From the NCBI RefSeq assembly GCF_019059575.1, contig NW_024881985.1, forward strand, positions 310,001-374,000: 64,000 nucleotides of DNA. Reading direction: 5' to 3'. The notes beneath the pieces were generated by a model that made no database searches, was not told the DNA's origin, and saw nothing but the letters and a program-made list of their open reading frames with translations. This DNA is from Amphibalanus amphitrite (taxonomy: Eukaryota; Arthropoda; Thecostraca; Balanomorpha; Balanidae). Positions 1-64,000 of this stretch are shown here, one piece after another. The position numbers and the translations under genes are program-made. Numbering within the stretch: the first letter of the stretch is position 1; the number at the start of each line of letters is the position of its first letter.

Positions 1-3000
1 TGAGCCCGCGTCGAGCGCCTCCAGCTGGCCTAGTTTGACCGGTGCAGCGACATGGCGAGTGACAGGCAGAGAGAGAGGGTGACATGGCAGAGGGGATGGC
101 GGTTGTTAACTCGTTTTTTTTTTTTTTTTTTTTTTTTAGAGTGGTGGTTTGTGTGCTTGATGATATGTTTGATATCCGCTTGCTGCTGATAGATCAGCAT
201 TCCCATTGATCGACTGAAGTCAGAAGTGGTTGGAAGCACAGTCCACAGTTCGTGCCATGGCTCCTGTTTGTATGCACCCTTGAGTTGTGACGTCTGAACA
301 CTGCGCTTTGGGTGACGTCTGTTAGGCTGTTAGCTATCCTCCTCTGACCCAGAAACTGCCTCATTCTGCCGAATCGTCTGCCACGCTTAAACTCTCTCAG
401 CCAGTGAGTCACTCACTCACTCGCTCACACACACGCTCGCTCAGTGGCTCACTTTAGCCGGCGGCGGCGCGCCGGTGCGTGGCGCCCGTGTGATTCCCGG
501 AAAGTGAAACGTCGTCCGTCCGTCGGGCCGGCCGTCCAGCCTGGCTGGCGGCGGGCGGCGCGGCCGGCCGGCCCTGGTAGAAAGCGACCCGCCGCTGTGA
601 CCTAGATCGTGACGTCAGAGGCCGCGCGGCGGCGGTGGCTGGTTAGTGACGGTCGACGACAGCGCTGTTGTACGCTGCACAGATCTACCCACGAGTCAGG
701 CCGAGAGCAGAGGCCTCGGGACGAGCCTACATACAATCGCAGGCATATTATCGGGTAATGTGGCTGACCGTAAAAGGAGAGTGGGTGGGGTATGTATGTA
801 CGATAGGGAACATATGCTCCTCGTGTGCATTTAAGATGCAAGCGAATCTAAGAAGGTGATTCTGGGAGACGGTCCACTGAGGCTATTTTTTCTGCACCAC
901 TGGAGGCTGGGTGCAGTTGATTTGTAGTAGCGTTGGCCATCTTGCGTCGCCCGTATTGGGGCCAACAGCTTTACTGCCGCTGGCGATCTATTCTCGACCA
1001 GTTTCACAATAACTCCTTTTTCAAACTCAATATGTTGGTCCTCACAAGCTGTTAACATGACCGGAAAATTGGCCGCAATAAACTTGCCTTACACAGCGGC
1101 GTGGCAGTCGTTTTAAAGATCGCCATCGCCCTTTAAACTGGGTGGGTGACACCATTCCTGGCGAGCCATCGCCGCGGCCGCCGGCGCTGGTCATTGGACG
1201 GTACTTTATCACCGCCGGGGAGAGGAGAGGGGAGGGAGCGTCTCTGGCCGGCCCTCCTCCACTCCTCCGTCCCCCGGCACGCACCAAACCCTCTAATTGG
1301 CCTCCGGACCGGCAGAGCCATCTGTTGTCGGTCCGAGGAGCTCCCTTTGTCGGCGCCGTGGCCTGTATAATTACCACCTGCCTGTGCGGCTATCTGTACC
1401 GACAGAAGCTCCCGGTCTCAGCGGGGACATGGGGGCGCCCGGCCGGTCGGACTGTGTCCGGCCAGCCATAGGGGCTCGCCACGCCGGGATGCGACCGGCG
1501 CGGCGGCGTGGCGCTGGACAGTCGGACGTGAGATTACCGATCGCGTGGTGGAAGGGAAGCCGATTATATCGGCCCCGAAGTCGTGACGGGTGGGTTACGG
1601 GTCGCCGATGACCGGCCGGGCCGATTGGACGGCCGAATCTGCGGCGGCCGACGGCGGTGATTCATGGAGCAGGTGACTGCGACGGCGCACAGGTAGCTAG
1701 CTGAGGCGGACGGTGGACTGCGCTGGCGGTCGTGGAGAATGTCGGGAGCGTCCATGCTGGTTAGGTGGATGTGGACCCCTCACCTGACATTCATTACAAC
1801 ATATATGGCCTGTTAGCGACCTTTTTTAATTGGCATAAGAAGAAATGAATAGCCAAATGCTGCGTAAGTTAAGCATCCACTGGGAAAAGCTTGCACTGGC
1901 GCCGGGCGTTAGAATGCCATGCACGTTTTTCTCCCATGCGTGGCTACGAATTGGACCTCCCCGTGCTCCTGTGTTGCGTGTTTCCCCAGCCGGCCGGCGC
2001 TGACCCGCGCTGACCCCTGCTCCAGTGGCGGCTCTCACCCAGTCGGGGTTCCTGTCCCGGAGCCCTCGGGATGAAGGGCACTGCTGACGCTGTGAGCTCA
2101 GATCTGACCTCGTTGGGTTCGGGCGGGGTCAGGCTGAGGGGAACGCCGCCACGCGGCAGGGTCAGAGCCTCCGTGCTGAGCGGTGATGTGGAGCATTCAA
2201 GTGTCCGATATCTCATTCCCACCTCATCGATGAACGCTGGAGTCAGCACGCTCTGAGGCCTAAGTGATCACTTGGAACAACACATGGCGCCCATCTGATG
2301 AACTGGAGCAGAGGGCAAGAACGGCTTCGTGATCTGTTATGACTGGCGAGACCTGAACGAGTCGTTATTTGACCAGTGTAAGTTATTTGGCTGAGCGGTG
2401 AAGGACGAAGGTAAACAGGCAATGGAGAGACCGGCCTTGTCTTTGAACCAACAGGTCATTCCGATCAGCCCAAGATTGTATCCTGTGTTACACACCATTC
2501 GTCTCGGTTCGTTTGACATTGAAATCGCCTCAAACCGCGTCGTTTGTGGCCGTGATTTGGCGAGTGCCACGGTCTGGTACAGCTCTGGGCCCGCCGGAGG
2601 GAAGGTGAATCACGGCTCTTCGTCCGCCGGGGCGTGGCCGCTGCCTCCTCGACGGCAGACCCTCACGCCAGGGCCTCCGGCGGCGGCAGCGGCGGCGGCG
2701 GCAGCGGGATCCTTGAGCGGACGCCGCGCTGCGCCGGCGCTGACTGGCACCGGATGCAATCAGCCAGCTGTTCCGCTCTGCATGGGAGAGCTTCGACCGA
2801 GCTTTCCCAGCGCCGCGGCCTGCCCGTGACCTCTGTAGGGGACACACTGAACCGGTCCATACCCCCTCTCTGACCGCGGTGGTCGCCAGTGAGACCGCTG
2901 AGAGGTAGGCCGAGCGGTCGGGTGCTGTGGTCGGACACATGGCACGCCGACCGACCGACCGACCGACCGACCGACCGACCGACCGGTCACTCTGAGCTGC

Positions 3001-5640
3001 CGGGGTCTTCACGATACACTCGCCGCCGTGTAATCCGTTTATGAGCTTTCCAGGCCAGAACGAGTCACCGCTGGGGACTTTTTGCGGTGGCGACCGTTGC
3101 TTATCAGAAATATTTAACCTATTGCTGCAATGCAATGATCTTTTCTTAGCTGGCTGCTGCTATCTGCCATCTGCTGCCTCACGGCAGTAGTCTGAATACT
3201 TCAGGGATGTTTTTCGGAGATTTATTGCTAAATAACAAAATGTTTCAGTCATCCGATGTTCTCCAAAATTAATGTTGCAAAAATGCACGTGGTAGCTAAT
3301 CCACGAACTAATACCTCAGAATTATATAAGATCATGTTCTCTGAACAACTGCTTAGCCACAGTGGGTTGTCTAACGTGCCTTATCAGGATAAGAACATGC
3401 AGTCCTAACTCTTGCTCCGGCCTTCTGTCCTCGGGTGAGTTCATAACTGAGCGACTGTCTCCCATCACCTGTCTCCGACTTGATGGTCCCAGCCGATGAA
3501 CAGTGACTCGACAAACTCGACATCGGCGTCGATCCTTTCACTCGCTGCTCTGTCTAATCGGGCTGACAGCGACCGGCTTTCTCAGGACTAGTCTCTTCCC
3601 ATGGGAAGTACGGTTAAATCGACCGGCAAAGTTAGTGGTGTGACCTGACCCAGACACCATTCCGGCAGAGACAAAGACGAGTTACTTGGCGTCCCTTCTC
3701 CGATGGAAGTCGCACACTGCCACCGATAGAGATTCACTAGCCACCGATACCCTGAGCTCCCTCCGCTATCGGTGGTGATGGCACGTTTCCTTGTCAATGT
3801 TCCCTAGCAAAAGTCCGTCGCGCTCTCCGTCGCTGCGTTCTCAGTGCCCCAGCCGCTGGCCCCAGCTCATCGACAGCAGCAGGTAACGGGCAGCAGCTAG
3901 GCACCGTGTGCAGCTGCGCCCCAGCTCGCCGACAGCAGCAGGTCCGGACAGCAGCTAGGCGCCGTGTGCTATCAGCCGGCCGTCGGACAGACCGGCCCCG
4001 ATCTCACCGGAGCTGCCGGCGAGGCCGCGCGGACGGATGCCTTTATCAGCCCCGAGGTCCGCCCAGCGCTGCCTCAGCGTCTCGCGGCGGGCGTGCTGTC
4101 CGACCTGGCTGCTGACGGGTGCTGTTGCTGATGCAACTGACCGGCGAGCGGGCGCCGCCGACCGGCTCGGCGCCACATCCGCCGGAGCCGGTCCGACAGC
4201 CCGCGCTGGCTGCTCTGATACCGACGCTAGTCAATGATACCAAACCTGGGCGGCGCTGCTGACCTGGCACGCTGGTCGGAGAGCGTCTCAGGTGGACCAG
4301 CATCGTCAGTGTTTCCTGTGAGAAGCCGGCGTCCCTGTGTTTTCCCCGCTCTCAGACCTTGACCTCCCTTAGTAACGTCTGACCTGCAGTGGCCGACCCT
4401 CCCCGTCGGCCTCTCTGACCGTGAAACTCGGTCACTGTCGCTGTTGGCAGCCGCTCTGCTCCGGCTGGTGAGTGGTGAGGCCAGGCCGGGTGAGGCCAAT
4501 CGGCGTCATGCTTCGATCTGTTGCTACTCGCCTCGGCGTGCCGTGTGCAAACTCACCACGAGCTTGGCATCGTACGGTAGTGCAGCGTGAAGCGTTTTGT
4601 AAATACGGCGTGTGAGAATAACCGTAGTGTTTGCTGCACCTCGGCCCCCGGTTACAGTGTCGCTGCAGACCACAGCGGAGCGAACGCTCGGTTTCGCCCG
4701 CCACGGCCGGGGTGAGACGAACCGTTTGACCCAGTAAACGCAGAGATGTGTCCGCCCCGTGGCCTGGTTTTTTACCGAGCTGCTGCTCGACTGTTAACGC
4801 CCCAGAGATCCGACAGTGACATTACATGACATGGGCTCTGGCTGGGGCGAACTGTCGTACTTTTCTTCCCATGCGTGAACGGGGCAGGCTACAGAATCCA
4901 CATCATCATTACAACTGGTCGGGACTGTTGAGCAGTCCTAATGCGTCTTTGTCTTTATTTATTTTGCTAGCCGTCATAGTTCAAGTTAGTGGCAGTGGTC
5001 TAACAGCGGATTCGTTTCCACGTAGTGCCGATGGGTTTCTGGCGGCACGGCTGACCGACCGCCGAACCGCTACCGTATTTACTGAGTGAGTCATAGCGCG
5101 GTCAACGTGACGTCATCGGTCACCGGTGACGTCACTGCTCGGTCCAGTGGCTGTGTCCGGTCCACGAACAGTGGGCAAACGCTGGAAATTCCAACCGAAT
5201 CCAACACATCACCTGCAATTAGGGTAAGGGCTCGCTTCTGGAAACGCTGTATTTTGACCTCAGGGCATTGGGCTTGTCTACCGGTAGCGCTGATTCATCG
5301 TCGTCAGTTAGAGAGGTAAAAATAAAGTCGAGATGTTTTTGAGTCACGAAACCTTCATGACATCGATGACCGATTGCATTTAAATGTCAGCGGTCGTTGA
5401 TTCTTCCGAGGGATCCGTTCTCAGCGTCTCAAACCGCAAAATTCTTCTAAGAATACGGCGATGTTTTTGCTTTCTGTTAACAATTTTGATGATCTCATGT
5501 TCCGTTGAGCGACAGTGGCAGGGGCATAGGCTACATATGTCTCGAGGATGAAGGCTTAGCGGGGACCGCGTTGCCACGTGGGTCATCAGACCCTGACCGG
5601 AGGCACTGAACGGGGCAAGGTGTGGAACTCCTCCACTAGG
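1..5640. other. GC-rich upstream region, no gene recognised
   Basis: No convincing coding exon was seen on either strand; the open frames are short and typical of GC-rich DNA. The stretch holds a 24-base T run (114-137), a CpG-dense block at about 450-600, a (GACC)n tract at 2948-2985, and scattered CRE-like TGACGTCA sites (for example near 610 and 5108-5133). It could contain promoters or non-coding 5' exons of EcR, because the A-type EcR exon at 12860 begins at a splice acceptor and so needs an exon further upstream. I could not identify that exon. Confidence 0.6.
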
Positions 5641-5966
5641 TTAACCCGCGCCCTGGTGGGGTCTGTTTATAACGCGACCTGGTGGGGGGGGCTATTTTTT
5701 GCCCCCCCCCCCTCGTATCTCCGAAACTACTGGACGGATCCGCAAAATTCAAACGGCATTCGAAAGGCCTATCAAATTTGTTGAGGGAAACCAAATTTTA
5801 TTGACCTCGGTGTCACCGATGACGTCACAGGTCAGGTCAAAGATGAAATGTTTCACCGTTCACGGGTCTTCTAGGGAATGCGCTCTAACACCAAGGAAAA
5901 CGCATTTTGTCGAGAATTAGCGATAGGGCGTCAGTTGCCTAGTAGATATGTTGCTATAAGAGGTCA

Positions 5967-5971
5967 CTGAC
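5967..5971. repeat. Target site duplication CTGAC, left copy
   Basis: CTGAC immediately precedes the left LTR and is repeated exactly after the right LTR. A 5-bp duplication is usual for Ty3/gypsy-type integration. Confidence 0.85.
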
Positions 5972-6198
5972 TGTTCTGTCGTGATCTCAGTCCCCGCGCA
6001 CAGACAGTCGGAACGGTACGAGATGTATTCCTCGTTCTCGGCTCAGTGCACGCGTAACAGGCGATACGTCCCCCCTCGCCGGGCGCCGGTGCGCGACTGA
6101 CGTGACGTCACAGCGCCAACCCGCGATTGGCGCGCCCCCGACGGCGTCCGCACAAACTCCCGGTTATTAACACCGCGCAGAGGTGGCGCGACACCACA
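5972..6198 (-). repeat. 3' LTR of retrotransposon (227 bp)
   Basis: This is a direct repeat of 9293-9519 that appears identical over 227 bases, starts TG and ends CA. Because the element's ORF is on the - strand, this copy is the 3' LTR. Just inside it, on the - strand, lies a purine-rich stretch (6199-6211, AAGGGGGGCCGGG) suitable as the polypurine tract. Each LTR contains a TGACGTGACGTCA motif. Identical LTRs indicate recent insertion. Confidence 0.92.
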
Positions 6199-6336
6199 CC
6201 CGGCCCCCCTTACTAATGAACAAACTTCCCCACTTACAAAGGAGAAACAGGTAGTAAGATGAAAAGCACAAACCAACGCGGATCTACGCAATATAGCTCG
6301 CGTCCACACATATTTAACTGACCATACAGCGATTCC

Positions 6337-8877
6337 CTAGCTCGGGCTGCTGCTCCTGGCCGCTCCGACACCGGCCGCCGAGCTCAAACCGGTGGTAGCT
6401 GCTCCGTCGCCGACCGGTGAGCTCGAACCGCCACTGTCGCCGCCGGCAGCTGCCCCGCCGCCGGTCGCTGAGTCCGCGCCGTAACCGACAAGATCGCCGC
6501 CACCACCGCCACTAGTACGGCCGTCGCCACCGAGGTCACCAGTGCGGCAGACACCGCCGAGGTCACCGGCACGACCCTCGCCCCCGAGGTCACCGGTGTG
6601 ACCCTCACGTCCGCTGTTGTCACCGTCACGACCATCGGCTCCGCTGCGGTCACCAGCACGACCATCGGCTCCGCCGCGGTCACCAGCACGACCATCGGCT
6701 CCGCTGCGGTCACCGGCACCGCCGGCGCCGCCACTGGAGGCGCCGGTCGCTCCGTTCGAGCCGCCGCCACGTGCCGCACGCGTTTCCCCGGCGTCGGCCC
6801 TGCTGCTGGCCGCGGCCGCTGGTCCGTCGCCGGCCGCGGAACTCGACCCGCCGCTGTCGTCACTGTCACCGCCGGCGGCTGGTCCGCCGCCGGTCGCACA
6901 GTCCGTGCCGTCACGGCTGACAGCCGCGCGCGCTGTTTGGTCGCCGCCACCGACATTGCTGCTGTCAGCGCCGCCGCCGTCCGTCCACCCACGTCGATGG
7001 GCGTCACGAGCCAGACCGGCCCGCCTGGCGGCTCCGTGGCCGCCGCCGCCGCCGCTGCCCACTCCTGCCTCCGGTGAGGCGCCGCTGGGAGGCGCTCGGC
7101 CATCACCAACTGCAGGGCCTCCGCCCGGCGGCGGTAGTCGGACTCGAGCGGGGCGCTCCTCTCCAGCGCCGCCTGTATCAGTTGCGACTGCTCCTCCAGC
7201 TCGCTCCGACACTCCGTCAGCAGACGCCTCGGCCTGCAGAGTCTGTAGTCGCTCCGTTAGCCGCTCGGTCTCGGCGGTCTGCTGGCGCGCCTGCTGTCGG
7301 GCCGCCTCCAGCTGCGCCTGCGCGCTGTGCAGCTGCTCGCAGCGGCTCCGCAGGTGCTCCGTCAGCGTGCCCAGCCGAGCGTCCTGCTCGCGCAGCCGGT
7401 CCTCCTGCTCGCGCAGCCGGCCCTCCTGCAGTTCCAGCCGGCCGATCCTGTCTCGCAGCTCGGCTACTGACGCCGCTAGCTCGGCGGTGAGCCGGTCGAG
7501 CTCCCGCTGCCGCTCAGTCAGCCTGGCGCCGAGCGCCTGTTCCCGGGAGCGCGTCTCCTCCCGCTGTCGCTGACGTTCATTGAGCTCAGAACACAGCTGC
7601 TCCGACCGCCGCTCCTCAGAAATCAGCCCGCGCCTGAGTGCAGTCCGGGTCGGACGCACCTCGTCCAGCGTTCGGCCGCCCGTCACCTGCACCTCGCCGC
7701 GCGCGCCGAGTCCCAGGGCCGCGAACCAGTCCCTGCCCAACAGGTTCACTGGCTGGGGGAAGTCGACCACCACCAGACGCAGGTTCTTCTGTTTTGTGCC
7801 ACGCTGAACCTTCACTACTGCCTCACCCTTGACAGGGATGGCATGTCCAGTGAACGATGACAGCACCAAGTCCGATCTCTGTAAGCACAGACCTGGAACA
7901 CTGCTGTCCGATCCTATGATGGTCACTGGGCTTCCCGTGTCCACCACAAACTCCATGTCCATGCCGTTGACCTGTAGGGTCATCTTCAGTGGAGCCATGT
8001 GACTGGCCTCTGACCCCTGACCCTGCTGCACAGTGTGCACACACCACAGCTCTGTCTCGGGCTGGGACACTTCCTGCACTGGGACAGGAACTACCTTACT
8101 CTTGCAGTTCTTCTTGAGGTGCCCGGGCTGCCGGCACTTGTAGCAAACCGGACCACGCCCCTGCCACTTTGTCGGTGTCCTCTGCTGCTGTTGCTGGTGC
8201 TGGCACTCCGCTCTCCTGTGACCCGGCTGGCCACAGCGGTAGCAGGTCAGCTGACGCTCGGCCACCAGCTGAACAGGCTCAGCCGCTGGGCCGGCTGCCC
8301 CAGCCACCAGCTGTCCCGGTTCAGCCGCTGAGCTGGGGCCCCGCATCTGCTCAATGAGGGCCTCCGTCCGCTCCATGGCAGTAGCAGCAGCCACCACATC
8401 CTGCAGAGTGAGCTGGTCGCCACGCTCAGCAGCCCGCTGCAGCAGCCGCTCCTGTAGCTTACCCTTGGTGCCGGCCAGGCATTGATTCCGGACCTCCTGG
8501 TCCACACTCTGGCCAGTGAAGCCGCACCGGTTCGCAGCCACCCGCAGCCGTGCCAGGTAGGCCTCGAATTTCTCACCAGCCTCCATCCGGATAGTGCTGA
8601 AGGCCAGTTTTTCCGCGATGGTGTTGCGGGCAGGGGTGAGGTAGGCCCTCAGCTTGGCCTTGCTGATCTCATACGCCCCCTCCACCCCGACCGGCTCTGG
8701 CAGCGTGCCAAACACCTGTTGCAGATCCGGACCGATCAGATGCAACAACATGGCTCGCTTCCGCGCCTCGCTGGTCACATCCAAAGCATCCAGGTAGAGG
8801 TCCACACTCGTGAGCCACCGGTCAAAGTCACCGCCCATCACGAACCGGTCCACGCCCGGGAGCATGGGCGCCGCCAT
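6337..8877 (-). CDS. Retrotransposon Gag-protease polyprotein with C-terminal coiled coil and low-complexity tail
   Basis: The ORF has 846 residues and starts at an ATG in good context (CGCC-rich, GCG after the ATG). Residues 1-180 look like a retrotransposon Gag capsid region. Two CCHC zinc knuckles follow at about 212-225 (CYRCGQPGH) and 245-258 (CYKCRQPGH); these bind nucleic acid. An aspartic protease follows, with VVDTGSPV at 311-318 (catalytic DTG) and LLGRDW at 379-384. Where pol would be expected, residues 415-545 are an Arg/Glu/Gln/Leu-rich predicted coiled coil. From about 550 the protein is Gly/Ser/Ala/Asp-rich with repeats of GDRSGADGRA type. Near 7215-7240 a different - frame continues heptad-like composition, so this copy may carry a frameshift that replaced the original C-terminus. 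Confidence 0.88.
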   Translation of the reverse strand: MAAPMLPGVDRFVMGGDFDRWLTSVDLYLDALDVTSEARKRAMLLHLIGPDLQQVFGTLPEPVGVEGAYEISKAKLRAYLTPARNTIAEKLAFSTIRMEAGEKFEAYLARLRVAANRCGFTGQSVDQEVRNQCLAGTKGKLQERLLQRAAERGDQLTLQDVVAAATAMERTEALIEQMRGPSSAAEPGQLVAGAAGPAAEPVQLVAERQLTCYRCGQPGHRRAECQHQQQQQRTPTKWQGRGPVCYKCRQPGHLKKNCKSKVVPVPVQEVSQPETELWCVHTVQQGQGSEASHMAPLKMTLQVNGMDMEFVVDTGSPVTIIGSDSSVPGLCLQRSDLVLSSFTGHAIPVKGEAVVKVQRGTKQKNLRLVVVDFPQPVNLLGRDWFAALGLGARGEVQVTGGRTLDEVRPTRTALRRGLISEERRSEQLCSELNERQRQREETRSREQALGARLTERQRELDRLTAELAASVAELRDRIGRLELQEGRLREQEDRLREQDARLGTLTEHLRSRCEQLHSAQAQLEAARQQARQQTAETERLTERLQTLQAEASADGVSERAGGAVATDTGGAGEERPARVRLPPPGGGPAVGDGRAPPSGASPEAGVGSGGGGGHGAARRAGLARDAHRRGWTDGGGADSSNVGGGDQTARAAVSRDGTDCATGGGPAAGGDSDDSGGSSSAAGDGPAAAASSRADAGETRAARGGGSNGATGASSGGAGGAGDRSGADGRAGDRGGADGRAGDRSGADGRDGDNSGREGHTGDLGGEGRAGDLGGVCRTGDLGGDGRTSGGGGGDLVGYGADSATGGGAAAGGDSGGSSSPVGDGAATTGLSSAAGVGAARSSSPS

Positions 8878-9279
8878 GATTGTTTATCCGACCGACCGCA
8901 CGGCTCGTACGGCTCTCCCCCTCTCCAACAGCTGACGAGGCTTGTACGGCTCTCCCCCTCTCCAACAGCTGACGAGCGCAGTCAGCTGGCGCCAGAGGTT
9001 CACTGCCGCTCCGCCACGCGGCGCTGGCTGCTTCCGCCAAAAATGGCGTCGGTCCGTCAGTGACGTCACAACCCGGGTCTCGGTCGCACCACGGCTCAAC
9101 CCGCCGCAGGCCACGGGTCTCCGGCAAACTGCCACCCGCACCGCACGAACCGTCACGAGTCCCGCACGTCCCCAGACCGTCCACGGCACTCCGCCACACG
9201 CCACTGGCACGTCCGAGTCCGCGACACTACCGCGCCCCGCCGGCCGCCGCACCGCACCGCCGCGCTTAAAACCGTTCGA

Positions 9280-9289
9280 CTCGTCGCCA
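9280..9289 (-). other. Primer-binding site, tRNA-Ser type
   Basis: Three bases inside the 5' LTR, the - strand reads TGGCGACGAG. This is the complement of CTCGTCGCCA, the 3' end of many animal serine tRNAs including CCA. That tRNA match comes from general knowledge, not a search. The 3-base gap from the LTR is slightly unusual. Confidence 0.65.
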
Positions 9290-9292
9290 AGG

Positions 9293-9519
9293 TGTTCTGT
9301 CGTGATCTCAGTCCCCGCGCACAGACAGTCGGAACGGTACGAGATGTATTCCTCGTTCTCGGCTCAGTGCACGCGTAACAGGCGATACGTCCCCCCTCGC
9401 CGGGCGCCGGTGCGCGACTGACGTGACGTCACAGCGCCAACCCGCGATTGGCGCGCCCCCGACGGCGTCCGCACAAACTCCCGGTTATTAACACCGCGCA
9501 GAGGTGGCGCGACACCACA
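9293..9519 (-). repeat. 5' LTR of retrotransposon (227 bp)
   Basis: This is the right-hand copy of the LTR, apparently identical to 5972-6198, followed by the CTGAC target duplication at 9520-9524. It should hold the element's promoter for - strand transcription. Confidence 0.92.
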
Positions 9520-10397
9520 CTGACAATACCAGGTCAGGTCACAGGTCAGGTCACCAAGGGTCACAGGGCAGGTCACATGAACCCAACTTTACTAAGGTTG
9601 TGTGATGCATGTTTTATGGCCAATTTTTCATTTCCATCTCAATGGTGTTGGTTATAAGACTATCAGGTACGGCTTAGGTCACTTTCTGGTGAAGGTCAGG
9701 TCAAGGTCAGGTCAAGGTCAGGCCAAAAAAGGTCAAATTTTAAAGTTGATAGTTTTGCATAAAATGGGTATCTATTCGATGCAGCTCGTCACGGGGAGTC
9801 TAATGGTGGTCTTTGTTTTGCGCTACGGGGTCTAGAATTGCTAAAAATTAAGTTTGAAAATTTGACGTCATCAATTTTGAACAGTTTTTTCGCTATAACT
9901 TCGCCAAAAAAAGAGGTATCAATCTCAAATTTGGTATGTGGATGGAAAGCGGTAAGGACTATCACATATATTCCGGTTTTTGCGAAATTCAAAAAACTTT
10001 TTGGATTTTTTGACTATTATATCCAAAAAATCTATTTTTTGATTTTTGGGATCAAAATCCAAAAATTTCAAAAATCCGAGATAGCAGTTTTGTAGTTCTG
10101 TCAATTCTACAGCTTTTATGTCTTTATCATTTTTCTGTATTTGCAAAGCTATAGGCCTGACAGCTCTTCCCGCGAAACCCTTTTTGGGTCGAAAACGGCA
10201 GAACATGACGTCACTCTGACGTCATTTCCGGCCAACCTATCATAGCCTTTGGAAAAATTTTTGGTCACAATGTGTAAAATTGATGTCCGGGAGGGTACTG
10301 AAAGTTTGGTGACGATCGGCGCAGCGGTTCTGGAGATATATCGAAAAGTCTGGAGGGGGGGGGGCAAAAAATAGCCCCCCCCCCACCAGGTCGCGGG

Positions 10398-12096
10398 TTA
10401 AAGGGACCATCCCACCTTCTAAAATGTTGTTAAAACTAGTTAAATTGTGCCCGACTTTATAGATTGGATGACCAGGAACACGGTTCTGGCATTTATTTTT
10501 CATTAAACATCTTAGGCTTCCCATATTCCAAACACAAACTTTCAAATATGTGACGTCACAGCCCAAAATTACCTCCTTCCCCAGGCCACATTACTGTCAT
10601 AAAGCTGATTCTTTTTACTCTGTAGGCACCACAACAAAGTTCAGACCAAGTTTTAAGCGATTTTTCAACGAACAAACCCATTTAAATCAGAATGACTAAA
10701 CGAGGTGACGTCACACTAACGGTCGCTCCATGTTGAAGGTAGGGCCTTGTACAAGGCCCATTTTCAAATGAAGGGAACGAATTTCTTCAACACCAAGAGG
10801 CCGCGGGGGTTGCAACCTAGATAGATAGTGGTTTCTGAACCTCGCCGCAAACTTGGCTATCTCAACTCAAACCCCATGTTAACCCTCGCGGGCCCGGGGG
10901 GGGGGCGTTTTTCGCCCCCCCCCCCTGGCGAATATTTGCGATAACTCCCAAACGCTTAGGGATAGGAAGGCGAAACTTTCAGTACCTTTTCTCCCATCAA
11001 TTTGACATCTTCTGAAGCAAAAAATTTGGACCTAGCCTCCTTGATGACGTCACAAGGTCCATTTTTCTAGACCCCTGCACGGCAAACTTCGGCGTCACAG
11101 ACGCAAACTTCAAATAGCTGCTAAAAATAGAGTTTTAGAGATAAAGACAAATAACGAGCACGGCTGTGTAGCGTTTGACCTAGAGAAAAATAGAAAAATA
11201 GTTTTGGTGACCTGAGGTCAGAGGTCAGGTCAACGACCCCGAAATGTGGTTTTAGTTTTTCGCAAATAACTTCGACAAAAATGGTCCTTGAGCTACGGCA
11301 GTGGTACCATCGCATTCGCCTTGTCAAGCCGCGTCGAATGATATATATTTTGTTCGGAAAAGGTCAAGTTTCATGTTGACCTCATGTGACCTCGAATGAC
11401 CTCTGGTTGACCTTGACACATGAAAGGTCGTTTATGATGGATTTGTACCCGCTAATCACGAATCTGGCATCTATTTTCCTCTAAGCCTTCATTTAGAGCT
11501 TCCGGATGGCAAAATTGTCTTATTTATTATTACTAACTTGAATCAGTGAAATAACCTCTAGCAGGGATACTCTTCTGTGACCTTGACCTTTGAGCAGCCT
11601 TGTATCGTAAGATGAACCACAAATAGGGAACTGATAAGCCTCAAAACATTTCAAAACATCTTGGAAGTTAGCACGCAAGATGTGCGAAAAAGGGCCAAGT
11701 TTGAGGTCAATTTTGAGTGTGACCTTGACCTTGACCTTTAATTTGGAGCACATTTTCAGAATCCTCAGATTCTCTTCTTTCGTTTGACACCCAATTTTGC
11801 CGGTTTGATGCAGCCTGCCGTCCTCTAGAAGGCTTACTTTGAGATCACTACACATGTACCGGTTTTGGCCTTTGACCTTGACCTCTGACCTTGAAAATTG
11901 ACCTGAGGTCAAAAATTTTAGGTGCATTAGAATAGTCTCGTAAGGACCTTTCGTTTGGTATCGCTTTTGTTTCCGTAGCTCCCTTATTTACGGAGTTAGA
12001 CAGGGGGGGGGGCGAAAAACGCCCCCCCCCCCGGGCTGCGGTGGTTGGGATTACCCCCTGGGCCCGGCCGGGTTAAAGGTGGGATAGTCCCTTTAA
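10398..12096. mobile_element. TTAA-flanked element with AGGGAC termini, interrupted by a second TTAA element
   Basis: The left end is TTAA (10398-10401) followed by AGGGACCATCCCACCTT. The right end is AAGGTGGGATAGTCCCT followed by TTAA (12093-12096). The inverted match is 16 of 17 bases. Removing the inner element (10879-12076) leaves about 490 bp. A separate 512-bp element at 47862-48373 has similar termini (AGG....CCACCTT), so this is a family. No coding capacity was seen. Confidence 0.6.
10879..12076. mobile_element. TTAA-flanked piggyBac-like non-autonomous element (1.2 kb)
   Basis: It starts TTAA-CCCTCGCGGGCCCGG (10879) and ends GGGCCCGGCCGGG-TTAA (12076). Near each end is a G-run/C-run hairpin in opposite orientation (10896-10925 and 12003-12032, loops CGTTTTTCG and CGAAAAACG). 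The interior is dense in nuclear-receptor half-sites in both orientations (11205-11232, 11363-11430, 11575-11590, 11695-11750, 11870-11915). It resembles the element at 5641-10401 in size, termini and half-site content. No transposase is encoded. Confidence 0.6.
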
Positions 12097-12859
12097 CCTG
12101 GTGCCCATCCTGGGTCGCAGAAGTCCTCTCTGACCACACTGTAACACGATGTTCCAACGCCAGCAAGCACTTTTTTCTTCTGCTCGCCGATAACAGAAAA
12201 CCGTTCAGATTACCTTGAGGTAGTCCCGGTACCCGGCGTCTTTGTGCGTAATTATCTGTGCAGTCTGGCCATCACCATCGTCCGCCGCCCTGTCAGCGCC
12301 CTCTGTTCCCTGTGGAGCTGGGAGCTCGATGGGTACCGCCTGACCGTCCTGTTGGCGCCCTTGTTGTCCCTACCGTGCGGACGTGCGTCCATATGCACTA
12401 ATTACCGAAGCTGTACGCTAGTCCTCCTCTCGAATTACGTGGCCGCAATATCAAATCCCACCCTTTTGCTGTACTTCTCCGCGCTCGGCTAGCGGCCACG
12501 TGCCACTTTCCTTGAACGACCTGCAGCGTATCGGCGGCTGCAGCCGACAGGTGGCGCCATCACACCGTGACGGGCGATGGAGGTACTACTCCGGTGCTAC
12601 TCTCTGCCGGTAATACCAGATAGGATATCGATCGATTGCTCAAAAATCGATAGCGAGAATCAAGACACGAATGATTGTGTCTGGAATGCACATGCCTTAT
12701 TTCTTACCGGCTTTGCTTGTAGCTGGGCCCTATCCTGTTCGATCCTTCCCTGTTTGACATTACCGGCAATGGATGAAAGTGGTCGTTGTCGAGACTCGTG
12801 TTGACCTGCCGGGTGCACACCGATCTGTGCTGACCTGTCTGTTTGTCTGTGTGTTCCAG
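12097..12859. other. Region upstream of EcR A-type exon
   Basis: Unique-looking sequence with no recognised exon. It ends in the pyrimidine/GT-rich tract and CAG acceptor of the A exon (12841-12859), so at least its 3' part is intron. Confidence 0.5.
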
Positions 12860-12982
12860 AGTGCGTGTGAGCGGCGCTCGCCGGCTGCAGGAGGTCGCGG
12901 CGCGATGCTGGCGCGGGCTGGCTAAGCCGCCCCCGCCCCCGCCCGCCTCACGCTGGCTACCGTCTCTGTGACGGCGCTTATC
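12860..12982 (+). other. EcR: 5' UTR part of EcR A-type exon
   Basis: The exon begins after GTGTGTTCCAG (acceptor at 12858-12859), so the A-type transcript has at least one upstream non-coding exon not identified here. This matches EcR-A transcripts in insects, which have upstream non-coding exons. Confidence 0.7.
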
Positions 12983-13325
12983 ATGGAGATGCGACGCGGC
13001 GAGTCGCCGCTGGCGGCCAGCCCGCTCTTCAAGCTGGCCGGCTCTCCTCCTGGCTACCTGGGCTCGCCGGGGCTGCTGGCCACCGTGGCCGGCCGGCCGG
13101 CCATCAAGCAGGAGCCGGCGGCCGGCTCGCCCGAGCCGGGGCTGCCGCGGCGGATGCATGACGACTGGCTGCCGTCGCCCAGTCAGACCAGCCTGGACAC
13201 GGGCACGCCGTTCGCAGTGCTGCCCGTCTCCGGCGCCCAGACGGCCCCTCCTGGAGGCGGAGGGTTCTCCGTGTCACCCATGTCCACGAGCAGCTACGAC
13301 CCGTACTCGCCGACCGGCAGACCAG
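12983..13325 (+). CDS. EcR: Ecdysone receptor, A-type N-terminal exon
   Basis: This exon encodes the A/B domain of the A isoform: 114 codons plus the first base of a Gly codon. The start chosen is ATG 12983 (A at -3, G at +4); another ATG follows at 12989. Residues 41-44 (IKQE) form a consensus SUMO-acceptor motif, seen in EcR-A N-termini. The C-terminal half (DWLPSPSQTSLDTGTPFAVL, then VSPMSTSSYDPYSPTGRPG) matches the conserved EcR-A region as I know it from other arthropods. The GTGAGT donor follows 13325 in phase 1 and joins 37488 to give GRPG-HDD. With the 46832 LBD exon the protein would be 526 residues. The N-terminus sets promoter- and tissue-specific activity. Confidence 0.93.
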
Positions 13326-16300
13326 GTGAGTTCCGTCGGACAATCGAATCCCCTGTCCGAGCCCGTGGTGATCTTTGCTCTGACGAAAAACTGTATAGGT
13401 CAGATGGATAGTCGGTTGGATAGGGTGAACTCTGGTGCAGGCAGAGACGGACTCTGGTGCGAGCCGGGTTGACTCTGACTCGGACCGCAGCGAACAAACA
13501 GCCAGAGCGGACCTCCCACGTTCAGTCAGGCACCGTTTCTTTGAGCACGTGCCGCGGCAGAGCACAGGGCTGTTGAAACCGGGTGAATCATGATGGAGCC
13601 AGCTAAGCTGATGGGGCGATCAGTCTTCACCTCTGCACAGCCAGCCAGCTCCGACGGCGCCTATTTAGAGCCCGTGCGCGGCGCCAGGACGCTTCTTAGA
13701 GCGGGTTCTTTGAGTCACTTGGGCACCGGCACGCGCCTCATGTCGCGGACTTTTTCGAGCCAGACTTAGCGCGTGTACACGCGAAGTAAAACAATGATTA
13801 ATGGTGTTCTCATTGCGCCAAATGTTGCGCTCTGTCCCACTCCCTACCTTGGGTGCCTTTTTGTACCATCCGTTCCCTTTTTGCTCCCCCTTTTATGTTT
13901 TTGCCGTGTGACGTGTGGAAAAAGTAATGGCAACAGTTAGTGACACAATGTATCAACGGGTGTTATGCATTTCCCGAGATTTTCGCCGGTGTGACGATTG
14001 GCGCCGGTAAAAAGGGCTCGTGTCTCGCCAGTTTTGTTTTTGATCTGGGAGGGTGCGGTGGGTTTTTACCGTGGAAGGGGACGATCCGCTAGTCTGGAGA
14101 TGCCCGCACTCCGTCTGGTGAGCTGTAGGGGGAGGTCTGAGGGCGAACGCAAGTTTCAGGGCGCCGTACCCTACGGTCCTGAAGGCTGCAGGAAATCATA
14201 ACTGATACAATGATACATACCTATAACGTGCACCCCCTCCACATTATCATTATTTTCAAGTACCTATTCGGCTGGCGTCTAGAATTGTCAGATTCATTTC
14301 GGGAGACTCTTGGCTGGATTTGTCGTCCAATGACGGCTTTGTGGTCTCCACTGTCTTCTCCCTTCTCGGTCCCGCAGTCCTATCAGCTGTTATATCCGTC
14401 GGATACTAAATATCAATGGCCCCGCTCAAACGAGGAAGCATTAACTTGTCTTGGCAGACCGTTACTCGAAACACACCATGCCATCATGCAACAATGGTGA
14501 ATTGCCTTGTAGCAAATGCAACTTGTTCATTCTCATCCGCAGTATTATCCTACGAACATGCGGAACGCTCTGTGAAACCGACTGTGTTTTTTAACTAGCC
14601 TGACCGTGACAAGATAAATGCCAGCGCATTAACCACAGCACGCTGGTCTCTCGAACCTTTACCATGGGAATGGAAGGAAATCGGTGAAACATTTTCGTGT
14701 AATGTGCTTTTTGTGCCGGTGGCTGTGGCCGCGTGCGGTGTGGAGCCGATGGATCATGGCTGCTTTTTACCAGTGCCGCTGGCCTCCTCCCCTGTGTTTC
14801 ACCCATGCGGCGTCCCTTTTACCGCTGAGAAATGACCGGTGTCGCGGCTCTGTTGCGTGCCTCGCGGGGGTTCAGTCCTCCTCCCTCCCTCTCTGCGCTC
14901 TCCCGGTGACTCCTCCGCCGTCCTTCAGGGTCATTGCACTTTTCTAACTGCTCTGTCGAGCTTTTTACCCTTCTGCGGTTACGTAAGTCTCCGCAGAGAG
15001 GCATGATTGAATGTGGCATACATAGTCGTGCAGAAGCAAACGCGGTGACTCGTCGATGCTTGCATAATTCAATTTCATAAATTATCAATTGGTTTTCTCG
15101 GGTCCTCACTACCGAGGAAACTAAGCTAGAAAAAAATAGCGGTTTCAAAAGGACAACCTTGAATCTGTGGTGCCTTAACTCATCCCTAGATGTCGCCGGT
15201 AGCGTGCGCCTGAAGCTAGGCTGTCCCGCACGACAGCAGCTGGGCCGAAGCGGACGGAGGATTTCTGTATATCGCATAGTAATAGCTGGACGAATGTCAC
15301 CATAAATCTGAAATGACGTGGTGATTGTGCATTATTCTGCCTAAAAATGAGGCTTTTAGATGCTGTCCTCTGCGTTTCACCAGTTTGAAAGAGAACGGCA
15401 ATGGCTACGGCTTAGGTCAGCTATGCGGGCGAGGTCACGTCGGTGAACCCATCCCGACGGAGCGGCTGCCATTCCGGCGTGGAGTGCTCTCCTTTCCTGT
15501 ACCGAGCTGGATTCCAGCGCCGTCGAGCCGACCGGCGGGCGGGCCGCTGTAGCCCCCGGCTCGCGGTCGCCGCCTTTTTACTGTCGGTAAAAAGTGACTT
15601 TGGCCAGGACGACAGGGGAGCGAGCGTCAGATTCCGGTTGTGGGGAAATCATCGGGCGCCGCCTCTGGCCGATACTGCTGCGCGAATAATGAGGGGAAAA
15701 ACGGCCGGCTGGACCGCCAAACTCGCCGCTGGCGGACGCGGCGGCCGGCCGTCGGCAGGCTGCCCCCACCGCCGCGCCGCCGCCGCCGCCGCTGCCGGCG
15801 CGTCGTATTGTGCCGGGCGGACCGGTGCGTGTGCCACCGTGCGCCGCCGCGCGCCGCGACAGCCGACTGTCTGGCTCGCGCCGCGCGTCTGTCTGGCCCG
15901 TCCCTGCCGACTGTCTGGCTCGGCACCTCCCGTCTAGCCCCTCACCGAACGACTGGCTGGCTGGGGTACTCGCGACTGCCTTTCGAGCGTTTGGTGCGGC
16001 TGAAGGGGAGAAGGCCGTTCGTATGTAAATGAGCTAGTCTAGACATGATTGTCTACTTAGCAGATTTGTTGAAAAGGGACATGGATGGGAGTGTAACGGA
16101 TATTTGGGATGATTAATTAGGAGCTAAATAGGTGAAAAGTACGCCATTATCAGTAAGAGGTGTCATCTAACGAAAGTTAAGATCATATGATATTTTCACT
16201 TCTAAGAAGTTGTCGTGAATATGCAGATTCAAAATTTAAGTGACAGGAATAAAGGCAAACAAAAGCATAACTTTAAGTTATGAAACATTTTCCATTTTGT

Positions 16301-16749
16301 TGCTTTTCCCGTCAAATTCAAAGGGCACGTCCAATTAGCACATGCCCTCCGGAGGCACGTCTGGTTTTGCATCCTGCAGCCTTCATATCGTCTGTTTATT
16401 TTTTTCTACGAGTTAGTGTAATCCTAACCGTGAACAAATCGGTTGGTAAAATTGCTAATGATGTCATCCATAGTACCGTTGGCTGTTGACGGGCTACTGG
16501 GTCTCCTCTATGAACACTGGCTGACTCACTTCTGTCGTTCGGCTGCCAGTGCCCGCGGCCCTGCCGCCGGCGCATGGCTCCATCCGGTCCGGGGTCTAAC
16601 CGGCGCTCCGGCACCCCAGCACGCCGCCCCTACCGTGCGTGCGGGCGGCGCAGGCAGCCCCCGTCAGGGCCACGGCTGCTGGCGGTCACTGACCCCTCGC
16701 AGCGGCCTACCCCAGTCACTACCCCCGTCCCACTGAACTGAAATCCGCC

Positions 16750-16780
<31 letters not shown>

Positions 16781-18170
16781 TGCCGCTGCCGGCGCCGCCA
16801 CGCAGCCCTTTTGTTTTGATCCGCGACGCACGGTAAGCCGGTCGGTGGGTGCCGCGCCGCTGCCAACCGCAACCCTTGCCGGCGTGACGACGGGGAGGGA
16901 GAGGGAGAGAGAGGAAAGGGGACCGTACGCGACTACTCTGCTCTGACTGGCCAGTCAATCAGTGACGTCCGGGGCGGGTATTTACTCGGCGAATAACAGT
17001 GGGAGAGACATGGATGGACCCGGCACCAGTCCATTCAGCACTGTTGATAGACATGGAGGCAGGGATGCTGTCTTTCGACCGTGCGGCGGACCGTTCGCCG
17101 CTGGCCGCCGGGCCGGTGTGACTGCACTCCCGCCCGCCACGCAGACACCCAATCGACTTCTCTTGCGTCGTTTTCGACGACTGGGCGCGTCCAGCGGGGG
17201 GTCGTCGGGCCGGCTCCGGACGCCTTTGCCGTCGTGGGAGGTTGGATCCAAACGTTACCGCGTTGATCACGAACTGCGCTTTGTGCGTTAGTTCGTGACA
17301 CCATCGTAATTGAAATCGTCATTGATTTGTACACTGTCTGTGACGAGTCCGCTGGGCTCGCCACTGGCCGGCATTCACTGCATCCGACGACCGGCGGTGG
17401 CGACGGCAGCGGCGGCTGTCGCGCCCGCCGGAGGCCAGTCTGCACTGAGCGCCGGCTCTGTCTGGCTGCCGCTCCCTTAGAAATTACTAACGGGGTAAAT
17501 ACGGGGGAAGCGCGTGCGTCAGCCGCGCCTGTCTAGACAGCCAGTCGGCGCCGGTCGTCGGTGAGTCGATCATGTGCGGTGGGCGGCGGCCGGGCCGAGG
17601 TGACATGCTCGTGAGTATGAATCGTGCGTGTGCCGAGGACAGTGTCGGAGACGACAGGACGGCAGCAGAGGACTGCGCCAGACGGCGGCTGCTAATGTGA
17701 CTGACGAGATCAGCGCGCTCCTGAGCCCAATCAAAACACAACAAATCAAAACTTCTCAGGTGGTACTTTATTGTGTACAAACGACAGCGATTTGTCCAAG
17801 TAAACATGTCAGGCTCGGCTGTGACTTCAAGAGAAACCCGTAGACAATGAAGAGATTCTTGGCTCTCAATTGAAACGTCGGAGACTTGAAGACTGTCAAG
17901 AAATCTGGAATATTTTTGTGGTGTAATTTTGATCGTGTGTGAACAGCATAACGGTTGAAGAAGGGTGAACAAGTATTTTTGTACTGACTTTTTCCGAGCA
18001 TACTTTGCGCCCGCTTGTAAACATCGTGTACTGCTAGTGCTCGCTCGTCAAGAGCCAGAGCTCGCTTGTTCCTCTGTCTAGAACAGCGCCACTGGTGTGT
18101 GAAACAATCGAGCGTCGGTGCACAAACTTACCCACCGCTCGTTTACGGTACGCCCAGTACGCCGTGCACA
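13326..18170. other. EcR intron / region between first exons
   Basis: No coding exon is supported here. Contents are GC-rich low-complexity stretches, a (CCG)n run at about 16748-16780, CpG-dense blocks at 15440-15960 and 16540-17470, and AT-richer DNA at 16030-16480 and 17750-18010. The CpG-dense segment before 18171 could include the promoter of the C-type first exon. A potential acceptor (CTCTGTCTAG) ends at 18081. Confidence 0.5.
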
Positions 18171-19584
18171 ATGTTGGGCACGTCCGGTGGCGAGCCTGCG
18201 CCGGCGGCGGTCGGGGCCGGGCCGTGTCGGGACCGGACGGCGCTGGAGCGGGCTGAACCGCTGCGGCTCCTACTGCCCGGCGGTATCCCCCAGCAGATGC
18301 TGGTCGGTGGAACTGTGACTATCGTTGTCAGCCAGCGGCTGGCGGCCGCGCCGGGTCCCCTGCAGCTGCAGGCGGCGAGTGTGAGCTCCACGGCGCCGGC
18401 CGAGCCGCCGCGGTCGGTCAGTTCGAGTGATGGGGAGACGGTGGCAGTGGGCCGCTCGCCGGGTCCCCGCCGTTACGGCAGGACCCAGCGGGCCGGCCCG
18501 GAGAACACCCCAGACACCAGCGCTGGAACGAGCAGCGATACTGGAGTACGGCCAGCGTGGTCCCTGGAGAGAATCGCCGTCCCATCGGTCACCTCCGCCC
18601 ATCAGGTGACGTACGTCAGTTCTGCGTCTAATGACGTGCCCAGCCGTCCGCTGACGCTGCTCAGACGTCAGCAGAATCAGCAGGTATCAGCTGGTGCTGG
18701 TCGTCTGCTGCTGATGGTGGCGCCTTCAGCCGTCAGCAGCCGGGCAGCTGAGAGTGACGGTGATTCCTGTCTGCCCGGCGCTAGTCCTGCTCCGCAGAGG
18801 ACAGCTTCCCCGGTCTGCGCTCCGTCGCAGGCCGGCCGGGGCCTGGGTGCATCTGCAGACTCACCGGGATCTGAAATACGAGCGGCGCCGTCGCCGCAGC
18901 CAGCAACAGTAGATGACGCTCAGGACCGACGGTCAGACTGTCAAGAAGAGCTTGCTGGACGGGACGGACAGCGCGATGCTAATCATCCCCAGCAGTCAGA
19001 GTCAGTTTCCGACACCCTACCGTCGACCTCCAGCGACGACCGGTCGAACACAAACCGAGCGGCCGATGGTCCGGTATTGGTGACCAGGCTAGGACAGACC
19101 GGCGACGTTCTGGTGTCAGACTGTGGCCTGCGACTCTCGCTGGACGGAACGGCGTCTAACTGGACCTGGGGCGATACCTCCCGCTCGTGTGCAGATGCAG
19201 ACGGCGCCTCTGTAACCGTCTCCGGCTCGGACACACAGGAGCCGGCGGAGACGAGTCGTCTTCGACGGCCGCCGAGCGTGGCCTGTTCGAGCCGCAGCGA
19301 CTCACAGCCATGCCCTGTGGATAGCTCTGACGGCGGTCCCTGGAGCACCGCCTCCGAAGATCGGGACCAGTGGCAGGAGCGTGTCAAGGAGGAGGAGCAG
19401 GAGCAGGATGATGACGAGGAGGAGGATGAGGAGCCGGCCGGGCGGTCGGAGCTGCTCGGCCTGGAGCGGCCCGGCATGGTGTCTCTCCTGCTGGGTGGTG
19501 CCCCGGAGAGGATGGTGAACCTGGTGTTCCGGGGTGACGACATCGACGATCTGGAGCTGGACTCATCGACCGACGCGCCGACAG
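18171..19584 (+). CDS. EcR: Probable third EcR first exon (C-type), long acidic N-terminus
   Basis: The frame is open from before 18066 to 19667, far longer than chance allows in this composition. First ATG is 18171 (A at -3). The exon would encode 471 codons plus one base, ending at the GTGATG donor after 19584 in phase 1, the same phase as the A and B exons. Splicing to 37488 gives APTG-HDD and an 883-residue receptor. The product has no recognised domain. It is Ser/Pro/Gly-rich, has an acidic tract at residues 405-421 (Glu/Asp run) and an acidic-hydrophobic motif at 456-463 (DDIDDLEL). The latter resembles RDLDL in the B exon and QDLWL in fly EcR-B1, suggesting an activation region. Alternatively it is an unrelated single-exon gene ending at 19667, or an acceptor at 18081 extends the exon 5'. 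Confidence 0.6.
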
Positions 19585-20621
19585 GTGATGTCCCGCCGCA
19601 CCGTCCGACGGGGTCGGGTGCGCCTAGGCAAGCTGCTTTGGTACAGCTCTCGGAGTGGCACAACTAGTTATCGATTAGATCATAAATGCTGTTCTTAATA
19701 TTCAATTAACCTTTCCGACAACAGTATTATTGACGAAACTCTTCTTTCCGTCAATTAGTGCAGCTTATTTTGGTGATTGATCTAGCTATAAAAGGCATGA
19801 AAAATGATTACCTATTCAACCAATCCCCTTTATTGAGTGATGCATGAGTATCAGTAGGATATAACTTTATTCATTATGCAGTGATTTTATAATAAGTACG
19901 CTCTGTAACGTTTGAGTTTTGTTATAAAAAAGCACACATTTACGGCGATCAATATTGGTTCTCTTTTTGGAGTTTCACCTTATCCGCTATCATGTATTCT
20001 GAAATATTGTTGTTGATGCAAACTAATATGTGAGAGCCTCGATCTTTTTCTTGCGACTCCTATGCACGGTGCAATCTCGCCCTACGTTCCTTACACTATT
20101 CCCATCTCAATATTTCGGCCAGATTCGTCACACCGTCAGGTGCGTCTCGGTTTTTGTTTTGGCGCGTTTTTTTTCGGCTGGCTAGACGGCGCGTTTTTTG
20201 CTCGTCGGCGGCGTTTTTCAGCGTCTGTCTGGCCGTGCCGTCAAGTTCAGCTCTGGGGCCGGCTCCCCAGTATTATCGCCCTGCCGCTGGGGAGTCGGCA
20301 GGGGAGCCGGGGGGGGGGGGGGGGCAGGCAGACGGCAGTCGCCGCCGCCGCGCCGCCGTCGCAGGGGGGACGGGACGACAATGAATGGCGGGGCGACGAC
20401 GAGACAATGCAGAAAAAACGCGCCACTCCCGTCCGCCGTCTGGCTCGGCGATACGGACGTAACTGCTGACTAATGGGCTGCGACTCGGCGCTATGATTAG
20501 ATCACGGGAAACGTGTATCGCAGACTGTTACTTGGCGAGGCTGAATCAGCTATACTTATTAGGCCTGATGTCGATGCGGAATAACAACTCCCTTCAATCT
20601 AAAAGATATTTTTTACCTGCA
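19585..20621. other. EcR intron, no feature recognised
   Basis: AT-rich from 19670 to about 20050, then GC-rich with a G run at 20310-20324. No exon or repeat structure was recognised. Confidence 0.5.
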
Positions 20622-20629
20622 CTCATGTG
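20622..20629. repeat. 8-bp target site duplication, left copy
   Basis: CTCATGTG flanks the element on the left and is repeated exactly at 22627-22634. Confidence 0.8.
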
Positions 20630-22626
20630 CACTGGCGGTCGCAGCCGCTCGCAAAAGGGGGGGCCAAAGTCACACTCGCGGGACATAACATTTATCAGTC
20701 ACCGGGGGGGGGGGGTGATCGGCTAATTTTTTACGTCCACGAGGCGCCGCGCAGTTGGCATTACTTATGCTTCATCCACCTCATTCTTGCGTGAAATCTT
20801 TAAGCTCAAGTTAAGGCAAAAGCACCAGTTCCATTTCCCGTCCCACGGTGTTTCCACCGGTCGGGCCACTGCACCATGGCGACGGATCGGTGTAGCATAT
20901 ACTGGAAGGTCGGGCACGCGGATTCATGACCTTACCACAATAAACAATTCGGAAAACTACGGATACCTCTTGCTTTGAACAAGCATGTGAAACCCAGAGA
21001 TCATTTTCAGACTATGACATTTACCCATATAGCTGTTTGGCGGCGGGAGAGAATAGGTACACCGACCTCTGGAGACCCCCGGCCCCACAGGCTCCTGGTT
21101 TTCAAAATTGACATCTGAGAGCCGCGCACGACTCGCGCGGGGCCTCGCAACGGCTCTATTGGGGCTCACTCAACCTGCCTTATAGTCCTACTGCTAAAAA
21201 GACTGGCCCTGAGCCCTAAGGACTTCATCAGTCTCTGCCAGCCCCAGGACCCACACCGGCTCATGGGGTCCCGACGTCGAAATATGAGGGAATCTGCGCG
21301 GGACCATCAGGACGTAAAGTAATCTCGATCAGGACCAACGTACGGCTGTGCAGGCGTCTGCGTGAGCCCTGTGATCTTCAGAAGCCCACCCATGTATGTT
21401 TTCACTTAGAGGCCAGTTTAGGGCCCTCAGAGACCAGTACAGGGCCTGCAAACTGCAAAGGCCAGTAGTTTGAGACCATCAGAGACCGAGTTGGGCTCTC
21501 GGAGGCTTATGTGGGTCCTACTCATTACAGGCCAACATGGGGCCCTCAGAGGTCAGCGTGGGGCCCTAAAAGACCGGAATGAGCCGTCGTTGGAACCCAG
21601 AGGCCAGCAGAGGGCCCTCAAAGGCCAAGATGAGCCCTCCTCAGAGGCCAATGGAGGCCCTTAGAGGCCAGCATCGGGTCTTCAGCAGCCAATGCGGGGC
21701 CCTCATTGGCACCTAAATGTTCGTCTTGGGACGCCAGAGACAGCAATAAGGCCACTAGAGACCGGTGTGAGACCCTCAGACGCCGGTTGGGGCCCCTGAG
21801 GCCGGTAAGGGGTCCTCATAGGTCAGATGTGGGGCCTCAGAGGTCGATGTGGGCTCTTAGCGGTCAACGTGGGCGCTTGACCGCCACTGAAGTTCCCTCA
21901 GAGGTCAGTGTTGGACGCTCAAAGACCGGTGTGGGCGTGTTTTTTTAGCCTCGTGACGATCGAATCAGGGCCAGGGTCCCATACACCTATGGGGGCCCAT
22001 CGGTTGCTTGAGGGGGGGGGGGCAAATGATATGATGCCCCCCTTTATGTGCCTTGGGAGGGCATTCCCTGATGCCCCCCGCGACCGCCACTGTGTACACA
22101 TTACATACAGCCTACAGGCCTCTGAAATTACATTCTAGCTAATGCAAACTTTATGCAGGCCCCGGAGATCCCACGCTAATCCTTAAGAAACCAAGCCGGC
22201 ATACGGCGTCACCACCGGGCTTCTGAGGTGCACAGCACCAACCCATGAGGTCTTACTTTAGAGCCACGCTCCTTTGGCAGGGCCCACCCGCCACTGCCGA
22301 AGAGGTCTCATGCCAGCCATTGCTGGGCCTACGAAAGCCTCAAGTAAACCCACGCTGATATTCCATGTAAGATGCGGCCATACTCGTGAACCAGTGCCAG
22401 CGACGCTGACCGCCAAATTGACAGAATACGAAACTGAGCCCACCCATGAGTGAAATTTACGTCCTTTGATGGCGCAAGAAAGAAAATGAAACATACAAAA
22501 AGCTTTTCTAGGACTTTTGTTCGATCTGAAAGGTGGGGCCAAAAGATAGTATGGCCCCACCTTTCAGCACCAAAGGGGGGGGGGCCATGGCCCCCGTGGC
22601 CCCCCCCCCCCCTGGGACCGCCAGTG
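20630..22626. mobile_element. hAT-like non-autonomous DNA transposon (2.0 kb)
   Basis: Perfect 11-bp terminal inverted repeats (CACTGGCGGTC at 20630-20640 and GACCGCCAGTG at 22616-22626) are flanked by an 8-bp direct duplication CTCATGTG (20622-20629, 22627-22634). An 8-bp duplication with CACTGGCGG-type ends is characteristic of hAT elements. The interior holds G-rich runs, a minisatellite (21200-21960), palindromes at 22530-22563, and a second terminus-like sequence (GCGACCGCCACTG, ending 22092) that may be a nested relative. No transposase ORF is present. Confidence 0.82.
21200..21960. repeat. Degenerate minisatellite inside the hAT-like element
   Basis: Many imperfect copies of a roughly 25-30 base unit built around CAGAGGCCAG and GGGGCCCT. 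Units vary in length and have diverged. Confidence 0.7.
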
Positions 22627-22634
22627 CTCATGTG
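22627..22634. repeat. 8-bp target site duplication, right copy
   Basis: CTCATGTG immediately follows the right inverted repeat of the hAT-like element and equals the left flank. Confidence 0.8.
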
Positions 22635-22909
22635 CTAGGAATAGGCACATGTTATTTTTAGTGTCCTCGTTAAAGGACAAAGTCCCTCTTAAGAAGTTTG
22701 AGCCAGAAATTCAAATTTTAAAAAGGAATAAAATGCCAAGCGAATCAGCCAGCTGCGGCACCCTGCATTAGGTACCAATTAGCAATCATCATTAGTATTT
22801 GAGGTTGCTAACGTCCTCATTCTGGTTTGTTCCAGGCGAGGGATCGCGGCATATCTCAACCTCCTCAGTGGCATCAGTCGAAGGCAAGTCCATTTCAATT
22901 GATATGCAG

Positions 22910-23562
22910 TGCTTTTTCTCTTGTTTGTTTTGTTGGGTTAGGCCCTTTCGGTCCAATGAGACCATTTCAGAGCCGGGAGGATGATAGGATATAGGGGGAG
23001 ACATTGGTCTGGGCAGGCACCCTAGTGAGTCGCCGGGGCTGAGCCCGTCCAGAGGACAGGCCACCCAGCCCCAAGGCACTCACTGCACCCGGCTACGGGG
23101 TGCGCTCCCTCGGGAGCAGCGGTGCCGCTCCAACGGAGCAGCCCGCATGAGATAAAGTTGCCTGTCCAGCCCGGAAGGGGGTTGCGGCGTGGAGGAGAAG
23201 GATTTCTGTATCCTGTGGATAGAAGCACGGAAAGGTGCTTTTTCTCTTTTGTTTGTTTTGTTGGGTTAGGCCCTTTCGGTCGACAAGACCATTGCAGAGC
23301 CGGAAGGATGATAGGAATTAGGGGGAGACATTGGTCTGGGCAGGCACCCTAGTGAGTCGCCGGGGCTGAGCCCGTCCGAAGACAGGCCACCCAGCCCCAA
23401 GGCACTCACTGCACCCGGCTACGGGGTGCGCTCCCTCAGGAGCAGCGGTGCCGCTCCAAGGGAGCAGCCCGCATGAGATAAAGTTGCCTGCCCAGCCCGG
23501 AAGGGGGTTGTGGCGTGGAGGAGAAGGATTTCAGTATCCTGAGGATAGAAGCACGGACAGGT
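22910..23562. repeat. Tandem duplication, two copies of a 326-bp unit
   Basis: TGCTTTTTCTC followed by TGTTTGTTTTGTTGGG starts at 22910 and again at 23236. The units stay closely similar through AGCCCGTCC, GGGGTGCGCTCC, GCATGAGATAAAG and GGCGTGGAGGAG. A third unit seems to begin and decay at about 23560. No coding potential was seen. Confidence 0.8.
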
Positions 23563-23824
23563 GTTTTTTTTTTCTCTCAATCATCTCTCCTCTCGGGGAC
23601 CACCCGGTTCGAGTCGCTAGCTCCGAGCAGCGTCTGCCGGAGGAACTTTGAGTTCCGTTTTTCTCACTAGGTGGCGGTGGCGACACTCGCCTGTAGCGCT
23701 ACTGCGCCGCAAGGCTCGCGGCCGTCCGGCGCAGCTTGCCGGCCTGCTGGGCTGGGCTGGAGAGTGGGGGCGGAATGGATGCTGAGGTTTCGGCGCGGGA
23801 CCGCCGTGTGAGACTAAACTTCAA

Positions 23825-24098
23825 AGAATTCCACTGTCCTCTCCTTTCTTCGCCATGCATCCCTTCTTTCCTGTCCTTCTTCTATTCTCCTCTCTTCCCC
23901 TCTCCTTTGCTCTGTCTGCTCTTCTCTATTTTTCTCTCCTTTTCTCTTCTCTTATCTCCATTCCTCTCCTCCCCTCCTTTCTCCCTCCCCTCCATACATC
24001 TCCTCTCCCATCCTTCCCCTTCCTCTCCTCTCCTGTCCTCTCCTCTCCTCTCCTCTCCTCTCATCTCCTCTCCTCTCCTCTCCTCTCTCCTCCCTCCG
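23825..24098. repeat. Pyrimidine-rich CTCCT tract
   Basis: The + strand is almost entirely C and T, with tandem TCTCC units at 24025-24090. Apparent open frames here are composition artefacts. Confidence 0.85.
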
Positions 24099-24099
24099 C

Positions 24100-26742
24100 G
24101 GCCGTCACCGACACGCTCCGCCGTTCTGCGCAGGCGCAGAGACCGTGTTTACCTGGTGGGCCGCACCTGTTGCTATATTGGCTCCTCCCTCCCTGCCCCA
24201 GCGAGCGCGGCCCACCGTGCGCACGACGACCGCGAAGGGCTTTGACCTACCTTGACGAGACGACCGGTGGTGGTAGGAGCCGCTCGGCGAGATAGATGCC
24301 GGGCGAGGCAGAGCGGATATCCTGGTGGGTGGCGGTGGTTAGTGCGCTGTTCTGACGCTAGATGGCAGTCGGGTGGCCAGAGTCCGGGAGATTGGAGGTC
24401 CCGAGAGCTGCTACGCTGTTCTGAGCGCGGATCTCGGACTGTTGCTCTTGTGACTGCACTCTGACGCGTCGCATTAGTTGCTCGGTTTCGTTTAACTGAG
24501 AGAACTTCTGCTCAAATTGATGGAAGGTGCAATTGTGTTTTGCAGTAAACCTTCAATAACAAATGGTCTGCCATCCATGCAACACTCAGCGTTATGAGTT
24601 TTAGCTGCACATTCACGTATGCAGTCCGATCTAGGAAGCTACATGTATGGTCTGTCGGCAGCCGTGCACCGGTCGGGCGGGGGCGGCGGCGGCGTTCGGG
24701 CGGGGGCGGGGGCGGTCCGCCGCACCGGATGCACGGCTGAGGTGCGTGGAGACGGCCGACTCGCACGCCGCGCCGCGCCGCCGCGCCGGCCGGGCCTTGA
24801 AATAGCTGGTCGGCCGGTCCGGCTGAGCGTCGGTGATGGATGAACTACGGTGGGCGGCCGGAGCCGCCGGGAGCCGCCCGGAGCCGCTCGTCGCCAACCG
24901 GCGCACCGACACACCCGAAATCGGCAGCGGCTGTCTCCGCCACCGGCCGAGGCCGACTCAAAGGGATCCGTGGGGCGTCGGCGTTGTTTTTTGTTTGCCG
25001 GAGACAGCAGATGTTGTGCGGAATGCGGCGATCTGGCCGGTTGGCGGTCGATTCTATATGGCTGGCGATGACTGGGAGGTATTTCGGGGCCGGCGTGAGA
25101 AGCGGCTCCGTCAAGGCTGACGCCGCGCTGGTGGCGGTGCCGGCCGAATTTTTCTGTGTGTCGGTCGGTGGCTGTGCCGGCGTGGGTCCCCCGCTGGCCG
25201 GTCGGTGGCCAGCGAGGTGTGACAGAGCACCTCCTCAAGGTCGGTAGCTGCCCCCGGCCCTCCCGGCGCTGCTGAGGTCGGCCCAGTCAGCCATATCGGG
25301 AAGGCCCCGGTCCGGGGGGCCTAGTCTGACCCAGCAGCCAGCTCCGTTCAGTCCAACCCTGCACAGGCCGTGCAATCTGGTCTGGTCAAGCGGCTCCTCG
25401 ACCGCGACTCCTTGAAACTGAACGTGTGTCTTTGGCCTGTCGTGTTCCATCTCGATATAAATTGAGTTATATTGGAGTTTTTGTAAAGCCAGCAACACGA
25501 ACTTGAGTTACTGCGTGTTGATTGGCTGCACCAGATCTCGATCCTCGAAACGAAAGTTGAAGGCAAATCTGCAGTTAACGTCAAAGCTCAGATCGCTTTC
25601 GGCTCAGATCGCTTTTTGATGATGGACGACAGGTAGCGGCCAAAACGATCGGTTCAACATGGACTGCCTGAAGCCTCTGATATCCATGTCTATGGTCGCT
25701 CGTTTAGTGCGCTGAGATACATCGGCTCGGACGATCAACAGCCAGCGGATCGCATCACATTCTGTATTCTGTATCTATTCCTGTCCCAGCTCAGTGCTCC
25801 CGCGCTGACACGCCTGATAGTCCCTCAAAATTGCCTCAGCATCACATATTCATGATTCTGCAGTATGTCACAACTGAGTGAGTTTACATCTGGGCAAATC
25901 CTATTTACTAGAGGCCCCGGTATGGGCACCGATGACCTGTGCTGTCCCGGACCCTAAAACCCAAATCAAAAACCATTTGAGAAAAATAACTATCGTTTCG
26001 ACTACAGTGCTCAGCACAGCACTTAATCGAATTCCAAAACTCTGCACAATAGAAAGGAAGATGAAAGGGTGGTGCCTGATTTAATTAGACCCATATTATT
26101 CGGTCATTTTATTGACAAATGCTCTATATCACGATTTTGTAATGATATTGACATATGAGTTTGCGTCAGCTGCCGAAACTTTCGGTCGCGCCTGCATTTG
26201 TGTGCTGCTAAGGTGAAAATCATCCGTTTTCTGGCTGCCGATAATCTTAATCCATCTTCCGACCTGCCGCTTCGCCTCTGATCGTCGGATCTATTTCGTC
26301 GTGCGCTCCTACCTCGCTATGGTTACCTGCATTGCCGCCCGCGACTTTCACTTCTTACTGCTGGGAGCGGGCCGGCCGCCGCGCCGCGCCGCCCCGCGCC
26401 TGACGTCACTAAACATGGTGGCGGCCACCGGCCGGCTTCAGTCGGGCTCTAGACCTCGAGAGGGAAAGTGCGTCGCTCGGACGCTGCGCCGCGCAAGTGC
26501 TATGCCTTAGCTCACGGACTCTCACGGCAGATTGTGGGCATTCTAACGCTGTGATCACGTGGGCATTGACTCAGCAGTTTGTTGCGAGTAGTGTGCAGAC
26601 TTTTTCGGCGCTCGCAAAAACACGCTTTTTGTGTTCGATTTGCGCAAAAAGTGCGTCGGCGCAGCGCAGTTAGCGGGCCAGTGTGTCGTTCTCGTCATCG
26701 TGCCGCGGAAGTGCCGGCCCGCCGCCGCCACCACGGAGCACC
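24100..26742. other. EcR intron and probable promoter region of the B-type exon
   Basis: No coding exon is supported. CpG-dense blocks lie at 24660-25330 and 26330-26460. The segment just before the B exon (26560-26742) has no TATA box that I can defend. A promoter here is expected by analogy with insect EcR-B. Confidence 0.4.
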
Positions 26743-27079
26743 ATGTTGTCTCTGACGGACCTGAAGGCGCTCACGTACCCTCGGCTGCCGAGTCTGTCGG
26801 TGTCGGCCGACGGCTCGCCGCCCGAGGTGACCTCGTCTCACCTGTCGCCGCTCTCAGAACAGACCTCGCCCACGTCCACACACACGGCGCACACCATGGT
26901 GGCCAGTCCCGACCAGCAGCTCGATCACGACTTCGACATGCACATGGACGGCCTGATGTGGCGCGACCTGGACCTGAACTCGAACAGCACCAGCGCGGCC
27001 GCCACGCTGGGCATCGGCGGTCCTCTGCACCACGTCCGCAAGATCCTCATCAGCGCGCCCCAGCCGGAGATCAGCAAGG
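26743..27079 (+). CDS. EcR: Ecdysone receptor, B-type N-terminal exon
   Basis: ATG 26743 (ACC before it) opens 112 codons plus one base. The GTAGGA donor follows 27079 in phase 1, giving ISKG-HDD on joining 37488. Two short stretches recall insect EcR-B1: PPEVTSSHLSP (compare SEVTSS) and GLMWRDLDLN at about residues 69-79 (compare QDLWL). The exon lies downstream of the A exon, as in insects. With the 46832 LBD exon the receptor would be 524 residues. B-type N-termini generally carry a stronger activation function; its strength here is unknown. Identification as a B-type exon rests on phase, position and these short similarities. Confidence 0.8.
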
Positions 27080-27539
27080 GTAGGAGCGCGGGGGCGGCCG
27101 CAGCGCCGGCGGGTCATTTACTGCACCTTCAGTGCTTACAAGGCCATCGGTTATGCTCAATAACTGATAAATTATTTTTCAGCCATGCTGGACGGTATAT
27201 AGGCAGGTGCTTTATCAATTTCTGTAACTCAAACGTGCCACTTCATACGCGTGCATCCGCTGAACACATTCCCTCCTTGGCTGATACACCCTCCAAGCCT
27301 CTGCTCTGCTCCCTCGCGCTGCGTTCCCGGTCTGCGCCGAGTCCCCTGGTCAGACGTTACCTCCCCGGTCAGCACGGGGCTCACCTGGCCGCTCACCGGC
27401 CGCCCTCCTGTTCGGTCACGTTCTCGGCTCGCCCGACCAACAAAAACACCGATAAAAAGTCGCCCAACAGCGACCCGTCGGCGCAGCAGCCGTTCGGTCC
27501 AGCCTCCGAGCGCTCCCTCCTGGTGGTTCGGCCGCCGAG

Positions 27540-27674
<135 letters not shown>

Positions 27675-29492
27675 CGCTCTCGCTCTCGCTCTCTTCTCTT
27701 CTCTTCTCTTCTCTTCTCTTCGCAAGGACGGTGTTCTTTTCCTGTGTCAGGGCTTCTGAGAGCTTATTATCTCTCACTTGTGCTCTCAATTCAGTGCTCT
27801 TAGTTCAGAGCCCCTTGAAACTGAGCCAGCCTACTAAAGCTGCCCAGTATCTGAGAGGAATCGTTTGCCTCTCGCCTGGAATGTTTCGGATCTAATCAGT
27901 TGCAGCCCCATGGCGGATTGGTCTACATGTCGCTAGTCCTTGCCGTTCTTTTTCACCGACCCTGCCTGCGGTACAACGTCGGATTATAAACTGTCTCCGC
28001 TTATGGAGCTTGCTATCATTGTTTACACCGCATATCTGTGTTTCTTTCCTGCAGATCGTGGAGATCGAGATATAGATATAGTACGCATGCCAGCTTGTAA
28101 TCCTTAGTGCACACCCTGTGTTATGTAACCATTGTGGCAGGAATGGGAGGCTATGACCGAGGTATCATGAGAATACAGCTCAGTCGCTTGAACCGTGCTC
28201 GGTTTTACGAGTCACTTAACGAGCCCCAATCCAGTAGTTGGCACAAAGCCGCCGGCATTGTCAACCGTGCTCGAGGAGCAGAGGTGCAGACTGTTGAACA
28301 ACTCAAGTCGTGCTGCGTGTCCGTCGGCTGTGCGTCGGAGCGGTTCGCATTTGCGGCCTCTGCGCCGAACTTGAAGCCTCCCGAGGCCCGGCTCTGCACG
28401 CTCCACTGACCAGTCGCCGTTCTATCTCCGCCCGCTGCTAGCATTCTCCACTGTCAGCGACGGCTGCATCAGGCGGCTCCTCAAACGTTCCGATCTAGTC
28501 TCCTCGTCCTGACCTCTAAATGGGTTACTGTGCAGCGCGCCGCTGGTTCTCCGCAGCGCGGATTGAGAAAGCTGCACGCGTCCATTGTTTTCCGCGTTAT
28601 GTAAGTTGCTTCACATGCGTGTGAAAGGGATCAGTTCCGACTACCTGGTGTTGCTGTTGTAGAGATTTGTTGTTGGAGCTGGCCGGCGGGTGGTGCGTTC
28701 TGATCACGTTTTGTCGTGTCCGGGCGGGCCGACAGGGCGGCGCCTCGTCCCCTCGCCGGGGGGCTGGCGGGCCGCGGTCACCACGCCGGGTTTTGTGCCG
28801 ATGCGCCGCCGCGCCGGGCCGGCCATGGCGGCGTTTTTGCTGTTGTTCTGTGGCTGCGCTTTGGCGGTCGGCTGGGACGGCGGCGGGCCGCCACTGCCGC
28901 CGGCGCCGCTCCGAGCGCTCTCAGCTCGCCGAGCTGCGGCCTTCACATCCGGCCTCGGCGGCTGGGAACGGCGTCAGGTGGCGCCGGCACCCCCGCGCGG
29001 CCTCTCTCCTCTATCCATCTGACACAGTCCAGACCGGACCGGGCCCGCCTGCACTGATCCGAGGAGCTTGGTCCAGCTCTGCTGCAGCCGTCCATCCACT
29101 GGCTGGTTTCTAGCCACGCTGCAGCCGGAGCCGCTTCGCCGCCGACGCCCGTGACACTGGCCGTCAAATTCCGGGCTCTTTTTATGGCGGCGGTATGGAC
29201 CCCAGCTTATTGTGACGTGTTTGCTTTGGGGAGTTTTTATTCACCGGCGTTAGGTTTGACCATTAGGCGGGTAATTACAGGAAATGTGATTTTCAATTAG
29301 TAGCAAAAAGCGGCGGGTGGCGTCGGTTAGGCTCACGCGACTTTCGCTACGGTCAGCGTGGGACAAATCTGTGATTTCACGGCCGTTGTGCGGTGTGTTT
29401 TCCGGATTGTTCCCGCGAGAAGCGTGCATCCTGAGTGCCGCAGGCGGTCGGCCTTCTCTGTTGTCGGGGTCAGCGGCAGTGGCGGCAATGGC

Positions 29493-29597
<105 letters not shown>

Positions 29598-31403
29598 GAG
29601 TCCCGGAGACAGGTGAGCGACAAACACGGCCCCGTCACGAGATGTGCTCCATAGTGGCATCAGCCGGCAGCAGCCCCAGTGACCGAGCGCGCCGCCCCCG
29701 CACTGCTCGTCGCTCTGTGTCGGCTGGCGGACACGTATAGCGGCCCGGCCGAGCGCCCTACCTGTTCCTCCGCGTCCGGCCGGCGATCGCTCCGGAGTCA
29801 AGGCCGGTCATGGCGGCCGGAGCGGCGCGCCGCGGCGGCAGTGGCGCAGCTCGCGCGGAGAGAGGCGCGCGGGCGAGAGGGCCGCGCCGCGACGGATGCA
29901 GGTCACGTAGAGTTGGCCCCTTCTGAGGGGCATCGTCCTCTGACCGCCCTGATAGCCCTGCCGCCATATAGGACAGATGTGAAGGAGAGGGGACGGAGAG
30001 GGGCTCTCGTGGGTGGTCAGAGGGGGACAGAGGCCCGCCCCATTCCAACCGGTCGGTCCTGATCGGACACGGGATACGATCGAGTTGGACCATTTGAGTA
30101 ATGTCCATCTCAGACTGATAACAGCACCGAACCCGTGAGACCACCACCTCTCCAAAAGCCGACATAATAGCCATCGTGGTCGTAAACTGCGTTTGATCTG
30201 CCGTCTATTTCCGTGGCTCTCAGGGTTCCGGTGATATCTCTGAACTGTGCTTTTACCCATTTCCTTTACTGGATGAGCCATTGCTAGGGTGTGGTAGCCT
30301 GACTTAGGGCCCCCTAGCTGAATAGTGACTGCTCTCCCGGATTATCACTGAACAAAGTGGGCCTCTGGCTGTCCAGCGCCCGGCCGCTCAGAGGGGCCCC
30401 TGGTAATCTATTTGTCGAGTGCTCCGCGGCTCTGGTCTCCTCTCGGAGGTATCGGGTCCGCCCTGGCCTCCGTCCGCTGTCAGCTGCTCTCGGACGATGA
30501 CAGTGCGGTGGGCGGGACGTCCTCGAGAGGAGCACCGCCCTCTCTCCGTTCCTCAGTCGTCCCCCTCTCCCTTCCTCAGCCGCCGTCCGGCGCCTTGTGG
30601 CCGCCTATTACAGCCGCCTGTAAAGTGGCTCCAATGGCCCGACAATAATTGTGTCTTCCAAGGTCGAATCCGCGCCGGCCGCCCGGCTGGGATTGATCTG
30701 TTAAGCCGGTCTAATTGCCCTTCTGCGCGTCAGAGCTGTGTTCTCAGGCAGGTTCAGTCGCTGCACCGCGTCGGACGGGCGGCGGGCGCGCAGGTCTGTC
30801 GGCGCCCACTCAGCCGGCTCCGGCTCGGATTGTTAGCGCGCCCTCGCACAGTCACCGGAACGTGACTGCCAACTCAATGAAACTTGGCGTCCCGCTGGGC
30901 GGAATCGACTCTCGGTTTCGGGCTGGACCGCCCAGCTTGTCATGATGCCGCTGCTGCTGTGTGCAGCGGATGATGGGAGTGCCTCATAGACTAGCGGGCC
31001 GTTTTGTTGCCGTCTCCACGACTACGGTGATTTCCAGACACGGCCTGCCGCAAATTGCGGCGAGCGAGACGCGCGTGCGGCGCCGGTGGCGCACCTGGAG
31101 CGGCGCCAAGGTGAGCGCCACATCTGCCGCCTTCTGCCGACCGCGTCACGATCGTCGGCCGGCCATCTGTCGCGGCGCCGCCGGCGGGGGCGAGCCGCGC
31201 CGGTCCGCGACTCGGCGCCGGTCCAGAACGGACGCAAATCGGGCCTCGGCTGGCCGGCCTGATGGGCTCTCTGAGAGTGCAGGATTTCAGTCTCGAAATG
31301 GTTCTTCACGTCGAGGTTTAAGCCTGTCGTTAGCTAATTTGGATCGCATGCTCCTCAGTAGGTATGCCTATGACTTCAGCAGCCGATGACAGCTCTGGTT
31401 ACT

Positions 31404-33197
31404 GGGGCATTCCACGTCAAATCAAACACCGAAATCCGTCATCCCCTTCGATTTTTCTGAAAATTTGTAGGCAGACTGGGCATGGTTCAAAACTGAGTTA
31501 CGTATAATATTTTCGAAATTTGATAACGTATCGCTGAGATATAGGTCATCGAATATAGCGAAAAATGCCACACATTAATTTTTTAAATGGCTATAACTCT
31601 GGTTCCTTTTCTGGTATCAAAATGATATTAACAGGGTCTTATAGGCAATTGATAAGGCTTTGATTTTTAATTATAAAATTAAATTGAAGTGACCTTGAAA
31701 TGCATTCGACCTTGAATTAAAACAGAAAAATTTAAATAGCAAAAAACATGTCACCTTCGATTTGGGTAATTTTTACATATTATGTCCGTCACAATGTTCC
31801 TAACCATCTGTGAAAAAATTGGAGTGGGCCATTCATAACTTTCGCGGCAAACGCCGTTTTCATGCATCAACATCGCGCAACCGCGCGTGACCTTGAAAGA
31901 CAGAGTCAAGACATGCTTGCTTGTGTACACTTTCTGAAATGAATGATTGCTGATTAGTGATATCCCAAACTCTGCGAGAATGGAAATGCATAGTCATCGT
32001 AGTCAAGCATTCACGTTCCATAGTAAAAGTGTCTCAGGCAAACGGTATTTTGCGGTGAATTTTGAGCCGTGTGGAAATATCATGAAGTAAATTCAACGAA
32101 AACATTATCACGCAACGATATCTTCACGTCTTTTGATCTTCACTATACGAAAGAACATACATTTTTTAGTATGTATGGGGAATTTCTAGTTAATCCAATA
32201 ATAAATATGGCAGTTAGAGGCCTGCTAAGAGTAACATGTCGCCGGCTGAGGCGGGCTCGGCAGATGCGGGAAACGCAGCAATCACAATTTTGTGTTTACA
32301 CGTTCATATTTCAATTGTTTACCAACTGATTTTCAAAATTCTTTCACCATAAGATTGCCTGTACATTTTTGAGTCTTCTCACAAAATTTAACGCGAATCG
32401 AACGTAATCAGCGGTAGGGAGCGCGATGTAAAGACGGAACAGTTCCGTTCCGTCCCGGCACAGTCTACAATTCAGGCGGCGCGTAGCGGTCGGCGCCGGC
32501 TGCCGAGTCGCCGCGTTGCTGCGGCGACAGGATGTTCACTTAACACCGCTATTACTAGAACAGTTGTGAACCGATTTTCTTATTGCTTGCACGATGAGAT
32601 GTCCAATTCAATTCTTGACAGGTAGCCATAATTAATTTCGCATTAATCTTATGAGATATTGGCGAAAAACAGGAGGGGTGGGCGAAATTCGTTCTTCCCC
32701 CTCCACTGCGCGTGCTAACATACGTTTGCATATGTGCAATTTTCTTCAAAACTTATGAATGGCCCACTCTAATTTTTTCACAGGTTGTTAAGAATATGGT
32801 AGGCAATAAAATATATGAAAATGAGCCAAATCGAAGGTGACGTGTTTTTTGCTATTTCAATATTTGTGCTTAAGAACAGAGTTAAGCAAATTTCAAGGTC
32901 ATATATTTAAGTAGGTGCAATTCTAAACAAATGCTTAAGATATTACCTAAACAGTAAGGTTTATTTCATTCAAATCAAACAAGTACAACCAAAGTTATGG
33001 TCGTTCAAAAATATAGAGATGCAACATTTTGTAAAAATTTGATGCCCTATATTTAGAAGACCTGTGGTCAGAATGTGCAAAAAACATCAATGTAATGTCC
33101 GGGGCCACACAGGAACTCGCTCACAAATTTATAATGAAATCGCTGATGGTAAGGTGCAAAACAGCCGATTTTTGTTCGATTTGACGTGGAATGCCCC
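31404..33197. mobile_element. Inverted-repeat (foldback-type) DNA element, 1.8 kb
   Basis: The ends are perfect 20-bp inverted repeats (GGGGCATTCCACGTC... at 31404-31423 and its complement at 33178-33197). TACT flanks both sides (31400-31403 and 33198-33201), a likely 4-bp target duplication. Inside, the arm at about 31735-31850 is matched in inverse at about 32748-32855 with roughly 80% identity judged by eye. Transcripts through this intron could therefore form a long stem with a loop of about 0.9 kb. No transposase is present. The class is uncertain; a 4-bp duplication would fit Sola-like elements. Confidence 0.78.
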
Positions 33198-33201
33198 TAC
33201 T

Positions 33202-36200
33202 GCTAAATATTGTTGTGCTGCTAAGCGGGAAGCATCGCCTAAGCAACAGCGTCTATTCGCCGCGGATTTTCTCACACTTGACCGTGGCGTGGGCGCCATG
33301 AATATTTGCGGCACCCTCAAACCCAACACCACCATCACTTGACCATGACAGTGACCGCCAGCCGGCGACCGCCGACCGCGCGGCTCCGTCATTGAACGGC
33401 TTTGGCGTGATGCCGTGCGGCCGTCCGCTGGCTCCGAGCTATCACCATGATCCCCTGTCGTGACACCCAGCCGACGGCTAACTGTCCGCGCACCGGACTG
33501 CACGCCAGCCTGCCTTACGACATGAGTAACACGCAAACAAATCGCTGGAATTCACAGAATGAACCCATTCAAACGGTCATTGCCGTACGGGTAAGGAGTG
33601 AGCCTGTGCATTTTTATGGCGATTGAAGTGATAATCATAAATGGTTTCAATGCGGTTTGAAGCTAAGGATCTCCTGTTGAACCTTGGAGGCTATAATTTG
33701 TACATTCAACAGCATCACCGACAAGGTCATTGCCTTCAGCTATTTTCACCCCGGGTATCTTGTGCCCAAGTAAACAAAAAGTTACGAAAACAACTCTATA
33801 GATCACCTCCAACTGTGTCGCGCATTATGTCCCGCCGTACACTTCTCTCCACGCTGTAATCAAGGCACCACGTAATTGCTTCGACCTTGGCGAGTTCATG
33901 GGAAGGTTCAAGAACATAATGTATCAAAGTTGAATGATCCATGCTGTAATTCGGCTAAATAAAACTGAAACGAAGTGTCCACTTACGACATTAGCGATCA
34001 TTCTGCGGCGTTTCCACTGAAGTAGCGTGGCGAATCGTCGTCATATGCTGGTGTCCGACTTTGAGCGACCGCGGCTGGTCAGCCGGGCTCTGAGAGGAGG
34101 TCGGCCGAGTCACTGTCCGGTCTAACTGGCCTGGTCCGGTCACCGACTCACCGCCCGACCGCGCCGCGCCGGTCAGCCGGCAGTTACGCAACCCGGCTAG
34201 CCTTCTGTGCGCCGTGGCAGTCACCGGAGACTGCGAGTCGGCGTGGGGCGCTAGCACCAGCGCCCTTCGCCCGCCCGCCGCTCACGTTCGCTCCCCGCCC
34301 GCCTACGCCCGCCCGCATACCCATCGCGGTTGTTGACACCGCCGAAAGCTGGTCAGTAAGATGGACGCCAGTGTGCCAGGGTGGCCGGCGCGCCGGCCGG
34401 CTGGCTCATTTGCACCTGGCCTCTGGTCGTGCGCGTCGGGTCAGGGCCGGCCGGCCGGGTGCCAGTGACAGTGACGGTCGACCGGTGTGCCATCCGGGTC
34501 TCACTGAGAGCGAACGCCGCTCGCTGTCACGATTCATGAGCGTGGCGCAGCACAGCTGATTCGTATGCTAATTCTGTTGTGGATGATTCAGCTGGGGATG
34601 GCTGTGGCGCCTTGTGTGGGCCACAGGTGGGTGTATTTTTGGAACGCCCTGGTACCGAGTCCAGGGCAGCTGCTGGCACACCGAGAGATCCCGGTGTTTT
34701 GCTGTAGAGGGTGATACGAAAAAGCGCCATTTTTCCGTATGTGCGCAGCTTTTGACGGCGGGTGGCTTTAGAGAGGGTCGGTAAGGGTTGGACAAAAAGG
34801 TGCATTCGTAATGGGGATACTGCCCGTGGATGACGTCATAAACAAGTCTTGTGGTGTATCTGGCGGCCGAGGGGTGGACCTGGGGCCCCTGGCCGGCAGC
34901 GCGGCGTGCCAAGGTCCCCGTGGGGCCGGTGCCGGCGACTCTGTACTGCCGTCGGACAGACTGGAGGGAGCGGACCCGGTCCTCCCGGCAGTGTGCGCTC
35001 CCTCCGACCGCTGACGGCAGGCGGTGGTCCCACACTGCTCAGTGGCTCCAACTCGACCCCAGCGCCGACACTATCTAATACCAGCTGCATGTGCTGCCTT
35101 GGATAAACGCGATACCACCGTATGCAAATGCAAATAATGATCCTTCGTTGGCAGACCGGCTCCGATAAGGCACCGCGAAAACGAGTGATGTGGTAGCTAT
35201 TGCCTGCGATATTTATCGTCATACACGTATTCCAAACCACAGCGTCATGTGCCTATGGCCGAGTAAAAATAGTTCCCTGCCTGTGAAGGTTCACCTCGCG
35301 AGGCCGTGCTCGTGGTTGTGAGGCTGCTGCCCCGAATGGCGTGCTGTAGGGGTCACGGTCCTGGGGCGGGGGCGGGGGTGGCTGACTGCCGCTCCGCCCG
35401 GCTGGGAATCGTGACGGTCAGGGGACGGCTGACGGCGCACGGTCAGGAGAGTGGAGACCGACCGTCTACTGCTCGCTACCTCGCTCCTCTACCTCGCATC
35501 GCCTTTCTTAACTGACAGTGTCATGATTCTTGCTCTGTCAGGCTACGTGTGCTATACTTATTGGCTACCGCCGATTTATTGGCCCCTTGCTGATCGATAA
35601 GTCCCACGCAGCATTCAGTTCCGCTCTGTGAGTGGTCGGCGATTGGTGAGCGTCACCAGACGCCTACTTTCACCGCCGACAATGAGCGCGTTAGCGCCGC
35701 GTGCGACTACCGGCGCCGGCGGCTGCGAACGGGCGCACTTCTCACCGCCGCGCGCCGGCTAGTTTCCGGTTCCCAGTGTGTCTTTCTGCGAGCCGTATAT
35801 GGTAGCGCCTGGCGCGCTCTGCGCCGTATTCGCCACGCTCCGCGCTGGTGATTGGCCAGTTCGGTGGTTAGCAGACATGTGCGCCCCTTTAAACGGTTCT
35901 GTGACAACCGACAGCGCTGAATACCGACACTGAGCCTCTCAGAGGGTCGCGGACGACAGACAAAGCCCGCCACCACACACCGAGAACCAGATACACCGCC
36001 GCGAAATTCTTGTGCCACTTCACCAAAAAAGGTTGTCTATTGGCGGGTTGAATGGGCCATTTTGGGGTGATTTGGCCGGCGCGGCGGAGACCGGGGTCCT
36101 GTGAGGGACCAGGGCCACCTCGTTCACCCGATCCTCGGGAGGCTGAGACATAGTCCGGCCTCATGGCCGAGATACGCCGCCGCCGCGGTCGGCGCTCCGG

Positions 36201-37487
36201 TGGCCTTGGTTAGAATATCAGCCGGTCGGGGAGGATTGGCGATTGATATACTGCTCAGGGTGATGGGATTTGGGTGCGTTACCGGTTGGGTGCGCTGCCC
36301 GCTGAGTGCGTTGTCCGGTGGCCGAACTGGGGTGTGGGTATGGGTGTGTTGGTCGGTGGGTTGGTGGATGCCTTGCACAGTGGGTGCGCCGGCCGGTGGG
36401 TGGTGGGGGCGGTGGGCCCGCTGCACTGGGAGTCGGCAGCGCGCCGCTCCCACGGCCCGGACGCCGCCGCACCGACCGCGCACGGCTACTAATTCCTGGC
36501 TTGCAATCGGGTCCCGCCGAGGGGCCGCGCCGTCGCCTGCGCAGGATCACCCGGATCGGCGAGACCTGCGCGTCCGACCCGCGCGAAGTTCATTGCCATG
36601 AGAGCACCGTCAACAGAGAGGAATGTCAGGTTTCGAAAGCGGCCACTAATGCTACCGGTTTCTGGCACTGATCTGACGGCGCGCGCGGTGGGACAGCGCC
36701 GGGCCGAGGTGGCAAATCCTCCGGCTCCTCAGTGGGCCGACGGCGCCGCAGTTCGACCAATGAGCGGCCGCGCCGGTCGCGTGCTGTTGTCAGGAAGCGG
36801 GCCGTTTTTACCGATGTCTCGGTGAACGGGTCGGATGACAGTTGATGACGGCCGACTGCGGCTGCTGCGGTCAGTCAACAACTCTGCGGCAGCGGCGCGG
36901 CGGGCGTCACCTTGAACCTGCACACTGAACTCGCCGGTCGCGCGGACAGTGCCGCAATCCATGACGGTGCGCCGTCAGTGCCGGATTGTCACGTCACCTC
37001 TGTCGGATGACGGCGATTAAATCGCTTTCTCTCGGAGAATACACAGTCGAGCTGACGAGCGCGACACGCTACCGGGACGTTTTCTCTTCCTTTTATCCGT
37101 TAGTCGGAGAATATGATAAGGATCAGTGCTTAATGTCAGTTCCTGCTAATTTTAAAATTACCACCACCTAATGTCAGAATTTTTACTCGACGCTTATGCC
37201 AGCACTTTTATGATGGGGCACCATTTTACTATCCCATCTGATTAAAACCTTATCTGTGAGTCACGTATGACTATGACTGTATTCTTTCTTACTGAGCCAG
37301 CATCTTGGCGGGACTGACGGCGACAGCCCATCGCCACCTTGCTCTTCCCACCTCATTGACTACAGAGCTTGTCTCAAGACACCCGCCACTTCATTACCAT
37401 TCCGTCTACATCTGTGACCCCTCGTCACTAACGACCTGTCCCTAGTCGCTGACCTCTTCACTAACCCTGCTGTTCTTTTCGTTACAG
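33202..37487. other. EcR intron before the DNA-binding-domain exon
   Basis: No exon or clear repeat family was recognised. The segment alternates AT-rich parts (33540-33990, 37130-37260) and CpG-dense parts (34020-34520, 35640-36960). Confidence 0.5.
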
Positions 37488-37646
37488 GTCACGACGACCT
37501 AGCGTCACCTTGCAGTAATGGCCAGTTCGGCGACGACAAGCGGAAGAAGGGCCCGGTACCGCGACAGAATGAGGAGCTATGTCTCGTCTGCGGCGACCGT
37601 GCCTCCGGCTACCACTACAACGCGCTTACCTGCGAGGGCTGTAAAG
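37488..37646 (+). CDS. EcR: Ecdysone receptor, first DNA-binding zinc finger exon
   Basis: This 159-nt common exon sits between TTTTCGTTACAG and GTAAGA, phase 1 at both ends. It encodes [11 protein letters not shown], a basic stretch ([12 protein letters not shown]), and finger 1: [22 protein letters not shown]. The four cysteines coordinate zinc, and CEGCKG is the P-box that reads the AGGTCA-type half-site. The intron position after CEGCK-G is conserved among nuclear receptors. Copies of the exon's 3' end recur in the following intron (see findings). Confidence 0.98.
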
Positions 37647-37810
37647 GTAAGACAGTGCTCTCCTGCGAGAACTGTAAAGGTAACAAAGCGCTCACCTGAC
37701 AATGTCGCCTAAGAGATTGTCAGGTGAGCAATGTAAGGTGAGTAAATGTAAGAAAGTGGTCACCGAGGGCTGTAAACTGTCTTGCTCATCTGCGAGGGCT
37801 GTAAAGATAA
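37647..37810 (+). repeat. Degenerate copies of the exon 3' end and donor site
   Basis: The exon-intron junction motif TGCGAGGGCTGTAAAG (37631-37646) recurs as TGCGAGAACTGTAAAG+GTAAC (37664-37683), as GAGGGCTGTAAAC (about 37765-37777), and exactly at 37791-37806, where the donor GT has become AT. The copy at 37664 keeps a GT donor and reading frame. Confidence 0.85.
37690..37729 (+). repeat. Intronic hairpin near alternative donor
   Basis: GCTCACCTGACAAT (37690-37703) pairs perfectly with ATTGTCAGGTGAGC (37716-37729) around a 12-base loop. It lies 10 bases after the second donor GT (37680-37681) and contains a donor-like GGTGAGC in its 3' arm. Confidence 0.8.
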
Positions 37811-38969
37811 GAAAGCGCTCACTCTCCTTTCCGGGTTCTGAACTTGACCTGAAGTCAGGGCCGGTAAGTCCAGACTCGGGGGTGTCTGCGCAGCTAGTTT
37901 GTGGAGGTCAGGGGCCTCGGAGCGGGGCAGACCAGGGAGCGCTCCGTGTGAGACGGCCCGTGAAGGCCAGTCTCGGCTCCGTGACGGTCGTGACGCTACC
38001 AGGTGCCGCCCCGTGACCCGTCACGGCCGGCGGTCGCGCCGGCAACAGGTAACCGGCCTGATAGATGGGCCCTAACTCAGCCCCACGGCCATTGCAATAT
38101 GCCGGACAGCAAGCATCTATGGGAAAACGCCGCTGTTCGAAGCCGGTTAATGCGGCTTTATTTGAGGGTTATTTGGTCAGTGGGTGTGCTAATCTGCTCT
38201 CAATGTTCTCTCTCCAGTGTAGCCGTACCGTCTATGGTAGATATCAGTGTAACTACCCCCTAAGTCCGAGGTGATGTCCCCTACATCCTTTATTATGCCC
38301 TACCCCTTACGTCCGATGTATTCGTGCCTTTCACCGGTGCCGGCGGCTGTGATACGCTCCCAGTGTAGTCTGCTGTGGACTTCCCCCATGTCGATGCATC
38401 ATGTTCTGTTACTCTCCCAGTGCAGTTTGTTGTGATCTACTCCAGTGCAGTTTGCTATGCCCTGCTCTCTTCACCCGATATACAGAGCCGCGCCTCTCGC
38501 CGTTGCCGGCGGCGTTGGCGGCGCCGATGCCGCGTGTTGGGAGCCAAGGTCACCCCGCTGGCTGCGGGGCGGAACTGGCCGGCTCCAAGCGGGATGGCAC
38601 GGCCCGCCCGCCCCATCCTGCAGCCACGGGGTCCCTGACGACCCTCGGAGGGCACCGAGTGCAGCCCACAGCCCGCTGAATGCAGGCCGTGCGGGTTAAC
38701 AGCTCACCGCCGGGACGTACCGGTGACCTGGCGTGGGTGGCTCTACATGCGCGGTGGTCGCTCGGCTGGCACCAAGTAGCAACAGTGTCCCGGTCTCGTG
38801 TTGGTAGGGAGGGGTGCTGGATATATGGCTGACAGCTCTGACTCCGTCTGAGAGTGCCGCAGCTAATTGTTTCCCGTGCTGTCGCCACCCTGAGTTATTT
38901 TATTCTTCGTCGGCTTGGTTGCGAACTGAAACACTTGCATGTGAACTGACATGAGAACTTCTGTTTCAG

Positions 38970-39110
38970 GTTTCTTTCGGAGGAGCATGACGAAAAATTC
39001 AGTGTATGTATGCAAATATGGCCAAAACTGTGAAATCGACATGTACATGAGGAGAAAATGTCAAGAATGTCGGCTCAAGAAATGTCTAGCTGTCGGCATG
39101 AGGCCAGAAT
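38970..39110 (+). CDS. EcR: Ecdysone receptor, second DNA-binding zinc finger exon
   Basis: This 141-nt exon lies between CTGTTTCAG and GTAAGT, phase 1 at both ends. It encodes [20 protein letters not shown], then [20 protein letters not shown] and VGMRPE. The cysteines of finger 2 are all present. The stretch between C(KYGQN)C holds the D-box used in dimer contact, and [13 protein letters not shown] is the near-invariant nuclear receptor signature. The junction completes CVVPE with the next exon. Confidence 0.98.
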
Positions 39111-41275
39111 GTAAGTATTTTACATCACGGCAGTAATATGTTTGTGGCACCTTTTTGGCATGTGTATTGCGTTTCGCGTGAGGATACGGCTATGCTTTAA
39201 ATGACGGTTCGTCTCGTCATTTTTTTCGGGTTGCTATAGAAAATTAATTAGACAGACAAAGTCCATGATACAGCTCACGGCAGCCCGGGGGCAGCTGGTG
39301 GGTCTCGCTGTTCGCTGGAACGGACCTCCATCAGTTAAAGCCTCTCGGTCATAGAAATCCGCCAGGTTCGGTCCTCTCGGTCGGGCTGGCCCCTCTTATA
39401 ATCGTCAGTCAGCGGAACCCCGCTCTTAGAATGTGACCTAGATGCACGGAGCAGCGTGACCAGAGTTTTGTAAGCCTGTAAGACGCTTATCGGATCACGA
39501 GAATTAATGTAACACAAGGGTCATTGGCCTCGAAATGTTGACGCTCGTGCCTGCTTGGTTGAGCGCTCACTTCTCATTCATTTTCGTTTATTTGCTTGAA
39601 GTGTCGAGTCGACGCATCACAGTAATGGGTGTTTAATTTCCATATTCATAACATAACCTCATTATCTCCTCTGTTGAATTAATTTTTCGGCTCATTATGT
39701 CGAAAAGAATGTACGAGTAGCTTCACTTTGTATCTATTCTAATGGTGACAGAAGAAGCTTGAAATCCCTGAAGCCCAAGTACAGTGGTATTTATACTTGC
39801 CTTTGAAATTCCATAAATAACAATAGGTACTATTCAGTATTCATTGATAGCCAACAGTAAACATGGATGATGGATGTATGCATAAATCAGTCACAGGTAA
39901 GCCCTGATCAGGAACATTTATTCGGTTTATTCTTATCTTTATTATGGATGAATAATGCAGGCATATGGGGCACGGCAGGTCCTACATACTGTGATATACT
40001 GTCCTTGAGCGGGCTCCACTGAACGCCCCGTCGTGCCGCACTGGAACAATACCGGACGTTGGATCCTACTGACATGTTGTAGTCAACCTACCACAATACT
40101 TGAGGTCACAATCTGACCTGGATGGATCCCCCTACCACAACTATCAGCGGCTGGTCTGTCCGTTCCGACCAATAGCTGCGCCTTCATTCGCCCTTCCGTG
40201 TGTTGCGCAATCTGCTGTTGTTTCCTCCCTTCCCGCCCCGCCCGGAGGCCCCGATAGTTGTCTTTCCGCCCCGGCCCGTCCATCCGTCCGTCCGTCCGTC
40301 CGCTCGTCCGGTCCGTAGCCAGAATGTTGCAAAAGCGGGCGGCCTGCGGCCGGGTGGCGGCGTCTCGGCCGGCCTGCCGTGCTCTGCGCCGTTGAGCGGC
40401 GGTGGCGGCGGCAGCGGTCAGCCCCAAGGTCATTGGTGCATTGCCTCCAGTGTCGTCACGGAGCTGGCGCTGCACCTGGCGGGGGCGGGGGCGGGGGCGG
40501 GGCGGCGAGGAGATACACGGCCGGCACCCACGGGCCGCCGCCGACACTCCCCAAACGGAGCTGCGCAGAAGCCTAAAAAAAAAAAAATAATCGGTAATCA
40601 TAGGATTCTGCAACCGCGTACATGCCTCTGCAATTTATGTACGCATTTACATAAGGTGACAGATCGTCCGTAACTGATAAGCCGTGCAATTTAAAAATAA
40701 TTACGCATTCTATTATCATATTTATAAGTTAACGTGTGAAAGAGCTATTTCTGCTATCATCATGCTGCTGGCAGGGCGGGATATCCTTTGGACGAAAGTA
40801 GGGTCTTCGAGTGAACTCTGATCGGTGATGCAATGGATAAACACACACTGGCCAGCCGCCCGGTGAGCTGGGCCAATATTTGACAGGCGGGGTGTTGGCA
40901 CTTGGCAGGCGACGCAGCGGTACCCTGGCGCAATGGGAGGGCTGCGGAGGGGGAGAGGGCAGTTCGAGTGACCGCTGATGTCAGTTCCCGGGTATGTGTG
41001 CACTGTATATACAGTTATGCACGCTCGGTACCGGAGACTGAGAGGAGAAACGAGGGACGGGATGGATACTGAAAGGTGGGACTAATAGGACTGAATAAAG
41101 GGCAGAGTCTGGGTTACACGATAGAGGCTGGATCGAATTTTCTTACAGATTGTCAAAGCGGTGCCGCGATAAATGGCCGCAGTGCCTGAGTAATATGGCA
41201 CTAGAAATGGTGTTTATAGTTCGATGATTCTCCTGACTGACATGTTCTTATCTGACAAAATCCTCCTTTCCTCAG

Positions 41276-41406
41276 GTGTGGTACCGGAGTACCAATGCCA
41301 GGTGAAGAGGGAGGCCAAAAAGGCGCAGCGGGAGCGGGACCGGCCCAACTCGACCACCTCGGCGCAGGACGGGCCGGACTCCAAGCGGCAGCGGCTGGGC
41401 TCCACC
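41276..41406 (+). CDS. EcR: Ecdysone receptor, hinge (D domain) exon
   Basis: This 131-nt exon (acceptor CCTTTCCTCAG, donor GTAAGT) enters in phase 1 and leaves in phase 0. It encodes VVPEYQCQ, then VKREAKKAQRERDRPNSTT and a basic end (SKRQRLGST). The start is the C-terminal extension of the DNA-binding domain; the basic clusters are probable nuclear localisation signals. The sequence is close to crustacean EcR hinges as I know them. The reading frame stays open well into the following intron, but the strong donor marks the exon end. Confidence 0.95.
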
Positions 41407-42316
41407 GTAAGTGACCTTCCTGTCCATCACAGGGACGAGACCCTATCCCCGGGACGGGACGCCCCCTTTGGAGACGCCGCTCCCCTAGCCGGCCGGTCCA
41501 AGGACAAGGCCGCGCGCATCCCGTTCGGAGGATTAATTGGACCATTTTTGCTTGTCTACGGGCCGGGGAGTCGTCCCCCAGCGACCACGTGGCCGGCCGG
41601 CGAGGTCATTAGGCGCTGACCGGTGAACTGGTACGGCACACGTGGTCCGTCACGTGACCGGGTCACGCTGCTGTGTGTTGGGTCGCCGGTAAGTGTGTCT
41701 GTGTGTCAGTGGGATCGGGGCGGCTAGCGTGCTGTCGCCGGTAAAAGTAATGTCGTGCAGTGCGTTTTTCTGCCAAGCTGCGTACTATCGTAGGACATGT
41801 TTCCTCAAAACTTCCTGGTCGGTAGTCTGCATTGTTTCACGCAAAAATGGTATGGCACAGTGTCTTGTCGGTCCATTCGGGTTATAAGCTTGTGGAAGTA
41901 TTCTGTTATGTCAACAGAATATGTGCATTGTGCACTAAATGTGCAGTGTTGTCATTCAGAAGCAAACAAACCTGACCACAACAGACTAGCTGGTGTCGTG
42001 GTTTAACGAACAATCGCTGGTCAGAACGTGACATATGGGATTGTGCGAGCTGAGAAACCAAATCAGTCGGTTCAGCTGAAATTCGAGGCAGCATTTTTTT
42101 GGCAATGAACTTCCGAAATGCAATGTTATCTAATTTATGTACGTCTACTTCTTTCATCTTTTGTAGGCACACGACAATAATTTTAACTTGCGCCGCCACT
42201 CCGTAAGCGCACTTATATTCGAAAGTCATCCTCAGACTTGTATGCCCGTGGCCTGTGGTCTAGCATCCCCTGCGCGGTACCCCAGTATCTGACGAAGCTC
42301 CGATGCTGTGCCACAG

Positions 42317-42496
42317 GACCAGACGGTAGCTGTCGCTGGCGCGGCCGGCGGCGGCGGAGGCAGTATGCCCGCACCCGTCTCCCTTCCCGTACAGCGGCGC
42401 GCACTGACCGCCGAACAGAACGAGCTCATCAACCGGCTGGTGCAGTACCAGGAGGAGTACGAGTCACCCACCAAGGAGGACATGAGGCGCTCGGCG
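42317..42496 (+). CDS. EcR: Ecdysone receptor, LBD helix 1 exon
   Basis: This 180-nt exon (acceptor GTGCCACAG, donor GTGAGT) is phase 0 at both ends. It encodes a Gly-rich linker and then LTAEQNELINRLVQYQEEYE, SPTKEDMRRSA. That is helix 1 of the EcR ligand-binding domain, with the typical QxxYExPxxED motif. A second AG at 42322 could give a version lacking two residues. Confidence 0.95.
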
Positions 42497-44754
42497 GTGA
42501 GTACCTGCCCGCACAGACCGCGCCGTAGTAACACTCGAGGGAGGGGAGTGGGCGACTGTACTCGGCAGAGGTTACCTCGGGCTCTGGACTAGGAGAGGTG
42601 GGTTATACCCTGCGCCCTCAACAACACTGGGTGACCCCTTAGGGAATAGGGAGGCGCTTTGGGATGTTGTTAGCTCCTGGGTCCCGCTGCAACCAAGCTC
42701 ATCTCCCCCTACCCGGGCGCTGTACAGGGGACGGGAGGGTACAGAGTAGCCGTGCCAGGCTCGCGTGCAGCGCCAACCATTGCCGCGGCGCTCTGTGGCA
42801 GGAAGCACCTCCCGGAAAGTTTCCGTGCGGCAGTGTTCCGTCAGCGCTGCCTGGGAAGATAAATCGCCGTCTGTGCTGCGGACGCGGTGATAATCAGCCT
42901 CGCTGCAGACTCGGACGGGTCCCGTTTGTGGTTGGACGGGAGAGGCGGCAGGGGTGCAGTGGGGACGGACCCCGCTCCATGGAACGCCGATATCGCGTGC
43001 TCCCTAAGCCCTGCTGACCGCTCTCTCCTCGAGACTTTCTTCCGCGTCCGGGCGGTGTCGGTGAGAGGGGCCTAATCGTCTCCGGGCTGACGGGGAAGGA
43101 CATGCTGGATAGAGAGGGGATGTTAATAGTGTCCCCGGGGGGTCAGCGATGGGTGCTCACCATGTTCAGTGATATAGAGGTTAGAAAGTTGTAGGGTGAG
43201 AGGGAGGGCCAATCACAGAGGTTAGAAGGTTAGAGGGTTAAAGGGAGGGCCATTTAGGGTCCCCGAGCGGGTCTAGAGTGTGCGCTCACCGTGTTCACTG
43301 GTGTCGAGTGTTTGTGCGCTGGCTCTGCCGTGTATGGCGAGCGCTTTGTGTCCGCGTGACGCCCCGTGTCTACCCCGACGTGAGACGCTCTTCCCTGTCT
43401 GTCGCTTGCCGTCCGCCGGTGCACGGACCGTCCGTGCCACCGCGCGGCGGCCCCACGCTGTCCCTGGTCCGCTTCGCTCCCTGATCGGTTCCCCTGGTCT
43501 GAACATGCGCTCAGTGTCCTCACCAGAATACAGTAACGTACTTATCGAATTTATGTGCTGACTAACTAAGTTTGAGAAATTAACGATTTTCTCTTAACAC
43601 ATAACGCTTTGTATTTTTGTACTTTCCTGGTTTATTTTTAGCACGATCAAAATTATTTTATCGATCTAATTTCCACCAATAATGTTGTAACGCAAAATAA
43701 CTGGAAAACGATCTGCATAATTTGAGTTTGTGTCGCTGATAATCACAGCCACCGTTCTGATATTGAAGGAGGTTGTAAATTGGCCGATCAGGAGGCGGAG
43801 CGGGCCAACCCGACTGGAATGCCTCCCCTGCCCTCCCCATTTCTCTGCCTGGCTGCCCTGTGACCGCTTCTGAATGTGATGTGCACGGGGGTTGGGAATG
43901 GTGTCATGTGGTCGGTCGGTGGTTACCCACTCCCAGTCAGTCCTTAGCCTCTACCACAGAGCCGCTCACAGTGGATTCCAGCTGCAGTCCTGCAGGTATC
44001 CCCACCACAGATCGGCCTCCAGTTTACCAGGTGCCCTGTCCGTCAACCTCGGCAGGTGGAGTTGAACGTTAACGTAAGAGTAGTCTGCATTCTTATTTCT
44101 GATTATGAAGTTGCAACGTGGTTCTGTGACATGCGCTTATTATTTTCAAACGTTTGACCGTCTATTTCTTTCCGTCTCTTTTTGCCGTTTCGTCTCTGGG
44201 GCGAACAACTTAATTCAAACTAAATTTGAGCGGATATCTCCGTACCAGTTTCGTTCTGAGAACCAGCCTCGTGACAAAATGAATAACATTTCCGATAAAA
44301 AATGCGGAGACGGTGGTCGGGCGTGCCTTAGTCACCGGCTCTTTCCGCGTTCCTCGGCACGGTAGCAGATCGTGACGTGATCCGTTACGCCGTGTTGTTT
44401 TGACGGGACATTTCCTCGTTATTGCCAGCCAGTGTCGGCTGCCGCTGCTCCGTCATTGCCATTTACTGCGGAATGGTAGCAGCCCAACCTGAAAACCACA
44501 TTCTCTGAAAGGATAGATGGCCGCCATACCTTATCTGAGGTGAACGGAAGCGGTTCGCGTTTTTACGAGTTTTCTTCCTGCATTTAATGAGCTACCTCCA
44601 TTGATAAGAGCGATAGCCGGTAGCCTCCACTGCCGAGGGGACATTCCTTGCACATATTTTTCTCCGTCCTCTGTCCTTCCTGTGACTTTCAACCACCCGG
44701 TGAGCTGGCGGAACGACCGTCACTGGCCCCGGGGGCTAACGTCAGTGACGTGTA

Positions 44755-44959
44755 TCACCGGGCACCCGAACACGGGCTGACGTCGGTGATACGAGTCACC
44801 AACCTGTGACTGACGTCGGCGCCGTGTATCACCGATCGTCGGTTGACGTGTATCACCGATCGTCGGTTGACGTGTATCGTCAATCGTCGTCTGACGTCGG
44901 TGACGTATCGCCTAACGTCGATGACGTATCGCCTGACGTCGGTGACGCCGTCGTTGCAG
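44755..44959 (+). repeat. Tandem repeats upstream of LBD exon variant a
   Basis: Short units built from GTGTATCACCGATCGTCGGT and TGACGTCGGTGACGTATCGC repeat up to the acceptor at 44958-44959. The last 20 bases before the exon are poor in pyrimidines, so this acceptor looks weak beside that of variant b. Confidence 0.75.
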
Positions 44960-45112
44960 CTGGAGCGGACCAGCTCGGACCCCGCCGAGCTGCAGTGTAA
45001 GCAGATCACCGGCCTGACGGTGCTCACCGTTCGACTCATAGTCGAGTTCACCAAACGGCTACCCGGCTTCCAGGACAAGCTCTGTCGCGAGGACCAGATT
45101 TGCTTAGTCAAG
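44960..45112 (+). CDS. EcR: Ecdysone receptor, alternative LBD helix 3-4 exon (variant a)
   Basis: This 153-nt exon (acceptor GTTGCAG, donor GTGACT) is phase 0 at both ends and encodes the same segment as 46832-46987. It reads ITGLTVLTVRLIVEFTKRLP, then GFQDKLCREDQICLVK. The two Thr positions that contact ecdysteroid in helix 3 (xTxLT) and the charge-clamp Lys (EFTK) are kept. It differs from the usual EcR pattern by Glu-Met to Gly-Leu before the first Thr, one extra residue in GFQDKL, and DQICLVK in place of DQITLLK. Using both exons together would keep frame but duplicate the helix, so they are probably mutually exclusive. Confidence 0.88.
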
Positions 45113-46831
45113 GTGACTATCGGATGGATGGGTGGTTCTCGGGGGGGGGGGGGGGGGTCGAAAGCAGCCAACAGTAGGTAAGTACGTATCAACAGGTCAT
45201 ATGCAAACAGCTGAGTCGTCTGGAGAGATGCACCCTCGATAACACAGCAGACGCGAATGAACGGTAAGTGACTCACACTGGCTGACCGGAGATAGGACAA
45301 CTTGCCCCGGATTCCGGTCTTCTTCTTCGTCGTCGTTTTTCTCCTCCGCTTCTGCACAGGCAGCTGTAATTCGGATGGTGCGCGAACGGCAGCTTTTCTG
45401 TTTTCCGGTGGAATGTTCCAGTCTCGGCCGAATGGCACCAGTTTTGGGCCGCTGGCTGCTGACCAACCGGTCAGGTCATAGTCGGACCTGTCTCCTTTTA
45501 TTGCGCCATCACATTCTGGAGATGCTGACGTCACAGCTGAAGAAACTAGTCGTCCGAAGAGATTGGGTAGGTCACTTGTCGATGATTCAGACAGCAAATA
45601 CCTGGCCTGGCAGGACGAGGAAGCACCCAGTCAAGGGAGTGACGATCCATTGACGAATGTCTTCTCCGACGTCTACCTACCAGTCACCACTGCCGGGGTG
45701 ATTTGGTGTCGTGCCAGTGTCAGTATGGGTCTGAAGGCCGGCGCGGGGTCGGGCGGGGGGCGGATCTCAGGTGCCGCGGTCGCTGCCCTTGGCCAAGGTC
45801 GCGGCGCAGGCCTCGTCTCGCCGGCCGACACGAGCGGGACCGGATTTCCGCTGTGTGCCGTCGTCGGCCGAGAGCCTTGATTGCTCTCGGGTTAGCCGTG
45901 ACTCTTGGTGAACAGTGCCGTCTGCAAGAGAGGACACCGAGGAAACTGACAGTGGCCCGCTCCGCAACTTCGTCCGGCTGGTCGTAAGGCAAAAACGCCA
46001 CCACGAGCGAACTCTAGGCATCGCTAGCCCATCGCTGAAGCTGAACGTTCGGCCGCCTAGCTCATTGGCTGGATTCCGAGCTGCTTAGTGGAACTCCACT
46101 GGACCTATTGTTCGAGCTCATCGGCACATTGACTCGCTCGAATACTCCGTCACGTCATTAGAAAAGACTCCTAGAACGCCAAGGTGTTCGTCCCAGGCTT
46201 CTGCGGAATCAGCGTCCAACGAGAACAAAATGCCGCGTTGACGGTTCTGAGAAGGGAGCCATTTTTAGAGAGATTAAGCCGACTGCCAACGACTTCCCGA
46301 CAAAGAAAGTCGAGAAAAAAAGACGTGGGTTCAACCGCCGTGAAACCTTTGATAGCGCAAGCCGTACATCTTACGATCAACCAATGCAGAAAATATGGAG
46401 AGGTAAGAAATCGACGGCGGTGCCGGTTTCTTCCGTACTCTTTGCGACCATTTCTTTGACTGCAGACATGGACTCACGACATCGGGTAGTTGACAAGCGA
46501 CTCGATTGGACGAACGCCCTTCTTTTCCGGCCTATCCGGCCCTCTCTGTCTCTCTGTCTCTCAGTCCTGCTGGTCCACTGACTCGGAGGCCCTGCTCCCC
46601 TGGACTGGCTACCCGAGTCCAGTCTCGGCGGCTGCCGATGTTTGACCAGTGAGGTCAGACTCCTCGCCCTGGCCTGTGTCTGAATCCCTGGCCGGAGAAC
46701 CACGGACAGGCCACTGTGTCAGGTGGTCGAGGCAGGCCGCTGACCCCCGGTGCTCGAGGCGAGGTCAGAGCCCCCGGGCGGGCAGAGGCGGCCCCTGAGA
46801 GGCCCCTGACCGGCCCCCGCCGCCGCCTCAG

Positions 46832-46987
46832 ACGCTGGTCGACACGCCAGGGGAGGACGACTCGGAGCGACACTTCCGACGCATCACCGAGATGACAATC
46901 CTGACCATAAAGCTGATTGTGGAGTTCAGCAAGTGTCTGACGGGCTTCGACCGGCTGGTCAAGGACGACCAGATCACCCTGCTCAAG
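46832..46987 (+). CDS. EcR: Ecdysone receptor, LBD helix 3-4 exon (variant b, canonical)
   Basis: This 156-nt exon (C-rich acceptor GCCTCAG, donor GTACAG) is phase 0 at both ends. It encodes an acidic lead ([13 protein letters not shown]), then [20 protein letters not shown] and [15 protein letters not shown]. It matches the standard EcR helix 3-loop-helix 4 in length and in ITEMTILT and DQITLLK, so it is the canonical version. The nuclear receptor LBD signature (F-x-K...GF..L...DQ..LL) is intact. Confidence 0.93.
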
Positions 46988-47422
46988 GTACAGATCCGTG
47001 ACCGCTGCCGCCGCAGCGCTGCAGTCAGCCAGTTTCACTGCAGCCAGTTGTGTTTATGTTTGTAGTTGACCGTTTCGCCTCATCAAGGAATTTCTTAGAT
47101 TCGCTCCCCTATTCTGTCTTCTAAGTTTAATTTCATTGGTTTAACCTCCAGCGCTGCACACGATGTATGTATTACATGCGGCGGATGTTAGCTCAGCATG
47201 CCATTCGGGTGCGGGGGATGGCTGCATTAGCCCGGCTCGTTTCGGGTATTCGAGGCGGCCCGGCCGACTGCCATTGTTTGGGCGGCGGAGCGGCCGCTCC
47301 GTCTGGCCCGGCCGGCTCGCCACTCGGCGGCCAACTGTCAAACATTCCCGTGGCCGGGGACAATTAGAGGTCAAGGTTCACGGCCCCGGTTCACGGACAC
47401 CCGACGGGTCACGACGGCGGCG

Positions 47423-47617
<195 letters not shown>

Positions 47618-47861
47618 CCTTTCTCTATCGTTAATATATTTTGATGTCTCCTCATCCATTCTTGGAGAAACATTCTGTCAAAGGTAGGTAAGAACCACAC
47701 ACACACTCAGAGCAATTCACAGCTGTCAAGAGAAGGAACGGTGATGGGTGGGGGCGGGTGGGAGCAAAGGTGGAAAGGGATTTGTGGCTTTTCTGTTTTT
47801 TTTTTCGTTTCGACTTTCGCCCCTCCCAATTTTTTCATACATTATCATCACCAGGCCTTAA

Positions 47862-48373
47862 TTAAAGGAAAAGGGCCACCTTTAACATGGGGATTGAAAC
47901 TGAGATAGCCATCTTGTAGCCCGTGTCCGAAAACCTGTCTGTCTACCTCCTTACGGCCGATTTCGGCCTCCATTCGTAGTTATCGGCAATTTTAAAAGAA
48001 AATACGCCAGGAATGCGTCCTTATCCCAGGAATGCGTTCTTATCCGACAATACAGCCACCCGCGGCGAGGCTTTGGTTTTTTACCAATCAGCTCCAACCA
48101 GCTCAGCTTTAACCAATCAGCTTATCTGACACAATCCGACGAGTCTGTCTTCTGAACGCTGATTGGCTTGAGTGTGACGTCATCGCTATGCCATCATACA
48201 GTAGGTGCCGTAGAGAGTATCAACATAGTACCAATATGTTAAATAGTTTTAAATACTTTTTCGCGAATTGTGCACTTCTGGCACCAGTTTTAAAAAGAAA
48301 ATGAAAAATAATAATGTCAAAATGAAAAACAACGATATCTTCATATTTCACGAAGGTGGCCCTTTTCCTTTAA
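47862..48373. mobile_element. TTAA-flanked miniature inverted-repeat element (512 bp)
   Basis: TTAA (47862-47865) is followed by AGGAAAAGGGCCACCTT. The exact complement (48353-48369) is followed by TTAA (48370-48373), giving perfect 17-bp inverted repeats. Size and terminus pattern (AGG...CCACCTT) resemble the element at 10398-12096 after its insertion is removed. TTAA targeting suggests mobilisation by a piggyBac-like transposase; none is encoded here. Confidence 0.85.
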
Positions 48374-48624
48374 AGTAAAAAAGGTTAGGTAATATGCTAA
48401 ATATACCTTAGTTGCATGGCGGATAGCTGCATAATGAGCTGCAGCGTGGGCGCTCTAAGTATGTCGCCGTTTTGCACCGTCATGCCTCTCCGCCTTGTGA
48501 CGTCAGACAGGATTATTTCATCACCACGCGTCGGTGGTTGCTGATTTAGCCGGTAGTTCTGCGTGCCGCCGCTGTGTGTCGCTAGTGTCGCCGCGACTGA
48601 CCTCCCTCCCCCGGGGGGTTACAG

Positions 48625-48850
48625 GAATGCTCCAGCGAGGTCATGATGCTCCGCTGCGCTCGTCGGTACGACGAGGATACCGAATCAATCGTGTTCGCCA
48701 ACAACTACCCCTACACCCGCGAGTCGTACGAGCGCGCCGGCCTCGACTCGGCCACCATCGACAAAAACTTCCAGTTCTGCAAGAAGATGTGCAAGATGAA
48801 GGTAGATAACGCCGAGTACGCCCTGTTGACTGCCATCGACATCTTCTCCG
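48625..48850 (+). CDS. EcR: Ecdysone receptor, LBD helices 5-8 exon
   Basis: This 226-nt exon (acceptor GGGTTACAG, donor GTGAGT) enters in phase 0 and leaves in phase 1. It encodes ECSSEVMMLRCARRYDEDTE, SIVFANNYPYTRESYERAGL, then a linker and MKVDNAEYALLTAIDIFS. It contains the ecdysteroid-contacting residues of helix 5 (MMLR), the beta strand (VFANN) and the Tyr of TRESY. The first residue after the junction is Glu where most EcRs have Ala (KACSSE). Confidence 0.97.
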
Positions 48851-50033
48851 GTGAGTCCTTCTGCCGTTTGTGACGGGCTGTTGGGGGTCACAGGGGCACT
48901 GGACTAGAGCAGAGCATATAGAACAACGGCTGGAGTCTGGGCCGGGGACTCCACCTATGCTGGGACGCTGACCTCAAGGAAAGGGATCTTCCGTGTGTAC
49001 TTTCCTTGCTCTGCTAGCGGTGCCTGTTGATGTAGCACTAGCTACTAAGAGCTTGAAGCGCTTCGTTTATGTCCATTTAAGGTTTGCGGGGAAGAAATGT
49101 TACGGTACATATGATCATGTCAGTGTGTTAACCGGAGCTGAGTTGTGGTCGTTGGTCTAACGCCGAGTTCATTGTCCTATGTCCATTTTAGTCGGAACGA
49201 TGTCGTGTTTACGGTGGTGTGTAACAAAGGCGGATTTTCTGTGGTTAGTTTGTTCCAATGTGAACGTGTGCCTACGTGTCGCTCTGGCTGAAAATGGGAC
49301 CCAGTTAGCTGAATCGGCCAATGGCGGTCCGGCGCCCGCCCGTGGCTCGCTCTGATCAGTCGCGGTCCTCCAAAATATGTACAAATCGGCCCCGTTAAAT
49401 GATACTATCTATGGCTCTGGGGCCACGCCGACTGAGGGGCCGAACAGTTTCCCATTCTGTGAAGTGCTATTTATTTTTCCGGTGGCGTGCGGTGGCGGCG
49501 ATGCTATCGGCGGCTCTGCCCCTCTGAAGCCGTTACGGGGGCCAATCGCGGCGCTAGCGGTGTTTCAGGGGGCCAATCAGGGCCGGTAGCGAGGCGGCCC
49601 TCAGCCAATGGCAGCAGGGCAGCGGACGGCCGTACGCCGTGCCGTGAGCGGTACAGAGATGGTGCCGATGTTCGTGTTCGGTTCACGGTGTACTTTCTGC
49701 TCACGGCATCGGTCATTGCCGCTAACGGTCACCCCGGACCCCGGGGGTTGGGAGGGGGCAGGGGATGGGGGGCTGAAGGTCAACGACTGACTCAGGGCAG
49801 CGTAGGTAGCGGGGCTCGGCGACGCCCTGTCCGTGTCCTTCCCCGGGGCGTGGATCCCCTGCCTCCGACCCGCCGTCCGTGTGCCTGCCTACTTATCATT
49901 TATCCAGATCCTGACACTTACTAATGAGGAGCCACCATCCCGCCTCGGCTTAGACGGCGGTTTCCAGAGTGTGTCCCTTCCGTAGATCCCCGTGGGTGTC
50001 CTGTCTGACGATGTTCCTCTTTCTGTCCCGCAG

Positions 50034-50278
50034 ACCGGTTCGGTCTGGAGGAGCCGGACAAGGTGGAGCGAATCCAGTCCATCTACGTGGAGGCGCTGAG
50101 GGCGTACGTGGACTTCCAGCGGCCGCCGCCCACCGGCGTCATCTTCGCCAAGCTGCTCAGCGTGCTGACCGAGGTCCGCCAGCTCGGCAAGCTCAACACC
50201 GAGCTCTGCTGGTCGCTGAAGCTGAAGAAGCGCGTGCTGCCGCCGTTCCTGCACGAGATCTGGGACGTGCCGGCCTAG
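50034..50278 (+). CDS. EcR: Ecdysone receptor, last LBD exon with stop
   Basis: The acceptor is TTTCTGTCCCGCAG, entering in phase 1 (G+AC gives Asp), and the exon ends at TAG 50276-50278. It encodes DRFGLEEPDKVERIQSIYVE, helices 10-11 (FAKLLSVLTEVRQLGKLN), and the helix 12 activation region (PPFLHEIWDV). The conserved Trp that closes the ligand pocket is present. The protein stops two residues after IWDV (Pro-Ala), so there is essentially no F domain. Fly EcR has a very long one. Confidence 0.97.
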
Positions 50279-51667
50279 CGCGCCGCGCGCCAGTCGCTCT
50301 CCCCTCGCCGTGTGTGTGTCTGTGCGTGAGCGTGGTGGGCCGCCGGCCGTGGTGACGTCACCGGACTAAATACTGATAGTGTGACGTCACAGGACCTCTG
50401 AGGCTGCCGCGCCCGCCGGCTAGTGGGCCCAGTGCTGAAGACACTAAGTGTGTATGTACCGCTTCACCGAGGCCCGAGCTGTATTTTTTTCCCATGACGG
50501 CCTCGCTTTTGTAGCTCATGACCATTGTTATTCGTGAAACTTACATCTCATTTGTGTACAAACTTGTATGGTTTGCATCGCATACTTGTATTGACGAAAT
50601 GTGTTGCGAGCGCTCCGCTTTTATTTATTCTGATGTTGTCTCCAGCTGTCCATCTTCCGCTCTTCCATCCGGTTGTGTGCAAACACTTTTGCAGTGCTAT
50701 TTTACGTTGGCAAAGAGGTGTTTGTGCAATATTGAAACCAAACCGGCGGTTTTGACTCCATACCGGCGCGCGCGGTTGCTGTTGTCGAGTTGGCTACTGT
50801 GAGGCGGCGGTGCGGACGGGGCTGATCGCCCCGGCCGGCCGCCCGCTGCTCCATAACTGGGCTGGCCGGCGCCCGCCGCCGCCGTCCCTACGCGGAAACA
50901 CTAGGTTGTGACCTGCTCTAGAGTGTGTGCGAGAGAGGCAGTGCGTGTTAGTGAGTATGTGTGAGTTTGTGAGTCCGAGCCAGCCAGAAGCGGCGCGCCG
51001 CCCGCCCGATCACCGCACTCCGGTCCTCCGCACGCAGCTGCGGCTCTCCTCAAACCGAAATTATTTTGTAATGCTATATCAAATCGACTATTTTATGGTA
51101 ATCATGTGATGTCTACTCAATGACAAAATGTGTGGTGACCGAATCAGACAAATCACCACATTCGTATGATAAGACTGGGACGAATCACGGGCTGTTTCAC
51201 ACCACAGCGTAACTGTTCACATTGGTGGTATTATTTTCTGCGCCGAGGCGCCTGGCGCCCCAATATTGTTCTATCCGACCCTTTCAGAGCAGTCGTCGCG
51301 TCCCCCCTCCCCCCGGGGACTGACCCCGTGACCCGGGGTCAGTCCGGGCGGGGGAGGGCCGCGGCCCGTGCCCACCGTCGGCTTCTGCCGCGCACAGAGT
51401 ACAAACTATCGGACCCGGTCGCCCCCACACCGCGCCTCACACTTCATCTGTATATAGGTGGTCATAGAGGGTACCTGCTGTTACGTGAGCGAGTCGGAGC
51501 GCGAGTCCCTGTGAGCGGCCCACTGTGAGAGGAAGCGAGCGTGTCCGTCAGCTCCCAGAGCCAACACTGCGGCCGACGTGCGTGTGTGTCTGTATGAACC
51601 TTTTTATATGGAAGGGAGCGGTTTAGTCCTCTTTATTTTTGTCCAATAAACTGCGTTTGTGCGAGGA
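50279..51667 (+). other. EcR: EcR 3' UTR
   Basis: About 1.4 kb from the stop to a polyadenylation signal at 51645-51650, followed by a GT-rich segment (GTTTGTGCGAGG...GTGTGTTTG) as expected downstream of a cleavage site. No coding exon or repeat was recognised inside. The cleavage point is estimated. Confidence 0.75.
51645..51650 (+). terminator. EcR: Polyadenylation signal AATAAA
   Basis: Canonical AATAAA 1.37 kb after the EcR stop, with a GT-rich downstream element. It is the best candidate for the EcR 3' end. Confidence 0.75.
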
Positions 51668-52145
51668 TGCGCCGTGTGTTTGATGGGGTGGGGTTGAAAC
51701 TGCGCTGGTGGCTGGACGAAAATCAAACAATGGGGTACCTACTATAAGGATTAGTCGTGGCTAGTGCCTAGTTTGCGAGCTATCGAGACGAAAAAGTGCG
51801 GTAAAATAAATTCGGAGAGAAAGGAGATAGCTCATTTATTGTACACACATACTGATGTAAAACGACACAAAGCCACCCACTGATCAAAAGCACAAGCAGT
51901 GTGACTCGGCAGTCGACATAGATATAATCGTATAAGAACACTTAATACAGCTCGTATTGTTCAAGACACTGGTTCACAATACATAGGTATATAATACACC
52001 TGCTATCTAAAGCCGGTAAAACGTTTCGTTTAAAAATGTAAAGGCCCGAAGTTCGAACAGAAAATTTCATTTTTCTATCATCTTGTAACTAACGATAGTT
52101 TACATGATGATGCAATAATACCAGTATAACGCCTTATGGGGCGAC

Positions 52146-52814
52146 TAACGGAGCGAGCGAGAGGGTGGGCCTTGCACGTGCGAAATTTCGAGGGGGTACC
52201 TCCAACTGACTTGTGCACGGCACCCTACTAACCGGTCTCTAGCGATGTGCCAAATTTGAGCACAATCGGCCCAGCCGTTCTCGAGATCTGGAAGCGGCAC
52301 CCTGCACGTGCGCACGTGCAAAATGAGTCCCAACTGACTTGTGCACGGCACCCTACTAACTGGTCCCTAACCGTGTACCAAATTTGAGCGCCATCGGTCC
52401 AGCCGTTCTCGAGATCTGGAAACGACCCCTGCACGTGCGCACGTGCAGCAGCACCCCAACCTTAACACATGCAAATGAATTATCTGATAGAGACCTAACT
52501 GTGTACCGAGTTTCAATTCAATCGGCCCAACCGTTGTGCCGTTATTGAGGTTGCAATTTTGGGGGTTCTTAAAAAATGTCCAACTTTACCACGCGCCACG
52601 TGCGGTGGTTGGCAAGAACGCATGGTGGCCATCACACCACAGAACTTTTACGTCCAAGTGACATTCAGTAAAGAAGACCGCTTGTCAATCGGATGTCCCG
52701 TTCCTGAGATATTAGCTTTTGAAGAGCGTCCCCACGGCCGGCCGGCCGGCCGCTCATACTCAGAAATTTCCGTTAATCTAAGGAAAGACTCCGCTCGCTT
52801 CGCTCGCTCCGTAA
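52146..52814. mobile_element. Possible repeat element with CGGAGCGAGCGAG termini
   Basis: TAACGGAGCGAGCGAG (52146-52161) is mirrored with one mismatch by CTCGCTCCGTAA at 52803-52814. Between them lie two copies of a 128-bp unit (about 52201 and 52329) containing AATTTGAGC, CCAGCCGTTCTCGAGATCTGG and the palindrome TGCACGTGCGCACGTGCA (52302-52319, near-copy 52430-52447). A third, degenerate unit follows. No target duplication was found, so the boundaries are tentative. Confidence 0.45.
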
Positions 52815-55800
52815 TGACGTTGATGACAAATGATAATATGACAAATGATGACAAAATCCACTTTATTTCGAAAAGTAGGTATAACCTTAATTCGCTTATC
52901 GCTAGACGACTTCCTACGTTTTACGGCCCCTCTCCTTGTGCCGCTCCGTCCGGATATAAGCCCAGGCCAAGAAGTCACGTTTCATATCGTCCAACTGGAA
53001 AAATATCGGGTTCATGCTGGCCAGTCGAGCTCTGGACTCCATGTCTTCAGCTCTCTGAAAGCAACAGTGGCATTTGTTTCACATGGTTCACGATGACTGC
53101 ATGAATTGACCGCATCCCAGGAAACGTTCGTTTTCGGTTATCGTAACGGGACCGCTGATCAGAAAAACGTGGTGGCATTTCGCCTCCTTGCCATACATAA
53201 GTGCATGATTGAATGACGGGTTTCCATCAAGTCGTCATATTTCAATGTCATGTTACCGTTGCTAGCGAAATGCAGAACACTGGTCAACATTGTTCCTATT
53301 GTATAGGCAACGGAAGAATGATCGAATGTACGGACCATTGTTCAAGCGAAGGTCATGGCCGGGCTAAATAAACTCTATGTTTAAACAGTGGTGCTCTCTG
53401 CACCGATGGCGACTTTTTCAAAGTGACAGGCATTGATGGATTGGATCTTGCAAGTCTAGCTGTGGCATCCATGGTATTAGCATAAAAAGCTGGTTCGGGG
53501 CTAGGACGTGACATCATTTGGTACCGAATTATGGCCACCAAGGCCATGTCTTTTAGGCCCTGACGCTCGGGAGCTGGCCAATTTTCACAACGGTCATCCA
53601 GAGAACGTTTGGCATTGGAACCAACTTCTAGTAGTGGGCAAGTAGAGGTGGCAAACATCAAACAGGTAGGACTTTCTGTCGCCCAAACCAGCCAATGAAT
53701 AGGCCCCTACACCCCAGGCACCACCCAACCGATGATAGGGAAGGACCCGGGCCCGAAACCAATCTCATGCAGTGATAATTGTGATTTAGAACGATGTCAC
53801 GTAGTATAATACTCGGATCCGTGCTCTTTGTTACCGGTGATGAGCCATTACGGTGAAAAGTGGCGGCTAATCGTGACTTGATAAACGGCCGGGCCCCAGC
53901 CGTCTGAGATAAGTCGCCGCCCGGTTAAATGTCCCGGGGATCCCGCCTTCTGTGGTGGACGGGAGAAAGCTGGCACCCGGTAGCGATGATTTAACACAGC
54001 GGGCGGGCGGACAGGCGGCGGTCACAGACCCCTGCTGAGCCCCTCCCCCTCCCCTACCTCCCCCTGCCCTTCTGGTGACTGTCCCTGCGCCACCGGTTCC
54101 GGGCGACAGGCGGGTCGGACCCGGACCGGCCATGGGCGAGACGAAGGGACTTGTGCAAGTTTGATATACACGTAGATCAACGGACCTGAACTATCGGCTG
54201 GGATTCTGGGACATATTCGTCTCAATTAAACACTTACAGCTCAAACATTGAGCATTTCGCTACGCTTGCGATGAGTCGTGATTGTGAGGATACGATGAGT
54301 CGATGACGGTATATTTCAGCCCCACAGTGAACATAACTGTCGGCGATTGGCGTTAGTGTCACCTTTTATACCGGTGTGCTCACCTTTCTTATCGCGGCGT
54401 TCCTGCGTCGCACCTGATCCAGCCGCTGCTCGGGGGTGAGCGTCTCCTGATCGACCCGCTTCTGGAGCTCCCGACGCCGCTCCTCTCTGTCAGAACGAAC
54501 CAGGAGTCGTGAACTGTTACCAAATGCCATCGTAGAGTCGTTGGGACGGTTCATACAACTGGGGTCACAGACGCAGGACATATGGCAATACGGAACTGGT
54601 ATCAGACGCTGGCTGCTTGTTAGCTTCTACCAACTGTTCCTAGGCATGAGTCGCACATTCGCCCAAGGTCTGATCTGAAGGGCAATCAGCAGTTTCACTT
54701 CGTGGCGTCTTTATACGAAAACACTGGTCATGTTTTACGGGCTGGCCTCGAACCCTTCAAACTCCCAGACGGCGATATAGAATTGTGCAACTACGATACG
54801 CAGTTGCTTAACTACGAACAAGTGTTAAAAGTTCACATATGCATAAGCGACAAACCCAACCATACAAGATGTCTCACAGTTTGGTCAGGCGTCGCTCCAC
54901 CTCCAGCTGTCGCTCCAGCAGGACCTCCATCCTCCTGGGAGGTCTGCCACCGGCCACCGGCACGTCAGGACGCCGGCCGGGGACGTCAGACATCACTGAC
55001 AGTAAGCGTCAAGCGAGCAACGTCAGACTGACGGTAGAACGTCAGAGGACACTGACAGCTCAGCGGAGTCAGACTGACGGTTCAGCTGCGTCTGCCTGCG
55101 CGCCCTGCCGTAGAGTGGCGTCAGGTTGACGGTAGAGCGACATCATACTGACGGCCCAAAGAGACGTTGGTGGTAGAACGACGTCAGACTGACGTAAAGC
55201 CCGCTGACAGACGGGTCTGAGGTGTATCTGTGGGGTCACAAACGGGACAGGGTGAGCCTAGCGGGGGGTTACCGTTAGAGATGTGGAAGGTGGCGCACAA
55301 GAGGTATTAACTAGGTCAGTTTTGGGTCTGCAAAGTGACGGCCCGCTAGCCATCGGTGCCGGCCGGTGGAGAGCTGCCGTTCCGCCCTGACCGGCGGCTA
55401 GCCACGCAGTTGAACATTGCGAAACGCACTGCACCTGCGCCTATCGCGGCACGTCGCTGCACTCTGCGGGCGAACGGTGCCAGCGGCCAAAACGGTGCCA
55501 AGTGACGCGGCGCTAAACACGCAAAACACCGTGATTACACGGCACTTAGGGGAGCGGCCGAGCGCTTCTGAATAAACAGGGCGCGTGACCTGACTAATGT
55601 ACAGAAAGGAGTGTTTCTTGACGTCCAAATGACTGATCGCTTTGCGCAATATACGCTTCCGAACGTATGAATAGTCCTATGAGCCCAATGCCCTAAATAT
55701 GACGGGACCCCTCCTTGATGCTATGCAAATCAACAGCTGCCCAAAGCATCGTCCCTCGGTACACCAACCAACCAACCAACCCACCTCAACCCCTCTGGTA

Positions 55801-57840
55801 ACCAGTCCCACACCACCTGTCACCGACACTCGTACCTACTTACCCCACCCGGGTCCGTCTCTGGTCGGTAACTGCGCCGCCGTCCGCTGGGCGGCGCTGC
55901 GGTCGCCTTGCTAGCCGATCGATGTATAGATTATCGGAGGCGGCGTTTGCATGTGAGGGAGTCCGGACTCCGGACCGTGAGGGTGTACGGACTCGTGAGT
56001 TGTCCAGGCCAGCCTGGCGAACTCAGAGTTGGGCTCGGCGACTAGGGACACTACAGACAGACCGCGGCGCTAACAAGTAGACACTCTGGGCTGACTGGCG
56101 AACGGTAGGCTGACCGATGAACAGCCGAACGGCGAACATCATACAAACCGCTGAGCAGTAAATTACTGAGTGGCATAGGGCAGACCGAAGAATAGGTATA
56201 CCGTTGAGTAGTAGGTAAACTACAGGCATGTCACTAAGAAGCAGGCAAACGACTGAACATAACCTACGCTTATATCGAACTTGTGTTCGCACCAAGCTAC
56301 ATCAGCTAATGCTGTGTTTTACAGGATCGTGACTGCAGAACGGTTCACCGGTCACTAGGGTGTGCCATGCTGGTCCGTTGGCCACAGCCAAACCTGCCGA
56401 CGGGTGAACACGTCCATCAAAGGTGTGTATGTAAACGGTCGGTCGACGTCCAAGGGCCTACCCCGCTAGTTAGTCATCACCGAGGCTCGGTCGGTCTTTC
56501 GGTCACGGTAACGATCGAGTTCGTTCCCATCCATCGGTTGCAGAGGTCAGGTCGGTCGGGCCCTCGGTCAGAGGCTCGGTCGGTGGGCCCGACGATCACA
56601 GATGCTCGGTCGGTCGGACCGTGGGTTACACCGTACCCCGTCGGTCAAGGTAACGGTCGCTCGGGTCCATCCATCGGTTAAGAGGACAAGTCGATCGGTC
56701 CGTCGTCGGTCTCACGTACCCCGTCGGTCAAGGTCGCTCGGCCCGTCCGCCGTCGGTCAGGGGCTCGGTCGGTCGGTCCGTGGGTCTCACGTACCCCATC
56801 GGTCACGGTGACGGTCGCTGGGCCGTCCGCCGGCGGCCGTCTCTCTCGGAATGGCCCGGCAGATGGCTGAGCGGTGCCACCACTCAAGGCCGCCAGGTCG
56901 TTAGCAGACGCGATGAAGCGAAACGGCGCCCGACGCCGACCCCCCCCCCCCCCCAACTGCATCCCGGCACGGATTCAAACGACATTCTACGCAGCGACGC
57001 AGGCGGTATCGGTTGGAATCACATACTCGCAAACCGAATTAAATATCTCACGAGCAGCTTAGGGTGCGTGTGCGAGCCGCACGCCCTTTCAGACCGTGGT
57101 GCCACCTACCCCTATTACAGGTCAACTACCAGCGTGCTAATCGGCTTGATCCTGCACGACCCTGGATGAAAATATGATTAATCTAGAGATGGTTCTCGCA
57201 AGTACTGCGTCCCCAGCTCCCCTCAAGCAGCAAGCGAACTCGCGTACACTCAACCATCCGAAGACAAATCACAGCTTGATTACAAAGATATATTGGTTAA
57301 AGTGACATAAAAACCGGTCAAAGAAATCCAGAATCTACGTGCTTTGTACGTTCCAAGAATTCTGGTGATGCATATCCCAATAGAAACGTGTCGAGCTATA
57401 TGCACAGTGCGACACCACGCTAAAACAGACGTCACCGCGCCGATCGCCTCGGCGCAACGTAAACCAACAAGCCGCGTGGATAAAATCGACAGCGGAGAGA
57501 TACAGCGAGGGAGAGGAAGCAGTAGCGCCGGCACGCGCACACACTCGGTCACACGCCCCCACCACGGCGGCCGGTGGTGTACAGGGCCACGGCGAGCCAC
57601 CCGCTGGTGACCGGACACCGCGCTCCGCCGCCGCGACCACACACAGACGGCACTGGACGGTCCGCCACCGCGCCGTCCTCAACAAACGCACAGACAGCCG
57701 CGCCAGGAATGACTTTATACAATGAACGCCGACAGACGCGGCGCGCTCTCCACACTCACGTCACCCACTGATGCCACCGGTGTGATGTCATTCACGTCAG
57801 TCTCTGGCAGTCACATCACTGACGCCCCATGGCGCGGCGC
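52815..57840. other. Intergenic region between convergent genes
   Basis: No gene is supported. Contents include TGACG-rich repeats (about 54960-55200), an (AACC)n tract at 55765-55785, GGTC-based minisatellite sequence (56460-56870) and a C run at 56940-56954. The 3' UTR of the - strand zinc-finger gene must lie in the right-hand part, but no clear AATAAA was found on that strand. Confidence 0.5.
56460..56870. repeat. GGTC-rich minisatellite
   Basis: Irregular tandem units rich in GGTCGGTC, with larger repeats around CTCACGTACCCC and GTCGGTCAAGGT. Units diverge, so no single period fits. Confidence 0.75.
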
Positions 57841-60136
57841 TCAGGCCGACAGCGGGTCGGCCACGGCCGCCTGCTCGGGGTGGCCGTTAGCTGAGATCAG
57901 GGCGGTCTTCCCGGCGAGCTGATCCGACTCGGTGACCGACTGGCCGTTGTCAGCCGCCGGTACCTCCATCTCCTCGTCACTGCTCTCCTCGTGGACAATG
58001 GGCACGCCCTTACGGAACTGGCGGCGCGTTACCTCACCGTCCTTCATCTCGAGCTCGATCACTTCCTCGCCGTCTTCCTCCTCGGCTGGCGGGTCGCCGC
58101 TGCCCGCCACGAAATTGGCGATCGCCTCCAGCGTCTCCGCGTCGGCGTCGGCGGCCGGCTGCGAGCGTCGCTGCCGACGAGCCTGGTCGCGCTGGTGGGC
58201 GCGCAGCGCGGCGCGGCCGTGCATCCGCAGGTGGCGCTGCAGCCGCTCCTCGTCTCCGCACTGGGCGCGGCACACGTGACACTGGCCGGGCTCCAGGTCA
58301 CGGGTCAGCTGCTCCCACTGCTGGATCTCACGCTGCTGTTCAGAGGCGGCCACCTCTGGCGGAGGCTCACGCAGACGGTGCACCAGAAGTAGATGTTTCA
58401 GCAGGGATGGTTTGGTCGAGTAGCACTGGCCACACTCGGGACACTGGTGCTGGCTGCCCTGCCGGTGCAGTGCCACGTGCGCCACGAAGTCGGCGCGCAC
58501 GTCGGTCTGAAGGCCGCAGCAGACGCACCGGTAGCCGGCCTGCTGCTGCTGCTGCGGCGCCGCCGGCTGCTCCTCGATCGGCGAGCGCGACCGTTTGACG
58601 CGACTGAGGCGCGGCGGGCCGTCCTCGCCGGCCGGCCGCGGCCGCTTGGTGCCGCCCTTGCCGCCGCGTCCGCCGTTACGCCGTCGCCGGCCCTCAGAGG
58701 CATCCTCGCTCACAGAGGAATTCTCACTGTCCAGGTCGTGCAGGCTGGTGATACCCGGCAGCGGCCCGGCCACCCGACGGATCAGCGCCTTCTTACTGGC
58801 CATCTGACTCAGCGGAACATCGTCGTCGTCATCGTCATCCATGGCCGGTGCGTCGCCGGCCGCGGGCGGCTGCGGCGGCTTGGGCCGCGCCGGTCGGCCC
58901 TGCGCGGCGCCGCGGTGCTTGGCGAAGTTGTGTCGCAGAAGGTCACTGAGCGCAGCGAACTGCAGCTGACAGTAGGGACACGTGAAGTCGCGCAGATCGT
59001 GCTCCGTCTCCAGATGCAGCTGTAACGCGTCACGACTGCCCAGTTTGGCGTAACAGAGGCCGCACCGATCGCTGCCAATCTCAGCCGCGTGCTCGGCGAT
59101 GTGGTTCTTGAGCAGCTCCTGCGACTCGAAGGCAGAGGTGCAGAGCAGGCAGAGCGGCACCCCCTCCTGGATATGGGCACGTAGGTGCTCCGTGTGCGCG
59201 GCCTTACGACGGAACTCAGCCTGACAGACGGGGCACCGGTGCATCACCACCGGCTTACGGCCCGGCTCCTGCTTTATCTTAGGCAACGGCACCGGCAGCG
59301 TGTCGGCAGAGCGCGACACTGCCTGTTTGGTAGCAGCTACCGGCGCCTGGACCGGCGCCACCGGCGCTGGTGGCGGCGGCGGCGGCGGCGGCGGCGTGGG
59401 TGCCGGCGGCGGCGAGGGCGCCATCGACGAATACTCGTGCTGCGATTCCAACGCAGCGATTTGGAATTCCGGATGCTTCTGGGCGAGGTGGTCTGAGAGT
59501 AGTTCTTTGCGCCCGTAGTCGACGCCACACTCTGGACATCTAAACACGAAGCGAATCTGCTCAAGCACGCGGTCACCGTGCTTCTTGGAGGCCAGGTGAT
59601 CACGCAGCGTCTTCGGATGGTTGAAGGTGGCGGCACAGAACGGACACTTGAGAATGGGCATGTAGGGCGTATCGCCGTGCATAGTCTCACCATTGTGCTT
59701 CACGTTGACGTGGCTGTTGAAGCCGTTGATGGACTCAAAAGCCAGCGGACACTTGCGGCACTTGTAGAGTTTCTGGACGTGCGTCTGCAGCATGTGCAGC
59801 TTGACGTCACCCACCTCGATCAGGCAGACGGAGCAGCATATTTTGAGGTCGCGGGTCAGGTGCAGGCAGCCGGCTACTACATGACGCCGGTAGTCATCGT
59901 ACGAGCCCAACACCTTGAAACCGCACTCGGGGCACACGTAAGGGTAGGGGAACAGGTTGGGCTTGTGCAGGCCGTGGTGCGCCAGCAGTGCACACTCGGA
60001 CGGGCAGGGCTGAGCGCACTCCGGGCAGCGCGGGGGTACGGCCTCCAGCGCCTCAGAGCTGGACGGACAGATGTGCGCCCGCAGGGTGTCCGTGTTGCAC
60101 AGCGTGTTGCACATAGGGCAGCTGATGTCCTGGGGC
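57841..60136 (-). CDS. C2H2 zinc-finger protein, ZNF532/592/687-like, last exon
   Basis: This large 3' exon encodes 765 residues after one base completing a Lys codon, ending at the stop at 57841. The acceptor is GTGCTCCGGCAG. About 14 C2H2 or C2HC fingers are visible, from CPMCNTLC, CPECAQPC and YVCPECGFK through CPFCAATF, CPYCQLQF and CPECGQCYSTKPSLLKHLLL to CHVCRAQC. Between finger groups lie a Pro-rich linker, an acidic run (DDDDDDD), an Arg/Lys-rich likely nuclear signal and a Gln run. The C-terminus is acidic (HEESSDEEMEV). The spacing and PNLFPYPYVCPECG segment recall the ZNF532/ZNF592/ZNF687 chromatin-associated family (fly Row may be related). This is from memory, unconfirmed. Confidence 0.92.
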
Positions 60137-60471
60137 CTGCCGGAGCACACACAGAGATCGGGAGCGTGTCAGATGGAGCCACGGAGAGCTCAAACTCAGG
60201 TATCAGCATTGACAGTGGTGGCACAAACATGTGGGTGACCCAGAGCTAGGCGCTGTGGTATATTGAGCTCTGCTGTTACTTCCGGTTCAATACTCGTATA
60301 AAAAAGGACATAAACACCAGTGTCTTTCAAATAGTTTAATCACCATACATTCTCGATATTTACTGGTCATTATATCCACGTGAAAAGCCACGGTGTCTTT
60401 ATGAAGCCTCACCAACCAAGCTTTCTGTACACAACTCCGCCCCGTCCCCCTCCACCCTAACCGCTCCTTAC

Positions 60472-60649
60472 TTTCGCTCTGGCTCAGCGTGCACCATCTG
60501 CACTAGCCGCGGCGGCCCGGTGATGAGGCGGGCGCCGAGCGACGGCAGCACGCGAGTCGGAGAGCTCAGCTCGGCGGCGCTCAGTGCTGAGATGTCCACC
60601 GACTCGGGGTCCAGTGACGACGCTTCCAGACCGTGACTGTCCAGGTGCT
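60472..60649 (-). CDS. C2H2 zinc-finger protein, internal exon
   Basis: A 178-nt exon with acceptor GCCACTCACAG and donor GTAAGG, entering in phase 1 and leaving in phase 2. It completes a finger (CRFI-EHLDSHG) and encodes a Ser/Leu-rich linker ending MVHAEPERK, which joins PQDISCPMC in the last exon. If unspliced, a stop (TAA) follows directly, which helps define the donor. Confidence 0.88.
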
Positions 60650-60932
60650 CTGTGAGTGGCACACAAACAGACTTCACCGTTGGAGTCACCTCATCGTTAC
60701 GGCATGTCAACACAACCAGCCGGGTCTCAAGTCCGGGTACTCAAGTTGAGTTGAGTGATTCAGGGGTTGTTTATTAGGGCTTTAGGGCGCGTCGAACGTA
60801 GCTCTAAATGTCCTTGGAATCAACACACATGCGATGATGGTTTTAACGACATAGCCGTCCCCGAGCGTCGGTTAATATGTTGTTGGCGCGGAGCGAATGA
60901 CTACCTGTAGAGCACCGGTACTCGCCACTCAC

Positions 60933-61048
60933 CGATAAATCGACACTTGTTGTAGAAGATGCACGTTTTGTCAGTTATTTTGCACTTGAAGGCGATCTCC
61001 ATGGTGCGTCGGTTCTTGTGTAGTGCCAGACTGGAGGGCAGCACGAAC
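60933..61048 (-). CDS. C2H2 zinc-finger protein, internal exon
   Basis: A 116-nt exon (acceptor GATTGTGCCGCAG, donor GTGAGT), phase 2 in and phase 1 out. It encodes FVLPSSLALHKNRRTMEIAF, then KCKITDKTCIFYNKCRFI. With the preceding exon it forms CEQCGERF...LALHKNRR. This two-finger arrangement, with FYNKC in the second, is typical of the ZNF592/687 type as I remember it. Confidence 0.87.
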
Positions 61049-62407
61049 CTGCGGCACAATCGACGGATACTTTTATAGAGGCTACTGCAAACACCACAAA
61101 ACAAAACACATCAATCCTAACCCAAGCCCGGTGCCAATAACGGCGTTACACAGTCCACAGGCAATGCGTTTATCATTTCCAGACGGCTGGCCCACATTTT
61201 TCACCAGCAGCCGAAATAGCGCAGCTGCTGCCGACAACGAGCCACTTTTGATAAGACTCCTCGGTCAGCCACACCCGGCACGTTTACAGAGCCACCAATG
61301 AGGGGGCGCTACCGAGTCGCCCGCTAGCGGCCGGCCTAAGTTCCGTCAGTCACACAGTATCGAATCCACCATTCAACGGCTTATAGCCTTATAAAGTCGT
61401 TCTTTTTTAGGGAAAGGGAAGAAAAATAGTGACAGCAACTTGTGTAAAACATAAATTATGAACCCATGAATCATTATGAATCCTTAAAAGCGGCATGATC
61501 CGCTTGCCGCAAGTTTCACCACCGCGAATATGTTATTCGCCCCGTGTTACAAATTAGCGTCCTCAATGACAAAAAAACGTTTAAATCCCACATAAATGTT
61601 TAAACCCCACACAAAACCCTATCAGCAGCCATCTGCCCTTCCTCGCCATCCGGTGAAATACCAGTACCAGGGACAGGTACCGCTCTTAATAACAAAACTA
61701 AATTTTACGGTCGAAAGCAGATAGAAAACAGCTATATCAGCCACGCAAATACTTCTGATGGGCCATCGCCAGCCAGAGTCAGCAATTTCCGATCTAAGCC
61801 GGCGGATTTCGTCAACCCCCACCTGTAAACCTTCGCACAGGCGGCTTAGGAGCAGGGCATTTCGGCAATCCCCACCTGTAAACCTTCGCACAGGCGGCTT
61901 AGGAGCAGGGCTGCACTCTGCAGCCGATGGATTTTCGGCGACTCCGACTCCGGCTTCCAAAAATCGACTCCGACTCCGACTCTCACCCCAGCTCCGACTC
62001 CAGACATCTCTCTTAAACTCCACGTCATGATAGTAAATATAGTCGGTTTAGCTTTTTGCCTCGCTTGAAATTCGCACATTTCTCCGCCTTACACAGCAAT
62101 TATACTTCATAATTTAACATCCTCATCTAAAAACAGGTTCTGGCGCAGCCGCCGCTTTCTACTTCTCACGCTCAAAACACTCATCCAGAATAAAAGCACG
62201 ACCTAGATTCGAAAAAAGCATAGATAACGAAAGTAAGATTTTCCAACAAACAGGCCGAACCGAATACGACTTTAAGCCATGCAATGTCGACTCCAACAAG
62301 CAAAGTTGGTAAGAATTTGGCGATTCCCACTCCGACTCCGGGCAAAACTATCAACACCTACCGACTCTGACTCTTAAGCCCAGCTCAGGATTATAGGGGG
62401 GACTCAC
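61049..62407. other. Intron of the zinc-finger gene
   Basis: No exon was recognised. A 51-base tandem duplication containing CACCTGTAAACCTTCGCACA occurs at about 61818-61920, and ACTCCGACTCCG repeats occur at 61935-62010 and 62320-62350. Confidence 0.55.
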
Positions 62408-62934
62408 CTTTCACCGCACTGTTCGCACATGAAGCCCTCCCGCGGCAGCGGCAGCTGCAGCTTGTTGGGCAGCCGGGCGATGTCCGTAGTGGAGCGCCGG
62501 CCGGCCAGTACCGCGTTCAGCATCTCGGTGCGGTTCAGCGGGATCACCGGCACCGGCTCGGCCGGCGGTGGCGGCGGGGGCGGGGGCTCCTCGGCGTCGG
62601 CCATAGTGAGCGCGGCGGGGTCCGGCGGGCTGACCTGGTCGGGCGGCAGTACCGAGATGGCGGCGGGCTCCGTCACCGGCTCCGCCACCTCCGGCTGAGG
62701 CGCCGGGTCCTCGGCAGTGGGCGGCGCCGGCTGCTCATCGGCCACCTGCTCCACTTTACCGGGCTGGGTCTCGGTGGCCGGCTGGACTGCGCTGTCAGCT
62801 GGGGGATCCTGCTCCATGGGAGTAGCAGAAGCCTCCTGATCAGGGGCAGGAGCTGGGTTCTGGGCTGTGGTAGACTCAGGTTCAGCTGCAGCTTCTTCAG
62901 TCAGGTTGGCTGCCTGAGCTGAACCGCCGATCTC
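62408..62934 (-). CDS. C2H2 zinc-finger protein, low-complexity 5' exon
   Basis: A 527-nt exon (acceptor TTTCTAATGCAG, donor GTGAGT), phase 0 in and phase 2 out. It encodes 175 residues that are Pro/Glu/Ala-rich and probably disordered, with a poly-Pro run, then IPLNRTEMLNAVLAGRRSTT and the first finger cysteines (FMCEQCGER). The conserved-looking part is the last 50 residues. Confidence 0.85.
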
Positions 62935-63369
62935 CTGCATTAGAAAAAGGAGGACCAAAACATAAGCATCAGTGATCTTTATGGCACTAATAATTAGGAC
63001 AAGTGTCATAAGGAAGGACAGACACTCTGCCAAGCGAAGAAAAAATGTTAAGTTACCTGGGCCAAAACATGTCACATATGGTTCTTCCTTTGCATGGCAG
63101 CACTGTCGACTCATGAAGACACATTTACTCCATATTACCAAGCCAGAAGCCATGCAACTTGCAAGTTGTCAGTAATCCAGTATATGCCACTGCTGCCTCA
63201 GCCCATTCATCTATTCACCTCATTCTTACTACCAAATGTCAGTTCATGAGCTTCAAATGTATATGCAAGAAGGGAATGAGACATGATAAGAACTAGAAAT
63301 CTACAAGTCCCAAACTAGTCATGTTACCAGGGAGGTTAGTAAGTGTACTGTTGGCTGTCAGAGCCATAC

Positions 63370-63444
63370 CTGGGAAGAAGCAGGGCCACTCTCATCTCCA
63401 CCTTCAGCTGGTTCTACTGCCATCTTTTCTGGAGATGACATCAC
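63370..63444 (-). CDS. C2H2 zinc-finger protein, most upstream exon seen
   Basis: A 75-nt exon (acceptor CATTTTTCAG, donor GTATGG), phase 0 on both sides, encoding VMSSPEKMAVEPAEGGDESG and PASSQ. Translation may start here, at ATG 63441 or the better-placed ATG 63423 (A at -3, G at +4), or in an exon to the right of the window. Phase agreement with 62934 supports it despite its small size. All five exons sum to 3,192 nt, or at least 1,063 residues. Confidence 0.7.
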
Positions 63445-64000
63445 CTGAAAAATGCAGACAGAAGAAATTACAAAACAAATTGAATGAAGTACGCTGGTCA
63501 TCACTCAGCAGAGCCAAATTTGAGACACTTCAGGTTCAGGCTTGAGAGTTCAGAGATCATGTGGGAATGCATGTTGATTCAGTGGCCAGTTGCATACTTT
63601 TGCATTGACACAACCTGTTCAGCTTTCACTACTTGTGATAAGTTGGATTGGAAATCAACAATCAAAGCCAGGTCACAATCAGTCAGTCGTGCAACTAGCA
63701 GTTAACAACTTGTAGCATATCCAAAAACTTAGCACCGAGAGTTTGCACCCACTTACACAGAGGAACTGTATGAATTTAATTCATAAAGCTAGCTGAAAGT
63801 AAAAAAAATCCTAACTAGCATCAAGTTACACCAAAAAGTTCATACAACAAGTTGATAAGTAAGGGCAATAAAAAGGAATAACTATCAAGTAGGCAACATC
63901 AATAAAGGTCACAAAACTACTCTTTGAAGATTGCATTGGTTAAAAAAATAATCCCAAGACATCCAGAATATGTACATAAGTATCAGTGGGTATGTATTTA
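63445..64000. other. AT-rich sequence at the window end
   Basis: Noticeably AT-rich compared with the rest. No exon was recognised. It is probably an intron or upstream flank of the - strand zinc-finger gene. Confidence 0.5.

Follow-up and report, generated by a model that had tools for sequence, protein, structure and literature searches.

The EcR locus of Amphibalanus amphitrite

The window, i.e., the 64-kb stretch of the Amphibalanus amphitrite genome that was analysed as a whole, contains the whole of an EcR gene, encoded on its plus strand (Table 1). The product of the common exon that encodes the first half of the DNA-binding domain (DBD) finds solved EcR DBDs as its top matches, and the product of exon 6a plus e7 likewise finds solved EcR ligand-binding domains (LBDs; E 6.4e-44). 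Upstream of the common exon lie two first coding exons, A and B, whose motifs are those given for non-insect arthropods in the motif descriptions of PMC2829036, and which supply N-termini of 114 and 112 complete residues, respectively. Between these two lies a third, much longer candidate first exon. The EcR models built from A, B and this third exon are all stop-free to the terminus, with predicted products of 526, 524 and 883 residues, respectively, when LBD exon 46832-46987 is used.

Table 1. Features of the EcR locus, with positions counted from the first base of the window
Feature	Position	Strand	Remarks
EcR-A first coding exon	12983-13325	+	IKQE SUMO motif, DDW, A-box ending SSYDPYSP; motifs as defined in the descriptions of PMC2829036
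Possible 5'UTR intron	17561-18081	+	predicted splice; donor TCG/GTGAGT, acceptor CTGTCTAG/AACA
5'UTR part of proposed exon	18082-18170	+	would instead be coding in the case of an in-phase splice from exon A
Proposed third EcR coding first exon	18171-19584	+	471 codons plus one base, phase 1
VKEE followed by acidic run, psiKxE SUMO-type motif	19383-19424	+	K406, encoded by AAG at 19386, is the sole lysine in the 471-residue product
DL-like acidic motif	19533-19571	+	at least one such window in 1041/2000 shuffles
Donor CAG/GTGATG	19585-19590	+	phase 1; top-scoring GT of 18171-19900 (6.98; next 6.67)
EcR-B first coding exon	26743-27079	+	EVTSS S-rich core, SP residues, DL-rich-like DFDMHMDGLMWRDLDL; motifs as defined in the descriptions of PMC2829036
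Common EcR exon, first half of DBD	37488-37646	+	match to solved EcR DBD, E 2e-15
Remaining EcR, early exons	38970-39110, 41276-41406, 42317-42496	+	open gene model
Remaining EcR, alternative LBD exons	44960-45112 or 46832-46987	+	open gene model
Remaining EcR, last exons	48625-48850, 50034-50278	+	open gene model

The two alternative LBD exons encode 51 and 52 amino acids, with 23 of 47 aligned residues identical, and each leaves the whole EcR gene open. From their sequences they look mutually exclusive, and the swap of one for the other would alter the first helices of the hormone pocket. At the other end of the gene, there is an acceptor-like site, TGTGTTCCAG/AGTGC, at 12860, 123 bases 5' of where EcR-A starts, and a short upstream ATG is found between the two, at 12905; together, these suggest a non-coding exon ahead of EcR-A.

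Two further elements flank the gene. On one side, EcR is adjoined by a C2H2 zinc-finger protein gene on the minus strand (57841-60168; 775 open codons), and the coding-like open stretches 60471-60740 and 62407-63168, also on the minus strand and matching no Pfam family, may be further exons. On the other side, upstream of EcR, the minus strand has an open frame at 6337-8883 that encodes a pair of CCHC zinc knuckles along with an aspartyl protease of retroviral type and by these marks is a gag-like retroelement remnant.

A long open frame between the A and B first exons

The original prediction placed a frame of about 1.6 kb between the A and B first exons, and such a frame is indeed present: from 18021 up to a TAG that ends at 19667, the plus strand is stop-free for 548 codons. 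The start and donor that had been proposed for it are likewise seen, with an A at -3 of the ATG at 18171 and 471 codons from there up to the phase-1 GT after 19584. The ends of exons A and B are in phase 1 as well, and the predicted splice of the third exon to the common DBD exon is in phase 1 on both sides and without an internal stop, so that an in-frame join like that of A and B is possible, as claimed. When 18171-19584 is followed by 37488 onward, the model has a single terminal stop and gives 883 amino acids with 46832-46987 or 882 with 44960-45112, in agreement with the expected product of about 883 residues. Over 500 dinucleotide shuffles, the longest stop-free run was 355 codons for a 3 kb region and 483 codons for the ORF's own sequence, as against the 548 observed.

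Coding signal

The codon model used to score coding potential had as its training set the A and B exons of EcR, its common exons and, at 57841-60168, the zinc-finger gene; the third exon was left out. In its proper frame 18171-19584 scores 0.015 bits per codon, while the other five frames score from -0.186 to -0.425, and this value exceeds that of all 1553 overlapping windows of the same size, for which the best-of-six maximum is -0.189. Among the held-out controls, EcR, B and the zinc-finger gene reach 0.27 to 0.36, but exon A alone only 0.07; thus, the third exon is weaker as coding sequence than these controls and comes near exon A in score. Synonymous codon choice taken alone gives a similar picture (0.01 against a best-of-three control maximum of -0.13 over 1500 windows). 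Third-position GC counts against coding, being lower here (0.705) than in EcR-A (0.87) or the zinc-finger gene (0.81). The chi-square for codon position is 49.3, about twice the control maximum of 23.2 (1500 windows).

This periodicity is spread unevenly along the exon. Its 471-base thirds give chi-squares of 26.2, 19.3 and 34.6, all above the 99% level of 18.3; among the three 354-base pieces that were tested, 18879-19232 falls short of the 99% level, and 18525-18878 taken alone is not significant, falling short even of the 95% level (11.1 versus a null value of 13.3). The middle of the exon is weakly coding-like. The best 60-codon window of the third exon ranks fourth among 533 open stretches. 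Eleven of the 14 best stretches are the third exon itself, EcR exons, the zinc-finger gene or the gag-like element; of the other three, two lie on the minus strand (62407-63168 and 60471-60740) and the third, 37418-37696, is again EcR, which brings the number accounted for to 12 of the 14.

The coding signal is missing 5' of the ATG, where 18021-18170 scores -0.604 and 17817-18170 has no codon periodicity (chi-square 2.9). At the other end, the final 26 codons ahead of the donor score 0.636, a value that none of 3000 stop-free control windows of equal size reached, and the 26 codons past the donor score -0.288. Equally low scores are found in five of 18 windows inside the exon, and a drop as large occurs in 118 of 3000 control pairs; hence, the fall after the donor fits the donor but is no proof of it. 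Taken together, 18171-19584 is very probably coding.

Predicted exon boundaries

The splice sites were scored with general weight matrices not derived from a database, with one acceptor position skipped. On this scale, the CAG/GTGATG donor is of moderate strength, being without a G at +5: it ranks seventh of ten when set alongside nine EcR donors, and its score is equalled or beaten by 27 of the 1397 GTs in 13.5-37 kb, itself included. The agreement in phase is a one-in-three event, and 14 donors scoring at least 3 were available to choose from within 18171-19667.

Upstream of the ATG, a predicted intron has stronger sites. Its donor after 17560 is matched or exceeded by 13 of the 1397 GTs, and its acceptor before 18082 by eight of the 1228 AGs, of the same 13.5-37 kb, each count including the site itself. 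Removal of this intron would take out six ATGs (17572-17847) and, as there is no ATG within 17848-18170, would leave 18171 as the first ATG after 17065. Exon A resembles the third exon in having an acceptor-like site shortly upstream (12860).

A probable EcR exon and its alternatives

These features make it probable that a third EcR transcript has 18171-19584 as its first coding exon. An own promoter near 17-18 kb would drive such a transcript, 19584 would splice to the common DBD exon at 37488, and the 471-residue N-terminus would replace those of A and B to yield an EcR of 883 residues. An indirect argument for a link to EcR comes from a scan of 13.4-37.45 kb, where 107 open stretches on the plus strand reach 60 codons or more, a threshold at which shorter exons would be missed: the best window is above zero in only two of them, the third exon (0.552) and B (0.519), with the runner-up at -0.004. 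Thus, the EcR DBD exon is the first coding partner that can be seen downstream apart from B, and a splice to EcR is favoured over a gene of its own.

Such a gene of its own, which would be short or have a single coding exon, sit within the EcR intron without being joined to EcR, and encode a 498-residue protein from 18171 to the stop ending at 19667, is an unlikely reading, albeit the best placed of the alternatives. The stop, reached only 81 bases past the donor, would suit it, but the first AATAAA comes about 1.27 kb beyond that stop, at 20939, and neither AATAAA nor ATTAAA occurs within 19585-20938, which is likewise an indirect argument. The coding statistics are independent of the splice and the donor is moderate; yet there is no coding excess past the donor, itself a weak test. 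The transposon-like frame elsewhere in the window (6340-8883) scores as coding too, so a coding signal is by itself no link between the exon and EcR.

A nested gene is also not helped by the homology searches, in which the 498-residue frame found neither a Pfam nor a PDB family (best E 1.3, below the cut-off, and 1, respectively). A search of viral_contigs returned 49 pattern matches, none of them confirmed; none of these three collections is one of animal genomes. Comparison by BLASTP with the products of exons A and B gave trivial matches only, which tells against an EcR first exon. No similar DNA or protein occurs elsewhere in the window (blastn 1e-3, tblastn 1); hence, nothing points to a repeat or to the duplication of an exon.

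More unlikely still is an internal cassette exon, 18082-19584, lying between exon A and the common exon and producing a long EcR-A of about 1027 residues. Its arithmetic is sound: the length of 1503 bases is divisible by three, each end is in phase 1, and the strong acceptor at 18082 is in phase with the exon A donor. Its beginning is another matter: 18021-18170 is non-coding by score in the required frame, so that the first 89 bases of the cassette look non-coding, which speaks against it, and the first ATG after the acceptor is the one at 18171, in good context. Least probable is a chance or decayed open frame that is never translated, for despite a G+C content of 66% over the ORF, the weak codon statistics of its middle third and the lack of a homologue in Pfam, PDB and viral_contigs, no control reaches the values of three separate codon statistics and the open run is longer than any obtained by shuffling.

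Composition and motifs of the proposed N-terminus

If spliced to EcR as proposed, the third exon would contribute a mostly disordered, arginine-rich and lysine-poor N-terminus that becomes strongly acidic at its end. The 471 residues comprise 40 D, 29 E and 40 R with a single K, for a net charge of -28. The description as acidic applies chiefly to residues 377-470, which account for -23 of this. AlphaFold2, run on the 471 residues with no alignment, gave a mean pLDDT of 40.9, with 390 of the 471 residues under 50 and one helix (398-410), and is as good as no model.

Two motifs lie in the acidic end. An acidic tail favours SUMO attachment, and the only lysine sits in a psiKxE motif that is followed by an acidic run. 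A psiKxE arises in 197 of 20000 shuffles and one with at least five acidic residues among the next ten in three of 20000, figures that overstate the case because the motif was picked after seeing the sequence. The second is the DL-like GDDIDDLELD, and here the original prediction of an activation domain fares less well: the acidic motif near the exon end is present, but windows of this type do not exceed chance, as they are expected in about half of the shuffles, which makes the "strong activation domain" a guess. The rule used to pick out such stretches does not find the motif of exon B (0 hits), owing to the basic residues of the latter. The acidic end might still draw in coactivators as an AF-1 peculiar to this isoform, and SUMO joined to K406, beside the acidic run, might tune or repress it; this mechanism, a SUMO-tuned acidic AF-1, is a tentative proposal.

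The marks of the known isoforms are largely wanting. The 471 residues contain no [ED]V[TS]S and hence lack the S-rich core of EcR-B1, which exon B has. Among the EcR-A marks, K(K/R)x(K/R), (D/E)(D/E)W and SSYD are absent and psiKxE alone is present; the K(K/R)x(K/R) NLS motif is also missing from the exon A product.

Comparison with known EcR isoforms

Set against the EcR-B1 region as PMC2829036 describes it, the third exon is alike in that it would furnish another N-terminus for the common DBD exon to continue and in its low-complexity end, perhaps also in an acidic/hydrophobic DL-like stretch of a kind that shuffles yield as often. It differs in having no EV(T/S)SS S-rich core and in its length of 471 residues, and the B1 motifs are carried by a separate exon of the same gene, at 26743. 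With the EcR-A isoform-specific region of type-1 A in the same description, it has the psiKxE SUMO-type motif in common, whereas the (D/E)(D/E)W and the SSYDxxYSP A-box are lacking and are found instead in exon A at 12983. Long linkers do exist, e.g., one of 137 residues that PMC2829036 gives for Daphnia magna EcR-B1.

Multiple isoforms are on record in other crustaceans. Daphnia magna is listed with three that concern the A/B region (PMC5636884, Table 1), and Marsupenaeus japonicus and Litopenaeus vannamei with four and eight, respectively, in the A/B, D and E regions (PMC5636884). Crustacean EcR genes with more than two N-terminal variants can be seen as resembling this locus, being set beside it by their description in PMC5636884 only. 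The EcR ORFs given there for Eriocheir sinensis are 1545-1638 bp, i.e., about 515-545 residues, versus 883 here. As more than two N-terminal EcR variants are thus already on record, what would be new in the third exon is its length and sequence. A literature search of open-access papers found no EcR with an N-terminus of such size, which is about four times the length of the A and B regions.

The isoforms of EcR decide the differing effects that one moulting hormone has on different tissues, and in insects, the difference between them is the N-terminus. The original prediction stated that insect isoforms differ in their N-termini only, which holds for insects but not for crustaceans nor, apparently, for this gene with its two alternative LBD exons. 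If a longer third N-terminus with its own promoter is real, the A/B scheme is incomplete in arthropods. A bolder and distinctly doubtful proposal would be a third isoform class made by this one non-insect arthropod EcR gene, with a SUMO-switchable acidic activation domain and six receptors in all; if true, the six would combine three activation functions with two hormone pockets, the latter from the alternative ligand-pocket exons. The pocket exons have a parallel, drawn by description rather than sequence, in Es-EcR-4 of Eriocheir sinensis, an exchange termed exon skipping plus intron retention in the account of PMC5636884: there, as with 44960-45112 and 46832-46987 here, an LBD exon, in that case of 150 bp, is swapped for an alternative of equal length.
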